NCBI RefSeq assembly: GCF_020515625.1
Contig: NZ_JAIWPJ010000002.1
Location: forward strand, 186,001-250,000
DNA from: Natrinema amylolyticum
Lineage (GTDB): Archaea; Halobacteriota; Halobacteria; Halobacteriales; Natrialbaceae
Direction of reading: 5' to 3'
DNA: 64,000 nt
The notes below the pieces were generated by a model. The model had not been told where the DNA came from and made no database searches. It saw nothing but the letters and a program-made list of their open reading frames with translations. Shown here one piece after another: positions 1-64,000 of the stretch. Every line of letters begins with the position of its first letter. The stretch's first letter is position 1. Both the position numbers and the translations under genes were made by a program.

Positions 1-321
1 CGCGCCGACGGCGTCGGTGTTGTACCCGGTCGGCGGCCCCGACCCGGAGAAGTCGATCGTGTTGACCGCGCCGATCCTGGTCGCCAGATCTTCGGGCGCG
101 ACGATCTCGAGGGCCGCCTGCTTGAACGGGATCGTCACGTTCAGCCCCGCGATTCCGAGCGCGTCGGCCCCGTGAATCGCGTCGTCGATGTCGTCGGGAT
201 CGGGCTCAAAGGTCGCGTACCGCGCCTCGAGGCCCAGTTCGTCGTAGGCCGCTTCGTGCATCGGCGGCGACAGGGAGTGGCCGACCGGGTTGCCCAGCAG
301 ACCGTATACGTCCATAGCCAT
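1..321 (-). CDS. aroE: shikimate dehydrogenase, N-terminal part (cut by window edge)
   Basis: The 107 visible codons form the substrate-binding N-terminal half of shikimate 5-dehydrogenase, which reduces 3-dehydroshikimate with NADPH in the chorismate pathway. Visible marks are [18 protein letters not shown] near residue 5, the NVTIPFK segment holding the catalytic lysine, and GAVNTI before the Rossmann half, which lies outside the window. Two ATGs are possible (321 and 315). I chose 321 because GGAG lies six bases upstream of it; starting at MDVYG (315) is also reasonable. It is divergent from the exchanger gene at 440. Confidence 0.93.
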
Positions 322-410
322 TGCTCTCTCCGTCACTCGTCTCGGCGGGGATATAATGGGTCTGGCTTCGGCGGGCGTTGTCTCGCGGACGAGCGTCCGT
401 TTCGGGTCGC

Positions 411-417
411 TTTTAGG
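411..417 (+). promoter_or_regulatory. TATA-like element of the exchanger gene
   Basis: TTTTAGG is centred 26 bases before the ATG at 440, the spacing expected of a haloarchaeal leaderless transcript. No Shine-Dalgarno motif precedes the ATG, which agrees with a leaderless start. This is inferred from spacing only. Confidence 0.45.
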
Positions 418-439
418 TCCGACTTGAGTAGCCGCCCCC

Positions 440-1384
440 ATGCTCTCCGGAACCCCACTCTTTATTCTCCTGTTGGCGGCCGGTATCGTCGCGCTGTACG
501 GCGGTGCCGAGTTGCTGGTCGCGGGCGCGGGCCGGCTGGCGCTCGGAATCGGGCTGCGAGCGACGACCGTCGGCGTGACGGTGATCGCGTTCGCGACGAC
601 CGCGCCGGAACTGTTCGTCTCGACGATCGGCGCGCTGAACGTCTCGACCGATATCGGTCTGGGCGCGGTCGTCGGCTCGAACATCGCGAACATCGGGTTG
701 GTGCTCGGGGTCGCCGCGCTGATCAAACCGCTCCCGATCGCGGACCGGGTCATGCGGCGACACGTCCCCACGATGGTACTTGCGGCGATCCTCCTGATCG
801 GACTCGGTGCGAACGGCCGGATCGGCCGCCTCGAGGGGGCGATCTTTCTGCTCGTCCTCGCCGGATTCACGGCCGTTCTGCTGTACTACGTCAACGCGGA
901 TCCCGCACCGGTGACCGAGAACCCCGACGCCGGCGACGGGATCTCGTTGCGGGACGTCGCGCTCGTGATCGGCGGGCTGGTCGCGCTCGTCGTCGGGTCC
1001 CGATGGCTCGTGGCCGGCGGAACCGGGCTCCTGTCGGCGCTCGGGGTATCGGACCTCGTCATCGGACTGACGGTGCTCGCGCTCGGCACGTCGCTGCCGG
1101 AACTGGCCGCCTCGGTCGTCGGTGCGGTCCGCGGCGAGACGGAGTTCGCGATCGGCAACGTGGTCGGCTCGAACATCTACAACATCTTCGCGGTGCTCGG
1201 GATCGTGGCGCTGATCACCCCGATCGAGATCGAGCCGGCGACGCTCCGATTCGAACTTCCGATCATGGTCGCCTTCACTGTCGTACTGGTCGGCATGATG
1301 GGATACGGCCGTCGACTCACCCGGATCGACGGCGCGATTCTCGTCGCCGGCTACGTCGGATTCATCCTCCTCCTCGTTCCCTGA
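440..1384 (+). CDS. calcium/sodium antiporter (CaCA family, YrbG type)
   Basis: A 314-residue inner-membrane cation exchanger with about ten hydrophobic helices and no soluble domain. Both alpha-repeats that form the ion site are visible: [12 protein letters not shown] followed by VVGSNIANI in the first half, and [13 protein letters not shown] followed by VVGSNIYNI in the second. Family knowledge says it exchanges Ca2+ against Na+ (or K+/H+), a common ion-homeostasis role in halophiles. The length is normal for the YrbG group. The start is supported by the TATA-like element at 411. The exact ion specificity cannot be read from sequence. Confidence 0.92.
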
Positions 1385-1423
1385 GAGTCTCGTTCGGCGG
1401 GCCGACGATCGCCGCGCCGGTTT

Positions 1424-2767
1424 TCACATCGGCAGCGGCGTTCCGTCCTGCACGTCGCGTTCCTCGCGAACAGTCGTGAGCCGGTCGAGGCGCGGCCCGA
1501 GGTGATCACAGAGGATCGAGACCAGCGCGTTTCCACGACTGTCGCCAGCGAGCGCACCAATCCGTCGCTCCCCGCCTGACTCGGACTCCTCGGTCGTCAC
1601 GAGCAGCGCTCGCTCGCGGTCGGCGAAGACGATGTGTCCGTGATCTGTCTCCTCGATCGGGAAGTTGAGCCAGTCGAACTGGGGCTCGCAGACGGTGGCG
1701 CCCGGGACCGCCGATCGAACGGTATCGCGGACCCGCGGCGATCGCGACCCGACGTAGACGTCGACGCCCCGCTCGGCCGCGGCGCGCCAGCGCTCGAGAC
1801 ACTTCCGACCGATCCGATCGCCGTCCGGAACCGTCACGACCAGTTCCTCGTCGGCACCGTCGGCGATTTCGTGGCCGCGAGCGAAGACGGTCTCCGCTCC
1901 CTCGATCGTCTCGCAGGTGTCCATGAGAACGTGGTCACCGCCGTGACCACCGTTCTCGGGCGTTTCGTCCCCGGTTGCGTTCGAGACGACGTCGGTAGCG
2001 GACGACGTGACGGACGGCCCCCGAAACTCGCGGACGAGTTCAGCGACGTCGGCGAGCGGCCCCTCGAGCACCCAATCGCTCTCCCACTGCGGTGCGTCGG
2101 TCGCGATCGCGGCTCTCGTCGCCGCGTCGTCGTACTCGACGAGCCCCGCGTCGGACAGCGCAGGGAGATGATCGTGGGCGAGTTCCGTGATGACGGACGC
2201 ACACTCGTCTTCGGTGACGTCGATCAATCGCGTGCCGTCGTCCCCCTCTCGAGCGACGACCGCCGCGGCGAGATCGGAGACGGAGACGGTGCCGCGGCGC
2301 ATCGCGAGCGCCATACAGACGGCCCGACGGCGCGGATTGTGGAGCACGTCGAGCGTCCGGTTTAGCGTCGCTTCGTCTGCGGCGAACGCCTCACCCGTCG
2401 GGTCGTCGAGGAGCGTCCGGACCCACTCAGCCTCGAGGAGCGGGTGGTCGGCGAGCGCGACCGTTGCGGCGTCGCCGTCGTCGATTCGAGTCAGGACGCC
2501 GATATCGACCAGTCGCGGGACGTGGGCGTGAACCAGGGCGATGTGTGTCTGCTCGCACTGATCGTCGGTGACGATCGGACAGCCGTGTTCGCTGGTCGCG
2601 ACCTCGGTCGCGAGCGCGGCGAGCGACATCGACGCTGCCGTCGACGGGGGGTCAACCGTGGACGTGTCCTCGCGATCGAGCAACGCGGCGAGGAGGTATC
2701 GCCGGCGCGGCTCCGCGAGGACATCCAAGGCAGTTGTTGTCAGTTCGGTGTCCGAGGGTGAACTCAT
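1424..2767 (-). CDS. two-domain winged-helix regulator with TrmB-like C-terminal domain
   Basis: A 447-residue cytoplasmic protein. Residues about 8-115 and 130-235 are two copies of the haloarchaeal winged-helix unit usually seen as DUF7344: each starts with a 'LDVL.. PRRR' helix and ends in a 'HDHLPALSDAGLVEYD'-like wing. The last 150 residues (ELVVTVPDGDRIGRKCLERW onward) resemble the phospholipase-D-like effector domain of TrmB-type regulators, with 'HGHIVFADRERALLV'. It lies 69 bases upstream of and co-oriented with the triple-PAS regulator at 2837-5290, read in the same direction after it, so the two may be linked. The effector and targets are unknown. Confidence 0.7.
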   Translation of the reverse strand: MSSPSDTELTTTALDVLAEPRRRYLLAALLDREDTSTVDPPSTAASMSLAALATEVATSEHGCPIVTDDQCEQTHIALVHAHVPRLVDIGVLTRIDDGDAATVALADHPLLEAEWVRTLLDDPTGEAFAADEATLNRTLDVLHNPRRRAVCMALAMRRGTVSVSDLAAAVVAREGDDGTRLIDVTEDECASVITELAHDHLPALSDAGLVEYDDAATRAAIATDAPQWESDWVLEGPLADVAELVREFRGPSVTSSATDVVSNATGDETPENGGHGGDHVLMDTCETIEGAETVFARGHEIADGADEELVVTVPDGDRIGRKCLERWRAAAERGVDVYVGSRSPRVRDTVRSAVPGATVCEPQFDWLNFPIEETDHGHIVFADRERALLVTTEESESGGERRIGALAGDSRGNALVSILCDHLGPRLDRLTTVREERDVQDGTPLPM

Positions 2768-2836
2768 TGCCGGATAGAGACGATGGGTGGGTGAAAGAAG
2801 TGTACCAGCATGCTCTGGTATCGCCGAGTGATGATG

Positions 2837-5290
2837 TTATTCCCCTGTCCCGAAATACGCCGAGAGCAGCTTCGCTTGCGCCACTCGGAGGTGCTGGTGG
2901 AACGTCTGCCGGGCGATATCGAGCCGATCGGCAATTTCGGTCGCGTCGCTGTTCCGCGTCGGCCACTCGAAATAACCGCCGTGGTAGGCCGCTTCGAGGG
3001 CCAGGCGCTGTTTCTCGGTCAGCATCGATTCGACGGTTCGTCGGAAGTCGCCGTGCGTCTGGACCGGTCGATCGACGGTCCGCTTCGAGACGAGTTCGGT
3101 GTCGGGGAACGTCGACGTAATCGCCCCGACGAGTTCGCGCAGGTTCGTGTCGGGACTCACGTGGACCGTCACCGCTGCGACGCCGTCGCGAACGACCTGT
3201 GACTGGAGCCGCGCGCCGTACTCCCCGAGCAGTCCGGTGAGCGTCGAGCCGCGAACGACGACTTCCCAGTCGCTCTCGTCGTCGCCGGCGTCGATAAGGC
3301 GGAACTCCGTGATCGAGCGATTGTCCCGCGCGATCTCTCGGACGGCCTCCGGATCGATATCGGAGACAGTGAGATAGTAGACGAACTCCTCGTCGGTCAA
3401 CGGCAGCACGTGATCGATCGCGAGGTCGCAGCCGGCTTCGCGCGAGAAGTCGATGCAGACGTCCCCCCGGTCGGTCGATTCGAACTCGAGTTCGACGGCG
3501 GTGTCCAGGTAGAGGAGTCGCCGAACCGCCATCGCGTTGATCGCGTGGCCGACCGTGCCGCCGAACTCTTGGAGGACCCCCCGTTCCCGGTCGGCGAACG
3601 CCGACGGCTCGTCGGCGGCCACGACGAGTGCGCCGAAGGGGCGATCGGCCGCGACGATCGGCACGACCGCGACCGATCCGTAGCCCCGTTCGCGGGCGTC
3701 GGCCCGCCACTCGTCGATCTCGCTCTCGCCGAGGTGACGGTACCGCTGGGCCGACCGCGTCTCGAACGGCGACGCGCCCGGCGCGTCGGCCGGCGGATCG
3801 ACGAACGACGAGAGCACGCCCTCGACTGCGGTCGCGTCGATCCCCGCCCAGGCCGTCGGCTCCCACGAGTAGCCCTCGGTCGTCGCGTCGGGGTCCGCCC
3901 GTCCGATGACCGCGAACCGGTACGCGTCGTCGGCCGCGAACTCCTCGACGATCGCCGTCTCGATCTCGTCGCGAGTTTCGGCCGCGACCACGGTCTCGTC
4001 GATCGTCCGAACGATCGCGTTGAGCCGTTCGAGGCGCTCGAGTTCGCGTTCGCGGGCCTTGCGATCGCTGACGTCGCGGCCGACGCCGGTGAATCCCAGG
4101 ACGGCGCCGTCGTCGTCGGTGATCCGGGCGCTGTTGAACTCGTAGGGAATCCGGGAGCCGTCCGCGGTGAGGATCCGCCCCTCGGCGGTCACGCGCTCGC
4201 CCTCCTCGAGAATGCGATCGATCGCGTCGCTGATGTGGTCCCGGTCCTCCGGTGCGATGAATCGGAGCGGATGCATGCCGACGAGTTCGTCCGATTCGTA
4301 GCCGGTCATGCGCTGGAACTGGTCGTTCCACTCGATCAGGTTCCCCTCGGTATCGTACGCGTAGAGGATGTCCGGCTGTGCCTCGAGAACGCTCTCCGTG
4401 AACGCCTTCTCCTCGCGGAGCGCTCGCTCGCGTGCCTTGCGATCGCTGATATCGCGGCCGATCCCGGTGAATCCCAGGACGGTGCCGTCGTCGTCGATGA
4501 TCCGGGCACTGTTGAACTCGTAGGGGATTCGCCGGCCCCCTTTCGTGAGGAGGTCCGCTTCGACGGTGACGTACTCGTCCTCCTCGAGGACCCGTCGGAT
4601 CGCCGCGGCGATTCGCTCTCGGTGGTCCGGGGCGATGAACTCGAGAGGCGCCATTTCGGCCAACTCCGCGTCGGTGTAGCCCGTCACCGCCGGCACGCGA
4701 TCGTTCCACTCGAGGTGGTTCTCGTCCGCATCGAAGGCGTAGACGACGTCGGGTTGGGCCTCGAAGACGCTCTCAGCGAAGGCCTTCTCCTCGCGGAGTT
4801 CCCGCTCGCGCTCGTGGACTTCGGTGCGGTCGTGGACGAACCAGACGTACCCAGTCAAATCGCCCGCCCGGTCGACGGGGACGCCGATCTCGCCATCCCC
4901 GCGAATCGGCGCGATCACCTCGTGGACCCGGATCCGACCGCCGTCGTTCCGGACGCGCCACCCCTCGTTCTCCGCCATCCCGTCGGATCGCGCGCGCTCG
5001 AGAACCTGTTCCGGCCGGTCAGTGTCACGCGCGTCCGGTGGAAAGAACGTCCGGTAGTGAGAACCCACGATCCCCTCCGCGTCGTATCCCGTGAGCCGAC
5101 GCGCGCCGTCGTTCCACTCGCTAACGTGGCCGTCGGGGCCAAACCGCGCGATCGCGTAGTCGGCGGCGAGCGCGCTGAGCGCGTGGATGTCGAGGCGACG
5201 GTCGCTCCGCTCGTCGGACTGCTCGCCGTTCGTCGCGTTACGGTTCGGTTCGGTCATCGATTCCGTTCGATCAGCCGGATCGTCGCTCAT
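2837..5290 (-). CDS. PAS-PAS-PAS-GAF bacterio-opsin-activator (HTH-10) sensor-regulator
   Basis: An 817-residue soluble one-component regulator. Order: PAS about 35-160, PAS 170-290, PAS 295-415, GAF-like 420-575, bat-type effector domain 590-740, and the C-terminal HTH-10 motif (LTEKQRLALEAAYHGGYFEW, then ARQTFHQHLRVAQ). The family is known for sensing light, oxygen or redox and activating promoters directly. The second and third PAS units are near-identical copies 378 bases apart. I start at ATG 5290 (MSDDPADR); an in-frame start at 5332 adds 14 residues of poor character. No transmembrane segment is visible. The ligand is unknown. Confidence 0.85.
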   Translation of the reverse strand: MSDDPADRTESMTEPNRNATNGEQSDERSDRRLDIHALSALAADYAIARFGPDGHVSEWNDGARRLTGYDAEGIVGSHYRTFFPPDARDTDRPEQVLERARSDGMAENEGWRVRNDGGRIRVHEVIAPIRGDGEIGVPVDRAGDLTGYVWFVHDRTEVHERERELREEKAFAESVFEAQPDVVYAFDADENHLEWNDRVPAVTGYTDAELAEMAPLEFIAPDHRERIAAAIRRVLEEDEYVTVEADLLTKGGRRIPYEFNSARIIDDDGTVLGFTGIGRDISDRKARERALREEKAFTESVLEAQPDILYAYDTEGNLIEWNDQFQRMTGYESDELVGMHPLRFIAPEDRDHISDAIDRILEEGERVTAEGRILTADGSRIPYEFNSARITDDDGAVLGFTGVGRDVSDRKARERELERLERLNAIVRTIDETVVAAETRDEIETAIVEEFAADDAYRFAVIGRADPDATTEGYSWEPTAWAGIDATAVEGVLSSFVDPPADAPGASPFETRSAQRYRHLGESEIDEWRADARERGYGSVAVVPIVAADRPFGALVVAADEPSAFADRERGVLQEFGGTVGHAINAMAVRRLLYLDTAVELEFESTDRGDVCIDFSREAGCDLAIDHVLPLTDEEFVYYLTVSDIDPEAVREIARDNRSITEFRLIDAGDDESDWEVVVRGSTLTGLLGEYGARLQSQVVRDGVAAVTVHVSPDTNLRELVGAITSTFPDTELVSKRTVDRPVQTHGDFRRTVESMLTEKQRLALEAAYHGGYFEWPTRNSDATEIADRLDIARQTFHQHLRVAQAKLLSAYFGTGE

Positions 5291-5445
5291 TTCGGCCACC
5301 CAACCACGATGGTATGTGTTCACGGCCCACACTCGAAAAAGCGGGGGTCGCTCTCGCCACGGTCTTTTACGCCCGCGTTCGAACGAGGGGAACGGTCGTC
5401 GGTCCGAACCGGCGACGTTAACGGCCCCACCGTCCGAACACGGGT

Positions 5446-6798
5446 ATGACCACGCTCGCGATCGTCGAGAGTCGCGCCGACCGCGCCTCGGAGCACATCT
5501 GCGACCGGCTCCGCGAGCGCGCGGACTGGACGGAACGGACCGACGACGCCCGCTCGGCCGCCGACGGCGGTGGCACCTACTATCGGACCGAGGGGGCCGA
5601 ACTGCGCTCGTTCGACGATCTGCACATCGAACTCGAGCGGCCCGCCGACGCGTTCGACTGCGACCCCGATCTGCTCGTCTTCGCCTCGCGACACTCGGGC
5701 GACACCGGCGCGCTGCTGACGGGTCACTTCACGGGGAACTTCGGTCCGGCCGAGTTCGGCGGCGAGCCGGACGCGCTGGCCGAGGCCGCCCCGAACGCTC
5801 TGGCCCGCCTGCTCGCGGCCTTCGATGAGTACGCGCCCGACGGGTACGAGATCGGCATGGAGGGGACCCACCACGGCCCGACCGATGTCGGCCGTCCGTC
5901 GCTCTTCGCCGAACTCGGCAGCGGCGACGAACAGTGGGACGACCCCGCCGGTGCCGACGCCGTCGCGCGCGCCATCCTCGACCTGCGGAACACCGATCCG
6001 CACCGCGACAGACAGGTCGTCGGCTTCGGCGGCAACCACTACGCGCCGCGATTCGAGCGGATCGTCCGCAACACGTCGTGGGCGGTCGGCCACGTCGCCC
6101 CCGACTGGGCGCTCGAGGCGATGGACCACCCGACGGCGCATCGCGACGTCATAGCGCGGGCGTTCGACGCCAGCGACGCCGATATCGCGCTGCTCGACGG
6201 CGAGTGGCCGGTCCTCGAGGAGACCCTCGAAGAGATGGACTGTCGGGTCGTCACCGAGACCTGGCTACGCGAGGTCGACGACCGGCCGCTCGAGGCCGTC
6301 GACGCGGTCGAGTCCGACCTCGGAGCCGTCGACGACGGCGTCCGGTTCGGCGAGCGGCTCGCAGAATCGTTCACCGTCGTCGACTTCCCGGCGGATCTCG
6401 TGCGTACCGCACAGGGAATCGATCCCGACCGCGTCCGGACGATCGTCGAGGAGAATACCGCGGCGTTCACGACCGAAAACGGCGGCAGCCGCGTCGGTTC
6501 GCGGGCGGCGATCCCCGATATCGGAGACGAGAGAGCGGCCGACGCGAGCGAGCCGCGACGGACGATCGTCGAGGAACTGGCCGCCGTGCTCGAGGCGAAG
6601 TACGACGCGGTGCGGGTCGAAGACGACGCCGTCGTCGCCGAAGAGACGGCCTTCGATCCCGCGCTGGCGCGGCAGGTCGGCGTGCCGGAGGGGCCGAAGT
6701 TCGGCGCGCTCGCCGACGGCGACCCGGTCACCGTCGACGGGGAAACGGTCAGTCCCGAGAGGGTTCGGACCGAGCGGACGCGCCGGTTTCCGCTCTGA
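5446..6798 (+). CDS. dtdA: D-aminoacyl-tRNA deacylase, archaeal type
   Basis: A 450-residue protein matching the archaeal/plant GEK1-type deacylase, which removes D-amino acids wrongly attached to tRNA. Visible family marks are FASRHSGDTGALLTGHFTGN (residues about 85-105), EGTHHGPTD near 140, and GGNHYAPRFERI near 200, which includes metal-binding histidines. The C-terminal 150 residues are a halophile-type extension ending in a small RNA-binding-like domain. It is divergent from the PAS-bat gene, with 155 bases between. It is cytoplasmic, with no co-transcribed partner obvious, since ftsZ1 follows after its own promoter. Confidence 0.94.
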   Translation: MTTLAIVESRADRASEHICDRLRERADWTERTDDARSAADGGGTYYRTEGAELRSFDDLHIELERPADAFDCDPDLLVFASRHSGDTGALLTGHFTGNFGPAEFGGEPDALAEAAPNALARLLAAFDEYAPDGYEIGMEGTHHGPTDVGRPSLFAELGSGDEQWDDPAGADAVARAILDLRNTDPHRDRQVVGFGGNHYAPRFERIVRNTSWAVGHVAPDWALEAMDHPTAHRDVIARAFDASDADIALLDGEWPVLEETLEEMDCRVVTETWLREVDDRPLEAVDAVESDLGAVDDGVRFGERLAESFTVVDFPADLVRTAQGIDPDRVRTIVEENTAAFTTENGGSRVGSRAAIPDIGDERAADASEPRRTIVEELAAVLEAKYDAVRVEDDAVVAEETAFDPALARQVGVPEGPKFGALADGDPVTVDGETVSPERVRTERTRRFPL

Positions 6799-6815
6799 TC
6801 GGCTCGGCGAATGAC

Positions 6816-6832
6816 AGTAATACGGTATTACT
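6816..6832. promoter_or_regulatory. perfect 17-base inverted repeat upstream of ftsZ1
   Basis: AGTAATAC-G-GTATTACT is a perfect palindrome in the 159-base gap between dtdA and ftsZ1, about 45 bases upstream of the ftsZ1 TATA region. Its symmetry and AT content in a GC-rich background suggest a protein binding site. It could also act as a dtdA transcript end structure, since it begins 18 bases after the dtdA stop. Confidence 0.5.
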
Positions 6833-6870
6833 CGCCTTCATCCGGTGAATGCGGTGCTTTCCCCGCTCGC

Positions 6871-6894
6871 ACACGTAAAAATATATTAACGTGT
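6871..6894 (+). promoter_or_regulatory. ftsZ1 promoter with TATA box inside an inverted repeat
   Basis: AAAATATATTAA (about 6877-6889) is the most AT-rich stretch in the gap and a good TATA box. It is flanked by ACACGT (6871-6876) and ACGTGT (6889-6894), an exact inverted pair. The ATG of ftsZ1 is 64 bases downstream of the end, so this mRNA would carry a leader of about 40 bases, unlike most genes here. Confidence 0.55.
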
Positions 6895-6957
6895 CAGACA
6901 GGTGGCTGACGAGTAGGGGAAAGGTAATTATGCTCCATTGTTTAGACAGGACCAAGA

Positions 6958-8130
6958 ATGGACTCTCTAATCGACGACGCAATCGACGAGGCCGAAAACG
7001 GGGAGGCCGCGGTCCCCGACGACGGCGCGCCACGGGACGAACAGCCGTCCGGCGGCGACGGGTCGGACGGCCGAACGACCGGGACGATGACCGACGACGA
7101 ACTCGAGGACGTTCTGCAAGACCTCCAGACCGACATCACGGTCGTCGGCTGCGGCGGTGCCGGCGGGAACACGGTCAACCGCATGCACGAGGAGGGCATC
7201 CACGGCGCGAAACTCGTCGCCGCCAACACCGACGTCCAGCACCTCGTAGAGATCGAGGCCGACACCAAGATCCTCATGGGCGAGGAGAAGACCGGCGGCC
7301 GCGGAGCCGGTTCGCTCCCGCAAGTGGGTGAGGAAGCCGCCCTCGAGAGCCAGCAGGACATCTACGACGCCATCGACGGCTCCGACATGGTCTTCGTCAC
7401 GGCCGGCCTCGGCGGCGGGACCGGGACCGGTTCCGCGCCCGTCGTCGCCAAGGCCGCCCGCGAGGCCGGCGCGCTCACGATCTCGATCGTCACGACGCCC
7501 TTTACCGCGGAGGGCGAGGTCCGCCGGACGAACGCCGAAGCCGGCCTCGAGCGCCTGCGCGACGTGTCCGACACCGTGATCGTCGTTCCCAACGACCGCC
7601 TCCTCGACTCCGTCGGGAAGCTACCCGTCCGGCAGGCGTTCAAAGTCTCCGACGAAGTGCTGATGCGCTCCGTCAAGGGCATCACGGAACTCATCACGAA
7701 ACCCGGCCTCGTCAACCTGGACTTCGCCGACGTTCGCACCGTCATGGAGCGCGGTGGCGTCGCCATGATCGGCCTCGGCGAAGCCGACTCCGAAGCCAAG
7801 GCGGAGGACTCGGTCAAGACCGCCCTGCGCTCGCCGCTGTTGGACGTCGACATCTCCGGTGCGAGCTCCGCCCTCGTCAACGTCACCGGCGGCAACGACA
7901 TGGCCATCGAGGAGGCCGAAGGCGTCGTCGAGGAGATCTACGACCGCATCGACCCCGACGCCCGCATCATCTGGGGGACCTCGATCGACGAGAGCCTCGA
8001 GGGCAGCATGCGGACGATGATCGTCGTGACGGGCGTCGAATCGCCCCAGATCTACGGTCGACCGGACGGCGAGGAACCGGTCCAGCCCGAGGCCCCCGCG
8101 CAGGGCGAGGACATCGACTTCGTCGAGTAA
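6958..8130 (+). CDS. ftsZ1: cell division tubulin-like GTPase FtsZ1
   Basis: A 390-residue FtsZ. The nucleotide-binding site shows [12 protein letters not shown] (residues about 65-76) and the tubulin signature [10 protein letters not shown] (142-151); the catalytic T7 loop NLDFADV is at 253-259. The 60-residue acidic N-terminal tail starting [13 protein letters not shown] and containing [14 protein letters not shown] is typical of haloarchaeal FtsZ1, not FtsZ2. In Haloferax, FtsZ1 assembles the mid-cell ring scaffold and FtsZ2 drives constriction. The C-terminal tail ends DIDFVE. Upstream structure suggests a regulated promoter with a leader. No FtsZ2 or SepF is in this window. Confidence 0.96.
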
Positions 8131-8247
8131 TCGAGCCGCCTCCGCGTCGACGATTCGAGTCCCAGTTTCGTTCGCGTTCGTTTCTCTCCGGTCGACGACA
8201 GCGACCCGACAGCCGCGGCGTCGGTCGGCCGTTCGAATCGGTCCCGC

Positions 8248-8880
8248 TCAACAGATCGGCTTCGGATCGAGACCGAGCTCGTCCAGTGAATCGGCGTACG
8301 CGTCGTAGGCAATGTCGATCACGTCCTCGGCGACCGTCCGCGCGCGCTCCCAGTCGTCGCTCTCCTCGCAGACGTCCGCGAGCAACTCGGCCGCTCGGTC
8401 GCCCTGCGCGGCCGTCTCGCTCCGTAACTCCCGGAAGCGGTCGGCGCGCTCCTCGTCGCCCTCGTTGACGAAGAAACTGATCAGCTGCAGATGGGTCCGA
8501 TCGGCGACCAGCGCTCGCCCGACGAGCCCGCCCAGCCGAGCCGTCGTCGTCTCGAGCGAGCGGAGCTCCGCGTGCATCGGTCCGGCGTCCCCGGCGTCGA
8601 ACTCGTCGTCCACGAGCATGGCGGTGATCCGATCGTAGTGGTCGCGCTCCTGCTCGCGATACTCGCGAAAGGCCCGTCGCGCGTCCTCGTGCTCCTCGTC
8701 GTCGGCCCACGTCTCGAGGGTCTCCGTCGCGGCCCGCTCGCTCTCCGCGGCGGTCCGGAGGACCCGTTCCTCCGTCAGGTCGGCGTCGGTGAGCGCGACG
8801 AGGAGTTTCGACGAGCCGAGGCGATCGAGTTCGACGCTCATCGACTCCTCGATCGACTCCCGAAATTCGGCAGCGTCCAT
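8248..8880 (-). CDS. ferritin-like helical protein (haloarchaeal rubrerythrin-related family)
   Basis: A 210-residue acidic, all-helical protein conserved in haloarchaea. It reads as a helical bundle with several Glu/His pairs (for example ESERAATETLETW, YREQERDHYDRI), which fits a ferritin-like/rubrerythrin-type fold, but I do not see a complete canonical ExxH di-iron set, so metal binding is uncertain. Homologs have been labelled transcription antitermination protein without clear basis. It is convergent with ftsZ1 and divergent from the rhodanese gene at 8970. Confidence 0.6.
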   Translation of the reverse strand: MDAAEFRESIEESMSVELDRLGSSKLLVALTDADLTEERVLRTAAESERAATETLETWADDEEHEDARRAFREYREQERDHYDRITAMLVDDEFDAGDAGPMHAELRSLETTTARLGGLVGRALVADRTHLQLISFFVNEGDEERADRFRELRSETAAQGDRAAELLADVCEESDDWERARTVAEDVIDIAYDAYADSLDELGLDPKPIC

Positions 8881-8969
8881 ACCCGGACGACACCGCGCAG
8901 CGTGTTGAACGTTGGTGGCGGTCCGGCCCGGCCGCGACCGTTACCCGCCTCGAGCGCGTATCGACGGAC

Positions 8970-10202
8970 ATGACCGACCGGAGCGACGCCGACGACTCAG
9001 CCGACGAGACCCCTTCGATCGCTCCCGAGGCGCTGGCCGAGCGACTGCGGGCCGGCGATCCGCTGACCGTCCTCGACGTCCGCGACCGCGACGAGTTCGA
9101 ACGCTGGCATCTCACGGGCGAGGGCGTCGAGGCCGTCCAGATCCCGCATATGAAGTTCATCCAAGCACAGGCGACCGGCGACGTGGCCGACCTCGCGGCC
9201 GACCTCGAGGAACCGATCCTCGTGGTCTGTGGCCGCGGCGAAGCGAGCGCCCACGCCGTCGACCTCCTCCGGGATGCGGGCGTCGACGCGGCCAACCTCG
9301 CCGGCGGGATGGACGCCTGGGCCGACCTGTACGTCGCCCGCGAACTCGAGGTCGACGCGCCCGCGACGGTCGTCCAGTACGACCGCCCTTCGAGTGGCTG
9401 TCTCGCCTACACGATCTACAGCGGCGGCGAGGCGGCGGTGATCGACCCGCTGCGGGCGTTCACCGACCGGTACGTCGACGATGCCGCCGAGCGGGACGCG
9501 GAAATCAGATACGTCGTCGATACCCACGTCCACGCTGACCACGTCAGCGGCGTCCGCACGCTCGCAGAGCGGACCGACGCGGCGGCGGTCGTCCCCGAGG
9601 GCGCGACGGATCGCGGCCTCGCGTTCGACGCGATGACCGTCGGAGACGCCGCGGAACGCAGTTCCGCGAACCCTGCTTCGCAAGCGCAACAGGACGCCGC
9701 GAAACTACGAATCGGTGACGCGACGCTGACCGTTCTGGCGACGCCGGGCCACACGACCGAATCGATCTCGCTCCGTCTCGAGGGCGGCGACGCCGAGACC
9801 CTGTTCACCGGCGATACGCTCTTTCTCGAGGGGGTCGGCCGGCCGGACCTGGAACGCGGCGATGACGGCGCGACGGCCGCCGCCGAGCAGTTGTACGAGA
9901 CGCTTCGGGACCGCATCCTCGAGCTGCCGGGCGAGACGACGATCGCGCCGGGCCACTACAGCGACGCCGCCGACCCGGGCGAAAACGGGACCTACGCCGC
10001 CCGACTCGAGACCCTGCGCGACCGGCTCGCGGCGCTCTCGATGGATGAAGACGAGTTCCTCGCCCACGCGACGAGCGACCTCCCGCCGCGGCCGTCAAAC
10101 CACGAGCGCATCGTGGCGGCGAATCTCGGGCTCGAGACGGTTGACGAAGAAACGGCGTTCGAACTCGAACTCGGGCCGAACAACTGCGCGGTCGCCGACT
10201 GA
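8970..10202 (+). CDS. rhodanese-metallo-beta-lactamase fusion (persulfide dioxygenase-like)
   Basis: A 410-residue fusion. Residues about 17-115 are a rhodanese domain with the active-site loop CGRGEAS starting at Cys87. Residues about 120-380 are a metallo-beta-lactamase domain with the metal motif T-H186-V-H188-A-D190-H191, a later TPGHTTES histidine, and GDTLF/APGHY motifs. The arrangement resembles ETHE1-like persulfide dioxygenases, which oxidise glutathione-type persulfides, with the rhodanese unit moving sulfane sulfur. Haloarchaea use gamma-glutamylcysteine, so the physiological thiol is an inference. The start ATG directly precedes an acidic tail. A 36-base tandem duplication sits just after its stop. 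Confidence 0.88.
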   Translation: MTDRSDADDSADETPSIAPEALAERLRAGDPLTVLDVRDRDEFERWHLTGEGVEAVQIPHMKFIQAQATGDVADLAADLEEPILVVCGRGEASAHAVDLLRDAGVDAANLAGGMDAWADLYVARELEVDAPATVVQYDRPSSGCLAYTIYSGGEAAVIDPLRAFTDRYVDDAAERDAEIRYVVDTHVHADHVSGVRTLAERTDAAAVVPEGATDRGLAFDAMTVGDAAERSSANPASQAQQDAAKLRIGDATLTVLATPGHTTESISLRLEGGDAETLFTGDTLFLEGVGRPDLERGDDGATAAAEQLYETLRDRILELPGETTIAPGHYSDAADPGENGTYAARLETLRDRLAALSMDEDEFLAHATSDLPPRPSNHERIVAANLGLETVDEETAFELELGPNNCAVAD

Positions 10203-10217
10203 CGCAGACGACCCTGT

Positions 10218-10297
10218 CAGTCGTCAAGTAGTGCCGGCGACAGCAGCCCGTCTCAGTCGTCAAGTAGTGCCGGCGACAGCAGCCCGTCTCAGTCGTC
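10218..10297. repeat. 36-base tandem duplication between convergent genes
   Basis: A 36-base unit beginning CAGTCGTCAAGTAGTGCC occurs exactly twice (10218-10253 and 10254-10289). Its first eight bases recur at 10290-10297. The repeat begins with the sequence of the ferredoxin gene's last codons (on the minus strand GACGACTGA), so the duplication copied the 3' end of that gene into the gap. It may also form part of the shared terminator region. Confidence 0.9.
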
Positions 10298-10624
10298 GGC
10301 GACCGCACCCTCGTCCGCGCCGTCGGCCTCGAGGTCGCCCTCAATGCTCGGCGGGTACTTCCCGCGGTCGAGTTTCAGGTCCGACTGCGGGCGCGCCATA
10401 CACGTCAGCGCGTAGTTCTCGGCCTCCTCGTCGGTGAGTCCGCGGGCGGCGGGCTGGGTGACTTCTCCCTCGACGATCTCGGCCGAACAGGCCAGACACA
10501 TCCCCACCCGGCAGGAGTACTCCTGTGCGATGCCCGCCTCGAGGCACCGACTCAGGATCGTCTCCTTGTCGGTACAGGTGATCGTCTCACCCGTCCCGAC
10601 GAACTCGATGGTGTACTCAGTCAT
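10289..10624 (-). CDS. plant-type 2Fe-2S ferredoxin
   Basis: A 111-residue electron carrier. The cluster ligands are CRVGMCLAC (Cys-x4-Cys-x2-Cys) in the middle and the fourth Cys in LTCMARPQ. The chain lacks the long halophilic N-terminal insertion of the major haloarchaeal ferredoxin and has an acidic C-terminal tail. I start at ATG 10624 (MTEYTIEF); an in-frame upstream start at 10648 adds eight unlike residues. A TATA-like TTTTAGT centred 27 bases upstream supports a leaderless start. Partners may be oxidoreductases elsewhere, including the reductase next door. That pairing is inference. Confidence 0.92.
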   Translation of the reverse strand: MTEYTIEFVGTGETITCTDKETILSRCLEAGIAQEYSCRVGMCLACSAEIVEGEVTQPAARGLTDEEAENYALTCMARPQSDLKLDRGKYPPSIEGDLEADGADEGAVADD

Positions 10625-10647
10625 ACGGCCCGGTACGGAAGACCTCA

Positions 10648-10654
10648 CTAAAAC
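10648..10654 (-). promoter_or_regulatory. TATA-like element of the ferredoxin gene
   Basis: On the minus strand TTTTAGT is centred 27 bases before ATG 10624. This supports both the chosen start and a leaderless transcript. Confidence 0.45.
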
Positions 10655-10812
10655 TCTTTATCTCATCGCGAGGAAACAAGCGCGCCGTTTTCGGCGCGTC
10701 GCACCGCCTCGCATGGCGATTCGCTTGTCAGTTCCGCCACGTGATTTCGCGAGCGACACTCCGGCGAACCGACCATAAAACGTTTTCTTGCCGCGGTGTC
10801 CACAGTGTTGGT

Positions 10813-12213
10813 ATGAGTACGCAGGAGCAGTCGGCCGCCGCCGCGACGACGCGGTCGCCGGACGCGGTCGTCGTCGGGGCCGGAACGGCAGGGTGCTACG
10901 CCGCAGCGACCATCGCACGGGAGGGGTACGACGTCGTCGTCCTCGAGCGAAAGGACGAGGCGGAAGCGGGCCACATCGCCTGTGGCGACGCCCTGAAGGG
11001 CGCCGACGCCTTCCCCGAGGCGATCCCGAAGTCGAAACTCGAGCCCGCCTTCACGAACACGGGCGTCGATCACGGCCGCTTCGAGATTCCCCAGGAGGAC
11101 ACGGTCCTCGAGATTCCAGTGCCGGGCGAACTCGCCGTCATCGACCGCTGGGAGTACGGCCGGCGGATCATCGACGGCGCGGGCGACACCGGCGTCGACT
11201 TCCACTACGACACGGTCGTCAAAAACGTCGTCCAGAACGACGACGGTCGCGTCACGGGCGTCGAGGCGATCCGGAAGGGCGACCCGATCACGTACGAGGC
11301 CGACATCGTCATCGACGCCGCGGGCTCGCTGTCGGTGCTGCAGGACAACGTCGACTTCTCCGACTCCACGTTCGACACCAACGTCGACTACAGCCACTTC
11401 TGCTCGGCCTATCGCGAGATCGTCCACGTCGAGGAGCCCGTCGAGTGGGACGACGCGCTCGTCTTCAAGCCGACCGAGCGCGCGGCGGGCTACCTCTGGT
11501 ACTTCCCGCGCACCGACACCGAGATCAACGCCGGCCTCGGCTTCCAGATGACCGAGGAGCCGATGCAGCTGGTCGACGACCTCAAACGCGACCTCGAGAA
11601 CCGCCCCGAGTTCGACGGTGCCGAGGTCGAGGACAAACTCGGCGCTGCGCTCCCGACGCGGCGACCCTACGACTCCGCGGTCCACCCGGGCTACATGGCC
11701 ATCGGCGACGCCGCGGGCCACGTCAACCCCACCACGGGCGGCGGCATCGCCGGGGCCGCCTACGGCGGCAAGTACGCCGCCGAGCGGGCCATCGAAGCCC
11801 TCGAGACCGGCGACTACAGCGAGGAGACCTTCTGGGAGTACAACGAGAAGGTGATGGACCACTTCGGCGCGCGCTACGCCGCCCTCGACGTCTACAACAT
11901 CCTCTCGACGGCCGTCGACGTCGACGACCTGATGGGGCTGCTCGCCGCGATGCCCGGCGACAAGCTCGCCGAAGCGCTCTACTCCGGCAGTACGGACATC
12001 GGGCTCAAACTCAAACTCGAGGCGCTGGTCAAGAGCCGCGGGCACTGGGACACGATCTGGAACCTCTACAAGACCAAGCGCCGCGCCGACGAACTCCTCT
12101 CGCACTACGAGAACTACCCGACCAGTCCCGAGGGGCTGGCGGGCTGGCAGGACCGCCGCGACGAACTGATGGAGAAGGTCTACGAGACGACGGGCGCGGA
12201 GCCGAAGTACTAG
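10813..12213 (+). CDS. geranylgeranyl reductase family flavoprotein
   Basis: A 466-residue FAD enzyme. The Rossmann motif VVVGAGTAGCYAA lies near residue 16 with the acidic end VVVLERK; later family marks are CGDALKG near 52, and GYMAIGDAAGHVNPTTGGGI around 300, the second FAD-binding segment. Members hydrogenate isoprenoid double bonds of archaeal lipids (digeranylgeranylglycerophospholipid reductase) or of quinones. I cannot tell which from sequence alone. The start ATG 10813 (MSTQEQ) was chosen over an open upstream extension. The gene is divergent from the ferredoxin; a shared redox role is plausible because this reductase family needs low-potential electrons. Confidence 0.9.
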   Translation: MSTQEQSAAAATTRSPDAVVVGAGTAGCYAAATIAREGYDVVVLERKDEAEAGHIACGDALKGADAFPEAIPKSKLEPAFTNTGVDHGRFEIPQEDTVLEIPVPGELAVIDRWEYGRRIIDGAGDTGVDFHYDTVVKNVVQNDDGRVTGVEAIRKGDPITYEADIVIDAAGSLSVLQDNVDFSDSTFDTNVDYSHFCSAYREIVHVEEPVEWDDALVFKPTERAAGYLWYFPRTDTEINAGLGFQMTEEPMQLVDDLKRDLENRPEFDGAEVEDKLGAALPTRRPYDSAVHPGYMAIGDAAGHVNPTTGGGIAGAAYGGKYAAERAIEALETGDYSEETFWEYNEKVMDHFGARYAALDVYNILSTAVDVDDLMGLLAAMPGDKLAEALYSGSTDIGLKLKLEALVKSRGHWDTIWNLYKTKRRADELLSHYENYPTSPEGLAGWQDRRDELMEKVYETTGAEPKY

Positions 12214-12216
12214 AAC

Positions 12217-12452
12217 CAAACTTTTGCGCTGCGTGCGGTCGCTTCGCGACCGCACTCGGCAAAACTTTGATGAAAAGCACTCCTCCCTCCCCTGCGGGTC
12301 AGTCGTCGGCCCGCTCGCTCGTTTCACTCGCTCGCGGTGAACGTCGGTGAACTGCCTGCCCTCCCCCGCTGAGCGGAAGTTCGCTTCCGCGATGTTCGGA
12401 AGAGCTTGCTCTTCCGTAGGGTCGCGGGCTCCTCGCGATGCTCGGAGCCCGC
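12217..12452. repeat. cluster of four hairpins in a 390-base gap
   Basis: The 392-base gap after the reductase gene holds dense inverted repeats. A perfect stem of 10 pairs with a 3-base loop lies at 12233-12255 and is itself framed by near-perfect arms at 12217-12227 and 12259-12269. Further perfect stems lie at 12373-12390 (7 pairs, TTCG loop), 12397-12416 (9 pairs, 2-base loop) and 12424-12452 (9 pairs, 11-base loop). There is no gene in the gap. The composite looks like a dispersed haloarchaeal intergenic repeat or strong terminator/attenuator array. The rest of the gap up to 12605 shows only the downstream promoter. Confidence 0.75.
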
Positions 12453-12605
12453 TCCCGGCCAGTTGGCACGCGAGTAACTCGCGTCCGAACGAGGATTCCC
12501 ACCCGGTTCCGGTATTATCTAGCTGACTGTGAAACACCAATATTCGTGATTTTACCCCTACGCTGTTAGGGCATCTCGACTTTTCTGGCCGTCAAATAAT
12601 GGGTT

Positions 12606-13415
12606 ATGATGGTACAGAACCACACACGACGACGTGCACTCGCAGCGATCGGCACCGCAAGCGGTATCGCACTCGCCGGCTGCATGGGTGGCGGCGGCGA
12701 CGAAGACGAGGAAATGAGCGACGATTCCGGCAACGGGATGAGCGACGGCGGAGCGGACGACGGCGGCATGGAAGGCGACGAAACGGACGACGACATGGCG
12801 GAATCAATGGCGAACGTCCGCGTCGCTCACCTCTCGCCCGACGCGCCGAACGTCGACGTCTACGTCGGCGGCGACCCCGTCCTCGAGGACGTTCCCTACC
12901 GAGACGTCAGCGACTACCTCGAGCTCGAGCCGGACACCTACGAGGTGATGATCACGGCCGCCGGCGACGCCGATACAGTCGTCTTCGACGAAGAGCTCGA
13001 GATCCCGGAAGGTGAGTTCACCATCGCCGCGCTGGGCGAACTGAGCGAGGAGAACCAGCCCTTCGAACCGGCGGTCCTCGAGGACGACGTCAGCGATCCC
13101 GGCGACGACGCGCGGGTGCGACTGGTCCACGCCTCACCGGACGCCCCCGCTGTCGACGTGACGGTCGGGGACGGTGAGACGGTGCTGTTCGAGGGCGCGG
13201 AGTTCGGCGACGCGGCGACGACCGAGGTCCCGGGCGACGAGTACGCGCTCGAGGTTCGACCGGCGACCGAGAATTACGACGGCGATATCGTCGGCACCTT
13301 CGACGTCGCGCCCGAGGGCGGGAGCGTTTACACGGCCTTCGCCGTCGGCTACCTCGAGCCCGGCTCGGCCCCCGCCGACGAGGCCTTCGACCTCGAGGTC
13401 GTGATGGACAACTGA
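12606..13415 (+). CDS. Tat-exported lipoprotein with two DUF4397 domains
   Basis: A 269-residue secreted protein. The N-terminus has a twin-arginine-type HTRRRALAAIG, a short hydrophobic stretch and lipobox ALAGC with Cys26, then a Gly/Asp linker. Two DUF4397 beta-sandwich repeats follow, each opening with the same signature (RVAHLSPDAPNVDVYV near 75 and RVRLVHASPDAPAVDVTV near 175). The protein should be lipid-anchored on the outside of the membrane. Function of DUF4397 is unknown. The start could be either of the adjacent ATGs at 12606 or 12609. Confidence 0.87.
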   Translation: MMVQNHTRRRALAAIGTASGIALAGCMGGGGDEDEEMSDDSGNGMSDGGADDGGMEGDETDDDMAESMANVRVAHLSPDAPNVDVYVGGDPVLEDVPYRDVSDYLELEPDTYEVMITAAGDADTVVFDEELEIPEGEFTIAALGELSEENQPFEPAVLEDDVSDPGDDARVRLVHASPDAPAVDVTVGDGETVLFEGAEFGDAATTEVPGDEYALEVRPATENYDGDIVGTFDVAPEGGSVYTAFAVGYLEPGSAPADEAFDLEVVMDN

Positions 13416-13442
13416 GCGGCTGCTCCCCGTGCAGACGACCGA

Positions 13443-14723
13443 TCAGGGTCGTTCGCGGCTGATCCGCTCGATCGCCCCCGCCAGCACGTCGATGCCGTGC
13501 TGGATGCTGTCTTCGTCGACGTCGAACGTCGCGGTGTGGTGGCCGCCTGGGTGGTCGGTTCCGACGCCGACGTAGCAGGCGTGTCCGCCGTTTTCCTGCA
13601 CTGCCCGCATCAGGAACGTCGCGTCCTCGCTGCCGCCGAGTTCGTCGCGCTCGAGGACGCGATCGACGCCCGCCGCGTCGCCCGCGACGTCGGTGACGAT
13701 CGAAACGAGTTCTTGATCGCTCGTCGCGCTCGGGGCCTCCGCGCCGGTCTCGAACGAGACCTCGCAGTCGTGCATTTGCGCGGCGCTCCGGACTACTTGC
13801 CGGGTTCGCCCCTTCATGTACTCCATCAGCTCGGTCGTCTCGCCGCGGACCTCGGCGAGGATCCGGGCCTCGTCCGGGATGACGTTGGCGGCGCTCCCGC
13901 CCTCGACGACGCCCGCGTTGACGCGGGTCTTCCCCTCGCTGTGTCGCGGAATCCCATAGAGGTTCTGAACGGCCGTCGCCATCGCCTGGACGGCGTTACG
14001 GCCCTGTTCGGGGTGACCGCCCGCGTGGGCCGACTCGCCCGTGAACTCGGCCTCGAGGTGACTCACTGCCAGAAAGCCGTCGATCCCCGCGACGATCTCA
14101 CCGGTCGGATGGTCGAGTCCGATGTGGACCGCGAGCAGGGCGTCGATATCCCGGATGTGCTCGCTCTCGGCCATCGACTTGCCGCCGCCGACGACCTCCT
14201 CGGCGGGCTGGAAGAACACCTTCAGCGTGCCCCGGAAGTCGCTCTCCGCGACGGCCTCGAGTGCGCCGATTCCGATCGTCGCGTGGGCGTCGTGGCCGCA
14301 GGCGTGCATCGCGCCCTCGTGCTCGGAGCGAAAGCCCGTTGCGGCGGGCCGATGCTCCGGATCGTCGGACTCCCGGCGCGGGAGGCCGTCGATGTCGACC
14401 CGCAGCCCGACGGTCGGTCCCTCGCCGCGCTCGAGGACGGCGACCGCGCCCGTGTACCCGCCCTCGAGTCGCTCGAGGACGTCCTCGTCGACGCCCGCGT
14501 CTCGGGCCCGCTCGTACCAATGGGTCAGTTCGGCATCGTCGGGGACCGCCATCCGGTGGTCGCCCGCGACGGCATCGGGGCCGACGTGGAGGGCAGCGAG
14601 GTCGTCGCCGAGTCGAGACTCGAGTTCGTCGACGATCCGTGCGGTCGTATAGAATTCGCGCCAGGCGGGTTCGGGTCTCCGGTGGAGGTCTCGACGCAGC
14701 GAGACGAGGTCGTCCGCGGTCAT
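13443..14723 (-). CDS. M20 family amidohydrolase (aminoacylase/IAA-amino-acid hydrolase type)
   Basis: A 426-residue metallo-amidohydrolase. The metal-binding motif HACGHDAHAT starts at residue 140, followed by the catalytic PAEEVVGGG and a later GVGTDHPGGHHTATFD, the last metal histidine. The dimerisation insert starts near residue 215. Members cleave acyl- or aryl-amino-acid amides. The 50-residue insertion between 40 and 95 is longer than in typical aminoacylases and recalls p-aminobenzoyl-glutamate hydrolases. The substrate is not determined. The S10-like gene lies 67 bases upstream on the same strand. Confidence 0.88.
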   Translation of the reverse strand: MTADDLVSLRRDLHRRPEPAWREFYTTARIVDELESRLGDDLAALHVGPDAVAGDHRMAVPDDAELTHWYERARDAGVDEDVLERLEGGYTGAVAVLERGEGPTVGLRVDIDGLPRRESDDPEHRPAATGFRSEHEGAMHACGHDAHATIGIGALEAVAESDFRGTLKVFFQPAEEVVGGGKSMAESEHIRDIDALLAVHIGLDHPTGEIVAGIDGFLAVSHLEAEFTGESAHAGGHPEQGRNAVQAMATAVQNLYGIPRHSEGKTRVNAGVVEGGSAANVIPDEARILAEVRGETTELMEYMKGRTRQVVRSAAQMHDCEVSFETGAEAPSATSDQELVSIVTDVAGDAAGVDRVLERDELGGSEDATFLMRAVQENGGHACYVGVGTDHPGGHHTATFDVDEDSIQHGIDVLAGAIERISRERP

Positions 14724-14790
14724 ACGCTGTCCTCGTCGGGAACGGTAAAAAGCCCTGTCGACGCTCTCGATGCGAGACGATAGAATCCGG

Positions 14791-15126
14791 TCAGTTGCTG
14801 CGACCCGCGCCGTGGATCTGCTCGACCTCGGCCTCGATGTGGACCGAGTCGGGAAAGCTCTGCGAGGCGATGTTGCGCGCGAGGCTGTCGTGGCCGTGAA
14901 TCTCGAGTTCGCGGGTGAAGACGGTGTACTCCCACGACGAGAAGCTGCGGTCGTCGTCGGCGTGGAGTCGACAGCGCTGGGGAACCGAGAACGTCTCGGG
15001 CGGGTGGGAGTGGGGCCCTTTCAGCGCCGCTCCCTTTCGCTCCGCGTTGGATTTGATGTCATCGACGATGCTATCGAGCGCGGCTCGATCGCCGCTTTGG
15101 AGGGTGAGACGGGTGACGAAGGTCAT
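14791..15126 (-). CDS. S10-like protein (uS10/mL48 fold paralog)
   Basis: A 111-residue protein with the fold pattern of ribosomal protein uS10: two beta-alpha units with 'LTLQSGDRAALDSIVDDIK' and 'KGAALKGPHSHPP' resembling the tRNA-side loop. It is not the main rpsJ gene, which sits in a translation operon, so it is a divergent paralog kept in haloarchaea. The start ATG 15126 (MTFVTRL) was preferred to an upstream open extension. Its role is unknown; RNA binding is the likely guess. Confidence 0.7.
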   Translation of the reverse strand: MTFVTRLTLQSGDRAALDSIVDDIKSNAERKGAALKGPHSHPPETFSVPQRCRLHADDDRSFSSWEYTVFTRELEIHGHDSLARNIASQSFPDSVHIEAEVEQIHGAGRSN

Positions 15127-15311
15127 GGCTGGTGCTGTCGAATACGTCCGCGGCGGGCGCGTAAAAACTTGCTGAGATGGGCCGCCGCCGACTCGTCGGT
15201 CCACGAGCGCAGTCGACCGGCTACCAGGAGCCTGACATTCGAATACGAAATCAGTGTTCGTTGGACGAACAGTCCGATATTCTCTTAACGTCGCACCTAT
15301 TAGCTCACTTA

Positions 15312-15749
15312 ATGGCAGTCGAAGCTACGAGCGCAGGCGCGATCCTCTTCCGCGATACGCGGGGCCGGCGCGAGTATCTTCTACTCAAGAGCCGCCCAGG
15401 CGATTGGGAGTTTCCCAAGGGCGGTGTCGAAGGAGATGAAGAACTACAGCAGACGGCGATCCGCGAAGTAACGGAAGAGGCAGGTATCGAACAGTTCCGA
15501 CTACTCGACGGCTTCCGAAAGGACTACGACTACGTCTTCGAGGCGAACGGCAAGACGATCCATAAGACCGTTCACCTCTTCATCGCGAAGTCGTTCGAGG
15601 CCAGTGCGGAACTCTCAAACGAACATCGCGACCTCCAGTGGCGCGATTACGAACAGGCGATCAACACCGTCACGCAGGACGGACCTCGAGAGATCTTAGA
15701 GGACGCCCACGAGTTCCTGGACGAGCGAGAGGAGGAGGCCGAAGAGTAA
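15312..15749 (+). CDS. Nudix hydrolase, bis(5'-nucleosyl)-tetraphosphatase type
   Basis: A 145-residue single-domain Nudix enzyme. The box is complete: G37-x5-E43-x7-R51-E52-V-T-E-E-A-G, with the preceding WEFPKG that is typical of archaeal/eukaryotic Ap4A hydrolases. It would split Ap4A-like dinucleotides to mononucleotides, removing stress by-products of tRNA charging. The Nudix start at ATG 15312 (MAVEATSAG) gives the standard length; the longer open frame upstream does not look coding. It is divergent from the S10-like gene. Confidence 0.9.
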   Translation: MAVEATSAGAILFRDTRGRREYLLLKSRPGDWEFPKGGVEGDEELQQTAIREVTEEAGIEQFRLLDGFRKDYDYVFEANGKTIHKTVHLFIAKSFEASAELSNEHRDLQWRDYEQAINTVTQDGPREILEDAHEFLDEREEEAEE

Positions 15750-16008
15750 GGGCCGACGACGCGTCGGCCGGAGCGATCGAGCCGACGGCGACTCGTTTTT
15801 CGGGCCGCGTGACAGCGGTCGCTCTGTCATCGCGGAGACAGTCGTCCCTGCGACGAGGTCGGCGACGCTGTCGATAGCGCGCCGATCGGTGTCGGTAGCA
15901 GTATCGCTGCGACGGCGATCTCCGGACGGGAGCCGCTGTCGGCCGCGGCTCTCTGACTCCCGCGAGCGTTCGGTCACCGACGAGGGGGAGGGAGAAACGC
16001 GGCGGCGC

Positions 16009-17316
16009 CTACAGATCGTACTGATCGCGCACCAGTCGGTCGATACCGCGCTCCTCGAGGACGTCCAGCGGTGCGAGCATGTCCAGTTGGACGACGCCCG
16101 GCAGGCGGCCGATCTGGACGCCGCCGGTGAACGTACACCGGGAGCGGACCTCGCCCTCGGTCATGTCCAGCAGTTTCGTCGCGCGGTCGAAGGCGTTCTG
16201 CGTGGCGTCGTTGACCGTCGCGCCGGAACCGATCACCTGGATCGGGCCCATCTCCGTCTCGACGTCGACGCCGTGTTCCGAGCCGAGCTCGCGGCCCGCC
16301 TCGCGCTCCTCGTCGCTGTACGGTTCGCTGATGAACGGCAGGTCCTCCTCGGGCGGCAGCAGGACGGGTCCGTCGAGCTCGAGGTCCTCGATGACCTCGA
16401 CGTCCATCCGGACGGTGCCGCTCACGTCGGTCGTGTGCAGGGAGAGTTCGCCGTCGCCCTGATTGGCGTGTAAGTCGCCGACGTAGACGCCGGCCCCGTC
16501 GACCTTGACGGGACAGATGAGGGTCGCGCCCGGTCGGACCTGCGGGATGTCCATGTGGCCGTCCGTTCGGGCCTTGAGGTCTTCCTCGCTCTCGACGCCG
16601 TAGTCGTGTTCGGCCCCGATGAGGTATTGGCCGAAGTCGCCGGCGTTGTGGGAGTCGGGCATCGTGATCGGCGGCGTCGTTCCGACGTTTCCGATGAACG
16701 GTCGCAGTCGCCCCAGCGTGCCGGGCATCTCGCCGGGCTCGTACAGCAGGATGGGATGCTGCCGCGAGTTCTCGGGGATGTCCATCACCTCGTCGGCGTC
16801 CTTCGCGAGTTCGTGCGCCCCGTCTTCATCGAGCGTGATCCCGACGGTGTTGTCGTCGTCGAAGGCGACCGTGTAGCCGTACTCGAAGCCGAACGAGGAG
16901 GCGTTGGCGCCGCACTCGGCGCATTTGATCGCCTCTTCGCCGGTTCCTTCGACGACCGTCTCGGGCCACTCGGTGCCGCACTCGGGACAGCGGTGATCGA
17001 CGAACGGATCGTCGTAGAAGGCGTCCTCGCGCTCGGCCATCGAGCCCGTGCTCGTCGCCATGCTCGTCACCTCCACGTCCCGGATGTGGAGCGCGACGGC
17101 GTCGCCGACCTCGGCGCCCTCGACGCGGATCGGTCGTGTCACCTCGTGGCCGCCGCGGAACTCGGGCGTGACCATCGGTCCCCAACAGCCCGGTGGGGTG
17201 TACGTCTCGATCGTGCCGCCGTCCGCGACGGTGCCCGCCCACTCCTGATCGGGCCCGACGAGGCCGAGCGTGTACCGGTCGACGTACAGCTCCTGTTGTA
17301 CTTCTCGCTGTGCCAT
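16009..17316 (-). CDS. acetamidase/formamidase family amidase with zinc-ribbon insert
   Basis: A 435-residue amidase of the FmdA/AmdA fold, which releases ammonia from short amides. Family marks are the GGHEVTRPI segment, DSHNAGDFG, and GVYVGDLHANQGDGEL, which carries metal-contacting residues. Between residues about 108 and 136 lies a four-cysteine insert, CPEC and CAEC (Cys110, 113, 132, 135), which should bind a structural zinc. No ABC transporter or urea-type neighbours are present, so it seems to be a stand-alone nitrogen-scavenging gene. The preceding 258 bases (15750-16008) hold nothing I recognise. Confidence 0.88.
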   Translation of the reverse strand: MAQREVQQELYVDRYTLGLVGPDQEWAGTVADGGTIETYTPPGCWGPMVTPEFRGGHEVTRPIRVEGAEVGDAVALHIRDVEVTSMATSTGSMAEREDAFYDDPFVDHRCPECGTEWPETVVEGTGEEAIKCAECGANASSFGFEYGYTVAFDDDNTVGITLDEDGAHELAKDADEVMDIPENSRQHPILLYEPGEMPGTLGRLRPFIGNVGTTPPITMPDSHNAGDFGQYLIGAEHDYGVESEEDLKARTDGHMDIPQVRPGATLICPVKVDGAGVYVGDLHANQGDGELSLHTTDVSGTVRMDVEVIEDLELDGPVLLPPEEDLPFISEPYSDEEREAGRELGSEHGVDVETEMGPIQVIGSGATVNDATQNAFDRATKLLDMTEGEVRSRCTFTGGVQIGRLPGVVQLDMLAPLDVLEERGIDRLVRDQYDL

Positions 17317-17553
17317 AACATACCAAGATACGGCGCTGACGGCGATAAGGCTACTGCTCCCGGAACCGACCGTGAGCGGTGCCCCGTCTCGAAAAAATCT
17401 TCAACGGCGGCTGCGAGTCGCGTCGGCGAGTCATGACGGCCACCGCAGCGACGTGGTCGGTCACTGCGGCGGCGGCACGATTCCGACGCTTGCAGTCGAT
17501 GGCACGGAAGGGAGCCTCGTGGCCGTCCTATCGACCGCCGGAGGTGACTCCGC

Positions 17554-18045
17554 ATGGGCGACTCCGAGTTCCACGACCGGGTAACGCAGGCGGGACCGGT
17601 CGACGACCACGAACCGATCACGAACGCGACCCTCGAGACGCTCGGCGAAGCGCTCTCGAGCGGGCAGGCGGACGACGTCGCCGACTACCTGCCCGACGAG
17701 TGCGCCGAGTCGCTGCGCGAGGGCGGCGAACGGACCGCTGCCGAGGCGGGCGGAACCGGCAGCGATGGGGCGGGCGAGACGCCCCGCGTCTCGGAGAGCG
17801 AACGGCGAAGCCGTGAGGTCGAGTCCCTCGGCCGCGAGGAGTTTCTGCAGCGCGTCTGGGAGCGCGAACGGGAGTACGCGGCCGGGAACATCGAGGACGA
17901 GTTGGAGACGGAGATCGATGTCCGCGTCGCCGCCGTCACCGACGCGCTCGAGGGGTCGATCCCCCGCGAGGAACGGCGGGGGCTCCGCTCGCAGATTCCC
18001 GACGACCTCGAGGCGCTGTTCGCCGACGGCGAGGGAGCGCGGTAG
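17554..18045 (+). CDS. DUF2267 family protein 1
   Basis: A 163-residue acidic helical protein with the DUF2267 pattern: an N-terminal repeat (NATLETLGEALSSGQADDVADYLP) and a C-terminal repeat (DVRVAAVTDALEGSIPREE...LRSQIPDDLEALF), joined by a charged linker. The function of DUF2267 is unknown; some members have been described as stress-related. It is followed 27 bases later by a second member in the same orientation, so the pair probably forms an operon. The 237 bases before it contain no convincing gene. Confidence 0.8.
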   Translation: MGDSEFHDRVTQAGPVDDHEPITNATLETLGEALSSGQADDVADYLPDECAESLREGGERTAAEAGGTGSDGAGETPRVSESERRSREVESLGREEFLQRVWEREREYAAGNIEDELETEIDVRVAAVTDALEGSIPREERRGLRSQIPDDLEALFADGEGAR

Positions 18046-18072
18046 GGGCTTGCAACTGAGGGCCCAACCCGC

Positions 18073-18507
18073 ATGCCGCTCACCGGCAAAGCCCCGCACA
18101 TGCAAGAAGACGAGTTCTACGGACTGGTACAGGAAGCGGGCCACCTCGACACGATGGACCGCGCGCAGGCCGCGACCGAGGCCGTCCTCGAGACGCTAGG
18201 CGAGACGCTGACCGGCGGCGAGGCCGAGAACGTCGCCGCACAGCTCCCCGACGAACTAGCCGGGATCGTCGAGGACGCCGACCACGACGGTGCCGGCTAC
18301 GATCGGGAGGACTTCGTCGAACGGGTGGGCGATCAGCTTCGGGGCACGGACGTCGAACCCGACGATGCGTCGCAGTACGCCGACGCGGTCACCGACGCCC
18401 TCGCGGTCGCGCTGACCGACGGCGAGCTACAGGATCTGAAGTCCCAGCTCGACGACGAGCTCGATCCGCTGTTCGAGGGCGTCACGATCGACCGGGAAAA
18501 CGTTTGA
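18073..18507 (+). CDS. DUF2267 family protein 2
   Basis: A 144-residue paralog of the preceding protein, with the same two half-repeats (ATEAVLETLGETLTGGEAEN and YADAVTDALAVALTDGELQDL...DELDPLF) but a shorter linker. An internal ATG at 18100 (MQEDEFYG) is an equally good start and matches the beginning of the neighbour better. The two proteins may form heteromers, which is inference. The role is unknown. Confidence 0.8.
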   Translation: MPLTGKAPHMQEDEFYGLVQEAGHLDTMDRAQAATEAVLETLGETLTGGEAENVAAQLPDELAGIVEDADHDGAGYDREDFVERVGDQLRGTDVEPDDASQYADAVTDALAVALTDGELQDLKSQLDDELDPLFEGVTIDRENV

Positions 18508-18674
18508 TCGGTCCGTGCGGACCGACGGTGGATCGGTTTTGCTGACCAGTCGAAACCGGCCGTCGTTCGCCGCGTTTGCCGTCGTCTCCCGGCTACGCGA
18601 ATCGGTTCGGGCGACCGTGGCCGAATACGCCGCAATGGATTCGTTCAAGTGGGTCTCGTCCCACCTGTCAACCG

Positions 18675-18845
18675 ATGACTGATTCGCCGGACGAAGATTC
18701 GCCCGAGTGTCGACAGTGTGGGAGCCCCGTCGGACCGTCTTCCGAACACCGTGTCGTGACGAGTGTCCAAGACGGGACGGCCGTCTACCGCCACTTCTGT
18801 AGCGACGACTGCCGCGAACAGTGGGAGTCGTCGAACGCGGCCTGA
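18675..18845 (+). CDS. small zinc-binding protein (DUF7576-like)
   Basis: A 56-residue acidic protein with one treble-clef-like zinc site: CRQC in the N-terminal third and CSDDC in the C-terminal third. The pattern 'YRHFCSDDCREQWE' recalls MYM/TRASH-type fingers and the haloarchaeal DUF7576 group. The start ATG 18675 (MTDSPDED) gives the family length. It is probably a protein-interaction or metal-handling module; nothing more can be said. Confidence 0.72.
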   Translation: MTDSPDEDSPECRQCGSPVGPSSEHRVVTSVQDGTAVYRHFCSDDCREQWESSNAA

Positions 18846-18976
18846 CTGGCATACCGCCTCGCATCGCGTCGTCCGTGACTCGTGTGACGACCGCGACCTA
18901 CTTCTCGAGTCGACCGAACCGATCAACCGAGCTACTGATCCGAACAGTCAACCGCGCGCGACGCGGAGCGCCGGGC

Positions 18977-19621
18977 ATGGCGTCCGACGGAATCCAGACA
19001 GAGACCGACATCGCTCTCGAGGACGTGACGCTCGAGGGCGAACTGGTCGTGCCGCCGGAATCGAGCGGGCTCGTGGTCTTCGCCCACGGGAGCGGGAGCA
19101 GTCGGCACAGTCCGCGAAACAACTTCGTCGCGGAGACGCTGCGAGAACGGGGCCTCGGGACGCTCCTGTTCGATTTGCTGACCGAGGCCGAAGTCCGGCA
19201 TCGGGAGAACCGGTTCGACATCCCCCTGTTGACCGACCGGCTCGTCGCGACGACCGAGTGGGTCCGCGAACGGCCGGCGACGAGTACGCACTCGATCGGT
19301 TACTTCGGTGCCAGTACCGGAGCCGCGGCGGCGCTTCGCGGCGCTGCCCGACCGGAGACGACGATCGACGCGGTGGTCTCGCGCGGCGGCCGGGTCGACA
19401 TGGCGGCCGACGTCGTCGACGAGGTGACCGCGCCGACCCTGCTCGTCGTCGGCGGCGAGGACGAGTCGATTCGGAAACTGAACCGGGAGATCTACGAGGC
19501 GCTCGCCGTCGAACGCGACCTCCGAATCGTCGAGGGCGCGGGCCATCTCTTCGAGGGCGAGGGCGAACTCGAGGCGGTCGCCGACCACGCCGCCGACTGG
19601 TTCACGACGCACCTCGAGTGA
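18977..19621 (+). CDS. alpha/beta hydrolase (dienelactone hydrolase family)
   Basis: A 214-residue soluble hydrolase. It shows the oxyanion/cap strand VVFAHGSGSSRHSPRN, the nucleophile elbow GYFGASTGAAAAL (Ser in GAS-T-G), Asp in VVGGEDES, and the catalytic His in EGAGHLFE. In other haloarchaea similar proteins are fused to or sit next to phosphoribosyltransferase genes, but here it is alone. The start ATG 18977 (MASDGIQTE) was selected because the open frame upstream is not protein-like. The substrate is unknown. Confidence 0.87.
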   Translation: MASDGIQTETDIALEDVTLEGELVVPPESSGLVVFAHGSGSSRHSPRNNFVAETLRERGLGTLLFDLLTEAEVRHRENRFDIPLLTDRLVATTEWVRERPATSTHSIGYFGASTGAAAALRGAARPETTIDAVVSRGGRVDMAADVVDEVTAPTLLVVGGEDESIRKLNREIYEALAVERDLRIVEGAGHLFEGEGELEAVADHAADWFTTHLE

Positions 19622-19785
19622 GCGGGACACCGTCGGCAGCGCCGCGGCGACCGGTATCGGCCGATTCGCGCAGCTCACTGCGCGAAGAGGACGTGAGCGA
19701 ATGGGCGGAAAACGCGGCGCTCTTCGTGTGTCGAAACGGAACAGAACCGTTCGGCGATGGGTCTCCTAATCGTCGGTAGCGACCC

Positions 19786-20736
19786 TTACGAATCGTCGGC
19801 GACCGCGCTGCCGATCCCGTCGACCGGTCGGTCCGGCGTGAACTCCTCGATCTCGTCGGGCAGTCCGAGCTGGTACTGCGTGCCGTTCTCTCGGACCGAC
19901 GTCCGACCGCGGTGGACCGAGACGTCGCCGTTCAAGTGAAGCTGGACGGCCTCGAGCAGGGCGTCGGCCTCCAGGGGCTGGCCGCGGCGTTTCATCTCCG
20001 CGAGGTCGGCGTCGTCGGGGACGTCGAACGCGCGCTGGGTGATGATCGGCCCCTGATCGAGATCGGTCGTGACGTAGTGGGCTGTGACGCCCGCGACGCG
20101 AACGCCCTCCTCGACGGCCTGTCGGTAGGCCTCCGCGCCGGGGAACGCCGGCAGCAGGGACGGGTGGACGTTGATGATGCGGTCCTCGTAGCGGAAGACG
20201 ACATTAGGGCTGAGGATGCGCATGTATCGCGCGAGGACGATCAGGTCGACGTCGTACTCCGCGAGGAGTTCGAGCAGTTCGTCCTCGTTTTGCTGCCCGC
20301 CCTCGTCGCCGATATCGTGGAAGGGCACGTCGTAGTGGTCGGCCAGCGGCTGGAGGTCGTCGTGGTTCCCGATGACGACCCCGATGTCCGCGCCGAGTTC
20401 GTCGTTGGCCCACGCCTCGAACAGGGCCTCGAGACAGTGGCTCTCCTTCGTGACGAGGACGGCGATCTGCTGCGTTTCGCGGTCGGCGGGGAACCGGACC
20501 TGAACGTCTAATCCGAGGTCGTCGCCGAGTTCGTGGAGGTCCTCGCGGAGCGTTTCCTCCGTACAGACCATCTCGGAGGTATCGACGGCGAGATACATCC
20601 GGAAGACGCCGTCGCGGACCGCCTGATCGAGGTCCTCGATGTTGACCCCGCGCTCGAACAGGAGGCTGGTCACGTTCGCGACCAGTCCGGTGTCGTCGTC
20701 CCCGATCACCGTGATTTCGGTTACGTCGGTCGTCAT
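19786..20736 (-). CDS. purU: formyltetrahydrofolate deformylase
   Basis: A 316-residue two-domain enzyme: an N-terminal ACT domain (ITVIGDDDTGLVANVTSLL) and a C-terminal formyltransferase domain with the catalytic triad region IINVHPSLLPAFPG...GVTAHYVTTDLDQGPII. It hydrolyses 10-formyl-THF to formate and THF, feeding formate-dependent purine steps. The ACT domain probably senses an amino acid such as glycine or methionine, as in bacteria. ATG 20736 (MTTDVTEI) is preferred over a GTG nine bases upstream. It is divergent from purS, 376 bases away, which fits a purine context. Confidence 0.93.
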   Translation of the reverse strand: MTTDVTEITVIGDDDTGLVANVTSLLFERGVNIEDLDQAVRDGVFRMYLAVDTSEMVCTEETLREDLHELGDDLGLDVQVRFPADRETQQIAVLVTKESHCLEALFEAWANDELGADIGVVIGNHDDLQPLADHYDVPFHDIGDEGGQQNEDELLELLAEYDVDLIVLARYMRILSPNVVFRYEDRIINVHPSLLPAFPGAEAYRQAVEEGVRVAGVTAHYVTTDLDQGPIITQRAFDVPDDADLAEMKRRGQPLEADALLEAVQLHLNGDVSVHRGRTSVRENGTQYQLGLPDEIEEFTPDRPVDGIGSAVADDS

Positions 20737-21112
20737 CGCTGCCACCTCCGCTCGAGCGAATTGCGATCCATCACGACGGATTGCAGTCTACGGGCGGCTA
20801 AAAGTCCTGCTTTCCGGAGTGAAGCGTGCGAATTACCCGCACTCCCTTCGTTGTTCGACATAGATATCGGAAAAATTCTACGGAGAGCGCAATGAAGATA
20901 GTGGTCGGTTCGCGCCGACCGAGACGAGCGCTCGCGATTATCGCTGCTCGGGCGACATCGTCGTCGCGCGAGCGACGTGATCGGCCGTCGGGCGACTGCC
21001 CGCTCTGATCGCGCCGCGACCGATCGCCGCGTGGCCCCCTTCTGTATCCACGAACGTGCATTACGGAGTTAAGGCGAAAGCGTTTTTGAGCACGGTTACG
21101 GGGTAACAGGTA
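20737..21112. other. gene-free gap between purU and purS
   Basis: I find no coding region in these 376 bases. They contain the divergent promoter area of purU and, near 21075-21090, a T-rich stretch ahead of purS. Two short GC-rich inverted segments near 20990-21030 could be structured. No known riboswitch pattern is recognisable by eye. Confidence 0.5.
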
Positions 21113-21364
21113 ATGACCGCCTACACCGCGACGGTGACGGTTCGACTCAAACGGGGCGTGTTGGACCCCGAGGCCGAGACCACGAAGCAAGCCCTCGAGC
21201 GACTGGGCTTCGAACTCGAGGACCTGCGGTCGGCCGACCGCTTCGAGGTCGACCTCGAGGCCGACGGCGCGGACGACGCGCGCGAGCGCGCAGACGAGAT
21301 GGCCGAACGGCTGCTGGCGAACCCGACCATCCACGATTACGACGTGGAGGTCGCCGAACGGTAG
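21113..21364 (+). CDS. purS: phosphoribosylformylglycinamidine synthase subunit PurS
   Basis: An 83-residue protein that bridges PurL and PurQ in the three-subunit FGAM synthase. The pattern is full-length: VRLKRGVLDPEAETTKQAL at the start, EVDLEADGADDARERADEM in the middle and the NPTIHDYDVEV end. It is followed by purQ 59 bases later, so the two are likely one transcript. purL is not in the window. Confidence 0.95.
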   Translation: MTAYTATVTVRLKRGVLDPEAETTKQALERLGFELEDLRSADRFEVDLEADGADDARERADEMAERLLANPTIHDYDVEVAER

Positions 21365-21423
21365 ATGACAGTCGCATACACACTGATCGAAACCGTCGGT
21401 CGCAACCCCACGGGGTGGCGACT

Positions 21424-22116
21424 GTGACGGTTTCGATCATCCGCTTCGGCGGCTCGAACTGCGACCGTGACGCCGAACGCGCGCTGGCACACCTGGACAT
21501 CGACGCCGAGATCGTCTGGCACGAGGACGGCCTCCCCGAGGACACGACGGGGGTCATCCTCCCTGGCGGGTTCTCCTACGGCGACTATCTCCGCGCGGGA
21601 GCGATGGCGGCCCGCTCGCCGATCATGGCCGAGGTCCGCGAGGCCGCCGCCGACGGCGTTCCCGTCCTCGGCGTCTGTAACGGGGCCCAGATCGGCTGCG
21701 AGTCCGGGCTGACCGAGGGCGCGTTCACGACCAACGAGAGTGCGCGCTTCCAGTGCGAACACGTCTATCTACGCGTCGAGCGCACGGACACGCCCTGGAC
21801 CGCCGCCTACGAGGAGGGCGAGGTCATCGAAGTCCCCATCGCCCACGGCGAGGGGCGCTACGAGATCGACGACGACCAACTCGCCGAACTCGAGGACGAG
21901 GGTCGAGTCCTCTTTCGCTACTGCGATGAGAGCGGCGAACCGACTCCCGAGGCGAACCCGAACGGGTCCAAACACAGCGTCGCCGGCGTCCTCGGCGAGC
22001 GCGCGTCCGTCGCGGTGTTGATGCCCCACCCCGAACGCGCGACGCTGCCCGATATCGGCCCAACCGACGGACAGGGCGTTTTGCGCGGGTTCGAATCGGC
22101 AGCAAACGGCGCATAG
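21424..22116 (+). CDS. purQ: phosphoribosylformylglycinamidine synthase subunit PurQ (glutaminase)
   Basis: A 230-residue class-I glutamine amidotransferase that supplies ammonia to PurL. It has IRFGGSNCDRDAERAL at the N-terminus, PGGFSYGDYLRAGAMAA, the nucleophile cysteine in VLGVCNGAQIG, and HGEGRY plus MPHPER for the His-Glu pair. I use GTG 21424 (VTVSIIRFGG) because GGGGTGG lies a few bases upstream and homologs begin there; GTG 21415 is a second in-frame option. Confidence 0.93.
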   Translation: MTVSIIRFGGSNCDRDAERALAHLDIDAEIVWHEDGLPEDTTGVILPGGFSYGDYLRAGAMAARSPIMAEVREAAADGVPVLGVCNGAQIGCESGLTEGAFTTNESARFQCEHVYLRVERTDTPWTAAYEEGEVIEVPIAHGEGRYEIDDDQLAELEDEGRVLFRYCDESGEPTPEANPNGSKHSVAGVLGERASVAVLMPHPERATLPDIGPTDGQGVLRGFESAANGA

Positions 22117-22232
22117 GTTCGCAGGCGGCTGTTTTCGAGGAGTGTTCGCTCGAGCGCGGAGACGACTCAGTCCGTGAGCCGAGTCGAAGACTAATAGTAC
22201 CGGGGTGCGTTGTACCGCTCGGAATACAGGGG

Positions 22233-25200
22233 ATGGGCACGAACAGCGGACCGAATACCCGAATCGTCGTCGTCGGTTCCGACGCCGGAACCGTCACCGA
22301 ACGCGCCCTCGCGGAGCGCGGTCTCACGACCGAGACGGTTCGGACGACCGACGCCTGTCTCGACCGGCTCTCGAGTGCCGACGGCGTCGTGATCGAGGGG
22401 CCGCTTCCGGACGCCGATCTCGTCGATTGCTGCAGGGCGATACGGGACCGCCGGTCCGCGGTCCCGATCGTCGTCTTTCCGCGTGACGGGAGCGAACGGC
22501 TCGCGGGCGCGGTCGTCGCGGCAGGGGCCGACGGCTACGTCCCCCGCTCGCAGGGAGTCGAGACGCTCATCGAACGACTCGACGAGTTACTCGCCGATCG
22601 ATCGGTTCCCGGCGGCCGCTCTGCGGACGCGACCGCGATCGACGCTGCACCGCCGGCGTCTGCGGACGCCACCGCGGACCGCCTCGAGTCACTCATCGAA
22701 CAGTCGCCGCTCGCGGTCATCGAGTGGACGCTCGAGTACGAGGTCCGAGACTGGAATCCGGCGGCGACCGAACTGTTCGGCTACACTGCAGAGGAGGCGA
22801 TCGGCGAATCCGCCGTCGGACTGATCGTCCCCGAATCGGATCGCGACACCGTCCGCGAGTTGCGAGAACGGATCGCCGACGGCGAACTCGACAGCGGTTC
22901 GTTCTATCGGATCGACCCGAACGTCCGCGAGGACGGGACGACGGTCACCTGCGAGTGGTTGAACACGCCGCTGGTCGACGAGGAGGGCGAGGTCGTCAGC
23001 ATCCTCTCGTTCGCACGGGACGTCACCGCCGAACGCAAGCGTGCGAACGCGCTCGAGGCGCTACAGCAGACGACGCGGGAGCTCCTTCGGGCCGAGTCGG
23101 CCGACGAGATCGCCGACATCGTGATGACGGCGACGGAGGACGTGATCGACCGAGCGCTCGGCGCGATCAGGTTCGCTGACGAGGACGGCGAGACGCTCGA
23201 GCTCGTCGGGGTAACGTCGTTGCTCGACGCGAACACTGACGATATCCCGTCGATCGGGCCGGACGACACCGTTCTCTGGGACGCCTACACCGACGGCGAG
23301 CCGATCGTCGTCGAGAACGCCGCGGCCGACTGGGTTCCGTACGAGATCGATGTCGACGTCGGGGACGCCGTCCTCCAGCCGCTCGGTGACCACGGCGTGT
23401 TAGCGGTCGCGTCGGTCGGAACGGACGAGTTCGACGACGCTGATATGCACCTGATCCGCGTCCTCGCGACGACCGCCGAAGCGGCGCTCGATCGAGCGGC
23501 ACGCGAGCGCGAACTCGAGCGGACGAAGACCGTCGTCGAGACGGTCGGCGACTGCGTCTACCGACTCGACCGCGACGGCCGGTTCGTCACGGTCAACGAT
23601 GGGATGAAAGACGAGACCGGCTACGATCGAGACGAACTCATCGGCGAGCACGTCTCGCGGGTTCTCACCGACGAGAGCGTCGAACGCGGACGACGACACG
23701 TCCGGGAACTCGCGGCCGACGACGAGCGACGGATCGCAACGTACGAAGTCACGCTAACCGGGGCCGACGGCGAACGGATCCCCGCCGAAGTCAGCACGTC
23801 GCTGCTGCGATCCGACGGCGACGTCGAGGGAACGGTCGGCATCGCCCGCGACATCGGCGATCGCAAGCGAATGGAGCGGAAACTGGTCGATCGGAAGGCG
23901 AAGATCGAAGGGCTCCACACCGTCGCCTCTCGGCTCGAGGGCTGTGAGAGTCGGGCGGCGATCTACGACGTGGCCGTCGAAGCGGCTGAAGACGTCCTCG
24001 ACTTCGACGGCTGTTTCGTCGACGGGGTCAGCGGGGAGTCTCTCGTCACGGAAGCCGCGTCGTCCGACCTCGAGATCGATCGCGGAGAGCGACGCCCGAT
24101 CGACAAGGGAATCGCCGGGCGGTCCTATCGGACGCAACGCCCGTACCGCGTCGACGAGATCGATTCGGACGACGGCATCACGCTCCCCATCGACGACTGC
24201 CGGTCGGTACTGAGCGTTCCGATCGGCGACCACGGCGTGTTTCAGGCCGTTTCGGCGGAGCCGAACGCCTTTACCGCGGCCGACGAGGAACTGACGGCAC
24301 TGTTGCTGTCTCACGTCACCGACGCGCTCGATCGGATCGCGTTCGCGGAGCGACTGCGGGCCGAACGCGACCGGTTCGCGGCGCTGTTCGAGAACGTCCC
24401 CGACGCCGTCGTCAGCGTCACCGGGCTCGAGAAGGATCCGATCATCGAAGAAGTCAATCCGGCCTTCGAACGGATATTCGGCTCCGACGAGGTGGAACTC
24501 GTCGGAAAACCGGTCGATCAGATCATCGTGCCGCCGGACAGCCGGGCGAACGCCGAGACGCTCAACCGACGGGGGAGCTGCGGTGAGATCGGCGAGGCAG
24601 AGGTCAAACGGCAGACCGCAGACGGACTACGCGATTTCAGGCTGCGGGTCGTGCCGATCGAGACGGACGGCTCGTCGGACCGCGCCTTCGCCCTCTACAC
24701 CGATATTACCGCCCAGAAGCAGCGACAGAAACGCCTCGAGATACTCAACCGCGTCCTGCGCCACGACCTGCGAAACGGGATGAACATCATCGACGGCTGT
24801 GCGGAGATGCTCGCAGACGTCGTCGACGATGCGAACGGCGAGTACGTCGAAACCATTCACGACCGAGCGACCGAACTCATCGGCCTCGCGGAGAAGACCC
24901 GAGCTGTCGAGCGCGTCCTCGACCGCGAGACGGTCGAGACCGGCCCCACCGACCTCTCCGAGGCAGTCGAGGGGGCGGTCGACCGCCTCGAGAGCGCCCA
25001 CCCCGACGTCGAGGTCACCTGCTCGCTGCCGGACCGGGTCTTCGCTCGCGCCGACGAGTATCTCCAGACGGCCGTCTTTCAGGTACTCGAGAACGCCGTC
25101 GAACACAACGACCGATCGCGGCCGACCATCGACGTCGCGGTATCAGACCGGCCGGACGACCAGGTACTGTCGCTGTCGATCGCCGACGACGGCCCCGGCA

Positions 25201-25427
25201 TCCCTCCGGAGGAGCAGGAACTGCTCGAGGGTGAGCGAGAGATCACGCAACTCCGCCACGCGAGCGGTCTCGGGCTCTGGCTGGTCAACTGGGTCGTCAC
25301 TCAGGCCGGGGGTCGGCTCTCGTTCCGAGACAACGAGCCGCGGGGCACCGTGGTGACCCTCGAGATCCCCCGCGCCGACGCGGAGGCGATCGGGCCGGCG
25401 TCGGACGAACCGGCGACCGGCGATTAG
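22233..25427 (+). CDS. multi-PAS/GAF histidine kinase with degenerate receiver
   Basis: A 1064-residue soluble kinase. Order: receiver-like domain 8-125, PAS about 150-280, GAF 285-430, PAS 430-555, GAF 560-710, PAS 715-835, HisKA with phosphoacceptor His844 (VLRHDLRNGMNIIDG), and an ATPase domain 940-1050 with N box (QVLENAVEHND), IADDGPGIP and GLGLWLVNW. In the receiver, the phosphoacceptor Asp is replaced by Glu55 (VVIEGPLPD) and the acidic pair is weakened, so it cannot be phosphorylated normally. No transmembrane segment is present. No response regulator is adjacent, so the output is unknown. Confidence 0.88.
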   Translation: MGTNSGPNTRIVVVGSDAGTVTERALAERGLTTETVRTTDACLDRLSSADGVVIEGPLPDADLVDCCRAIRDRRSAVPIVVFPRDGSERLAGAVVAAGADGYVPRSQGVETLIERLDELLADRSVPGGRSADATAIDAAPPASADATADRLESLIEQSPLAVIEWTLEYEVRDWNPAATELFGYTAEEAIGESAVGLIVPESDRDTVRELRERIADGELDSGSFYRIDPNVREDGTTVTCEWLNTPLVDEEGEVVSILSFARDVTAERKRANALEALQQTTRELLRAESADEIADIVMTATEDVIDRALGAIRFADEDGETLELVGVTSLLDANTDDIPSIGPDDTVLWDAYTDGEPIVVENAAADWVPYEIDVDVGDAVLQPLGDHGVLAVASVGTDEFDDADMHLIRVLATTAEAALDRAARERELERTKTVVETVGDCVYRLDRDGRFVTVNDGMKDETGYDRDELIGEHVSRVLTDESVERGRRHVRELAADDERRIATYEVTLTGADGERIPAEVSTSLLRSDGDVEGTVGIARDIGDRKRMERKLVDRKAKIEGLHTVASRLEGCESRAAIYDVAVEAAEDVLDFDGCFVDGVSGESLVTEAASSDLEIDRGERRPIDKGIAGRSYRTQRPYRVDEIDSDDGITLPIDDCRSVLSVPIGDHGVFQAVSAEPNAFTAADEELTALLLSHVTDALDRIAFAERLRAERDRFAALFENVPDAVVSVTGLEKDPIIEEVNPAFERIFGSDEVELVGKPVDQIIVPPDSRANAETLNRRGSCGEIGEAEVKRQTADGLRDFRLRVVPIETDGSSDRAFALYTDITAQKQRQKRLEILNRVLRHDLRNGMNIIDGCAEMLADVVDDANGEYVETIHDRATELIGLAEKTRAVERVLDRETVETGPTDLSEAVEGAVDRLESAHPDVEVTCSLPDRVFARADEYLQTAVFQVLENAVEHNDRSRPTIDVAVSDRPDDQVLSLSIADDGPGIPPEEQELLEGEREITQLRHASGLGLWLVNWVVTQAGGRLSFRDNEPRGTVVTLEIPRADAEAIGPASDEPATGD

Positions 25428-25433
25428 TCCGCC

Positions 25434-25598
25434 TCAGCGGCCCCACTCGTAGAACCACCAGCTACCGCCCAAGAGCATGAGCCCCGCACCCAGCGCGGAA
25501 GTCGCGGGCTCGGGGAAGACGAACAACAGGAAGCCGACGACGATCAATACAGCTGGCTCGAGTTCGTTCCAATAGCTCGAGAACGACGGGAGTGCCAT
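25434..25598 (-). CDS. 54-residue small membrane protein
   Basis: A short reading frame starting ATG 25598 encodes 54 residues, beginning MALPSFSSYWNELEP. Two hydrophobic helices follow (AVLIVVGFLLFVFPEP and ALGAGLMLLGGSWWFYEW), and it ends in GR. Codon use is GC-rich at third positions and the amphipathic-helix pattern is protein-like. It ends 7 bases from the kinase stop, convergent with it, and lies upstream of and in line with the RaSEA gene. I do not recognise the family. Confidence 0.65.
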   Translation of the reverse strand: MALPSFSSYWNELEPAVLIVVGFLLFVFPEPATSALGAGLMLLGGSWWFYEWGR

Positions 25599-25673
25599 AG
25601 AGAATCGTCAGTGCCTCGCAGTAAAGTACGTCGCCCTGAACCCGCCGCGTGAGTGGCGGCCGGGCGAGCCGGG

Positions 25674-26774
25674 TTACCGGGTCAGCGGCTGGTTGAAGCT
25701 CCGCTCGCGCTCGATGATCGTCTCCCAGGTCAGCTCGCACTCGCAGGACACCTGCTCGAAGACCGACGGATCCTGTCGGAGGTCGAAGTCCTTGATCGCC
25801 TTCTGGACGCGGTCGTCGCACTCCTGACAGTTGTGCGGGCCGCGGTCGGACCCGTGGCCGACGGGGTCCGAGACGACGATGGCGTCGACGTCGGCCGTCT
25901 CCTCGAGAACGTGGGCGACCGACCAGAGCCACGGCGGGCGGTAGCCGTCCTCGAAGTAGAGGTCGTCGACCATGGTGTAGCGCTGGACGTTACAGGGGTT
26001 CATCGAGACGGTGTGACAGCCCGCGACATCGGCACAGCGCTCGACCGACGAGATCATATCGTCGACGGCTTCGGATTCCGTGAGGAAGGGCGGCTTCATC
26101 AGGAGATAGGCCTTGATACCGGCCTTCGCGTCGCTGCCGGCGTCGGCGTCTGCGGCGGCGGCTTCCGCGCAGGCGTCCTCGAAGTCAGCGAAGTCGAAGT
26201 ACTTGTTCACGCAGTCGTGGCGCACCCGGTCGGTTGCCGTCTCGAGACCGATCGCGACGTCGGTGTCGAGTCCGTGGCCGGTGAAGTCGCCGATCTTCTC
26301 GCGGTCGACGAAATCGGGCAGGGACTCGACGACGATCCGGTCGCGGTCGGCGAAGGTGTCGGCGATCGCTCGACGGCTCTCCGCGCCGACCTCGCGCTCG
26401 TCGAGGAACGATCCGGAGGTGTAGATCTTGATGAGATCGGCGGGGTCGTCGGCGTTGTCCGCCTCGTGGGCCAGACAGACGTCGATCTGGTCCATCAGGG
26501 CGTCGTGGGAGACGGAGCCGCCGTCGACGCTCTCGGCGACGTAGCCGCACATCGTACAGCCGCCGGCGCGAGCCCACCGGCAGCCGCCGGTGTTCAAGAT
26601 GATCGTCAGGCTCGTCTTGACGCCGTCGGGAGTGTTGTCCTCGTCGAGCCAGACGCGGGTCGGCTCGTGGGGATCGTAACTGGCCTCTTTTCGCGAGCGG
26701 ATCTCCCGCATCGCCTGATTGTGGGCGTCCATGCCCTTGCCCTGCTCGTAGACCTCGGGCGTGGGTTTACTCAT
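25674..26774 (-). CDS. radical SAM partner of archaeosine synthase (RaSEA)
   Basis: A 366-residue radical SAM enzyme. Cluster cysteines are in CRWARAGGCTMCGY (Cys65, Cys73, Cys76), an unusual spacing compared with CxxxCxxC. Other marks are IYTSGSFLDEREV, VVESLPDFV, IGLETATD and the C-terminal CxxC pair in GPHNCQECDDRV. RaSEA works with ArcS: ArcS adds lysine to preQ0 in tRNA and RaSEA cleaves the C-N bond to leave archaeosine. The partner arcS is 7 kb away at 33515 and tgtA is at 28720, which supports this call strongly. Confidence 0.92.
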   Translation of the reverse strand: MSKPTPEVYEQGKGMDAHNQAMREIRSRKEASYDPHEPTRVWLDEDNTPDGVKTSLTIILNTGGCRWARAGGCTMCGYVAESVDGGSVSHDALMDQIDVCLAHEADNADDPADLIKIYTSGSFLDEREVGAESRRAIADTFADRDRIVVESLPDFVDREKIGDFTGHGLDTDVAIGLETATDRVRHDCVNKYFDFADFEDACAEAAAADADAGSDAKAGIKAYLLMKPPFLTESEAVDDMISSVERCADVAGCHTVSMNPCNVQRYTMVDDLYFEDGYRPPWLWSVAHVLEETADVDAIVVSDPVGHGSDRGPHNCQECDDRVQKAIKDFDLRQDPSVFEQVSCECELTWETIIERERSFNQPLTR

Positions 26775-26946
26775 TAGGGGACGAAAGCGGCCCGGAGCGT
26801 AAAGCGCCTTCGTCTGTGACCGCCCCGAAGCCGTCGCTCAGTGTGGTGTCACAGGGAGTCGGATCTCACGCGGTAGAAACACCAGTCGCTCCGCTCCGAT
26901 ACGCACGTGCCGAAAAACGGAGTGTTCAGTCGCCTCGGAACGCAGG

Positions 26947-28377
26947 TCAGGCGTCGGTCTCGTTGTCGTCAGTCGTGACCTCGAGGTCGTCACCCTCGTC
27001 CGACTCGGTTATCTCGTCGTCCGACTCGTTCGCTTCGGTCATCTCGTCGTCCGACTCCATCGTCGCGTTCTCGCTACTGATGTCCTCGAGTTCGCTCGCG
27101 TCACCGAGCGTGAGCGTGTCACTGGTCGCGTTCTCGATGGTGATCGACGATGCGGAGAGGTTGGAGATGGTCTCACCGGAGCCGGCATCGCTCTCGGAGT
27201 CCATCTCGTCGGTTTCCGTCACGTTCGATTCCGTTTCGTCGTCCGAATCGGTGACCTCGAGATCGTCGCTTTCGTTCGTCGCGTCATCTTCTTCGTCGGT
27301 GATCTCGAGGTCCGTGCTCTCGTTTTCGGTCGCGTTTTCGTCGGCGTCCATGCCGGCGCTGTCATCCGCTTCCTCGACCGAGTCGACGCTCATCGATTCG
27401 ATCGTGACCTCGTCGACGTCGAACTGTTCGATCGTGAGTTCCTCGATCTCCTGGGACTCGTTTTCGGTCTCGGTCGACTCGTTGTCTGCCATCTCAGTCG
27501 ACTCGTTGTCCTCGTCGGTGATCTCGACCTCGTCACCGTCGTCCGTCTCGTTGTCCTGGCTCTCGGTGACCTCGAGGTCGTCGTCCTCGGCCGTCTCGTT
27601 GTCCGCTTCGTCAGTGATCTCGAGGTCGGCACTCTCGTTGTCGGCCGACTCGTTGTCGGCCATCTCGGAGTCACCAGCGTCCTCACCGGCGGTCAGCTCT
27701 TCGATGGTCAGCGTCTGGACGTCCATCGTCTCGACGGTCAGGTTGTGAATCGTGACCTCGCTGGCGTTCTCGTCGATCAGCGATTCGTTGTCGCTGGTAC
27801 TCTCGTTGTCCGTCGCAGTGTCGTTCTCTCCGTCTTCGACCTCGATGTCGGTTTCCGTCTCATTTTCACCGTCGTCCGACTCGTTCATCTCCGCGCCGGG
27901 GGACTCCGTCCGCTCCACGTGGTCCGACGCGTTGTCTCCGCCGTCACGCTCGAGGTCCTCGAGCGAGACGCCCTCGAGCTCGAGCTCCTCGAGTTGGATG
28001 TCGGAGAGGGTCACTTCCTCGCTGCTCTCGTTGGACTCGGTGCTCTCGGTGTCAGTTTCGTTCTCCTCGGTGGCGTCGACACCGCTCTCGGTGTCCGTCG
28101 CGGACTCGTTGCCGTCGAGTTCGTCCTGGAGCGCCTGCACGTCCGCGTCGAACTCCTCGACGTTCAGCTCCTCGATCGTCGCGTTCTCGACGGTGACGTT
28201 ATCGAGTTCGAGTGTGCTGACCTGTACGTTCTCGAGCGTTGCGCTCGATTCCGATTCGCCCATGTCTCCGGCGTCGTCGCCCGCGGCCCCTGTCGCACCG
28301 GCGAGGGCGGGACCCCCCGAGAGTGCGACCAGTAGCGCGACGAAGACGACGCCGATTTTCTGCGGTCGTGAAACCAT
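26947..28377 (-). CDS. secreted acidic, sequon-dense modular protein (copy 1)
   Basis: A 476-residue protein of no family I recognise. A Sec-type signal peptide spans residues 1-27. Five modules of about 25-33 residues are conserved with the paralog at 59966: 46-78 (TLENVQVSTLELDNVTVENA), 121-142, 203-230, 308-336 and 401-432. They alternate hydrophobic and polar residues with a rough five-residue period, suggesting a beta-solenoid. Linkers are Asp/Glu/Ser/Asn/Thr-rich with about 29 Asn-x-Ser/Thr sites, so heavy AglB N-glycosylation is expected. It has no transmembrane anchor, lipobox or PGF-CTERM tail. A TTTTAGCCC promoter element sits 29 bases upstream, as in the paralog. Confidence 0.82.
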   Translation of the reverse strand: MVSRPQKIGVVFVALLVALSGGPALAGATGAAGDDAGDMGESESSATLENVQVSTLELDNVTVENATIEELNVEEFDADVQALQDELDGNESATDTESGVDATEENETDTESTESNESSEEVTLSDIQLEELELEGVSLEDLERDGGDNASDHVERTESPGAEMNESDDGENETETDIEVEDGENDTATDNESTSDNESLIDENASEVTIHNLTVETMDVQTLTIEELTAGEDAGDSEMADNESADNESADLEITDEADNETAEDDDLEVTESQDNETDDGDEVEITDEDNESTEMADNESTETENESQEIEELTIEQFDVDEVTIESMSVDSVEEADDSAGMDADENATENESTDLEITDEEDDATNESDDLEVTDSDDETESNVTETDEMDSESDAGSGETISNLSASSITIENATSDTLTLGDASELEDISSENATMESDDEMTEANESDDEITESDEGDDLEVTTDDNETDA

Positions 28378-28719
28378 GCGCTCTCGTCTACCCCCGGAAC
28401 CGGGCTAAAACGATGTGACTGTTACAGAATTGCCTCGGAGAAAATCGGTGTTAGAACCGCGCAACGGTCTCTAATCTCCGATTCATCTATCCAGACCGAT
28501 GACGATCACAGAAGTCAATGAAAATTCATTTCTGCGCTGGGTGATCGCCCGTCGCGGGAGGCGGCTATCGTGTTCGCGACCGCCGAGAGCACATCGTCGA
28601 CCGAGACGGGATCGTTCCCCGCTCGCTCGCGATTCCGTCGGCTATCGGTGTCCGGACGGTCGACCTGCCACCGGTCGAAAACCGTCACGACTTACGTCCG
28701 ACGGTCCAACCCTCGAGCA
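28378..28719. other. gap between the secreted protein gene and tgtA
   Basis: There is no convincing gene in these 342 bases. The left end holds the copy-1 secreted protein promoter (minus-strand TTTTAGC near 28406). An open frame runs into tgtA from 28570, but its composition (Ser/Arg-rich) is unlike a protein, so I treat it as untranslated leader or promoter. Confidence 0.5.
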
Positions 28720-30195
28720 ATGCGCGAGTCCTTCGAAGTCCGGGACACCGACGCCGGCGGCCGCATCGGGGAACTCACCGTGCCCCGCGCCGAGACGACC
28801 GTCGAAACCCCGGCCCTGCTGCCAGTTATCAATCCGAATCTCGATACGATCAGCCCTCGCCGACTCGCCGACGAGTTCGGTGCAGAGATCCTCATCACGA
28901 ACTCCTATATCATTCACGGCGACGACGACCTCCGCGAGCGTGCGCTCGCGGACGGACTCCACGAACTGCTCGATTTCCCCGGTGCGATCATGACCGACTC
29001 CGGCTCGTTTCAGCTGTCGGAATACGGCTCTATCGACGTCACGACGGAGGAAATCCTCACCTTCCAGCGCGAGATCGGCTCCGATATCGCTACCCCTATC
29101 GACATTCCAACCCCGCCGGACGTCTCCCGCGAACGTGCCGAGTCGGATCTCGAGACCACCCAGGAACGACTCGCGGTCGCCGAGGCCGCCGATACGGGTG
29201 AGATGCTCGTCAGCGCGCCCGTTCAGGGATCGACCTATCCGGAACTCCGCGAGCGGGCCGGTCGTCACGCCGACGGCACCGACCTCGACGTCTTCCCGGT
29301 CGGCGCGGTCGTCCCGCTGATGAACGAGTACCGATACGACGACATGATCGACGTCGTCGCCGCGGCCAAGCGCGGACTGGGTGCCGACGCGCCCGTCCAC
29401 CTCTTCGGTGCCGGCCACCCCATGATGTTCGCCCTCGCCGTCGCGATGGGCTGTGACCTGTTCGACTCCGCGGCCTACGCGCTGTACGCCCGCGACGACC
29501 GCTACCTGACGGTCCGGGGCACCCGTGCGCTCGACGACCTCGAGTACCTCCCCTGTTCCTGTGCCGTCTGTACCGACCACTCGCCGGACGAGCTTCGCGC
29601 CCTGCCCGACGGCGAGCGCGAGTCCGAACTCGCCGCCCACAACCTCCACGTCACCTTCGCCGAGATCCGCCGGATCAAGCAGGCGATCCGCGCGGGCGAC
29701 CTGCTCGAACTCGTCGAACAACGCGCCCGCGCCCACCCGACGATGCTCGACGGCTACCGCACGCTGCTCGATCACGCCGCCCAACTCGAGCGGAGCGATC
29801 CCGTCTCGAAGGGCTCCTTCTTCTATACCTCCCACGAGAGCGCTCGCCGACCCGAAGTCGTTCGCCACCACCAGCGTCTCGAGCGGTTGTCCGTCCCGGA
29901 CTCCCTGCTTCTCACGGAGGGGAACGCTCCGCGGAGCGACGAGTTCGACGACTCCTGGCGAATCGAACCGCCGTTCGGTCCCTTCCCGCGAGCGCTCTCG
30001 AAAAGTTACCCGCTCACCGCGGAAGTCCCCGAACGGACCGATCGGGCCGCCCGCGAGGCCGCGGCCGACGGCGTGGCTCGCCTCGTCGCGACGAACCCCG
30101 ACACGGCGTTTACCCTCGCTCACGAGGGGTGGCCGGTGGCCGTCCTCGAGCGCGTCCCCGACGACGTCGCGCTCGTGAATCTCACCGCGAACTGA
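28720..30195 (+). CDS. tgtA: tRNA-guanine(15) transglycosylase
   Basis: A 491-residue archaeal TGT that swaps guanine 15 in the tRNA D-loop for preQ0. The catalytic Asp93 lies in [13 protein letters not shown]. The zinc site is CSCAVC (Cys279, 281, 284) plus a histidine downstream in AAHNLHVTF. The C-terminal 200 residues hold the helical extension but no full PUA domain, the usual haloarchaeal split in which the PUA sits on ArcS. The start is ATG 28720 (MRESFEVRD). It is divergent from copy 1 of the secreted protein, and RaSEA and ArcS flank it. Confidence 0.95.
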
Positions 30196-30276
30196 TCGGA
30201 CCCGTCGCTCTCTCGCTCTCGTGTCGAAACGTCAAAAATCGTCCCGTGAGCGATCGGGGACGCAGCGAGGCCGTCG

Positions 30277-30600
30277 TTACGCGTCGGTCCGGGTCGCCTG
30301 CTCGAGGCCGGCCGAAATCGCCTCGGCGACCGGCGAGCCGTCGACCGAGATCGAGACGCCGTCGGTACAGTCCACCGCGACCGCGTGGCCGTCGTACGTG
30401 AACTCGAGTCGACCGCTGCGGGGGCCGCCGCTCCGGGTCGGCGCGAAGAGGGCGTCCAGCGCGTCCGGATCGATCCACTCGTAGAGGGGCGGGAGTTCAG
30501 TCGGGTCCGCGTCCCCGTGTGTCGCGACCGCAGTAACGACGGCAACGCTCACCGATTCGTGGACACCGTCGCCGAACGACCCGCTGAATGAACTATTCAC
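30277..30600 (-). CDS. HalOD1-type small output-domain protein
   Basis: A 107-residue protein matching the haloarchaeal HalOD1 output domain: VAVVTAVATHGDADPTELPPLYEW, DPDALDALF, then the beta pair VEFTYDGHAVAV-like and a C-terminal amphipathic tail. It starts at GTG 30600: a strong TATA (TTTTATATA, 30621-30630) lies 25 bases upstream, and GGAG precedes it too. HalOD1 domains are found as output modules of signalling proteins or alone. The partner is unknown. It is convergent with tgtA. Confidence 0.75.
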   Translation of the reverse strand: MNSSFSGSFGDGVHESVSVAVVTAVATHGDADPTELPPLYEWIDPDALDALFAPTRSGGPRSGRLEFTYDGHAVAVDCTDGVSISVDGSPVAEAISAGLEQATRTDA

Positions 30601-30620
30601 GACGTACTCCAACGCTCGGG

Positions 30621-30630
30621 TATATAAAAG
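30621..30630 (-). promoter_or_regulatory. TATA box of the HalOD1 gene
   Basis: CTTTTATATA on the minus strand is centred about 25 bases before GTG 30600. This position decides the start in favour of the GTG over the upstream TTG at 30612. Confidence 0.6.
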
Positions 30631-30891
30631 ACTACTGCCCGAATCGAAGATATCGAACTACTATCGATATTGGTTTGGTTTTCGAGATTTACCGTCGAAG
30701 AGCGCGTTTTCGCTCACTATCTCGGCTGCGTTCGAGCGACCGCCGTCCGCCGAGGACACCGATAGTTGGTAACCGCCCTTACTCGGTACCGGTCTCGAAC
30801 TGATGACGGTCGTCGTGGCTCTGTGCGATCGGGGTCCCGATCGCTCGTCCGGACCGGAACATCGAAGACCCAGGCGACATCCGGTTGCGGT

Positions 30892-31248
30892 ATGCTCGGT
30901 CCAGCAGTCGTCGGCGGTGGCGTCCTCGTCGCCCTCGTGATCGGATCGTGGGTGTTCAAACGCGCTCGCGGCGGCTCCGCGGACGAACGGCAGTCACGGC
31001 AACGCCACAGAGAGGCAACGGAACGCGACCCGCCGGTCGACATCGGCGACGTCGAGGAGGTCGCGATTCGCGAGTTCACCGACCATCACTCCGGCGAGCG
31101 GCGAGCGGTCGGCAAGGTCGAAGGGTTCGTCGTCTTCGTCGAAGACGTCCCCGAGGCCTGCGAAGTGACCGACGTGATCCGAATCAAGATTCTCTCCTTC
31201 AATCGCGGCCACACGTCGGCGACGGCGACGCACCTCGAGACCGTCTGA
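30892..31248 (+). CDS. membrane-anchored TRAM domain protein
   Basis: A 118-residue protein. Residues about 3-22 (LGPAVVGGGVLVALVIGSWVF) are one transmembrane helix followed by a basic charged linker. Residues about 45-118 are a TRAM beta-barrel: VEEVAIREFTDHHSGERRAV, GFVVFVEDVP, and VIRIKILSFNRGHTSATAT. TRAM domains bind RNA, often tRNA, and most haloarchaeal examples are soluble. The start ATG 30892 was chosen because the helix begins there. The location in the archaeosine island is suggestive but not proof of a tRNA role. The 291 bases before it hold two opposite promoters and no gene. Confidence 0.82.
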   Translation: MLGPAVVGGGVLVALVIGSWVFKRARGGSADERQSRQRHREATERDPPVDIGDVEEVAIREFTDHHSGERRAVGKVEGFVVFVEDVPEACEVTDVIRIKILSFNRGHTSATATHLETV

Positions 31249-31330
31249 ACGGTGTGAGTCGGCGCTACACATCAGTCAATAGAAGGAACGCGTCGAACGG
31301 ATCGACGGTAGTCGACCGGAGTTTGGTGCG

Positions 31331-33334
31331 TTACTCGCGTCGTCGGAGGACGAGCGTCGTCAACAGTCCGGCGATCGCAGCGAGCCCGACACCGAGCCCG
31401 AAGCCGGGAACGCTATCGGAGTCGTCCTCGCCCTCCTCTTCTTCCGCACTTGCCGCGTCGAGACCGAGATAGTTTCGCATGCCGTCAGTGTCGACCTCCG
31501 GGAACTCTTCGTCCCAGTCGCCGGCCTCGTGGACGGTCGTCTCGGAATCGACCACGCTGAGGTGTTCGATATCGGACTTGCTCGCCGACGCGGTATCGAC
31601 GTCACCCATGTCGTCGACGTAGACGTACGTGGACGTGGTGTTGTCGGTGGTTTCGGTCGCGACGCCGCTAATGCCAACGGTGTCGCTGAACGTTTCGGTG
31701 ACCTTGCTCATGTCCTCGAACTTCGCTCCCGCTTCGACTCGAACCGAGTCGCTGGTGATATCGCCGTCGATCCGGGCGACCTCGAGGTCGGATTCGGAGA
31801 GCGCCGTGAGGAACTGCTCGGTCTCCGCGTCCGTCGACCCCGTCGGGCCGCTCTGGGCGGACTGGGCCATCGCGTCGATCGCCTGTCCGGCCAGATCCTC
31901 GCCGTCGATCTCGAACTGTCCGTCGACCGCGAGCTGGTCACCGTCGGTTTCGGCCGTCAGACTGAACGTAACGTCGTTCGGCGTCTCGATGTCGTTCGCC
32001 TCGAGTTCGGCGATATACGCTTCCCAGTTTTCCGTGTCGCTCGTGAGCTCGGCGTCGAGTTCGAGCTCGTTGGAGGACGTCTGCTCGACCGAGGCGTCCC
32101 ACTGGATGTCCCACGTGAGGTCGGCCGCCTGCTGTGCCTCGATCGCCGCGCGGGCGTTCTCGATGTCTTCCTGCGGGATCTCACCGCTCATGTCGCTCGA
32201 CTCGGCCACGTCGAGCATCGCGAGCGTGAGTTCGTCGTAGTTCGCGAGTGCGATCTCCCACTCGACATTGACCGCACCGTCGCTCTCGCTCATCGTGAAC
32301 TCGAAGGTCTCGATCTCGAGTTCAGTGACGCTCGCCGCAACGTCCTCAGCTTCCGCCTGACTCATGTCCGTCGACTGGTCGTTCGCCAGGGCGGCCGCGA
32401 GCTGCTGTTCGATACCGGCGTCGATCCCGGTGTATTCGACGGTAAAGTCGAGCGTGAGTCGGTGTTGACCGGAGGATCGCTCCTCGAACTCGTACTCGGA
32501 GATCTGGATGTCGCTCGTCCCACCCATCTGCATCGCGATCATACCGTACTGCTCTTGCAGTGTCTGTTCGGCCGCTTCTCGAGTTTCCCACCGATCCGCC
32601 TCCCAGTCGGAGACGTCCTGTTCCTGGGCCATGTCGAGGGTATAGCCGTCACTCGTGTCCTCGAGGGAGATCTCCATAGACGTTCCGTCACCGGCCGCAA
32701 TCGTCGGGTCCTCGGCGGAGACGGTGCCGGCCGTCTCGAGCCTATCGGCCGAGGCGGTCACGTGCCCGTCGGTGGTGACCTCACCGGTGGACGCGGAATC
32801 GCTCTCGAAGGTCCCGGTCGCGGTCGCATCGAACTGGTTCGTCTCGTCGGAGACTTCACCGGAGACGTCGACGGAGAGGTCCGTGACCTCGTCCGGCTGT
32901 TGCATGACGAGGGAGCCGTTACCGGAGAACCCCTGCTGGTCGAGGATCGCCGAGAAGCTTCCCTCCTCGAACTCTTCGCCTTCGAACTCGTCCTCGATAT
33001 CGTCGGCGACCAGCATGTAGACCAGTCCTTCACTGGCGTTCATGCCTAGGTCGAGCTGGTTGACGTCCGATTCATCGTCATAGCGGAGGACGGCAGTGCC
33101 GTCATCGTTGAGGTAGACCTCGTCAGCCGGATCGAGGTCCGATTCGGCCTGCGAGATCGTCTCGTACGATTCGACAGATCCCTCCGTCGCTTCGGCGGTC
33201 GTCGTCGAACCGCCGTAGATGGCCGGCAGTCCGATCGTCGCTACACCGACGGCTGCAACGAGAAGAACGACGAGAAATGCTCTCGTGCCGTTCTTCAGGC
33301 GCCGTCTCGAGTCTGGTTTTCGGTCCGATGGCAT
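31331..33334 (-). CDS. surface protein with PGF-CTERM anchor
   Basis: A 667-residue exported protein. It has a basic N-terminus and a hydrophobic signal segment (residues about 18-40), a long acidic beta-rich ectodomain containing repeated 'D.SVDVSGEVSDE / TFESDSASTGEV' strands, and a tripartite PGF-CTERM tail at about 642-667: PGFGLGVGL, a hydrophobic helix, then RRRE. The tail should be processed by archaeosortase ArtA and replaced by a lipid. The ectodomain is unlike any family I recognise. The gene is convergent with the TRAM gene and divergent from arcS. Confidence 0.85.
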   Translation of the reverse strand: MPSDRKPDSRRRLKNGTRAFLVVLLVAAVGVATIGLPAIYGGSTTTAEATEGSVESYETISQAESDLDPADEVYLNDDGTAVLRYDDESDVNQLDLGMNASEGLVYMLVADDIEDEFEGEEFEEGSFSAILDQQGFSGNGSLVMQQPDEVTDLSVDVSGEVSDETNQFDATATGTFESDSASTGEVTTDGHVTASADRLETAGTVSAEDPTIAAGDGTSMEISLEDTSDGYTLDMAQEQDVSDWEADRWETREAAEQTLQEQYGMIAMQMGGTSDIQISEYEFEERSSGQHRLTLDFTVEYTGIDAGIEQQLAAALANDQSTDMSQAEAEDVAASVTELEIETFEFTMSESDGAVNVEWEIALANYDELTLAMLDVAESSDMSGEIPQEDIENARAAIEAQQAADLTWDIQWDASVEQTSSNELELDAELTSDTENWEAYIAELEANDIETPNDVTFSLTAETDGDQLAVDGQFEIDGEDLAGQAIDAMAQSAQSGPTGSTDAETEQFLTALSESDLEVARIDGDITSDSVRVEAGAKFEDMSKVTETFSDTVGISGVATETTDNTTSTYVYVDDMGDVDTASASKSDIEHLSVVDSETTVHEAGDWDEEFPEVDTDGMRNYLGLDAASAEEEEGEDDSDSVPGFGLGVGLAAIAGLLTTLVLRRRE

Positions 33335-33514
33335 AGTCGAACTTCCGACTGCTACCGTATAAAGATTAATTTTCCAAAATATCGATCGATGTATCCGCGA
33401 TCGAGGGCTGAGGAATACAGCGTCAGACAGTCACGATATACGAGGGATACTCGGCTCGAGCGCCCGATCACCTGCTATCGACAACCTCTTTCGCTCGCCC
33501 CGGCCATATCGAGT

Positions 33515-35266
33515 ATGACCGACTATTTCGAAGTACACGAGCGCGACGGGGCCGCGCGCGTGGGCGAACTTCGCCTCTCCTCGCCGCTGACGACGCCCGC
33601 GCTCGTCGACGACGTCCTCGAGGACGCGGGCTCGCTCTGGAGCGGAGACCGGGAACTCCCCGAGGGTGACGACTCGCGGCTCACCGTGCTCCCCCATCGG
33701 GCGTTCCCCGGCGGCACCGCCGACGAAGTACAGGAATCGTTCGCCGTCGACGCTCCCGACGTCGACTACCCCAGCGTCGCGGTCGTCTCGAGCGAGAGCG
33801 TCGAGTCCCAGGGGACAGACGCGTACGCTCTCTCGAACGTCCAGTCCGTGATGGGCCACGGCGCGGCGCTCGTCGAGGCCGTCGTCGACGTCCGCGAGAC
33901 CGTCCCCGCCGACACCGCCCTCCTGTTCTCCGGAGTGGCGACGCCGCGGAACGTCGCCCTGTTGGCCTACGCCGGCGTCGACCTGTTCGACGAAACGGCC
34001 GCCGTCGTGAAGGGGACCGAGGGCCGCTATCTCACGACCGACGAGGCGTACTTCCTCGAGGACTTGGAGGAATTACCCTGCTCGTGTCCGGCCTGCCGGA
34101 AGCCGCGCGAGGAGTTCACCCGCGAGGACTGCGCCGAACACAACGTCAACGCCCTCGAGTCGGAACTGGCGATCGTCCGCCGCCGGATCCGGGACGGCCG
34201 ACTTCGGGACTACGTCGAAGGCCAGGCCCGCCACGACCAGTGGCTGACCGCCGCGATGCGCGAACTCGACTCGCAGTGGGGCTACCTCGAGGAGCGGACG
34301 CCGATTCTGCGCGACGCCCAGATCAGCGCCGCGAGCAGCGATACCCTGCGACGCGTGGAGATCCAGCGCTTCGCCGACCGGGTGACGACGCGGTATCGCA
34401 ACCGGTTCCGGAACCCGCTCGTGCTCGTCCCCTGCTCGGCCGCCAAACCCTACAGCGAGTCCCAGAGCCACCGTCAGTTCCACGACGCCATCCAGTGGCG
34501 AGCCCACCTCGTCTCGATGACCAGCCCTATCGGCGTCGTCCCCCAGGAACTCGAGACGACCTACCCCGCACAACACTACGATACCGTCGTCACGGGTCGG
34601 TGGTCCGAGGACGAAAAGCAGTTCGTCAGTACGGTCCTGCAGCGCTACCTCGAGCGCAACGAGTATCCGGAAATCATCGCTCACGTTCCCGACGAAGGCT
34701 ACCGCGACATCGTCGAGCGCGTCGAGGAGCGACTCGACCTCGATATCACCTACACCGTCGCCGAACATCCGACCGACGACGAGTCGCTCGCGAACCTCTC
34801 GAGCGCCCTGTCAGGCGAACTGAAGTACTCCAAGCGCGAGCGCGAGCACAACACCGTCCGCGCGCTCGCGGACTACCTCCTCGGCGACGGTGCCGGCGAC
34901 GACCTCTTCGAGGACATCCAGACCACGAGCCGCTATCCGAAGATTCAGGTTCGCGACCCCGAGGACATCCAGCTCGCGACGATGGTCCCCCAGTACGGGA
35001 CGCTGTCCTTTACGCTCGAGGGCGCGCGCCGCTGGCTCGAGAGCGACGCGCCGACGAAGCGCGTCGAGATCGACGGCTTCGTCCCCCACGGCAGCGTGCT
35101 CGCGCCGGGCGTCGTCGACGCCGACGAGGACATCCGCGTCGGCGACGAGGTGGTCGTCGAGGGGCCGAAGGCCTTCGCCGTCGGCCGCGCCGAGATGTTC
35201 GGCCGCGAGATGGCCGAGAGCACGCGCGGAATCGCCTGTGAGATCCGCCACGTCGAAGAGACGTAA
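33515..35266 (+). CDS. arcS: archaeosine synthase alpha subunit (lysine-transferring)
   Basis: A 583-residue tRNA modification enzyme related to TGT but without its catalytic Asp. The N-terminal TGT-like half ends in a zinc site (CSCPACRK...CAEH). The core motif PC-x3-KPY-x2-S-x2-H is exact (PCSAAKPYSESQSH, about residue 303). The C-terminal 85 residues are a PUA RNA-binding domain (VEIDGFVPHGSVLAPGV). It attaches lysine to preQ0-15 in tRNA, and RaSEA then completes archaeosine. The start is ATG 33515 (MTDYFEVHE). Divergent from the PGF-CTERM gene. Confidence 0.95.
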   Translation: MTDYFEVHERDGAARVGELRLSSPLTTPALVDDVLEDAGSLWSGDRELPEGDDSRLTVLPHRAFPGGTADEVQESFAVDAPDVDYPSVAVVSSESVESQGTDAYALSNVQSVMGHGAALVEAVVDVRETVPADTALLFSGVATPRNVALLAYAGVDLFDETAAVVKGTEGRYLTTDEAYFLEDLEELPCSCPACRKPREEFTREDCAEHNVNALESELAIVRRRIRDGRLRDYVEGQARHDQWLTAAMRELDSQWGYLEERTPILRDAQISAASSDTLRRVEIQRFADRVTTRYRNRFRNPLVLVPCSAAKPYSESQSHRQFHDAIQWRAHLVSMTSPIGVVPQELETTYPAQHYDTVVTGRWSEDEKQFVSTVLQRYLERNEYPEIIAHVPDEGYRDIVERVEERLDLDITYTVAEHPTDDESLANLSSALSGELKYSKREREHNTVRALADYLLGDGAGDDLFEDIQTTSRYPKIQVRDPEDIQLATMVPQYGTLSFTLEGARRWLESDAPTKRVEIDGFVPHGSVLAPGVVDADEDIRVGDEVVVEGPKAFAVGRAEMFGREMAESTRGIACEIRHVEET

Positions 35267-35299
35267 GCCGTCCCGAGACGATGAGCTATCGCGGGTCCG

Positions 35300-35434
35300 T
35301 CACACTGCGTCGCAGGGACAGTCCTCCGAGACGTCCGTCCGACAGGACGGGCACCGACAGCCGTTGACGAATCCGTTGACCGAGCGCCCGCACTCCGGAC
35401 ACTGCCAGATTCCCGATTGCAATCCACCCGTCAC
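35300..35434 (-). CDS. 44-residue zinc-ribbon microprotein
   Basis: A GTG start at 35434 with GGAG five bases upstream opens a 44-residue frame starting MTGGLQSGIWQCPEC and ending ECPCDAV-like with DCPCDAV. It contains CPEC, CRCPSC and CPC, eight cysteines in all, consistent with a double zinc site. It is too short for ordinary gene finding but the cysteine spacing is convincing. Convergent with arcS. The function is unknown; RNA- or protein-binding rubredoxin-like small proteins are common in haloarchaea. Confidence 0.62.
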   Translation of the reverse strand: MTGGLQSGIWQCPECGRSVNGFVNGCRCPSCRTDVSEDCPCDAV

Positions 35435-35607
35435 TGTCTCTCCGTGATTCCGACGAGGCTGAAAGGTGTTTCCCTGTGTCTCGAGGCGAGAGATCGAAGC
35501 GAGGCGTCGCTCAGTCGCGGACGAGAGACACCGCCTCGGCCGCCCTCAGGGCCCCGGTTCGTTCGAGCGGGGTGCCGACCGCTCTTCGCCGAGCACTGGC
35601 GGCCGGG

Positions 35608-35712
35608 TCACCGGCCCGGACACTCCTTGAGCAGGTGTTCGCGATAGACGGCCGCCGGAACCCGCTCCCCGCAGAGTTCACAGTCGCGGTGATCGTCGCG
35701 TTCGTCCGTCAC
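35608..35712 (-). CDS. 34-residue C2HC zinc-finger microprotein
   Basis: A GTG at 35712 opens 34 residues: an acidic start (MTDERDDHRDC), then C-x2-C, twelve residues, His, five residues, Cys (CELCGERVPAAVYREHLLKE and CPGR). This is a single CCHC finger. An in-frame GTG at 35727 could extend it by five residues. It lies 170 bases upstream of the 44-residue zinc ribbon on the same strand. I do not recognise the family. Confidence 0.5.
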   Translation of the reverse strand: MTDERDDHRDCELCGERVPAAVYREHLLKECPGR

Positions 35713-35741
35713 GGGCGGACCTGCCACCCGCACCGAAATAA

Positions 35742-35966
35742 CGGCCGCGGTTCGCCGGTCGGACCTCGATCGCCGTCAGCGGTGTCATCCCGATCGTTCT
35801 CGCCGAACTCCTCTGGGTCGGTTTCCCGGCGACCGCGGCCTGGGCGGTCGGCCTCCTGGTCGGCGCGAACCTCCTCGTGACTGGCCTCTCGATGATGACC
35901 GTCGCTCTCGCCGCCCGCTCGATCGATGACGTGGCCCCGCCCGCGACCGAATCTCGCGGCGCGTGA
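35742..35966 (+). pseudogene. 3' remnant of an HdeD-like (DUF308) membrane protein gene
   Basis: This open frame begins right after an in-frame TAA at 35739 and has no start codon before the membrane segments. It encodes two hydrophobic helices (GVIPIVLAELLWVGFPATAA and WAVGLLVGANLLVTG, MMTVALAAR) and a polar tail. The LLW-GFP and WA-GLLVG patterns match the last repeat of HdeD/DUF308 proteins, which are normally about 190 residues with six helices. The upstream helices are absent in all frames nearby, so this looks like a truncated relic. Confidence 0.55.
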
Positions 35967-36091
35967 TCTCGTTTCGGCCCCGCTATCCGAACCGTCAGCA
36001 GTCCGTTTTCGATCACCGACCGCGCCGACGCCGAGTCACGATTCCGGATCCGCCGACGGGCGACCGATCCGAGTCACCGACCAGTCGCAAC

Positions 36092-36118
36092 TATTTTAAT
36101 AATTTAGGCATCCCTAAA
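36092..36118 (+). promoter_or_regulatory. TATA box plus metal-regulator-type palindrome
   Basis: TATTTTAATAA (36092-36102) runs into TTTAGG-CATC-CCTAAA (36103-36118), a perfect 6+6 inverted repeat with a 4-base spacer. TTAGG/CCTAA half sites are typical of DtxR/IdeR-type metal regulators. The palindrome lies between TATA and the predicted transcription start (about 36121), where a bound repressor would block RNA polymerase. The downstream gene is itself a DtxR-like regulator, so autoregulation is likely. Confidence 0.65.
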
Positions 36119-36122
36119 ACGT

Positions 36123-36254
36123 ATGGAAGACGATCCGCCGGGGGATCGCCGGTCGACGCGGCCGTCAGTCGCGTCGTCGCTCGTCTCCCGTCTCGACGCG
36201 TTTCGCGAGGACCGCCAGCGACCCGGCCGCGACCGCTGCACTCGAGACGGATGA
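36123..36254 (+). CDS. 43-codon leader ORF overlapping the DtxR-like gene
   Basis: ATG 36123 lies about 26 bases after the TATA box, where a leaderless message would start. It opens 43 codons (MEDDPPGDRRSTRPSVAS...) that end in TGA overlapping the next ATG as ATGA. The frame therefore fills almost the whole leader of the regulator mRNA. Third positions are mostly G/C, but the peptide is Arg-rich and unlike known families. It may serve as a leader peptide for translational coupling. Protein product is uncertain. Confidence 0.4.
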   Translation: MEDDPPGDRRSTRPSVASSLVSRLDAFREDRQRPGRDRCTRDG

Positions 36255-36688
36255 CGGACGCGTCCCAGTACCTGCTCGTGTGCTATCTCGCCGCCCGAGA
36301 CGGCGGCGAGCCGGTCTCGCCGGGACACGTCGCGGACGAACTCGACCGATCGCCGGCGGTCGCGACGGAGACCCTTCAGCGACTCGAGACGCGGGGCTAT
36401 CTCACCTACGAACCGTACGACGGAGCGACGCTCACCGCGCAGGGACGGGAGACGGCCGCCGACCTGTACGAGACCTACGTGGTCCTGTCGACGTTCTTCC
36501 GGGACGTGCTCGAGCTCGAGGACCCCGACCGGGAGGCGATGGCGCTCGCGGGGAGCGTCAGCTCCCTCGTCGCCAATCGCGTCGCCGAAACGCTCCTCGA
36601 GGCCGAGGACGGCGAATCCGCCGACGTTTCGACCCTATCGTCTCCGATCGCGAGCGAGCGTTCGAGAAGCCGAGAAGAGAACGGGTAG
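36251..36688 (+). CDS. DtxR/MntR-like metal-dependent transcription regulator
   Basis: A 145-residue protein. The N-terminal winged helix is clear (QYLLVCYLAARDGGEPVSPG, VATETLQRLETRGYLTYEPY, LTAQGRETAADLY), followed by the short helical dimerisation region with acidic metal-ligand candidates (FFRDVLELEDPDREAMALAG). There is no SH3-like C-terminal domain. It would bind Fe2+ or Mn2+ and repress uptake genes. No in-frame start exists between the leader ATG and 36251, so ATG 36251 is secure. Upstream palindrome suggests autoregulation. dpsA is the convergent neighbour, fitting an iron theme. Confidence 0.75.
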   Translation: MTDASQYLLVCYLAARDGGEPVSPGHVADELDRSPAVATETLQRLETRGYLTYEPYDGATLTAQGRETAADLYETYVVLSTFFRDVLELEDPDREAMALAGSVSSLVANRVAETLLEAEDGESADVSTLSSPIASERSRSREENG

Positions 36689-36735
36689 AGAGTGCGATCG
36701 GCCCGACAGGGCGGACCCTGCCGAGCGATCGGCCG

Positions 36736-37281
36736 TCAGTTTGTCGCCGACTCGAGGACGAGCGTGTCGTCTTCGAGGTAGTGTTCGATGTGGTGGGCGT
36801 GCTCCTCGATGGTGGTGAGCTGCTCGCGGAGCATCTGGGCGGTCGCGTGGTCGCCGAGGTTCTCGGCGAGTTCGATGTGCTGGCGGTTGCTCTCGATGAT
36901 GTCGCCCATCATCTCGAGGTCGTTGGCGAGCGACGTCCGGATGTCGTAGACGTCCTCGTCCTCGGGCTCGACGGTGGCCTTCTCGGCCAGCGTCGTCATG
37001 TTCGCGTGCGGAACGCCGCCGAGCGCCTGGAGCCGTTCGGCGAGATCGTCGGCGGCGTCTTCGACGTCCTCGTAGACCTCCTGGAGGAAGACGTGGATGT
37101 CGAGGAACTCCGCACCTTCGACGTTCCAGTGGTGCTTGTGGAGCTGGTGGTAGAGGACGTACGAGTCCGCGAGGTCGCGGTTTAGCGCCTCGATGATCTG
37201 TTCGGCCTTCTCGGACTCGAGCCTGAGCGCGTTCTCTTCGACGGTACCGGCTTCCTGTTGGACGGTCTTCTGCGTGTTCAT
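36736..37281 (-). CDS. dpsA: DNA-protecting ferritin-like protein DpsA
   Basis: A 181-residue Dps protein. The ferroxidase region is visible: YHQLHKHHWNVEG (His45-His51), then FLDIHVFLQEVYEDVEDAAD with Asp/Glu ligands. It forms 12-subunit cages that oxidise and store iron and shield DNA from peroxide. A His-rich EEHAHHIEHYLEDD C-terminus follows. The start is ATG 37281 (MNTQKTVQQE). TTATAT at 37310-37315 is about 31 bases upstream, with a further very AT-rich block to 37340. Haloarchaeal dpsA is normally iron/peroxide-responsive; the regulator next door is a candidate. Confidence 0.93.
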   Translation of the reverse strand: MNTQKTVQQEAGTVEENALRLESEKAEQIIEALNRDLADSYVLYHQLHKHHWNVEGAEFLDIHVFLQEVYEDVEDAADDLAERLQALGGVPHANMTTLAEKATVEPEDEDVYDIRTSLANDLEMMGDIIESNRQHIELAENLGDHATAQMLREQLTTIEEHAHHIEHYLEDDTLVLESATN

Positions 37282-37309
37282 CACGGTAGAGAGATGGGGT
37301 CGCTCCCAC

Positions 37310-37340
37310 ATATAACTTTTCAATTTAATTATATTTTTTC
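37310..37340 (-). promoter_or_regulatory. AT-rich dpsA promoter region
   Basis: Thirty-one bases of nearly pure A/T in a GC-rich genome. TTATAT (37310-37315) is about 31 bases before the ATG, and a second TATA-like AAATATAATTAAA lies farther up. The remaining 37341-37542 holds no recognisable gene. Confidence 0.55.
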
Positions 37341-37542
37341 GTGCGACCTAAACCTCGGTCGCGGCCGATTCGATGACGGCGCGTCCGGTCGGCTGCGCGT
37401 CTGCAGTGATGGTTCGAGTCTACTACCGTCCGCTCGACTCACCGCGTCGGCGGTCAGAATACGTCATCGATCGAGGGGGTTCGAACGGCGAGTCCGCGTC
37501 GGGTCCGACCCGAGGGACGGGTCTGCAAAAACCCGGCCCTCG

Positions 37543-39234
37543 TCACTCGCCGAAGACGGAGGTGAAGAACTTCCGTTCGGCCGTCCGGAGGTGCTGGTTG
37601 AACGTCGCCGGTGCGATCCCCAGCCGCTCGGCGATCTCCTCGCCGGTGCTGCCCCGTGGCCAGTCGAAGTAGCCGGCGAAGTAGGCCGTCTCGAGCGCCG
37701 CTCGCTGTTTCTCGGTCAGGTCCTCCTCGAGGACCGACGACGAGCCGGCGTCGCTACGGTCGCTGCGTTCGGTGGTCCGCTGGGCGAGATAGGTGACGTC
37801 GTCGCGCTGGGACCTGATGAGTTCGATCATCTGGCGGGTGTCCCGGCCGCGCGGGAGTTCGACGACGAACCGGAACTCGCCACCGACGATCGTCGCCGAC
37901 GCGACGCGACCGCCGTGGGTGGCGATCGTCTCGAACAGCGAGACGGCCGCGGGTGCGACGAGTTCGAACTGGAGTTCGTCGCGCCTGACCGAGAGGAATC
38001 GGACGTCGCCGATCCCGTCGGTCCGCTCGATGGCGTCGGCGAACGCCTCCTGCGAGACGCCCTGTGCCGAGCCGTATGCCAGCAGCGCCTCGTCGCCGCC
38101 GACCAGTTGTTCGACCTCGATCGTACACTCCTCGGTCGCGGAGAGTTCGATCAGCTCCTCGGCCATCGACTCGACGCGGAACTCGAGTTCGACGACGGCG
38201 TCGCTGACCAGCGCGTCCTTCCGTTCGAGCGCAGTGATCGCGTGGGCGACGACGTCGCCGACCCGGGAGAGGACGCCGGCCTCGGGCCCCTCGAACGCCT
38301 GCGGTGACGACGAGTAGACGTTCAACACGCCGTAGACGAGGTCTTCGTGGACGATCGGGATCGCCGCCGACGACCGGTAGTCGCGAGCGCGCGCCTGCTC
38401 CTGCCACGGCTCGAACTCGGGGTTCGTCTGGATATCGCTCATGACCTGGACCTGCCCGGTTCGTATCGCCGTTCCCGAGGGTCCCTGCCCGGCCTCGTCG
38501 TTTTCGTCGGCGGAGACGTCGATCTCGTCGAGATAGCCGTCCTCGACGCCGGCCGCCGCCTTCGGGACGACGCGGTCGCTGCCAGGATTGACCCCACCGA
38601 TCCACGCGAATCGGTAGGCGTCGGACTCGGCGAGGCGCTCACAGACCTCCTGTTCGAGTTCCGCCCGCGTTTCGGTCGTGATCACCGCGTGGGTGATGTC
38701 GTGGACGATCCGGTTGAGCCGGTTGAGCGCCTCGAGGTGTTCGCGCTGCTGGCGGCGCTCTCGCTCCTGTCTGGCGCGTTCGATCGCGTGGTGGATCGTC
38801 CGCACCAGCAGTTCGCTCGTCACTTCGTCTTTGACGAGGAAGTCCTGAGCCCCGCGTTGGATCGCCTCGACGCCGACCTGCTGGTCGCGGACGCCCGTCA
38901 GGACGACGATCGGCGTCTCGCCGGTCTCCTCGTGGACCCGATCGAGGGTCGTCAGCCCCTCGCTATCGGGGAGGTTCAGATCGAGCAAGACGATGTCGGT
39001 GGACTCGGACTCGGCCGTCTCGAGCCCCTCCTCGAGGCGCGTCGCCCGCGAAATCTCCGGCGTCTGCCCGGTCGATTTGACGGGGCTGACTCGCTGGGCG
39101 AGCTCTTCGGTGTCCCGGAGCATCTCCTCGATCAGTCGGGCGTCGCCGGGGTTGTCCTCGATGAGGAGGATGCGAAGCGTGTCGGCGGTCTCGGCGTCCC
39201 GCTCGCCCTCGGTCTGGACGTCCGTCTCGCTCAT
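37543..39234 (-). CDS. receiver-GAF-HTH-10 (bat-type) response regulator
   Basis: A 563-residue protein that joins a two-component receiver (phosphoacceptor Asp85 in [10 protein letters not shown], residues about 20-150) to a GAF domain (about 180-350) and a bat-type effector with HTH-10 (LTEKQRAALETAYFAGYFDW, then PATFNQHLRTAE at the C-terminus). It would activate promoters on phosphorylation. The start ATG 39234 overlaps the stop of the upstream receiver gene by one base (TGATG), so translation is coupled. It is the output end of the kinase operon 39234-42975. Confidence 0.9.
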   Translation of the reverse strand: MSETDVQTEGERDAETADTLRILLIEDNPGDARLIEEMLRDTEELAQRVSPVKSTGQTPEISRATRLEEGLETAESESTDIVLLDLNLPDSEGLTTLDRVHEETGETPIVVLTGVRDQQVGVEAIQRGAQDFLVKDEVTSELLVRTIHHAIERARQERERRQQREHLEALNRLNRIVHDITHAVITTETRAELEQEVCERLAESDAYRFAWIGGVNPGSDRVVPKAAAGVEDGYLDEIDVSADENDEAGQGPSGTAIRTGQVQVMSDIQTNPEFEPWQEQARARDYRSSAAIPIVHEDLVYGVLNVYSSSPQAFEGPEAGVLSRVGDVVAHAITALERKDALVSDAVVELEFRVESMAEELIELSATEECTIEVEQLVGGDEALLAYGSAQGVSQEAFADAIERTDGIGDVRFLSVRRDELQFELVAPAAVSLFETIATHGGRVASATIVGGEFRFVVELPRGRDTRQMIELIRSQRDDVTYLAQRTTERSDRSDAGSSSVLEEDLTEKQRAALETAYFAGYFDWPRGSTGEEIAERLGIAPATFNQHLRTAERKFFTSVFGE

Positions 39235-39695
39235 CACTTATCGACCTCCGGCGGGAGCCGCACGACCGAGAACCAGAACTTCTCGAAGGCCCGGACCGTC
39301 TCGATGAACTCGTCGGGATCGACCGGCTTCGTGAGGTAGGCGTTGGCGTGGAGCTCGTAGGACTTGACGATGTCTTCCTCCGCCCGCGAACTCGTCAGGA
39401 CGATCACCGGGATCGATCGCAGCGCCGGATCGTCTTTGAGCTCCTCTAAGACCTCTTCGCCGTCCTTGCCGGGCAGATTGAGGTCTAAGAGGACGAGATC
39501 CGGCCGCGGTGCGTCGGCGTACGGGTCGCGCTGTGAGAGGAAGTCGAGCGCCTCGGTCCCGTCGGAGACGACGTGCAAGTCGTTCTCGATCCGCCCCTGT
39601 TTGAACGCCTCCTTGGTCAGGCGGACGTCACCGGGGTTGTCCTCGACGAGCAGGATCTGTGCCGGCTCGGCTCGGGGGCTGTCTGGCTTACTCAT
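39234..39695 (-). CDS. stand-alone receiver protein (Rcp1-like)
   Basis: A 153-residue single-domain response regulator: acidic pair in LLVEDNPGD, phosphoacceptor Asp71 in [12 protein letters not shown], Thr in [10 protein letters not shown], and Lys in [11 protein letters not shown]. The form matches small receivers paired with phytochrome-like or PAS kinases. ATG 39695 overlaps the kinase stop by eight bases, and its own stop overlaps the next start, so the three genes are translationally coupled. It probably works as a phosphate shuttle or sink between the kinase and the bat-type regulator. Confidence 0.93.
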
Positions 39696-42600
39696 CGGTC
39701 GGGAAATCCGCGTCGGTCGCACCGTCGTCGCCCTCGAGGGGTGTCGCCGTCTCCGGGACGGCCGGCAGTTCGACCGTGAACGTCGATCCCTCGCCGGGGT
39801 CGGAGGCGACGGTGATCTCGCCGTCGTGGCGCTCGGTGATGCGTTGACAGAGCGCGAGCCCGATACCGGTTCCGGCGTACTCCTCGTGGCTGTGAAGGCG
39901 ATCGAACACCTGGAAGATGCGATCCGCATCGCTCGGCTCGATCCCGATCCCCCGATCGCGAACTGAAATCATCCATTTTGCGTCTGTTTTCTCGGCGAAT
40001 ACGGATATACGTGGGGTTCCGTCTCCCGAATAGGTAATCGCGTTATCGAGCAGGTTCTGGAACAGCTGGCGGAGCTGGCCCGGATCGCCGTACACCTGTG
40101 GGAGTGAGTCGACCGTAATTTCGGCATCGGTCTCGTCGATCCGCACCTCGAGGTCGGCCAGCACGTCCGCGAGGACGGTCTCGCAGTCGACGGGCCGGAA
40201 CGAATCGCCCTGCGTATCGACTCGCGAGTACTGGAGCAGACCATCGATCATCTCCTGCATCCGGTCGGCACCGTCGACCGCGAACTCGATGAACTCCTCG
40301 GCGTCGTCGTCGAGCGCGTCGGCGTACCGCCGCTCGACGAGCGTGAGATAGCTCGAGATCATTCGTAACGGCTCCTGCAGGTCGTGTGAGGCCGCGTAGG
40401 CGAACTGCTCGAGGCGCTGGTTGGACTCCTCGAGGTCGTCGACGAGTGCCTCGAGTTTGCGCTGGGACTCTCGCTGGTCGGTCACGTCCCGACCGATCCC
40501 GGTGACGACGGGGTCCCCGTCGGGATTCTCGAGCGTCGACGCGATGAACTCGTAGGGGACTTCGGCTCCGTCTTTCGTCCGTATCGTCGCTTCCACTCGC
40601 GTATGGCCCGTTTCGAAGGCGTCCCCGATCGCGGTCGCGACCCTGTTCGCGTCCTCGTCTTCGAAAAACTCCAGTGCGTGCATCGACTCGACCTCGGCGT
40701 TCGTATAGCCCGTTACCTCGGTGAGGGTCTTGTTCCACCGTTTGAGGTCCCCCGTCTCGTCGAGCACGTAGAACAAGTCATCGACCGCGTCGAGGACGTC
40801 GTCGGTGAACTCCTTGAACCGCTCGAGACGCGCTTCCCGCTCGCGCAGTTGGCGCTGTTTCGCCTTGACCTCGGTCACGTCTTGCACCATGAGCATCCCG
40901 GCGAACACGTCGCCTCGGTCGTCTTCGACCGGCAACGTGTGGGCCGTCCACTCGCGGTCGTGCATGGCGAACTCGAACGAGCGATGCTCGCCCGCGAGCG
41001 CGGCCCGGAAGTTCGATTCGAACGTCTCGCGCGTCTCGCCCTCGTAGCGCTCTTGGACCGTTTGTCCGACGAACTCCGAGACGGAGAGGTCGATCTCGTC
41101 GAGGATCTCGCCGCCGGCGAGCGTGTACTCCATCTCCTCGTCGAACAGCGCGACGAGCCCGTTGGGGAACTGCTCGACCAGCGTCCGGTAGCGCCACTCG
41201 CTCTCCTCTAAGTCGCGCTGGCGGGCCCGTCGCTCGAGTTCGTAGCTGACCCACTGGGTCGAGAGTTCGACGAACGACCGCTCTGCCGGAGTGAACGGCT
41301 CCGATCGGGACGACTCGTCCTCGAAACAGAGGGTCCCGTAGGGTTCGCCGTCGACGATGATCCGTCCGCCCATATACGAGTCGAGCCCCCACTCATCGTA
41401 GGCGTCCTCGCTGACCCCGTGCTCGACCGGTGAGTCGGTAAACGCGAGCAGGTCGTCGGATTCGACGGTCTGCTTGCAGTAAGCGGTCGATAGCGGCATC
41501 ACTTCTCCCGGCTGGAGCCCGTCGATGCCGCCGGTCGCGTGTGTCACCTCGAAGCGGTCCTCGGCCTCGTCGATCCGGGCCAGAAAGCCGCCCTCGAGCC
41601 CGAGCCGCTCGCGGCCGAGCGCGAGCAGGTCGTCGATCTTCTCATCGAAGCTCGGCTCGCTGTCGGCGGTGATCGCGTAGAGCCGCTGTAAGGTCCGGTT
41701 CGTCTCCGCCAATTCTCGTTCGGTCTCGTTGCGCTCGGTGACGTCCTGAAAGTAGACCGACAGTCCCGTCTCGGAGGGATAGGCGTGGACCTCGTACCAC
41801 GCGTCGAGCGGCGGGAAGTACTCCTCGAAACTGGTCGGCTCCTGCGCGTCCATCGCCCGTCGATACTCCGTCTCGAACGTCGACCCCACGGCGGCCGGGA
41901 ACGCGTCCCAGACGTTCTCACCGAGCAGCCCCTGGCCGTCGGGATCGATCAGTTCTCGCGCTCGCCCGTTGACGTACGTGAAATTCCACTCCGAATCGAG
42001 CCCGAAGAAGGCGTCCGTGACGCGGTCGAACGTCGTCTCGAGTTCCGTCTCGAGGCGTTTGCGTTCGGTGACGTCCTCGACGGCGAAGACGGCGCTGGTC
42101 ACCTCGCCGTTCTTGGTCTCCAGTGGCGAACCGTTGATCGAGAGCCAGACGCGGCTCCCGTCCGGTCGCCGAACGTTCATTTCATGGTCGAAGACGTCCG
42201 TCCCGGTATCGATGACTCGCTCGAACGGCAGTTCGTCCGCGGGAATGGGCTCGCCGGTCTCGCCTCTGGCGTCCCAGCAGGGATCGTCGGCGGAGAGCGC
42301 GGTGATCTCCGTCCGCGTTCGGCCGAAGATCTCCGCGGCGCGCTCGTTGGCGAACGCGATGCCACCGTCGGCGTCGACGACGGTGATTCCCGTCGGACTC
42401 GTTTCGACGATACCGTTCGCGACCGCATCGTTTGCCGGCCCCTGTCGCCGCGCTCGGTAATTCTCGATCGCCGCTGCGAGGAGGGCCGCGACGCTTTCGA
42501 CGAACTCGATCTCGTGCTCGGCGAACTCCCGGTCGCCCGTCGTTCGGACGCCGAACGCTCCCCAGGGGTCGGCCGGTGAGCCGATACCGACGCCGAGTAC

Positions 42601-42975
42601 GCCGGCATCGTCGTGCTCGGCGAGCGCTGACGCGTTGCGACTCCGCTCGTCGGGGTCACGGGTGACGACGACCGGCGCTGCGGATTCGAGCGCCCGGCCG
42701 ACCCACGAATCGGTATCGGCGGGGAGCGTCGCCGAACCCGCCGCGTTCCCGTCTCGGCCGACGCCCGCACGTCGCACCGCCGTGTCGCCGTCCGGACGCA
42801 GTTCGAGGACCGAGCAGGCGTCGACCTCGAGCACGCTCCGGACGATACCGGCCGCGTCGGTCAGCAGATTGTCGAGATCGCTCGACTCCAGAGCGGTCCG
42901 GCCGAGCTCGGCGACGGCTTCCTGACACCGGATCCGAGAGCGAGGAGTATCTGACGAAGAATCGGCGGCAGCCAT
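39688..42975 (-). CDS. multi-sensor PAS/GAF histidine kinase
   Basis: A 1095-residue soluble kinase. Rough order: GAF 15-175, PAS 185-310, PAS 315-430, GAF 440-590, PAS 600-725, PAS 735-855, HisKA with His864 ([19 protein letters not shown]), and an ATPase domain 970-1075 with N box ([16 protein letters not shown]), [11 protein letters not shown] and GTGIGLALC. The SHDLQEPL motif places it in the phytochrome-like kinase group that pairs with Rcp1 receivers. The second GAF has Cys and His residues but no obvious bilin site. ATG 42975 (MAAADSSSD) was chosen over a long arginine-rich upstream frame. Confidence 0.92.
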
Positions 42976-43177
42976 AGTACGATCCAAAACGCGATCAGAC
43001 GGTGTAAACCTAGCGCCGGACCCTCTCGAAACGAACGCTCGCGTCGCGGTGACGGTCGGGATCAGTGATCGATCGTGATTCCTCGAGTTCGGACCGGTGC
43101 AGACGCGACGACTCGAGGGCCGACCCGACGCGACGCGATTGCGTGGTTTCCGACGGTTCCGAACGGAGCGTGATACG

Positions 43178-44047
43178 TCAGTCGGTCGCTCGCAGTCGAA
43201 TCGTGATTCCGTCCGGATCCGTGCATTCGATGCCGTCGCCGTCGTCGTCGGCAGTGACCGAGACGCCGTCATCGATCAACCGCTCCCGGATCGCATCGAT
43301 CGCGTCCGCGTCCGGCACGAGGAGTTCGAACCACTCGAGCCCCAGGCCGTCGGCCGGCGTCGACCGCTCACCCCACGTGTTCACCCCGATGTGATGGTGA
43401 TAGCCGCCCGCCGCGAAGAAGCACGCGCCCGGCGCGAACGACATCGACACGTCGAATCCCAGCGTCTCCGCGTAGAACGAGCGCGCCGCCTCGAGCGAGG
43501 ACACCTCGAGATGGACGTGGCCGAGGGTCGTTCCGTCGGGTACCAGTTGCGGGCCGTTCGAACCCGTCCCGTCGTCGGCCGCGGCTGCGAGATCGGCGAG
43601 GTCGAGCGGACCCCCGGCAGCCCGGATCGAGCCGTCCTCGGTCCGCGGCCACGCGTCCCGCGGTCGATCGCGGTAGATCTCGACGCCGTTGCCCTCGGGA
43701 TCGGTACAGTACAGCGCCTCGCTGACGCCGTGGTCGGAGGCTCCCTCGAGGCTCCAGCGGTCGCGAATCCGCGCCAGTGCGCTCCCCAGCGCCTCGCGCG
43801 AGGGGACCCTGAACGCGTTGTGATAGAGCCCGGTCTCTCGCTCGCCGCGCTGCTCGGTGCTCGGGTCCTCGAGCAACTCGAGTAGCGGCGTCTCGCCGGT
43901 GCCGAGCGTCGCCCTCGTCTCGTCTCGGTTCCGGACGCGGAGGCCGACGATGTCGCGATAGAATTCGATCATCGCCGCCCGGTCGGCGACGGAGAGTGCG
44001 GTCCGACCGGGGCGAGTCTCGTCCGGAAGCGCCGGGGATCGGCTCAT
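43178..44047 (-). CDS. glyoxalase-fold (VOC) catechol-2,3-dioxygenase-like protein
   Basis: A 289-residue protein with two VOC halves (residues about 15-125 and 170-285). Metal ligands are visible as GLYHNAF and 'GVEIYRDRP' in the first half, and GHVHLEVSSL, YHHHIGVNTW and GLEWFEL in the second. The pattern matches the CatE/extradiol dioxygenase subgroup common in haloarchaea. It may act on a ring-opening or glyoxalase-like substrate that cannot be told from sequence. It sits between the kinase operon and the Orc1/Cdc6 gene. Confidence 0.82.
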   Translation of the reverse strand: MSRSPALPDETRPGRTALSVADRAAMIEFYRDIVGLRVRNRDETRATLGTGETPLLELLEDPSTEQRGERETGLYHNAFRVPSREALGSALARIRDRWSLEGASDHGVSEALYCTDPEGNGVEIYRDRPRDAWPRTEDGSIRAAGGPLDLADLAAAADDGTGSNGPQLVPDGTTLGHVHLEVSSLEAARSFYAETLGFDVSMSFAPGACFFAAGGYHHHIGVNTWGERSTPADGLGLEWFELLVPDADAIDAIRERLIDDGVSVTADDDGDGIECTDPDGITIRLRATD

Positions 44048-44118
44048 ACGTTTCCTACGGGAGTGTGCCTCGTAAGTGGCTCTTTCGGCCGCCGCGGGGA
44101 CTGGGGGCCGAGTCGTCG

Positions 44119-45147
44119 TTACTGTTCACCGCGTTTTTCACCGGTCTCGTCGACGAGCCGATAGGTCCGCCCGCGACGCTCGCCGACGGCCTCGATCAGG
44201 TCGTAGTGGACCATCTTCGTCAGGTAATTGCGAAGCGTCCGCCTCGTTTTCGGCTCCTCGACGCGGCGCTCGTACGCCGCGTAGAGGTCGCCGGGTTCGA
44301 TCTCGCCCGCCTCGGCGATCACGTCGTACAGCACCCGCTGGTGTTCGATCAGCCCCTCGACCGTCTTCCGGCGGATCGCCGTCCGCGCGTCCGGGATCGC
44401 CGCCTCGATGATTCCGTCAGTGATCGATTCCACTCCCCGTCGTTCCGCACGGCGAGCGGCCGACCGGAGGATCCCGATTCCCACGCGGGCGTCGCCCGAG
44501 GCCGCGTCGGCGATCGTTCGCAACTGCGCGTCGGCCACGACTCCCGGCTCGAGGGCTTTCTCCGCCCGCTCGCCGAGAATCGCGGTGAGTTCGTCGGTGC
44601 CGTAGCGATCGAACCGGACGCGGGTCCCGGCGCGGAGCCGCGACCGAACGCGGTCGTCGAAGCCCGCGAACAGCTCTACCTCGCGGTTGGCGATCAACAC
44701 GGGCGAGACGTGGGGCAACCGATGAAGGTCGTACAGCGCGGCCGTCTCCTCTAACTGGTCGACCTCGTCCAGAATCGCGACGATCGGCCCGTCGTCCGCC
44801 CGGGAAAGCCGCTCGAACAGTTCGTCTTTCGGCGTCGATCGATGGACGCCGACTGCCCGATCGATCGCCTCGAGGACGCTGCAGAGCACCCGAAACCGCG
44901 TGTATTCCTGCCAGCAGTTGACGTAGGCGACCCGGACCGTCGGCTCCCGCTCGCACAGCTGGGCGAGCGCGTAGCGAGCGATACAGGTCTTGCCGACGCC
45001 CGTCGGTCCGAACAGGAAGGCCGGATTCGGCCGCCCGTCGGACAGCAGCGGCTCGAGGCTCTCCGAGAGGAGGGTCACCTCGTCGTGGCGGTGGACCACC
45101 TCGCTGGGCACGAAATCCTCGCGCAGGACGCGGCCGTCGACGATCAC
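44119..45147 (-). CDS. Orc1/Cdc6-family replication initiator (short form)
   Basis: A 342-residue AAA+ protein. Walker A is GPTGVGKT (residues 47-54), Walker B is VAILDEVDQL, sensor 1 is the LIANRE segment, and the C-terminal winged helix includes RRTLRNYLTKMVHYDLIEAV. Family members bind origins and load the MCM helicase, though many haloarchaeal copies are accessory. The GTG start at 45147 (MIVDGRVLREDFVP) fits other members and a TATA element 28 bases upstream; an ATG 99 bases further upstream would precede that promoter. The intergenic stretch upstream is unusually long. Confidence 0.9.
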   Translation of the reverse strand: MIVDGRVLREDFVPSEVVHRHDEVTLLSESLEPLLSDGRPNPAFLFGPTGVGKTCIARYALAQLCEREPTVRVAYVNCWQEYTRFRVLCSVLEAIDRAVGVHRSTPKDELFERLSRADDGPIVAILDEVDQLEETAALYDLHRLPHVSPVLIANREVELFAGFDDRVRSRLRAGTRVRFDRYGTDELTAILGERAEKALEPGVVADAQLRTIADAASGDARVGIGILRSAARRAERRGVESITDGIIEAAIPDARTAIRRKTVEGLIEHQRVLYDVIAEAGEIEPGDLYAAYERRVEEPKTRRTLRNYLTKMVHYDLIEAVGERRGRTYRLVDETGEKRGEQ

Positions 45148-45171
45148 ACCGGATCGGTTCGGTCTCGGTGC

Positions 45172-45178
45172 TATTAAA
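45172..45178 (-). promoter_or_regulatory. TATA element of the Orc1/Cdc6 gene
   Basis: TTTAATA on the minus strand is centred 28 bases before GTG 45147. This supports a leaderless GTG start. Confidence 0.55.
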
Positions 45179-45180
45179 CG

Positions 45181-46551
45181 ACGCCGGGGCGGTTCCGATT
45201 CTTCCGAAACGGCGACTATTTGATATCGCAGTATTTGGTTTATCATCCGCGATCGGGCCCGTTGCGCCGGGACGACGGCACGATCTCGGACGGTGTCGGA
45301 GAGCGAGAGTCGACGAACGACGGATTATCGGAAACTGCGCCGAAACCTCGAACCGCGGTCCGTGCTACTGACGGTCGCGCCGGCCGAGGCGAGTCCGGAA
45401 ACGGGTCGGTCCGGCTCGAGTTCCTGACGATCTCGCGAACCGGTACCCCGCATCGGTCTCGCTCGGCTCCGCCGTCGTCGACTCGAGTCCGTATCGACCC
45501 GTTCGACGACCGACGGGTCCGGATCGACCGCGCTCCGCCGGCCGGTCGGTCGCCGTCCGCCACACTCCGGCGGCCGGACGATTGCCGTCCGCCGCACTCC
45601 GCTGGCGGTCCCGGTGCACCACCGATCGCCGTCCGACTCGTCCGGACCTGGGATCGTCCGCGGTGGCACTCCGCGCGACCGCTCGATCGCTCGCGGTCGC
45701 CCGAGTCAGCGGTGATGGTCCTGAATCGGCGCGGATTCGCCGCCCATCGACGCGCTTCGGTGAGCGCTGCGCAAATCGGGATCGCGTCAGCTGGGTCCCG
45801 AGCGTGGACCGGGAATCCGGCGTCCCACTCCGGGGGTTTGCGGCGGGGAAACGATGATCTACTGCCGACGCTCCGGGTATCCGAGCCGGGCTCAGCTCGT
45901 GACAGGGCCGCAGACGGGAGCTCCGGAACGGAGTGATGAGCGAGCGACGAGAGTCATCGCGAGGAAACCGTGCCCTCGGACCGATTCGGTCGCTCCCGAT
46001 CGATTTGGTTGAACTGACCCGTCCGATCATCGAGTCTGACCCACGGTCGCGATCGAACGCAGCGAATATCGAGTCGTGTGGCACTCGCGATCGCTCCCCG
46101 GGCCCGCTCGGCGTCGACCGATCACGCAGTGGCCTCGGAACGAACTCGGTCAGTCTCTATTGACCGTCGATGAGTACCGCGGGAGAGTCTCGCCGGAGAC
46201 GATACCGAGCGGTCGTTCGGCAGAGAGCGCGTCGAAACAACCGACCGTGCGCTGTGACCCCGTAATTCGGTCTCCCAGTCGATTCGGCGCTCGAGCGCCG
46301 AGCCCTCGTCTATCAGAATCTCCCTCTTCCTCCATAAATCATATATCGATATATCAATTCCGGCCGAACTCGAGCACCGCGCCGATCGCACCGGCGGTCC
46401 GAACTAATCGGAGATTGGCCGGAGGCGGCGGGTGCGAGCGCGGCCCGAAACGATTCGTGATCGAGCGCAATCGACCGCTTCGTCGCGGCGGGTCGCGAGT
46501 AGCGATCGATACGGATCGCATACTAATGCCGGCAGTCGGTGGCGGAGTCGT
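45181..46551. other. long gene-free region upstream of the Orc1/Cdc6 gene
   Basis: About 1.37 kb with no protein-like reading frame on either strand; open stretches here are Arg/Ser/Pro-rich and lack any motif. It contains loosely repeated GCCGTCCG(A/C) elements at about 45550-45640 and an AT-rich patch 46332-46360 with the perfect 14-base palindrome ATATATCGATATAT at 46341-46354. I could not find canonical haloarchaeal origin-recognition boxes by eye. It may be an origin-like region, decayed genes or long regulatory DNA. ATACTAATG near 46530 is the promoter of the next gene. Confidence 0.6.
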
Positions 46552-47424
46552 ATGAGCATGTATCCGACGGGCTCGTTCGAGGACGACGTCCAGCGCCGCG
46601 TCTACGAGTACGTCGAGCGTAACGGTGCCGTCACGCCGGCTGAATTGGCCCGATCGATCGAGATCGACGACGGCCGCGCGCACTCGAAGCCCGCCCGGTC
46701 GGGGACCTACACCGAAACCGTCGCGCCGGATCCGGACGAACTCCAATCGTGTCTCGAGGCGCTGCAGGCGGCGGGCTATCTGACCGAAGTCGACGGCAAG
46801 TATCGGCTCGCGCTCTCGGCGACGACGACCGATATCGACTGCGAGGACTGCGTCGTCACCATCCGACCGGCCCGCGAGGAGGACCGGGACGGCGTCGTCG
46901 AGACGATGCGAACGGTCGCCGACGACGGCGCGTACGTCGTCGCCGAGACCGTCGCGACGGAACTCGAGCGCGAGTCGGCGCTCGTTCGAGCTAACGAGGA
47001 GCGCTCGCGGGTCTTCTTCGTCGCGGTCCGCGGGGAGCGGCCGGCGGACGAGGACGCGGCCGAGAGCGATCCGGCGGCCGATTCGTCGGCGTCGGACGCC
47101 GACGTCGATTCCGACGGCGACGTCGTCGGCTGGCTCCACTTCGACGCGCCCGAACTCCCGGCGCTGCGCCACACCGCAGAGGTGACCGTCGGCGTCGATA
47201 CCGACGTCCGGCGGCAGGGCATCGGTTCCGAACTGCTCGAGTACGGCCTCGAGTGGGCGACCGACGCGGGCTACCGGAAGTGCTACCAGAACGTGCCCGC
47301 GACCAACGAGGCCGCGATCGAATTCCTCGAGGACAACGGCTGGCAGCGAGAGGGCGAACACGAGGAACAGTACCGTCTCGACGGCGAGTTCGTCGACGAG
47401 ATCATGCTGGCGACGTGGCCCTAG
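46552..47424 (+). CDS. winged-helix/GNAT acetyltransferase fusion
   Basis: A 290-residue protein. Residues about 8-90 form a winged-helix-like domain (DDVQRRVYEYVERNGAVTPA ... ALQAAGYLTEVDGKYRL). From 101 onward is a GNAT fold: VVTIRPAREEDRDGVVETM, the acceptor strand with GWLHFDAPE, the acetyl-CoA loop RRQGIGSELLEYGLEW, and ATNEAAIEFLEDNGW. An acidic insert of about 25 residues (near 195-220) interrupts the core, likely a halophilic surface loop. It would acetylate a small molecule or protein; the target is unknown. Adjacent ATGs at 46552 and 46558 are both possible. Confidence 0.83.
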   Translation: MSMYPTGSFEDDVQRRVYEYVERNGAVTPAELARSIEIDDGRAHSKPARSGTYTETVAPDPDELQSCLEALQAAGYLTEVDGKYRLALSATTTDIDCEDCVVTIRPAREEDRDGVVETMRTVADDGAYVVAETVATELERESALVRANEERSRVFFVAVRGERPADEDAAESDPAADSSASDADVDSDGDVVGWLHFDAPELPALRHTAEVTVGVDTDVRRQGIGSELLEYGLEWATDAGYRKCYQNVPATNEAAIEFLEDNGWQREGEHEEQYRLDGEFVDEIMLATWP

Positions 47425-47580
47425 TCCGAGACGTATACCGCGCCACGGCGTGCGCGACCGCACGCCAGTGACTGTCTCGTCCGCTCTCGGACAGCTGAAA
47501 CGACTACCGCGTCCCGTCCCCGTCGGAGCGTCGATCGAATCGGGAACATTTTCTTGGCAGACTATCCCGTACCGGACCGT

Positions 47581-47967
47581 ATGGAGGACATTTCCCTCGG
47601 CGTTCCGGAACCGATACTCGATCGACTGCCGGCCGACGATGAGACCGTGGCGGCGGACATGCAGAAGGCGGTCGCGGGCTGGGAGGAGCAGTTCAATCGG
47701 ATCCTCGAAGAGGCCGACGACGAGCGCGAGGCCGCCGGACAGGTGCTCGAGGCGATCGACCGGTTCGAGGAGCGCTACGAGACCTACGACGCGTTCGTTC
47801 CCGAGTTGCGAGCGTGGGGACAGTCGCCGATCTACGCCATCGCGTGGCGGACCCTGTACGCCGACGTGATCGCACAGCTCCACGAGCACGACGAACTCGG
47901 CGAGCACCTCGATCGCGAGCGGAACGCGCGGCTGGTCGAGGACGGGATTCGATTGCAGGACCTGTAG
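47581..47967 (+). CDS. conserved hypothetical helical protein
   Basis: A 128-residue acidic protein that starts MEDISLGVPEPILDRLPADD and then appears all helical, with a coiled-coil-like stretch EEQFNRILEEADDEREAAGQ and an aromatic-rich helix AWGQSPIYAIAWRTLYADVI. It lacks signal peptide or membrane segment. I do not recognise it. It follows the acetyltransferase by 156 bases in the same direction. Confidence 0.68.
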   Translation: MEDISLGVPEPILDRLPADDETVAADMQKAVAGWEEQFNRILEEADDEREAAGQVLEAIDRFEERYETYDAFVPELRAWGQSPIYAIAWRTLYADVIAQLHEHDELGEHLDRERNARLVEDGIRLQDL

Positions 47968-48137
47968 GGCCGCCGGCCGCTCACCGAGTACCGATCGCCT
48001 ATCAGATTTCGATTTAGTTCTCCGTAGTCCTACCGGGCGGAATAGAGCCGACAGCGGTCGAGGATCGAAACTATGAGCGATACTGTGAAATGTATAGTAG
48101 AGAAACAGTTTTGTGGTCGCACTCGAGAGATAGAGGT

Positions 48138-48623
48138 GTGGCAACGACGACCGACGGGACGGCTTCGGACGAGACCGGCGCGGTCGACCTGACGACGCGC
48201 GTGCGCCGTCGCGTCCTCCCGGCGCTCCATCGGCTCAAGGAACCGTTCGGTGGCTACGCGATCTGTCGGCAACACCCGGCGGAGTACGTCGGAACCATCA
48301 AGCGCGGTCTGGATGCCGTTCGAGCGATGCTCGCGGACTTGGCCTTCGAGTCGGAGCCGATCGCGTCGCTGAAGGTCCACGACGACGGGCGGCTCTCGGC
48401 GGGCAGTTGGGTTCGGCGCGAGTCGCCGCTGGCGACGTGGCAACTCCACGTCACGCTGTTCCGGACGGACGAGGGTGCCGTCGAGGTGTTCGCACACCGC
48501 GAGCACTCGTGGCTTCGCCACCCCTACAAGCACTACACGCAGGCGGGATGGGACGTCCGCGGCGGCGTCGAGCGGATGCGGTCGCTGCTGTCGACACACG
48601 GCGTTCCGTTCTGGATCGAGTGA
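48138..48623 (+). CDS. conserved hypothetical protein
   Basis: A 161-residue soluble protein. The centre (RVLPALHRLKEPFGGYAICR) and the C-terminal half (WQLHVTLFRTDEGAVEVFAH, HPYKHYTQAGWDVRGGVERM) are well-formed beta and helix segments with many aromatic/His residues. I start at GTG 48138 (MATTTDGT); an ATG at 48090 in the same frame adds 16 residues of weak character. The family is unknown to me. The three small genes to 49439 share orientation. Confidence 0.65.
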   Translation: MATTTDGTASDETGAVDLTTRVRRRVLPALHRLKEPFGGYAICRQHPAEYVGTIKRGLDAVRAMLADLAFESEPIASLKVHDDGRLSAGSWVRRESPLATWQLHVTLFRTDEGAVEVFAHREHSWLRHPYKHYTQAGWDVRGGVERMRSLLSTHGVPFWIE

Positions 48624-48723
48624 GCGAGTCGGTGGCCGGACGGCGGCCGCTCGAGACGATAAATGTCTCGAGCGGTGCACAGCCATCCCAAGCGTTGAAC
48701 TTCCGTGCCAGACTAGAGGAGAT

Positions 48724-49074
48724 ATGGAATTCGCTGTGTCCCGAACTGGGACGACGCTCGTCACGCTCCACGGCGGCTCGGACACGACCGCCCGTGACGA
48801 GGCGACGACGACGCTCGCGGACACCTTCGAGACGCTCGCCGCCGAGGAGACGATAACCGACTGGGAAGTCGGGGACGCAGACGTCTACGAACATCCGACC
48901 GGCCCGTTCGATCCGTACACGATCGCGCTCGAGTTCGCGGTGACGGTGACCGTCGAGGCCGCCGACGCCGAGGACGCGGCCGAGGTCGGCGCGAGCGCGA
49001 TCGACGAGGCGCTCGCTGACGCCGATGTCGACTCCGTCTCGTACACGTCGTCGCCGACGACGTCGGCGGCGTGA
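48724..49074 (+). CDS. conserved hypothetical protein
   Basis: A 116-residue small acidic protein with a strong ribosome site (GAGGAG ending five bases before the ATG). It looks like an alpha-beta two-layer fold, with EFAVSRTGTTLVTLHGG and DPYTIALEFAVTVTVEA strands and an alanine-rich C-terminal helix ending SVSYTSSP. No motif points to a reaction. It is upstream of and co-oriented with the SAMP3-like gene. Confidence 0.66.
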   Translation: MEFAVSRTGTTLVTLHGGSDTTARDEATTTLADTFETLAAEETITDWEVGDADVYEHPTGPFDPYTIALEFAVTVTVEAADAEDAAEVGASAIDEALADADVDSVSYTSSPTTSAA

Positions 49075-49160
49075 GTCGGACCCGATCACGGCCGCTGGTC
49101 GCTCGACCGTGAGTCGCGGGTATCGCCCGGACTTATGTCGTCCGAACACGATTGTGGCGT

Positions 49161-49439
49161 ATGGAAATCGATCTCCGGTTCTTCGCTACCTTTCGGGAAG
49201 CCGTCGGCGAGAAGGAGCGAACGCGCGCTGTCGACGACGACGCGACCGTTGGCGACGTCCTTACCGCCCTCGAGAGCGAGTACGACGGCCTCGAGGGGCA
49301 GTTGCTCGAGGACGGAGCGATCCGACCGCAACTGAGCGTGCTGAAGAACGGCCGCAACGTGGTGCACATGGAGGGCGTCGACACGTCGCTCGAGGAGGGC
49401 GACGTGGTGTCGGTGTTTCCGCCGGTCGCCGGCGGGTAA
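49161..49439 (+). CDS. ubiquitin-like small archaeal modifier protein (SAMP3-like)
   Basis: A 92-residue beta-grasp MoaD/ThiS-type protein. The start MEIDLRFFATFREAVG and the end VVSVFPPVAGG, with the mandatory C-terminal di-glycine (Gly91-Gly92), match Haloferax SAMP3, which is conjugated to target lysines (including MoaE) and regulates molybdopterin synthase. It could also serve as the sulfur carrier for molybdopterin. A Mo/W-cofactor enzyme (AOR, 54889) and a MoaD-related protein (50984) lie nearby. An upstream GTG/other start at 49152 adds three residues. Confidence 0.88.
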   Translation: MEIDLRFFATFREAVGEKERTRAVDDDATVGDVLTALESEYDGLEGQLLEDGAIRPQLSVLKNGRNVVHMEGVDTSLEEGDVVSVFPPVAGG

Positions 49440-49514
49440 CGGCCGGCGGAGATCCGCTTCGGCGGCGACGGGGATCACCCCCGTATTTTTATCAATTCCG
49501 TAAGAGTATCGCGT

Positions 49515-49724
49515 ATGCTCGACGCAGTCGCGGAACTGGTGGCCGAGTTGGGGTTCGACTGGCTCCTCCACCGGAACGAACACCGCACGATGACCCAGCA
49601 GTTCTGTCTGTTCTTAGGCATCGTCTTCGGACTGTTCGCGGTCGCGCTGGCCGTCGTCAGCGGACCGTTGTACGGAGCCGCGCTGGGAATCGTCGCACTG
49701 GGGCTGCTCTGGTACGGCCTGTGA
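49515..49724 (+). CDS. small two-helix membrane protein
   Basis: A 69-residue protein. A polar N-terminus (MLDAVAELVAELGFDWLLHR) is followed by two hydrophobic helices, CLFLGIVFGLFAVALAVVSG and LYGAALGIVALGLLWYGL, ending at the stop. TATTTTTATC near 49484-49493 is a TATA-type element about 27 bases upstream. I do not recognise the family. Confidence 0.68.
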   Translation: MLDAVAELVAELGFDWLLHRNEHRTMTQQFCLFLGIVFGLFAVALAVVSGPLYGAALGIVALGLLWYGL

Positions 49725-49841
49725 TCGCCCGCTGTCCGGACCGGAAAGCGGTGTCCCACCGCAGTGTCTGCGGACGTTTTCGAGAACGCTTTACGCTTCG
49801 TTCGACTCCAGAAATCCGTGACGGGAACTGCCGCTCGCTAA

Positions 49842-50612
49842 TTGGCCGGACGCCCCTGTCCACCTGGCGAGCCTACTGCGGGACCGTCTGTCGCCGATAC
49901 TCCAGACGCCGCGAGCGACGGGAGCGAGACGGTCACGTTCGACCGCTCGGGGATCCGGGCCGGCTTTCTCACCTGTCTCCCGGTCGCGCTCGGCGTCGGC
50001 GGCTACGGAATCGCCTTCGGCATGCTCGCTCGCCGGGCCGGGCTGAGCGTCGCCGAGGCGGCGCTGATGAGCGCAACCGTCCTCGCCGGTGCCGCCCAGA
50101 TCGTCGCCGTAGAGCTCTGGGCGGAACCGCTGCCGGTCGCGACGATTCTCCTCGCGACGCTCGCGATCAACCTCCGCTACTCGCTGATGGGCGCGGCGCT
50201 CGGACCCTGGCTCAAGCGGCTCTCGGCGCTGCGAGGCTACGGGAGCCTCCTCCTGATGGCCGACGAGAACTGGGCGCTGACGATGCGCGACCTCCGATCC
50301 GGCAGCGGTCGGGGGGCGTTCCTGCTCGGGACCGGCATCGCGATGTGGGTCTTCTGGGTCGCGTCGACGATCGTCGGAGCGGCCGCGGGCGGCGTGATCG
50401 GCGATCCGACTCGGTACGGCATCGACTTCGTCCTCGCGGCGGTCTTCGTCGCGCTCGCGGCCGAACTCTGGGAGGGGCGCTCGACGCTCGTCCCGTGGCT
50501 CGTCGCGCTCGCGACCGCCGTCGTCGCGGCGGAACTGGTCCCCGGCCAGTGGTACATCCTGTTGGGCGGCGTCGTAGCGGCCACCGTGGAGGTGATCCGC
50601 CATGATCAGTGA
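49842..50612 (+). CDS. azlC: AzlC family branched-chain amino acid exporter subunit
   Basis: A 256-residue membrane protein with the AzlC core: FLTCLPVALGVGGYGIAFGM near residue 40, a typical AQIVAVELWAEP segment, LRYSLMGAALGPWLKRL, and a last membrane helix. AzlC works with AzlD to export leucine/isoleucine analogs. There is an in-frame TAA immediately upstream, so the reading frame must begin at TTG 49842 or later; no ATG/GTG occurs in the acidic tail before the first helix. It overlaps azlD by 11 bases. Confidence 0.85.
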   Translation: MAGRPCPPGEPTAGPSVADTPDAASDGSETVTFDRSGIRAGFLTCLPVALGVGGYGIAFGMLARRAGLSVAEAALMSATVLAGAAQIVAVELWAEPLPVATILLATLAINLRYSLMGAALGPWLKRLSALRGYGSLLLMADENWALTMRDLRSGSGRGAFLLGTGIAMWVFWVASTIVGAAAGGVIGDPTRYGIDFVLAAVFVALAAELWEGRSTLVPWLVALATAVVAAELVPGQWYILLGGVVAATVEVIRHDQ

Positions 50613-50922
50613 GGGCGCCCTCGCGCTCGACCCGTTGGTGGTCGGGACCGTCCTCGCGATGGCGCTCGTGACGGCCGTCACGAAGATCGGCGGCTTCTGG
50701 CTCCTGCGCCGGATCGAGGTGAGTGAGCGCCTCGAGGCGGGGCTCTCGGTCCTGCCGGGAGCGATCGTGATCGCAATTCTCGGGCCGGAGCTGGCGGCCG
50801 GTGGGCCGCCGGAGTGGGGCGCTGCGGGCGTCGTCTTGCTGATCATGTGGCGAACGGAGAACATCCTGCTGTCGCTGTGTGGTGGCATCGGGGCCGTGGT
50901 CCTGTTCCGCGCGATCGTGTAG
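50602..50922 (+). CDS. azlD: AzlD family branched-chain amino acid transport subunit
   Basis: A 106-residue membrane protein with four hydrophobic helices. VTAVTKIGGFWLLRR and VLPGAIVIAILGPEL are the recognisable AzlD segments. It overlaps azlC by 11 bases, the standard azlCD arrangement, so the two form the exporter together. The C-terminal helix NILLSLCGGIGAVVLFRAIV ends at the stop. Confidence 0.9.
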   Translation: MISEGALALDPLVVGTVLAMALVTAVTKIGGFWLLRRIEVSERLEAGLSVLPGAIVIAILGPELAAGGPPEWGAAGVVLLIMWRTENILLSLCGGIGAVVLFRAIV

Positions 50923-50983
50923 CGTCAGTCACACTCGGTGCCGACGAACACGAATTTATCCGTTCGGCCGCCGAACGTGCGGT

Positions 50984-51244
50984 ATGGGAACTCGTCTCGA
51001 GCGCTCCTTTCGCGGCATTTCCGAACGGCTCGTCGTCCGCTACCTGACGAATCTGGGCGGCGAACGGGTCGACGATGACACCGTCGCGGGCGACGACTGG
51101 ACGGCGACGTTCTCCGCAGAAACGGTCGATATCGGTCCCTCACTGAAACTGACCGAGGTGACGATCGTCTTCGAGGGCGACGAGGAGACCCTCGAGCCGC
51201 TCGTCGAGAAGTTCGCCCAGAAGGCGATGCGCGCGGGTGGCTAG
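50984..51244 (+). CDS. MoaD-related C-terminal-domain protein (DUF1952-like)
   Basis: An 86-residue protein of beta-alpha character: RGISERLVVRYLTNLGG, VAGDDWTATFSAETVDIGPS, LTEVTIVFEGDEETLEP, and FAQKAMRAGG. The pattern agrees with the small domain found at the C-terminus of some MoaD proteins and alone in haloarchaea. It may influence molybdopterin synthesis. TTTATC at about 50955 is a TATA element ~28 bases upstream of ATG 50984. The next gene begins at the base after its stop. Confidence 0.65.
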   Translation: MGTRLERSFRGISERLVVRYLTNLGGERVDDDTVAGDDWTATFSAETVDIGPSLKLTEVTIVFEGDEETLEPLVEKFAQKAMRAGG

Positions 51245-51643
51245 ATGGCGGGTCAGCCGATCGAGGGGCAGGTGCTCGTGCTCACGGCGGCCAAGGCGAG
51301 CGTCCCACCGACCCGGCTGCCCGACCTGGTCGAGCGCGCGCAGGTAGCGCTCGGACCGAAACTCGAGCGGTATCGTCGGGAGTACGAGCGGCTCTACGCG
51401 GCCGACGACCGCGAGATCTTCCTCGTCGACTGGGGCCACTGGGAGGCCCTCGGCGACGAGATCAGGCTGAGCGACCGCGAGCTGTCGGCCGTCCGCCGCG
51501 CACACGAGGAGCAGTTGTTGCGGATCGGCCGGCGAACGGATCGCGAAGACGAGTTCGAGACGGCGCTCGAGATTCGGGAACCGGTGGTCGTCGGGACCGG
51601 CGGAAACGAATCCGCCGGTGACGACGGAGACGGCCTCGAGTAG
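51245..51643 (+). CDS. conserved hypothetical haloarchaeal protein
   Basis: A 132-residue soluble protein whose ATG directly follows the stop of the MoaD-related gene (zero spacing), so the two are translationally coupled. The helical N-terminal 110 residues contain LPDLVERAQVALGPKLERY and VDWGHWEALGDEIRLSDREL, with the rest an acidic tail. No domain recognised. Pairing with the MoaD-related protein is the only functional hint. Confidence 0.7.
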   Translation: MAGQPIEGQVLVLTAAKASVPPTRLPDLVERAQVALGPKLERYRREYERLYAADDREIFLVDWGHWEALGDEIRLSDRELSAVRRAHEEQLLRIGRRTDREDEFETALEIREPVVVGTGGNESAGDDGDGLE

Positions 51644-51764
51644 CCGAACCGACCGTTCGCGGACGACGACCACCGTGACGCGACCGACGCCGCGCTCGCG
51701 ACGCTCCTCGCGGTCGATGGCAACTATAAAGATCGTGTTTCACCTTTGGCAAACCACTGAGACG

Positions 51765-52217
51765 ATGGCTATCGACCAGGAAACCGAGATGACCGACGCG
51801 GAGATCGACGACTTCCTCAGTCGTCACGAGACGGGGGTGTTGTCGCTCGCGCGCACGGACGAACCCTACGCGATTCCGATCTCGTACGGCTACGACGACG
51901 GCGATCGAGCGTTCTACATGCGGATGGTATCGACGCCGGAGAGCGAAAAGCGCCAGTTCCTCGAGTCCGAACCCGAAGCGCGCCTCGTCGTGTACGACGA
52001 AGTCGACTCGACCTACCGGAGCGTCATCGCCACGGGAGACCTCGAGAGCATCGCGCCGTCGGAACTGACGCCGGACGAAATCGCCCAGTACGGTGACGCG
52101 AAGCGGCCGCTGTTCGAGATCTGGGCCGAAGGAAAGGACGCGCTGAACATCGAACTCTACCGACTCACCCCGGCGACGCTCAACGGGCGGCGGACGGAAG
52201 TCGACCGCGAGGAGTGA
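51765..52217 (+). CDS. pyridoxamine 5'-phosphate oxidase-fold flavin protein
   Basis: A 150-residue split-barrel protein of the general-stress FMN-binding type: MTDAEIDDFLSRHETGVLSL, YAIPISYGYDD, RAFYMRMVSTPES and RLVVYDEVD. In haloarchaea these proteins act in pyridoxal, F420 or heme chemistry. No substrate can be fixed. TATA (CTATAAA at about 51725) is some 35 bases upstream, leaving a short leader. A second ATG at 51789 is close behind (MTDAEI). Confidence 0.85.
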   Translation: MAIDQETEMTDAEIDDFLSRHETGVLSLARTDEPYAIPISYGYDDGDRAFYMRMVSTPESEKRQFLESEPEARLVVYDEVDSTYRSVIATGDLESIAPSELTPDEIAQYGDAKRPLFEIWAEGKDALNIELYRLTPATLNGRRTEVDREE

Positions 52218-52265
52218 GACGCGGAGACCGAGACGCGGACGGGATCGATCGCGAGGGGAGCGAGG

Positions 52266-52415
52266 TCAGTTCGTCTCCTGTTTGCCGACGAACGCCGACG
52301 ACGTGACCGACGCCCCGCAGACCGGACAGCCATGCGATATCGTGGCCTCACGCATCGATTCGTTGACCTCGATTTCCTGCCCGCACTCCGGGCACGTGAA
52401 CTCGTATCTACTCAT
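52266..52415 (-). CDS. 49-residue zinc-ribbon protein
   Basis: ATG 52415 opens a 49-residue frame starting MSRYEFTCPECGQEIEVNES and ending GKQETN. It has one clear zinc ribbon, CPEC and CPVC, separated by 20 residues. Codon choice is GC3-rich. A TATA-type element (TATATATA on the complementary strand, 52467-52476) lies about 60 bases upstream. Similar DUF7560-like ribbons are common in haloarchaea and have no defined function. Convergent with the flavin-fold gene. Confidence 0.8.
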   Translation of the reverse strand: MSRYEFTCPECGQEIEVNESMREATISHGCPVCGASVTSSAFVGKQETN

Positions 52416-52600
52416 GTCAGGGGGTGAGTCGCGCGAAACTTCGGTTGTCTACCGTATAGCTGTGCGCCCAGTATATATAGGGTTGCGGTTCGGTGCCGGT
52501 CCCCTGTAGGTCCCGTTACGTTCATAGGGTTCGAGTCGTGGCTTCCGTTCGGTCCGATCGCGTTCGACCGCCTCGAGTCGAACGGGATTCGAGACGACGG

Positions 52601-53260
52601 CTACTCGTGATCCAGAATCGCATCGAGCAGCTTCGTCTGGGCCGCCGCGAGGTGTTCGGTGAACGTCGTGCCGGTGATCCCGAGCTCGTCGGCGACCTCG
52701 CTGGCGTTGGCCCGCTTCGGGTGTTCGAAGTAGCCCATCCGGTGGGCCGTCTCGAGGACCTCAGTCTGGCGGTCGGTCAGCGTGCTCCGATCGACGAAGA
52801 CGAGGTTTCGTTCGTCGTGGTCCTGCTGGGACTGGAGCAGCCGCTGGACGTCGAGGGTCGCGTACCGCTCGCGCAGATCGCCGATGATGGCCTGGAGCGC
52901 GTGCATATCCGGCGCGTGAAAGGTCAGGTACAGCGCCGCCCCCTGCGTGCGGACGTCGACCACCGGGCAGTCGTGTTCCTCGATACACTCGCAGGGACAG
53001 CCGCGGCCGAGTTCGCGCTCGAACCGGTAGACCGAACTCGAGCCGTAGGAGAAGATCGGCGACAGGTCCGCGTCGACATCGAACGCGTCGGGATAGCTGT
53101 CGGCCTCCAGCATGAACTCCTCTGTCACGCGCTCGGGCGCGGACGGGTTGGTGCTCCGCGAGACGGAGTGGACCCGCCCGCTCGTCTCGGCCGAGGCCTG
53201 CGCGACGACGCAGTCGGGCGGGTCATCGATCTTCACTTCCGCGCGAATCCCCGAAGCCAT
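52601..53260 (-). CDS. HTH-10 regulator with cysteine-rich sensor motif
   Basis: A 219-residue one-component regulator of the bat/DmsR type. The C-terminal HTH-10 is at about 160-215 (LTDRQTEVLETAHRMGYFEH and TTFTEHLAAAQTKLL). The N-terminal effector half carries four cysteines in a cluster (Cys88, Cys90, Cys92, Cys98: CPCECIEEHDCP), which could bind iron-sulfur, zinc or sense redox, like other haloarchaeal members that control DMSO/TMAO respiration. Divergent from the winged-helix gene at 53509, with 248 bases between that carry both promoters. Confidence 0.84.
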   Translation of the reverse strand: MASGIRAEVKIDDPPDCVVAQASAETSGRVHSVSRSTNPSAPERVTEEFMLEADSYPDAFDVDADLSPIFSYGSSSVYRFERELGRGCPCECIEEHDCPVVDVRTQGAALYLTFHAPDMHALQAIIGDLRERYATLDVQRLLQSQQDHDERNLVFVDRSTLTDRQTEVLETAHRMGYFEHPKRANASEVADELGITGTTFTEHLAAAQTKLLDAILDHE

Positions 53261-53508
53261 TACTCACTGCTGGGAAGTCAGTCCCCCTAAACCCTGTGTC
53301 CGCGACCTGTGACCGCGTCGGTCACGGCAACCGATCGGTGAGACGGCCGCCGCGGCGTGTGTCCAGTGAGGGGCGTCTCCTTGATCGCCCGCTCGAGAAC
53401 CCGTGCGAGACAGCCTCATGGCGACGATTCAGCGACCCCATATAAAGCACCCTGTATTTATTGGGACTCATTTGGAGGGGTCAGGGTCTGTACTACGAAG
53501 TGTAACAG

Positions 53509-53895
53509 ATGCCCGCTACGAACCCTGAATCCCGGAAACGAGGCTGGCAGAGCGACGAGTCGACCGACCCGCAGGCGATCCTCGCCGCGCTGGACGACGA
53601 CGCCTGTCGAGCCATCCTCGAGGCGACGACCGAGGAGTCCCTGACCGCGACGGAAGTCTCCGAAGAGTGCGACATTCCGATGTCGACGGCCTACCGGAAA
53701 GTCGAGATGCTGACCGAGGCCGATCTGGTCGACGAGCAGGTCCGGATCAACACCTCCGGCAAGCACGCGACCGAGTACTCCACGAGCTTCGACGACGTGC
53801 TCGTCTCGATCGCCGACGGCAGCGTCGAAATCGAGTTGACCAAACCCGACGCCGAACCCGACGCCGGTTCGTCCTACGCCGTTGCGGACGACTGA
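53509..53895 (+). CDS. small winged-helix (ArsR/TrmB-type) regulator
   Basis: A 128-residue protein with one winged helix: AILAALDDDACRAILEATTE, VSEECDIPMSTAYRKVEMLT, and a wing with INTSGKHATEYS. The tail is acidic (DAEPDAGSSYAVADD). TATTTATT at about 53454-53461 and ATATAA near 53439 are TATA-type elements in the divergent region, so it and the HTH-10 gene at 53260 could control each other. DUF7342-like family members are numerous and mostly unstudied. Confidence 0.8.
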   Translation: MPATNPESRKRGWQSDESTDPQAILAALDDDACRAILEATTEESLTATEVSEECDIPMSTAYRKVEMLTEADLVDEQVRINTSGKHATEYSTSFDDVLVSIADGSVEIELTKPDAEPDAGSSYAVADD

Positions 53896-54047
53896 TTCTC
53901 TGCGCATCTCTGCGGGTAGCCGCCGGCACTGTTCGGATCGTAGCAGCGTGGACGAGACGGTGATGTCCCGATCGGTTCGTCTCGAGTAATCATCCGGACG
54001 TCAGCGGTCGTATTCGCGCGATAACTCGAGCGACGATCGTGATTGGG

Positions 54048-54644
54048 CTATGCGACGAGTTCGAACAGGAGCATGGCCGGCTCCGGTTGCGGCTGTGATC
54101 CCATATCGAGGACGAACGCGGCAATCACGGCAGCGAGGGCGACGGTAACGGGAATCAGGAACACGATCGGAGCGAGGATCGCGGCGATCGCGGCCTTTCC
54201 AGTCGAGATGTCGTGAAACGACGATAGTCCCTTGATCTGCAGGTAGAGACCGTACAGTCCGACCGCGAGGTTGACGAGCGGGATCCACCACAGGCAGTAC
54301 CGAACGACGGTCGGGAACGCGTACGCTTCGAGCGTTTTCGACACCCCGCGTGCGCCGAAGAGATACGCGATCCCGTGAGCGAGTAACGCCTCGATGAGCC
54401 CCAGGATCCAATATACGACGCCGAGTCCCAGAAAGAGTCCCAGACCGATCGCTGCGTTGCTCGGTGACGTGATGTTAAGTGCCGCAGAGAGTACCGCGAC
54501 CGGCAGCATCACGGCGAGATACGAGAGCAGCATGAACGCGATCGGATAGCCGATCCCGTGGGTCTCGTCGTACGCCGAGAAGAACGTTCCCGGATCCTTG
54601 ATCATGTAGCCGTTTACCTCCTTCCATTGATTCAGTAGACTCAT
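54048..54644 (-). CDS. Yip1-domain integral membrane protein
   Basis: A 198-residue protein with a short cytoplasmic N-terminus (LLNQWKEVNGYMIKDPGTFF) and five hydrophobic helices; the pattern (PIAFMLLSYLAVMLPVAVLS, GKAAIAAILAPIVFLIPVTV) matches the Yip1/YIF1 family. Bacterial and archaeal Yip1 proteins are of unknown function. A TATA-like TTATAATCTTA at 54666-54676 lies about 27 bases upstream (leaderless start at 54644). The 152 bases between the winged-helix gene and this one hold nothing I recognise. Confidence 0.8.
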   Translation of the reverse strand: MSLLNQWKEVNGYMIKDPGTFFSAYDETHGIGYPIAFMLLSYLAVMLPVAVLSAALNITSPSNAAIGLGLFLGLGVVYWILGLIEALLAHGIAYLFGARGVSKTLEAYAFPTVVRYCLWWIPLVNLAVGLYGLYLQIKGLSSFHDISTGKAAIAAILAPIVFLIPVTVALAAVIAAFVLDMGSQPQPEPAMLLFELVA

Positions 54645-54888
54645 ACAACCACGTACGAGTAAGATTATAATAATGTATCGAAATAGGTCATCTCTCTGTC
54701 CCGGCCGCTCGAGGGGCGAACAGCGCCGAATAGATACTCACAGATATCTACTGACAATTTCTAATACGTATTGCTTGTTCGAACTGTTCACTCGTATTGG
54801 ACGGGCGACCGCCTCGACATGAGATCGACTTCCAGTCGTCACGCCCTGTGAAAAAACGACGCCGAACCCGAACGGGTCGAGACCGCGA

Positions 54889-56817
54889 CTAGTCGTCGCT
54901 CGGTGCGGCCGCACCGCCGTCGTCGGCACTGACGCCCGTGCCCGGACCGAGGTCGATCCCGAGTTCATCGAGTTTCTCGTCGGGGACGACGCCGTCGACC
55001 CAGCCGCGGTGGTCGTAGTACTCTTCTTTCATCTCCTCGAGTTCGCAGTACTCGCCCTCCGAAGCGCCCTGACCCGGGATGCCGTCCTCGAGGAAGCGCT
55101 CGGGCAGCGAGTCGTCGCTGCCGTCGAAGCCGTTCAGGTTGTTGTAGTAGCGCTCGAGATTGTAGACTCGCTCGCCGGCCTCGAGGAGTTCGTCCTCGGT
55201 AACGTCGCGGCCGGTCATACCGTTGTACTGCAGGACGTACTCCTCGATGCCCTCGGCGAAGGCGTTGAACTTGCAGATATCGAAGGAGTCGCTGATGGCG
55301 TGGAGGTCCTGGAACTGGGCGGTGAGTTCGCCTTTCCCCTCGTACTCGTAGGGGTCGACCTTCTCCGGAATGCCCAGGATCTCGGCGGCGGGCGTGTAGC
55401 CGCGCAGGTGACAGGCCCCGCGGTTCGAGGTGGCGTAGCCGATGCCCATCCCCTTCATACAGCGCGGGTCGTAGGCCGCGATCGTCTGGCCCTTGACGGC
55501 CAGCGAGTTCTCGTGGGCGTCTCTGCGGTCGGCGACCCGGCGGGGCCCCTCGGCCAGCAGATCGGCGAGGTCGTCCTCGCGGCGGGCGATCCGCTCGATC
55601 ATGTCGATCATCGTCTCGGAGTCTCCCCACTCTAACTCGCCGACGCCCTCGAGTTTGCCCTCTTCGGTCATCTCCATGGCCATCGCCATCATGTTGCCCA
55701 CGTCGATGGTGTCGACGCCCATGTCGTTACAGCGCTCGAGCATGACCGCGATTTCGTCGCGGTCAGTGTGGCCCGAATTGGGGCCGAGCGCGTACGCCGA
55801 CTCGTACTCGTAGGACTCGGTGCGGACGTTCAGCTCCTCGCCCTTGTGCATCACGTCGACTTCGACTTCCTTCTTGCAGGCGACCGGGCAGGAGTGACAG
55901 GTCGGCTCGTCGACGAGGATGTTCTCGCGGACGTTCTCGCCGGAGACGCGCTCGGCGTCGATGTCGACGCCCTCCGCGTCGCGCATGCTCTCCGTCGAGG
56001 TGTACTTCCCGTTCTTCGTCGGGAGTCCGTCCATCTCCTCGCCGATGTTCATGAGGACGTTCGTCCCGTACATCGAGAGTCCGCCCTCGTTAGGTGCGGT
56101 GACCTCCGACTCCGTGATGGCCTGCATCGCCTGCTGGTGGCCTTCCTTGAAGGTCTCCGGATCAGCCGGCTTGGGCATCTTCGTAGTCGACTTGACGACG
56201 ACCGCCTTGAGGTTCTTCGACCCCATCACACAGCCCGTGCCGCCCCGTCCCGAGGCACGGTCGTCCTCGTTCATGATGCAGGCGTACTTGACGCCGTTCT
56301 CGCCGGCCGGCCCGATCGCCATCAGCGAGAGGTTCTTGCCGTAGGACCCCTCGAGCTCTTCCTCGAGCTGATCTCGCGTCTCGTGAACACCCTCGCCCCA
56401 GAGGTGGGAGGCGTCTCGCAGTTCGACCCCCCCGTCTTCGACGTAGGCGTACACGGGTTCGTCGGCCTCGCCCTCGAAGCACAGCCCGTCGAAGCCGGCC
56501 CACTTGAGCCGAGCGCCCGACCAGCCGCCGTGGTGGCTGTCGGTGACGGTGCCGGTCAGCGGCGACTTCGTACAGACGGCGATCCGGCCGCTCATCGTGA
56601 CCTGCGTGCCCGACAGCGGCCCGTTCATGAACGCGAGCAGGTTGTCGGGTCCGAGCGGATCGACCTCCGGTCCTTGTTCGAAGACGTACTTTACCCCGAG
56701 CCCCCGCGCGCCGATATACTTCTCTGCGTCCTCGTCGTCGATCGACTCGTACGCGACCTCCCCGTCCGAGAGATCGATGCGGGCGACCCTGTCTTGAAAT
56801 CCGCCGAGTTCTGTCAT
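54889..56817 (-). CDS. aldehyde:ferredoxin oxidoreductase family protein
   Basis: A 642-residue tungsto/molybdopterin enzyme. The N-terminal AOR domain binds the cofactor (KYIGARGLGVKYVF, SPLTGTVTDSHHGG); the 4Fe-4S ligands are Cys307-x2-Cys310-x3-Cys314 in CHSCPVACK and Cys515 in FDICKFNAF. It should oxidise aldehydes to acids with ferredoxin as electron acceptor. No subunit gene adjoins it; a ferredoxin gene is at 10289, too far to link. A palindrome overlaps the promoter (56875-56890). Confidence 0.92.
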   Translation of the reverse strand: MTELGGFQDRVARIDLSDGEVAYESIDDEDAEKYIGARGLGVKYVFEQGPEVDPLGPDNLLAFMNGPLSGTQVTMSGRIAVCTKSPLTGTVTDSHHGGWSGARLKWAGFDGLCFEGEADEPVYAYVEDGGVELRDASHLWGEGVHETRDQLEEELEGSYGKNLSLMAIGPAGENGVKYACIMNEDDRASGRGGTGCVMGSKNLKAVVVKSTTKMPKPADPETFKEGHQQAMQAITESEVTAPNEGGLSMYGTNVLMNIGEEMDGLPTKNGKYTSTESMRDAEGVDIDAERVSGENVRENILVDEPTCHSCPVACKKEVEVDVMHKGEELNVRTESYEYESAYALGPNSGHTDRDEIAVMLERCNDMGVDTIDVGNMMAMAMEMTEEGKLEGVGELEWGDSETMIDMIERIARREDDLADLLAEGPRRVADRRDAHENSLAVKGQTIAAYDPRCMKGMGIGYATSNRGACHLRGYTPAAEILGIPEKVDPYEYEGKGELTAQFQDLHAISDSFDICKFNAFAEGIEEYVLQYNGMTGRDVTEDELLEAGERVYNLERYYNNLNGFDGSDDSLPERFLEDGIPGQGASEGEYCELEEMKEEYYDHRGWVDGVVPDEKLDELGIDLGPGTGVSADDGGAAAPSDD

Positions 56818-56869
56818 GGTAACCGTTCGCTCTTGTATACGTCCTCCAAAGTGTTAGTCGTTCTCAGCC

Positions 56870-56890
56870 ACATATAACCGATACTGGTTA
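56870..56890 (-). promoter_or_regulatory. AOR promoter with overlapping inverted repeat
   Basis: On the minus strand TTATATGT (56877-56870) is a TATA box some 50 bases upstream of the AOR ATG. TAACC-GATACT-GGTTA (56875-56890) overlaps its upstream edge. A repressor here would hinder TFB/TBP binding. The regulator is not known. The rest of the 264-base gap has no recognisable gene. Confidence 0.5.
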
Positions 56891-57081
56891 CGTGATCGAG
56901 AGCGAAAACACAGTATTCATCGCTCGACGGAATCGACAGCGACTCGAGACGAACGGCCGGCCGCGCTGGCAAGTACTGCGGAAACGTAACCGTCAATACT
57001 CACGTCTGCGCGGGCAATCGACGAGAGAGTCCGGCCGGACGACGTGCGGACCAGTCTCGGCGGTGTCCGGCGTCGCGGCGG

Positions 57082-57297
57082 CTATAACAGTAGCGCGACC
57101 ACCGCGAGGATGATGAAGATCAGGACGAAGATCCGTGCGATCTCCATCGAGATCCCGGCGACGCCGCGGGCGCCGACGGCGGCGGCGACGATCGCGAGGA
57201 CGAAGAAGATGATCGCCCAGTACAGGAAGCCACCGCTGCCCATCTGCAGCGGAGTTGCGAACGCGAACATACCAACGGCTCCCACGACGACCCACAT
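57082..57297 (-). CDS. DUF1328-type small membrane protein
   Basis: A 71-residue protein with two hydrophobic helices separated by a Gly-rich turn: FLYWAIIFFVLAIVAAAVGA and EIARIFVLIFIILAVVALLL, with GVAGISM between. This matches DUF1328/YtjA, a two-helix family of unknown function found in bacteria and archaea. Alternative ATG at 57270 (MFAFATPL). It is upstream of the AOR gene and reads in the same direction. Confidence 0.85.
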   Translation of the reverse strand: MWVVVGAVGMFAFATPLQMGSGGFLYWAIIFFVLAIVAAAVGARGVAGISMEIARIFVLIFIILAVVALLL

Positions 57298-57382
57298 AAA
57301 TCTCGGCGACCGTCCGTTACCGTTCTCGGTGCTAAGCCGCGGCTACAGGTCTCGAGCCGTGACAGTCACTGCGACGGGACCG

Positions 57383-59275
57383 CTACGCGTCCCCGAAGAA
57401 GGCCCGACACAGTTTCGCCTCGGCCGTCCGAAGGTGTTCGTGGAAGGTCGGCCGCGAGACGCCCATCGATTGGGCGAGTTCCTCGCCGGTCGTCGGCCGG
57501 GGCCACTCGAAGTAACCGCCGAGATAGGCCCGCTGTAACGCGCCGAACTGGCGGTCGGTCAGCGCCTCCTCGAGGCGGGCGGCGAACTCCTGACGAGTTT
57601 CGCCGTCGCGCTCGCGCTGCCGGAAGGAGACGACGTCGGTTCCCTCGTAGCGGTCCTCGATCGCCTCGACGACCGAGCGAACGTTCGCCGAGCGCGGGAT
57701 TTCCAACGTAATGCGTGCGCGGCCGGTCTCGGCTTCGATCGCCTTCGTTCGGGCGCCGCGTTCGGAGAGCCAGCCGACGAGGTCGTGTCCGCCCGTCAAT
57801 TCCACGAGACACTCTTCGTCGCGCTCGACGATGATTCGACAGTCCACGTCGGCCAGATCGTCGGCGACGGCGGCGATCTCGTCGGCGCTCGCGCCGGTGA
57901 CGGTAAACAGCGACGCCGTCTCGTCGTCAGTCCGGTGGACCGACCGGCGGTACTCGAGTCGGCAGTCCGCCTCCGCCGAGAGGGCGACCGGTGCGAGAGT
58001 GCGATCGGTCACCTCGAGTTCGACGGCGACGACGGCGTCGGTCGCGAGCACGCGGCTGGTCTCGCGGGCGTTGACGCCGCTGGCGACCGCGCGGGCGAGC
58101 GCGGAGAGGATTACCGTTTCGCGGTCGTCGATCGTTCGATCCGTCCGTATCGTCACCACGCCGTATTCGATCCCGTTGTACGACAGCGGGAACGCGGCGC
58201 GGGTCCGTCCGTCGACGGTGTCGACGGCGGGTTCGGTCGTCGCGAGCGCCTCGGCGGCGGGGTGATCCGCGTCGGTTGCGACGGTCTCGTCGTCCGGCCC
58301 GTCGCCGGCGCTCGAGCGGACGTCGATCGTCCCGGTCGCGGGATTTCGCTCGCCGATCCAGACCCCGTCGTAGGCGTCCTCGGCGGCGATCCGTTCACAG
58401 ACCTCGCTCTCGAGTTCCGAGCGGTCGGTCGAGCCAGCGACGACGGCCGTGACATCCTGAATCAGTCCCTCGACGCGATCGAGGATGTACTCGAGTTCCT
58501 CGGTCCGGCGCTCGAGGGCGATTTCGGCCTCCTTGCGCGCGGTAACGTCGTTCTGGAAGCCGACGTAGTTGGTCACGCGGCCGTCCTCGTCGCGGACGGG
58601 GGCGATGGTCACCTCGTTCCAGAACTCGGTGCCATCCTTGCGGTAGTTCTTCAGTTCGACGGTGACGGGACGGTCCTCGTCGATCGCCGCCGCCATCTCG
58701 GCGATCGCCGCCTCGTCGGAGTCCTCGCCCTGGAGGAACCGACAGTTCCGGCCGACGACCTCGTCGTACGTGTAGCCGGTCATCGCCTCGTAGGCTTCGT
58801 TGACGTACACGAGCGGGTTGTCCTCGCGGTCCGGATCGGAGATGGTGATCCCAACGGGGGCTTCCTCGAGCGCGCGGTCTTTCACCAGCCGATCGCTCGC
58901 GTCCGATCGCGAGTCGGTCACGCTATCGGCGCTGGCGTCGGCCCCCGCGTCACCGCGGTCGAACGTAATCGTCGCACCGCTCGCCCCGCGGTGGAGACGC
59001 GCACTCTCTCGGTCGCCCTCGAGGTCGACCCGCCGGGCGGTCCCGACGGTCGTCTCGTCGATCGCCGCCGCGAGCCGATCCCACTGCGCGCCGAGTGCGG
59101 TCGTCGCCTCGCGGTCGGCGTCGCCGAGTTCGAACGCGTCGCGGGCGGCCTCGTTCGCGTACGTGATCGTCCCGTCGGCGACCGCCACGACCGGATCGAC
59201 CACGTGCTCGAGGGCACGGGCCGCCGCCGTGGCGTCGCCGACGGAGCCGCCACGCTCCGTGTCGACATCGTCCAT
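57383..59275 (-). CDS. LOV-GAF bacterio-opsin-activator (HTH-10) regulator
   Basis: A 630-residue one-component regulator. An N-terminal PAS-like region (1-110) precedes a LOV-type PAS domain at 135-247 carrying the photocysteine motif GRNCRFLQG (Cys178, coded at 58742-58744), with MTGYTYDEVVG before it and a flavin-supporting NYVGFQNDVT end. GAF follows at about 265-410, bat effector about 415-570, and HTH-10 at 575-625 (LTDRQFGALQRAYLGGYFEW). LOV domains bind FMN and form a Cys adduct in blue light, so this looks like a light-driven activator. The target genes are unknown. Confidence 0.9.
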   Translation of the reverse strand: MDDVDTERGGSVGDATAAARALEHVVDPVVAVADGTITYANEAARDAFELGDADREATTALGAQWDRLAAAIDETTVGTARRVDLEGDRESARLHRGASGATITFDRGDAGADASADSVTDSRSDASDRLVKDRALEEAPVGITISDPDREDNPLVYVNEAYEAMTGYTYDEVVGRNCRFLQGEDSDEAAIAEMAAAIDEDRPVTVELKNYRKDGTEFWNEVTIAPVRDEDGRVTNYVGFQNDVTARKEAEIALERRTEELEYILDRVEGLIQDVTAVVAGSTDRSELESEVCERIAAEDAYDGVWIGERNPATGTIDVRSSAGDGPDDETVATDADHPAAEALATTEPAVDTVDGRTRAAFPLSYNGIEYGVVTIRTDRTIDDRETVILSALARAVASGVNARETSRVLATDAVVAVELEVTDRTLAPVALSAEADCRLEYRRSVHRTDDETASLFTVTGASADEIAAVADDLADVDCRIIVERDEECLVELTGGHDLVGWLSERGARTKAIEAETGRARITLEIPRSANVRSVVEAIEDRYEGTDVVSFRQRERDGETRQEFAARLEEALTDRQFGALQRAYLGGYFEWPRPTTGEELAQSMGVSRPTFHEHLRTAEAKLCRAFFGDA

Positions 59276-59346
59276 ACGTCCCCTACGGATGGCTCCCTAA
59301 GAACCGTTGTGATCGGTCGACGGTCGGACCGGCACGGGCCGGGCTA

Positions 59347-59353
59347 GTGTTAT
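59347..59353 (+). promoter_or_regulatory. TATA element of the 59379 gene
   Basis: GTTATATGG is centred about 28 bases before ATG 59379, the leaderless spacing. Lies in the divergent region of the LOV regulator gene. Confidence 0.5.
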
Positions 59354-59378
59354 ATGGTACCGCGTTGTACGGTAACAC

Positions 59379-59570
59379 ATGTCAGTGTACCGATCGCCCT
59401 TCGAGCGTCTCCGCGAGAAGTTCGACGAGTCGGAGCTGCGCTGTCCGGCCTGTGGCTACGTCGACACCGACGGCGGCTGGCGCGTTACCACCTCGGGGGG
59501 GCGAGTCCGTTACCAGTTCGTCTGTCCCACCTGCGACGCCGTCGAGACGAGAGAGCTCCGACTCGAGTAA
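59379..59570 (+). CDS. small zinc-ribbon protein (HVO_0649-like)
   Basis: A 63-residue protein with one zinc ribbon, CPAC and CPTC, around a short beta sheet (YVDTDGGWRVTTSGG, RVRYQFV). It matches a haloarchaeal zinc-finger family seen as HVO_0649. The start is supported by a TATA element at 59347. Divergent from the LOV-bat regulator by 103 bases, which may be coincidental. No function known. Confidence 0.84.
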   Translation: MSVYRSPFERLREKFDESELRCPACGYVDTDGGWRVTTSGGRVRYQFVCPTCDAVETRELRLE

Positions 59571-59965
59571 CGGAACGGAACCGGCTTTCGACGCCGTTCT
59601 CGAGCGACTGCGTCGGCGATCGACCGGTAGTGACGACCGTACGCCGGGCCGCCGTCACGGAAACGGCCTCGGCCGTCCGCACGCTTCTCCCGTTTCGTCA
59701 CGGAAATCGCTGCTTTGCGCGGTAACGGATCGCTGAGGATGGATAGACGCGTCTCACGGCCCTGTGCGACCGTGTGATGGAGTAGCTGTGCTATCGGCAC
59801 ATCGTCTCCGCCCGGTACCGTCACTGGCCGAGGGTTTTCGTCGAACAAGGGACGATCGAATCGGCCGTAACCGATCGCTCCCGTGCCCGAAACATCGGTT
59901 TTCTCCGCGGTAATTCCGTAACAGTCGGCCTGTTTTAGCCCCGCGACGACCCTACGTCGGCGCGT
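59571..59965. other. gap before secreted protein copy 2
   Basis: No protein-like frame found in these 395 bases on either strand. The right end has TGTTTTAGCCCC (59931-59942), the promoter of the next gene, closely matching that of its paralog at 28377. The left part may hold transcript ends of the zinc-ribbon gene. Confidence 0.5.
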
Positions 59966-61015
59966 ATGGTTTCACGACCGCGAACGATCGGCGTCGCTTT
60001 CGTCGCGCTGTTGGTCCTGCTCTCGGGGGGTCCCGCCCTCGTCGGTGGAGCGACCACGAACACAGCCGTGGACGACGCCGGAGACATGGGCGACACGAGC
60101 GCAACGCTCGAGAACGTACAGGTTGGCACACTCGAACTCGAAAACCTCACCGTCGAGAACGCCACGATCGAGGAACTTACCGTCCAGCAACTGGATATTC
60201 AGGGCGGTGACGAGCTCCAGCAGCAACTGAACGAGAGCGAATCGAACGAATCCGCGGCCAACGAGTCCGCGGCCAATCAGACCTCGGAGGAGGTCGTGAT
60301 CTCGGACGTCGCGTTCGAATCGCTCGCGCTCGGGAACGTCTCGATCGAAGACCTCGGCGGTGCAAACGCGACCGACAACGAGAGCACCGACGGAGAGAAC
60401 GCGTCGTCGGGCCTCCAGGACGTGATCGACGAGGACGCCGACAACGTGACGGTACAGAACATGACGATCGAGACGATGAACGCCGATCGGCTGGCGATCG
60501 AGGACCTCACCGTCGACGACAGCGGCGGCGGAATCCTCTCGGGAATCTCCGACTTCATCGGTGGATTGTTCGGCGGCGACGGCGGTGACGATGGCGGCCA
60601 GAACGCGACCGACGAGAACGCCAGCAGCCAGGAGATCGAGTCGCTCACCATCGAAGAGTTCGACGTCGGCGATCTCACGTTCGAATCCATGACCGTCGGA
60701 AGCATCGAGACGCAGGCCGGGAACGAAACGGCCGCCAACGAGACGGGTGCCAATGCGACCGACAATGAGACGGGCACTGATGCGATCGACAACGAGACGT
60801 CGATGAACGAAACAGCGATGAACGAAACGGCGACGGGCGAGACGATCTCGTCGGTCGACGCGGGTTCGATCACCGTCGAGAACAGCTCCGCTCAGACCGT
60901 CACCCTCGGCGAAACCCAGGGACTGCAGGAATCGCTGCAGCAATCCCAAGGGAACGAAACTGCGACCGAATCGAACGCGACTGACGATACCAACGAAACC
61001 AACGAGACGGAGTGA
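59966..61015 (+). CDS. secreted acidic, sequon-dense modular protein (copy 2)
   Basis: A 349-residue paralog of the 26947 protein, sharing the signal peptide nearly residue for residue (MVSRP..IGV.FVALLV.LS). It has the same five modules at 46-78, 108-130, 155-183, 221-250 and 291-322; for example SQEIESLTIEEFDV and GETISSVDAGSITVENS. Linkers hold 26 Asn-x-Ser/Thr sites, with runs of NET and NES. Between modules C and D a Gly-rich hydrophobic stretch (GGILSGISDFIGGLFGGDGG) may contact membrane or partners. No anchor is visible. It ends four sequons before the stop. Confidence 0.83.
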   Translation: MVSRPRTIGVAFVALLVLLSGGPALVGGATTNTAVDDAGDMGDTSATLENVQVGTLELENLTVENATIEELTVQQLDIQGGDELQQQLNESESNESAANESAANQTSEEVVISDVAFESLALGNVSIEDLGGANATDNESTDGENASSGLQDVIDEDADNVTVQNMTIETMNADRLAIEDLTVDDSGGGILSGISDFIGGLFGGDGGDDGGQNATDENASSQEIESLTIEEFDVGDLTFESMTVGSIETQAGNETAANETGANATDNETGTDAIDNETSMNETAMNETATGETISSVDAGSITVENSSAQTVTLGETQGLQESLQQSQGNETATESNATDDTNETNETE

Positions 61016-61064
61016 CGGGCCGACCGGCACCGCCGGCTCGCAATCGGTTTCGCGTTTCGCCTCG

Positions 61065-61634
61065 CTATTTTTGGCTCGAGCCGCCGTCCTCGTCGAACAG
61101 CCGATAGTACGAGAGGGCGAGCACCGTCCGACCGTCGCGGATCTCGCCGTCGGCCACCGCGTCGGTCAGGGAAGCGAGCGAGCGCTCTCGCACCCGAATG
61201 CTCTCGTTGTGATCGAGTCGCTGCTCGGCGGTCGGCCGACAGCCGCGAGCGACGAAGAAGTGTAAGACGGCGTCGGCGATCCCGTTCGCCGGTTCGACGG
61301 TCACCAGCGGCTCCACTTCCTCGGCCTCGTGACCGGTCTCCTCGGCGAGTTCCCGCCGGGCCGCCGCCTCGAGATCGTCGTCTTCGGGTTCGGTACCGCC
61401 GACGGGGAGCCCGTGGCTGATCCGCGAGACGGCCTGTCGCCACTCGTCGATACAGACGACGTCGCCGTCGGGGGTAAACGGCAGCACGCAGACGCTCGCC
61501 GGCTCCGAGAGGTAATCGAACTCGGTGTCGGTTCCGTCGGGAAGTCGAACGGACTCGTTAACGACGTCGAATCCCGGACAGGAGTAGGCTACCCGTCGCT
61601 CGCGCGTCTCCCAGGCGAGTGGATCGGTCGGCAT
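61065..61634 (-). CDS. Nudix hydrolase, ADP-ribose pyrophosphatase-like
   Basis: A 189-residue Nudix protein. The box is GTEPED-D-x7-RELAEETGHEA, with the usual first Glu replaced by Asp, and preceded by SHGLPVGG. The N-terminal beta region (WETRERRVAYSCPGFDVVNE) and the late DAVLHFFVARGC fit the ADP-ribose/nucleoside-diphosphate-sugar subgroup. The start ATG 61634 (MPTDPLAWETRERR) was chosen; the open frame beyond it is not protein-like. Convergent with the secreted protein gene. Confidence 0.85.
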   Translation of the reverse strand: MPTDPLAWETRERRVAYSCPGFDVVNESVRLPDGTDTEFDYLSEPASVCVLPFTPDGDVVCIDEWRQAVSRISHGLPVGGTEPEDDDLEAAARRELAEETGHEAEEVEPLVTVEPANGIADAVLHFFVARGCRPTAEQRLDHNESIRVRERSLASLTDAVADGEIRDGRTVLALSYYRLFDEDGGSSQK

Positions 61635-61830
61635 ACCGGCCGGTACGGCGGTCACCGTCAAAAACGCCGCGTCACGCGGACGAGCTCGACTGCGGGCGAG
61701 GAGAATCAAGACTCCCTCGAACTGTCGGTCAGCGCCGATCCTACGCGGTGCGTTCCCGGTCGCGAGAGCGACGTACAATCTCTATAACAAAGCCACGGAA
61801 CGGTGAACGTCCTCACTCAGAGGATACTCC

Positions 61831-62106
61831 ATGGACCAGCTAACTGGCTTCCAGCGCGATTTGTTGTACGTGATCGCAGGGAAAGACCGGCCGTCAGGGC
61901 AGGAGATTCTCGACGATATCAATAGCTACATCGAGCAACCGGTCACGCACGGCCGGCTGTATCCGAATCTCGACACGCTCGTCGAGAAGGAACTCGTCGA
62001 GAAAGGCGAACTCGACCGGCGGACGAACTACTACGCGCTGACGCCGAAGGGCCGACGCGCGCTGCAGCGCCGTCAGGAGTGGGTCGACCAGTACGTCGAC
62101 GTATAG
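61831..62106 (+). CDS. PadR-family transcription regulator
   Basis: A 91-residue winged-helix protein: LTGFQRDLLYVIAGKDRPSG, HGRLYPNLDTLVEKELVEKG and YYALTPKGRRALQRRQEWVD. This is the PadR pattern without the C-terminal coiled coil, as in most haloarchaeal copies. It probably responds to a phenolic or membrane-active signal, and usually controls a nearby gene. The target cannot be assigned here. Confidence 0.85.
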   Translation: MDQLTGFQRDLLYVIAGKDRPSGQEILDDINSYIEQPVTHGRLYPNLDTLVEKELVEKGELDRRTNYYALTPKGRRALQRRQEWVDQYVDV

Positions 62107-62184
62107 CTCCTGGCCGTGTTCTCTCTCGAGGACGAGACGTCGAGAGCGTCTCGCTTCGACCGCTTCGGCGGCTCCCGAGCGTCA

Positions 62185-62439
62185 TCAGCGGGCGTCATCG
62201 AGATCGACGACCGCCTCCAGATTCGCAGTGAGCCAGGCGTTCAGTTTCTTCTCGGTGGACCCCTCGCGGGGGACGAGCGTACAGCGATCGTTATCGGACT
62301 GGTAGCGGACGACGATCGCGTCGAACAGGACCGGACCCCCGGGATCGGTCTCGTCGGTGTCGGCCGCATACTCGTGGGCAGTTCCCTCGTCGGCGTGGGC
62401 AGAGCCATCCATGATAGTCCAGGCGAGCGTCGTCGCCAC
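62185..62439 (-). CDS. DUF7511-type small protein
   Basis: An 84-residue acidic protein whose C-terminal half (FDAIVVRYQSDNDRCTLVPR, STEKKLNAWLTANLEAVVDL) is the haloarchaeal DUF7511 pattern. The start is probably the GTG at 62439; ATG 62412 (MDGSAHADE) in the same frame is also possible. It has no motif that reveals its work. Convergent with the PadR gene. The 261 bases from here to 62700 hold no gene I can support. Confidence 0.75.
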   Translation of the reverse strand: MATTLAWTIMDGSAHADEGTAHEYAADTDETDPGGPVLFDAIVVRYQSDNDRCTLVPREGSTEKKLNAWLTANLEAVVDLDDAR

Positions 62440-62700
62440 CGTCCGATAGACCGAGACGGTACAAAACGACTACTAGTTTGGGTATAGAGCGTTCGGGTCC
62501 GCTCGGTATCTCTCCGAAACGCTCGCGCGTACTGCCCTGGGACGGACTCGACCGGCGACCGCTGAATCCGGTTCGGTTTTGGGCCGCCGATCGAGACGCC
62601 AAATGCGGTCGCCGTCGCCCGTGTAGGGATCGACAAACGAGAGAAAGGACACCGTACAGTCCGAGCGAGACGCTGCGACGGGGTCCCTGCGGTGTGGCGT

Positions 62701-63429
62701 CTAGATATCGTCGAAGCTGACGCCCTCGAGGTCCGCCTCGAGATCGGCGACGTGGTCGTTGAAGTCGGCGACGAAGGCGGGAACGTCGTCGGCCAGTCGG
62801 CGGACTTCGGGGGCCGGCGGCGGACCGTACTGCGAGAGGAGGTAGACGCCGTCGGAGCCGCCGACCCGCAGGTAGGAGGCGCGGTCTTCCTCCCACTTCA
62901 GCTCCCAGCGGGTGCCCGATATCGTCGTCGAATAGGTGCCGTACTCGCCGTCGTAGCGGTGAAGTTGGCTCGCCATCGCGTTGCAGACGTCGCGGATGCG
63001 ATCGACGATTCGATCCCGTTCGGCGACCAGTTCAGCCGTCGATTCGGCCTCGGGGAACTCGTCGGTGACGTCAGTGAGCATCCCGTCGAACGAGCGGACG
63101 TACTCGTTGTAGGCCTCGACGAACGCGCCGTAGTCGGCCATCGCCCGCTCGAGGGGCTCGGGTTCGGGCGGCTGCTTGCTCGAGACGACGTAGATCTCCG
63201 AGCCGGACTTCGGGTCGAATCGGAGGTACTGCACGTCGCCGGCCTCGTACTTGAGCGTCCAGCTGCCGGCGTCGGTGTTGAACGTCTCCTGGCCGTAGTC
63301 ACCGCCCTGTAAGACGGCGAGTTCCCGCGCGATCTCGCCGGCGTGCGCTCGAACGCGGGCCGCCAGTTCGTCCCGTCGCTCGGCGATCTCGTCCGTCTCT
63401 TCGACGTCCGTCTCGAGTCCCTCGGTCAT
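62701..63429 (-). CDS. internally duplicated haloarchaeal protein of unknown function
   Basis: A 242-residue soluble acidic protein made of two related halves, 16-116 and 135-235, offset by 118 residues: helix, then DYGQETFNTDAGSWTLKYEA / EYGTYSTTISGTRWELKWEE, VQYLRFDPKSGSEIYVVSSK / ASYLRVGGSDGVYLLSQYGP, then PPEPEPLERAMADYGAFVEA / PPAPEVRRLADDVPAFVADF. Each half would fold as a small beta sheet flanked by helices. I do not recognise the family, and there are no cysteines except Cys149 or catalytic motifs. The downstream gap to 62439 is empty. Confidence 0.75.
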   Translation of the reverse strand: MTEGLETDVEETDEIAERRDELAARVRAHAGEIARELAVLQGGDYGQETFNTDAGSWTLKYEAGDVQYLRFDPKSGSEIYVVSSKQPPEPEPLERAMADYGAFVEAYNEYVRSFDGMLTDVTDEFPEAESTAELVAERDRIVDRIRDVCNAMASQLHRYDGEYGTYSTTISGTRWELKWEEDRASYLRVGGSDGVYLLSQYGPPPAPEVRRLADDVPAFVADFNDHVADLEADLEGVSFDDI

Positions 63430-63500
63430 TACTCGAGGAAGGGAGCGAGGACCGGTAACGGTTACGTCCCGTCTCGGTGGACCGAGAACGAGCGCGGACG

Positions 63501-63854
63501 CTATTCGCTTTCGTTGCTCTCGTTGCTTTCGTTGGACTCGTTCATCTCGGTCTCGTTCATCTCGGTCTCGTTGGACTCGTTCGTTTCGTTCGTCTCGGTC
63601 TCGTTCTCGCCGCCGATATCGGTCTCGTTCGTCTCGTTTTCGGTTCCGACGTCGGTTTCGTTATCACCGGCCGGCTCGTCTTCGATGTCTTGCCCGTTGC
63701 CGGTTCCCTCCTCGGCTTCGGTCTCGTCGTCTTCCTCGGTCCCGTTTTCTCCGCCGCCACCTGGGCCGCCACAGCCGGCGACGAGTGCAGTCGAGGCCGC
63801 TGCGCCTGTTAGTTTCAGCACTCGTCGACGGGTCGACGGCTGTCGATCACTCAT
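63501..63854 (-). CDS. lipoprotein with Asn-Glu-Ser/Thr repeat tail
   Basis: A 117-residue exported protein. The twin-arginine-type start (STRRRVLKLTGAAASTALVA) ends in lipobox VAGC, followed by GGPGGGG and an acidic tail that decays into NES/NET repeats (NETEMNETEMNESNESNESN) to the end, giving 13 Asn-x-Ser/Thr sequons. It has no globular domain. It probably forms a glycosylated, flexible surface brush anchored by lipid. ATG 63854 is supported by a TATA-like TTATGC about 28 bases upstream. Related in composition, not homology, to the two modular secreted proteins. Confidence 0.85.
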   Translation of the reverse strand: MSDRQPSTRRRVLKLTGAAASTALVAGCGGPGGGGENGTEEDDETEAEEGTGNGQDIEDEPAGDNETDVGTENETNETDIGGENETETNETNESNETEMNETEMNESNESNESNESE

Positions 63855-64000
63855 ACGGAGGTAGTCGGTATCGAGGTGCATAAGCCGTCAGCCGACACTT
63901 GCGTGGTCTCTGGCGCTCTCAGCCCCGAATCCGCTCGTCTGCAGGCGATCGGGTCCGGCGACCTCGAGATCGGTCAATCATAGCGGGTGTAGGCATCACG

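Follow-up and report, generated by a model that had tools for sequence, protein, structure and literature searches.

What kind of protein is encoded by the open reading frame at positions 26947-28377 of the window, the 64,000-nucleotide stretch of Natrinema amylolyticum DNA analyzed here? An earlier note on this DNA had proposed a new family of secreted proteins that form a glycan-coated extracellular fibre or matrix, in which five solenoid-like modules are kept while the acidic linkers between them evolve freely. The reading frame is confirmed (476 aa) and is located on the minus strand, which that note had not stated. Its product, referred to as P1, and the product of a second gene, referred to as P2, are members of an unnamed haloarchaeal family. 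The N-terminus of P1, MVSRPQKIGVVFVALLVALSGGPALAGA, resembles a Sec signal peptide on inspection, in agreement with the original proposal, and the N-terminus of P2 is also Sec-like by inspection. Both proteins contain the five modules (A-E) in the same order, and the limits that profile HMMs assign to them (Table 1) differ by four residues or fewer from those first given. When the signal is disregarded, the net charge is -170 for P1 and -72 for P2, as compared to a median of -158 and a lowest value of -360 in the family, and the median Lys plus Arg content of the family is 0. The hydrophobic GGGILSGISDFIGGLFGG segment of P2 is shared by many relatives (a similar motif is present in 59 of 119 family proteins), and low-confidence AlphaFold models render it as a helix.

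Table 1. Features of the two paralogous genes and their upstream regions, in window coordinates.
Feature	Coordinates	Strand	Remarks
P1 gene	26947..28377	minus	476 aa; hyperacidic, five modules, signal-like start; family members in 124/392 genomes of the order
P1 acidic tail, residues 435-476	26950..27075	minus	read from translation
P1 module E, residues 401-434	27076..27177	minus	profile HMM; large and small (Ala/Ser) inward positions alternate
P1 linker D-E, residues 338-400	27178..27366	minus	between HMM-defined modules
P1 module D, residues 308-337	27367..27456	minus	profile HMM
P1 linker C-D, residues 233-307	27457..27681	minus	between HMM-defined modules
P1 module C, residues 205-232	27682..27765	minus	profile HMM
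P1 linker B-C, residues 145-204	27766..27945	minus	between HMM-defined modules
P1 module B, residues 120-144	27946..28020	minus	profile HMM
P1 linker A-B, residues 78-119	28021..28146	minus	between HMM-defined modules
P1 module A, residues 45-77	28147..28245	minus	profile HMM; ~6 pentads
P1 signal-peptide-like start, residues 1-27	28297..28377	minus	judged by inspection
P1 promoter-like element GTAACAGTC-N5-GTTTTAGCC	28403..28425	minus	conservation reaches ~28441
P2 promoter-like element, P1 pattern	59918..59940	plus	conserved stretch 59902-59940
P2 paralog gene	59966..61015	plus	349 aa; same five modules, same order as P1
P2 module A, residues 45-77	60098..60196	plus	profile HMM
P2 module B, residues 108-131	60287..60358	plus	profile HMM
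P2 module C, residues 158-185	60437..60520	plus	profile HMM
P2 hydrophobic segment GGGILSGISDFIGGLFGG	60524..60577	plus	lies between C and D; P1 has none
P2 module D, residues 221-250	60626..60715	plus	profile HMM
P2 module E, residues 291-323	60836..60934	plus	profile HMM

The claim that the family is new holds up, as intact P1 and P2 have no Pfam, NCBIfam or PHROG match above noise. None of the papers searched was found to describe it, searches of IMG/VR and of plasmids returned no relatives, and a whole-family profile found no match in the PDB. Every one of the 29 genomes of the window's genus has relatives, and a profile search detected them in 124 of the 392 genomes sampled from its order, mostly within the window's own taxonomic family. 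The module order A-B-C-D-E that had been read from two genes recurs in other genomes and is identical in 119 of 119 complete, non-redundant members that fit the family model; as the module HMMs were built from the family itself, the fixed order applies to members of this type. Nine other open reading frames that were scored comprise one truncated form, one 815-residue form and, from other families of the order, divergent relatives with weak module scores. The 815-residue member (locus L077, 3660-6107, minus strand) has module matches A-B-C-D-D-E, the extra one being D-like. Four relatives from other families of the order (L047, L048, L128 and L131) are larger, with additional sequence C-terminal to the modules; in L128 and L131 this part has only weak Pfam matches (BatD, HAS-barrel and A2M), and the linkers of L047 are of an EETTE type. 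Among the 119 complete members, the standard deviation of module length is 0.7-1.9 residues, as compared to 16-27 residues for the linkers, which range from 16 to 188 residues. P1 and its closest relative are 94% identical in the modules and 73% in the linkers, and the corresponding values for its comparison with genome G022 are 91% and 47%. Modules are therefore kept in order and length while linkers diverge faster, as had been suspected.

The arrangement of the two genes has its own history. In most relatives one or two family copies are flanked by tgtA and a NUDIX gene, and in Haloterrigena salina the paralogs are in tandem, in the order tgtA(-) P1(+) P2(+) NUDIX(-). In the window P1 adjoins tgtA and P2 adjoins the NUDIX gene, in opposite orientations; the 31-kb separation reported earlier is thus correct, although the pair is tandem in relatives. 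Because flipping the intervening segment, including P1, gives back the tandem order, the best explanation for the 31-kb gap is that the segment between once-tandem paralogs was inverted (window 26775-59965), probably in an ancestral member of the genus. A search of the genus made with P2 detected P1 in 8 of its 29 genomes, which suggests that P1 was lost later. The same block encodes a secreted 667-residue protein with a PGF-type C-terminal sorting signal (31331-33334, minus strand), adjoining tgtA and an ArcS-like gene.

Each paralog has the same promoter-like element upstream of its start codon, and in most family genes the distance from its first base to the ATG is 48-49 nt. A degenerate form is present upstream of 111 of 119 family genes, at 47-49 nt in 94; most of the others are accounted for by the script's choice of start codon, and a few genes differ by some bases or lack the element. 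A TTTTAG located ~30 nt upstream of the ATG would be suitably placed for the TATA box of a leaderless transcript. When up to three mismatches are allowed, the element occurs in the whole 4.71-Mb genome only upstream of P1 and P2. In 101 genomes of the window's family, zero to two matches per genome are obtained with at most two mismatches, and those compared by eye with the loci from the protein search lie ~26 nt upstream of a family gene. A promoter-like element limited to these genes is a defined target for work on regulation.

Which fold, then, is conserved in the modules? In the family consensus each module consists of approximately five phi-x-phi-x-x pentads of the form [LVM]-T-[IVL]-E-[EDNS]. 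The five-residue alternation of hydrophobic and polar residues described in the earlier note exceeds chance in modules A-D of both proteins, where shuffling gives p = 5e-5 to 1e-4 for each 2.5/5-residue periodicity, whereas in module E it is weak and not significant (p = 0.26 in P1 and 0.07 in P2, by shuffling) because some inward positions are occupied by Ala or Ser. With the linkers removed, the top match of both proteins is Pentapeptide_4, at E 2.2e-5 and 24.8 bits for P2 (the curated Pfam cut-off is 38) and at E 2.7e-4, also below the curated cut-off, for P1. Four shuffled copies of the linker-less proteins gave no Pentapeptide_4 match; as these controls destroy the period and joining the modules imposes the register, the match reflects a pentapeptide-like pattern and is not proof of register across the linkers. 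Unaltered distant relatives also match Pentapeptide_4 (E 1.9e-4 to 0.022). In another family of the order (L048, L129, L130 and L131) the long A-B linker is absent and 12-13 pentads follow one another in register, and in L128, from a further family, module B continues into C. The A-B stretch of L131 has the best pentapeptide profile score (26.7 bits; cut-off 38), and in the PDB it retrieves mainly pentapeptide-repeat chains, weakly (E of at least 0.03). When the register is followed over the linkers from one module to the next in the 119 proteins, it is uniform modulo 5, as it would be for loops. Taken together, the matches of the linker-less proteins, the fused modules of relatives and the modulo-5 register suggest a single pentapeptide-type helix into which loops are inserted, and a pentapeptide-like beta-helix is the likeliest fold of the modules. 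AlphaFold models, computed with few sequences in the alignment, have a mean pLDDT of 41.5 and a pTM of 0.19 for P2, and of 49.7 and 0.31 for its C-D fragment, values too low for the models to reveal such a helix; strands appear in C and D and are local only, and a Foldseek search with the low-confidence C-D model yielded nothing usable. Mean-field coevolution over 119 sequences is noisy, with some D-E pairs among the top scores.

We consider it about an even chance that P1 and P2 are secreted anionic proteins in which one pentapeptide-type beta-helix is interrupted by hyperacidic loops that form a brush. In such proteins, exported from the cell in extremely acidic form, modules A-E would be consecutive pieces of a single helix of ~26 pentads, corresponding to roughly six coils if one coil takes four pentads. 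Four long, presumably disordered loops and the tail would interrupt this helix and bear most of the charge and sequons; the helix would be a rigid, probably compact core, and the loops would make up a hydrated, negatively charged brush on the outside of the cell. The hydrophilicity of the brush would come from Asp and Glu alone, or from Asp and Glu together with presumed N-glycans, depending on the species. For the protein as a whole, the role that we judge most likely is that of a hydrated polyanionic brush at the surface or in a matrix. If this is right, the family presents a beta-solenoid that is split by loops exceeding its pieces in length, a natural case of a rigid core with a polyanionic brush.

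Alternatively, the modules could be beads on a string, separate short beta elements that assemble between molecules or on the surface of a partner, with the linkers spacing an extended fibre or matrix. We regard this as unlikely: the modules do lie 16-188 linker residues apart and the low-confidence models give only local strands, in C and D, but the number and order of modules are constant, whereas a free array would differ in copy number, and relatives fuse adjacent modules in register. The module count is five in every complete member that fits the model, a constancy that is easier to reconcile with one closed fold than with a polymer or free array, and the fibre originally envisaged is not borne out.

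A single interrupted helix would leave the question of what its loops carry. P1 contains exactly 29 N-x-S/T sites, as had been estimated, though five of them are within modules; 300 composition shuffles give an expectation of 6.6 and a maximum of 15, and 29 of the 31 Asn residues sit in sequons. The sites are not copies of one unit, since they occur in 19 different 9-mers and their serines are encoded by both TCN and AGY codons. The share of linker Asn that belongs to a sequon has a bimodal distribution over the 119 proteins, being at least 0.8 in 67 and at most 0.1 (usually zero) in 45. Dividing the set at a fraction of 0.6 with at least 8 Asn gives 68 sequon-rich proteins and 51 others; forward and reversed motifs number 1613 versus 322 in the former and 56 versus 13 in the latter, and Asp plus Glu account for 0.33 and 0.59 of residues, respectively, falling to ~0.2 in sequon-rich P2 proteins. 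The sequon state mostly agrees between paralogs of one genome, and several genera contain both states.

That the linkers exist to bear N-glycans, as the earlier note held, appears less probable still than a string of separate elements. The 67 members in which sequons take in 80% or more of the linker Asn, the excess of forward over reversed motifs (1613 to 322) and the presence of AglB all speak for it, but in 45 of 119 members this share is 10% or less despite AglB, and genome G022, in which both P1 and P2 are sequon-rich, gave weak paralogous matches and none above the cut-off of the haloarchaeal AglB model. A glycan coat is thus tenable for the sequon-rich part of the family and fails as a property of the whole, which does not have the sequon-dense linkers throughout that mark an N-glycosylated mucin-like protein. 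Presence or absence of AglB was considered as the cause of the two states and rejected, as 59 of the 60 genomes have an AglB-like match, which in 57 exceeds the family cut-off, and these include sequon-rich and sequon-poor ones alike.

A tree of AglB from 30 genomes implies seven changes of sequon state, at least six of them on supported branches. AglB itself contains 5-16 sequons in rich genomes and 1-6 in poor ones (loci L136-L165), and rich genomes also exceed poor ones within each of the four genera compared; approximately five of six independent pairs agree and none disagree (p = 0.06, from few pairs). Genome G263, counted as rich, is intermediate, with 13 of 24 linker Asn in sequons. Closely spaced NE[S/T] sites have a median of 14.5 per genome in rich and 3.5 in poor genomes, in a count that ignores relatedness and takes in the family's own genes (2 of 31 sites in the window's genome). 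In the exported proteome, 400-kb samples of four genomes, which are small and crude, gave no clear sequon difference. As the sequon state is bimodal, switches and tracks the sequons of AglB, the packing of sequons looks to be a habit of the species, which the loops follow, rather than a property of the family. Tentatively, the loops may report a species-level N-glycosylation switch that tracks AglB sequons and spaced NE[S/T] sites, with species of one genus alternating between sequon-packed and polyacidic loops, and with carboxylates and N-glycans being interchangeable for anionic extracellular loops. The repeated gain and loss of sequons in one scaffold, with the oligosaccharyltransferase kept, provides a comparative system for the roles of archaeal N-glycans. 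A small lipoprotein-like open reading frame nearby (63501-63881, minus strand) has an acidic tail packed with NES and NET and is likewise sequon-packed and exported.

The least probable reading is a cation- or mineral-binding matrix protein, in which the acidic loops would take up Ca2+ or Mg2+ and connect the cell surface or exopolymer: the net charge reaches -360 and some sequon-poor members have acidic DDDDNGVD-like repeats, but no conserved metal-binding motif was recognized, the loop sequences are poorly conserved, and Asp plus Glu make up only ~0.2 of the sequon-rich P2 proteins.

Among known systems, the proposed interrupted helix is closest in build to the pentapeptide-repeat proteins (PF00805, PF13599 and PF13576), right-handed quadrilateral beta-helices that by definition contain at least eight contiguous repeats and have the consensus [STAV][DN][LF][STR][G] (PMC8145042). 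The window proteins share the period of five and the hydrophobic i-2 and i positions, and there are sub-threshold profile matches to PF13599 and PF13576. However, their pentads are in five short runs of ~5-6 with long acidic linkers between them (12-13 contiguous pentads occur only in relatives of other families), and the repeat with inward i-2 and i is evident in modules A-D and not significant in E. Their consensus also differs, with a large L/V/M at i-2, T/E/D at i-1, I/V/L at i, E/D at i+1 and E/D/N/S at i+2, and shows no Asp/Asn-Leu/Phe-Gly preference. The best scores, 26.7 bits for the L131 A-B stretch and 24.8 for linker-less P2, remain below the curated cut-off of 38. As defining features of such proteins are lacking, we describe the window genes as built like pentapeptide-repeat proteins and do not file them as members. 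The luminal domain of SV2 (PF23894) is an extracytoplasmic, N-glycosylated pentapeptide beta-helix of ~five coils (PMC8145042). It has a core of similar size that is likewise outside the cytoplasm, and distant relatives of the family match it weakly (E 0.005-0.022), but it is without long acidic loops between coils and is part of an animal membrane protein; the likeness is one of build and does not imply common ancestry. Acidic low-complexity exported haloarchaeal proteins, namely PGF-CTERM proteins and lipoproteins, have a similar signal-like start, acidity and, in some species, sequons. On inspection, P1 and P2 show no PGF-CTERM, C-terminal membrane segment or lipobox cysteine (they have no Cys and polar C-termini), and the family is set apart from these proteins by the five pentad modules that form its framework.

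Follow-up and report, generated by a model that had tools for sequence, protein, structure and literature searches.

The 43-codon open reading frame (ORF) lying between a DtxR-type operator and a DtxR-family regulator gene in Natrinema amylolyticum is best read as a gutted DUF7260 gene, probably kept only to deliver ribosomes to the regulator, and the explanation as a whole (leaderless start, ribosome transit, re-initiation and a DUF7260 relic), which rests on sequence comparison, is given a probability of roughly 0.8. The same layout, in which a short starter ORF begins just behind the operator box and stops where the real gene begins, recurs at two other box-controlled iron-type genes of this genome.

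According to the proposed mechanism, RNA polymerase would begin at ATG 36123 or no more than a few bases from it (positions refer to the window, the whole 64,000-nt stretch of DNA that was analysed), a ribosome would load on the leaderless 5′ end and translate 43 unimportant codons, and after termination at UGA 36252–36254 it would re-initiate on the overlapping AUG 36251 to produce the regulator. A DUF7260 gene presumably once preceded the regulator; its body would have been lost, with the start now 5 nt behind the DtxR box, and its tail and the ATGA overlap would have been retained because the regulator lacks an independent start. Seated on the box between TATA and start codon, one of the DtxR paralogues would block transcription.

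Haloarchaeal messengers are mostly leaderless and hardly use Shine–Dalgarno motifs at their 5′ untranslated regions, so it is a real question how a gene whose leader measures 128 nt is translated. The genomes compared here partly answer it, in that a gene dependent on an upstream stop codon would keep the gutted upstream frame after the loss of the upstream gene.

Promoter, operator and start codons of the locus

Re-reading of the sequence reproduced exactly the TATA element, the box, the ATG at 36123, the 43 codons and the TGA placed over the regulator ATG in the original prediction (Table 1).

Table 1 Features of the regulator locus (positions in the window)
Feature	Position	Strand	Remarks
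Promoter: BRE-like CGCAAC and TATA-like TATTTTAATAA	36086–36102	+	Also conserved in aligned relatives
TATA-like element TATTTTAATAA	36092–36102	+	From sequence
DtxR-type operator TTTAGG-CATC-CCTAAA	36103–36118	.	Between TATA and start codon
Operator half-sites	36103–36108 (TTTAGG), 36113–36118 (CCTAAA)		CATC spacer
Operator core TTAGGNNNNCCTAA	36104–36117		28 exact copies in the genome vs 3 of the reversed control
Starter (leader) ORF, 43 codons	36123–36254	+	ATG 36123–36125, where a leaderless mRNA presumably begins
Putative relic of DUF7260 (PF23921) gene 3′ end, inside starter ORF	36177–36250	+	DNA profile and HMM
ATGA overlap	36251–36254	+	Regulator ATG 36251–36253, starter-ORF TGA 36252–36254
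DtxR-family regulator, 145 aa	36251–36688	+	Without canonical metal ligands
dpsA, convergent neighbour of regulator	36736–37323	−	NF041388, 289 bits

The ATG of the starter ORF, whose product would be 43 aa long, is located 5 nt past the operator core and about 26 nt downstream of the TATA-like element, a distance expected for a haloarchaeal leaderless start from the promoter motifs described in the available text of PMC4983044. Moreover, a long gene begins 3–9 nt behind the box at 11 box promoters of the same genome, and with the same spacing ATG 36123 is where translation of a leaderless message is expected to start. The predicted leaderless start thereby gained support from other promoters of the genome, and transcription probably begins at the start codon of the starter ORF. 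The regulator itself was found to have no alternative start, as had been claimed, since the sole upstream in-frame start codon, GTG 35963, precedes the promoter. An in-frame N-terminal extension of the regulator was considered and rejected, there being no start between the box and 36251 and stops in the regulator frame in five of 13 relatives. No Shine–Dalgarno-like motif was seen before ATG 36251 in the alignment of relatives.

The genome-wide excess of the exact operator core has no counterpart for the relaxed motif (up to two mismatches) in the window, where three matches were found against 3.74 expected from shuffles. Ten proteins encoded at or near boxes were scanned, yielding three Peripla_BP_2 binding proteins, one SBP_bac protein and one ABC ATPase, together with a class III aminotransferase, Gln-synt, Gluconate_2-dh3 and Polysacc_deac proteins and a DUF7551/DUF7552 protein, a mix that seems to lean to iron and siderophore uptake. 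Several further boxes in the genome are followed by short box-proximal ORFs leading nowhere, and the orientation of the box is ambiguous there. Additionally, tandem boxes 33–36 nt apart recur in the genome, and a degenerate box with two mismatches, TTCGTGCGACCTAA, lies upstream of dpsA at 37338–37351, at chance level within the window.

Conservation of the leader frame and drift of the peptide

Seven of the eight named loci encoding the nearest relatives belong to Natrinema species, and a close homologue of the regulator (E below 1e-40) is present in 18 of 29 genus genomes. Among the 19 loci first examined, all 14 with an exact or one-mismatch box, comprising 13 Natrinema-type loci and L040 from a sister genus, have an ATG 4–5 nt behind the box and the ATGA end, and in the other five (L016–L020) both the box and a leader of this kind are absent. 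The leader ORF expected in related genomes was thus found in 13/13 Natrinema-type loci with the box, where start, open frame and ATGA overlap are all kept; it is 42 or 43 codons long there and 50 in the sister genus. Length differences within the leader are multiples of three, and stops occur in the leader frame of 0/13 sequences, in frame +1 of 1/13 and in frame +2 of 5/13 (the L006 sequence contains an N).

These counts bear on the most serious of the rival explanations, that the leader is simply a 5′ untranslated region, its frame open by chance in GC-rich DNA, and that the regulator is initiated internally. The other two frames of the regulator leader are, as this would require, mostly open too, and in neutral substitution simulations all regulator-leader sequences stayed open in 4–9% of runs, so the open frame of this leader alone is weak, merely suggestive evidence. 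Against it stand the length differences in threes and the results obtained outside the regulator locus of Natrinema.

Matches to the regulator were obtained in 34/125 genomes by the family search and in 85/293 by the order search, and 100 loci were assembled from both, one genome being included twice; a box with at most one mismatch was located within 350 nt in 45 of them. From the latter, 19 representatives, about one per genus, were chosen with the omission of L040 (a duplicate of L044), and 17 were testable, L061 and L066 having no start 3–9 nt behind the box. In 12 of the 17, the ORF beginning at the box-proximal start codon runs over the start of the regulator (4.1 expected with shuffled leaders and random frame, P = 1.9e-5), and in 15 it ends within −30 to +12 of that start (5.6 expected on the same basis, P = 8e-7). 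With one locus per inferred origin, a set picked after the regulator tree had been seen, the corresponding values were 8/13 (P = 0.0014) and 11/13 (P = 4e-5). The excess therefore concerns the phase of the frame and holds per origin; given the correct frame, openness across genera reached only P = 0.013. The “short leader” state changes nine times on the regulator tree, which is poorly resolved in places and from which L040 was left out, and at least seven of these changes are forced by well-supported branches. Exceptions among the box loci are L078, in which the box-proximal ORF stops 103 nt upstream of the regulator, L084, in which it does likewise unless an earlier ATG is used, and L112, which lacks the layout. 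In L079 the box-proximal ATG is the start of the regulator itself, so the leader can be dispensed with.

A scan of the boxes of the genome revealed two more starter ORFs, preceding the class III aminotransferase and a FecCD permease (PF01032). In 16/16 Natrinema loci the aminotransferase gene is preceded by the box and, 7–8 nt on, by an ATG opening a frame of 20–22 codons that ends in a GTGA overlap. For the permease, 13 loci were examined. L199, which is close to a contig end and gave no box, and the distant, boxless L205 were set aside, and 11/11 loci with a visible box carry an ORF of 58–78 codons ending at +4 or +8. Counted by frame with the leader frame first, stops were present in 0, 7 and 15 of 15 aminotransferase leaders (L178 omitted) and in 0, 8 and 10 of 11 permease leaders. 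At both genes the leader frame is always open and the others are closed in the numbers just given, which, together with the phase excess across genera, makes the untranslated-region explanation improbable. The coupling by overlap that had been proposed for the regulator is strengthened by the frame kept across lineages and by these two further genes with the same layout.

The peptide itself behaves differently from the regulator. The maximum-likelihood omega for Natrinema (GY+F3X4) was 1.195 for the leader vs 0.115 for the regulator, and pN/pS in a 12-sequence set excluding L014 was 1.16 vs 0.31; the leader peptide of Natrinema thus appears to drift, as if the protein itself did not matter. 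The aminotransferase gave omega values of 1.276 for the leader and 0.098 for the gene (again without L178). In the permease leader, pN/pS was 0.66, 1.67 and 0.63 in three subgroups, so in the two subgroups in which it lies at 0.63–0.66 rather than near 1 a weak constraint on the peptide is possible. In other genera the leader peptides of the regulator are unrelated in sequence and 14–68 aa long. Computed pI values of leader peptides range from 4.7 to 12.

A functional small protein as the product of the leader is accordingly very unlikely: conserved small proteins do occupy the comparable place elsewhere, namely an RSR..WAW protein preceding the regulator (pN/pS 0.37 in codons 1–20) and a CETCPG-type protein of 53–55 aa behind the box in L097, L102, L105 and L119, but the omega of 1.2 in Natrinema, the unrelated peptides of the other genera and a search of Pfam/NCBIfam, in which the starter-ORF peptide had no match reaching cut-off, all speak against it. 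A small protein with a conserved peptide was rejected for Natrinema on the omega and pN/pS values given above.

Equally little credence is given to an attenuator, in which peptide-specific stalling or a signal-responsive RNA structure would tune the regulator, since the short hairpin at leader nt 10–25 kept in 11/11 aligned sequences is set against an Rfam search of the leader without a match, folding no better than that of shuffles (z 1.15), double changes in merely 5 of 33 predicted pairs and, in place of the conserved peptide or codon run expected of a peptide attenuator, a drifting peptide. An RNA element in the leader was rejected on the Rfam and folding results, and a DUF7260 relic with a drifting peptide likewise makes peptide-specific control unlikely. 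The hairpin, GATC(C/T)..GGGAT(C/T) at 36132–36147 of the window, is an observation in its own right, being preserved in the 11 aligned Natrinema leaders amid drifting surroundings.

Relation of the leader to DUF7260 genes

In other haloarchaea, among them L049, L050 (same family), L055, L057, L060 and L062, an intact DUF7260 gene is located upstream of the same regulator, with its TGA overlapping the regulator ATG. The tail of this gene in L057 reads ...DCQRAVRDHLVRRV, and endings such as EDRQRSGRDHPTRRA are found in the Natrinema leaders. A fixed-register DNA profile of 17 DUF7260 tails scored z 3.2–5.8 in 13/13 Natrinema leaders (4.0 for the last 56 nt of the window leader), with an identity to DUF7260 tails of at most 37/56 bases. 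The DUF7260-tail HMM gave 7.4 bits for the window leader and 17.8 bits for that of L004, which exceeds all 3764 shuffles (best 7.4); seven of the 13 Natrinema leaders scored only weakly. In three other genera of the same clade z was 1.1–2.2 (L043 unscored), so the putative relic is significant in Natrinema only and non-significant or marginal in the sister genera g4, g5 and g10. The starter ORF had no Pfam match to the full-length domain PF23921, the tail alone remaining. Intact DUF7260 tails are under constraint (pN/pS 0.37–0.51), and the change would have proceeded from gene to relic, the body being either deleted in place or relocated. A literature search on DUF7260 found no paper.

The genome still has a full DUF7260 gene at another place, in an operon with the DUF7551/DUF7552 gene (G000:C3:269609–270370 and upstream, L159) that sits behind two boxes 36 nt apart, and the DUF7260 gene of L144 is itself preceded by a starter-like ORF of 22 codons. 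In genus g33, an RSR..WAW relic candidate consists of a 15–16-nt string common to L067/L074 and L056 only and absent from L075.

Readers of the box and related systems

The N-terminal domain of the regulator was assigned to Fe_dep_repress (PF01325; 42 bits, cut-off 26, E 1.1e-10). Its C-terminal part scored 19.3 bits for PF02742, under the cut-off of 27, and is likely a derived form of that domain; the nearest solved chain is 8pvt (E 1.8e-7). At the positions of the DtxR metal ligands H79, E83, H98, C102, E105 and H106, the regulator has Y, S, a gap, M, A and G; its paralogue L003, in which all ligands are present, shows H, E, H, D, E and H. H79 is lost in 99/100 homologues and H106 in 100/100. 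The winged-helix domain and the operator type are those of DtxR/IdeR/MntR proteins, but none of the six C-terminal ligands is preserved in this protein; the “metal-bound” regulator of the original prediction is not supported, and control of this protein by bound metal is unlikely because the ligands are missing.

All 11 genus genomes without the regulator retain boxes, 11–20 each (mean 14.9 vs 20.2 in genomes with it), so another DtxR protein can read the box. Autoregulation by the window regulator is putative and unproven. With this regulator as query, the genome holds two other DtxR-like proteins, and further domain matches exist. A paralogue bearing the ligands lies at G000:C1:252175. The neighbouring dpsA is linked to the regulator in eight of the nine wider loci compared.

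Archaeal ribosome recycling requires ABCE1, an iron–sulphur protein. It is conceivable, if quite improbable, that the starter ORFs serve as a second, translational iron sensor at iron-type promoters: iron shortage would slow ABCE1-dependent recycling and lead to more re-initiation at the genes behind starter ORFs, which are the siderophore-type aminotransferase, the FecCD permease and the regulator. In yeast and mammalian data, loss of ABCE1 is linked to re-initiation (available text of PMC8153317).

Leaderless small ORFs joined by RTGA to annotated genes are already known from Mycobacterium tuberculosis and M. smegmatis (Shell et al. 2015, PMC4633059), where, in the text available, the overlap is commoner than expected and one example has an unconserved peptide with conserved leaderless start and coupling. 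The Natrinema leader resembles them in that its stop overlaps the start of the real gene and coupling is kept without conservation of the peptide. Unlike them, it is archaeal, stands behind a DtxR operator, has counterparts at iron-type genes of the same genome (three in all) and appears traceable to a lost DUF7260 gene. In the available part of the literature on archaeal leaderless leaders with re-initiation, no haloarchaeal case of the starter layout was recognised.

In Haloferax volcanii, 72% of protein-coding transcripts are leaderless, and uORFs of 15–31 aa, read as small proteins because of low pI, occur in 16 of 97 very long 5′ UTRs (PMC4983044, available text); these are likewise short ORFs within haloarchaeal leaders. 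Termination–reinitiation couples overlapping pairs in H. volcanii and Escherichia coli, 13 of 14 pairs by the available account (Huber et al. 2019, PMC6728339). The ATGA overlap is shared with the H. volcanii pairs, whose coupling is experimental, whereas ours is deduced from sequence; the upstream partners there are genes, whereas the drifting starter ORF keeps only start, frame and overlap. Synthetic leaderless bicistronic designs in Corynebacterium glutamicum also use a leaderless fore-cistron to feed the gene of interest, but are engineered and bacterial, and an SD motif is reported necessary in them (PMC10367133, available text).

The locus offers a clean natural test of termination–reinitiation, and further cases could be sought by a simple screen for an operator or TATA, an ATG, a short open frame and RTGA. 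For annotation, it is a warning that such ORFs may be real without a useful protein product.

Several small proteins were also noted. Two tiny ORFs of the window, 35300–35434 (−) and 35608–35733 (−), have CxxC pairs and a zinc-ribbon look, and no Pfam/NCBIfam family reached cut-off for either. The protein of 53–55 aa in L097, L102, L105 and L119 has the pattern VCE(T/S)(C/S)PG...FIES, starts 9 nt behind the box and had no Pfam match in the two tested. A conserved small protein with an RSR.RLWAWAY..VFG core and no Pfam match overlaps the regulator by ATGA in L073, L077, L080, L083, L086, L087, L093, L096, L098, L100 and others.
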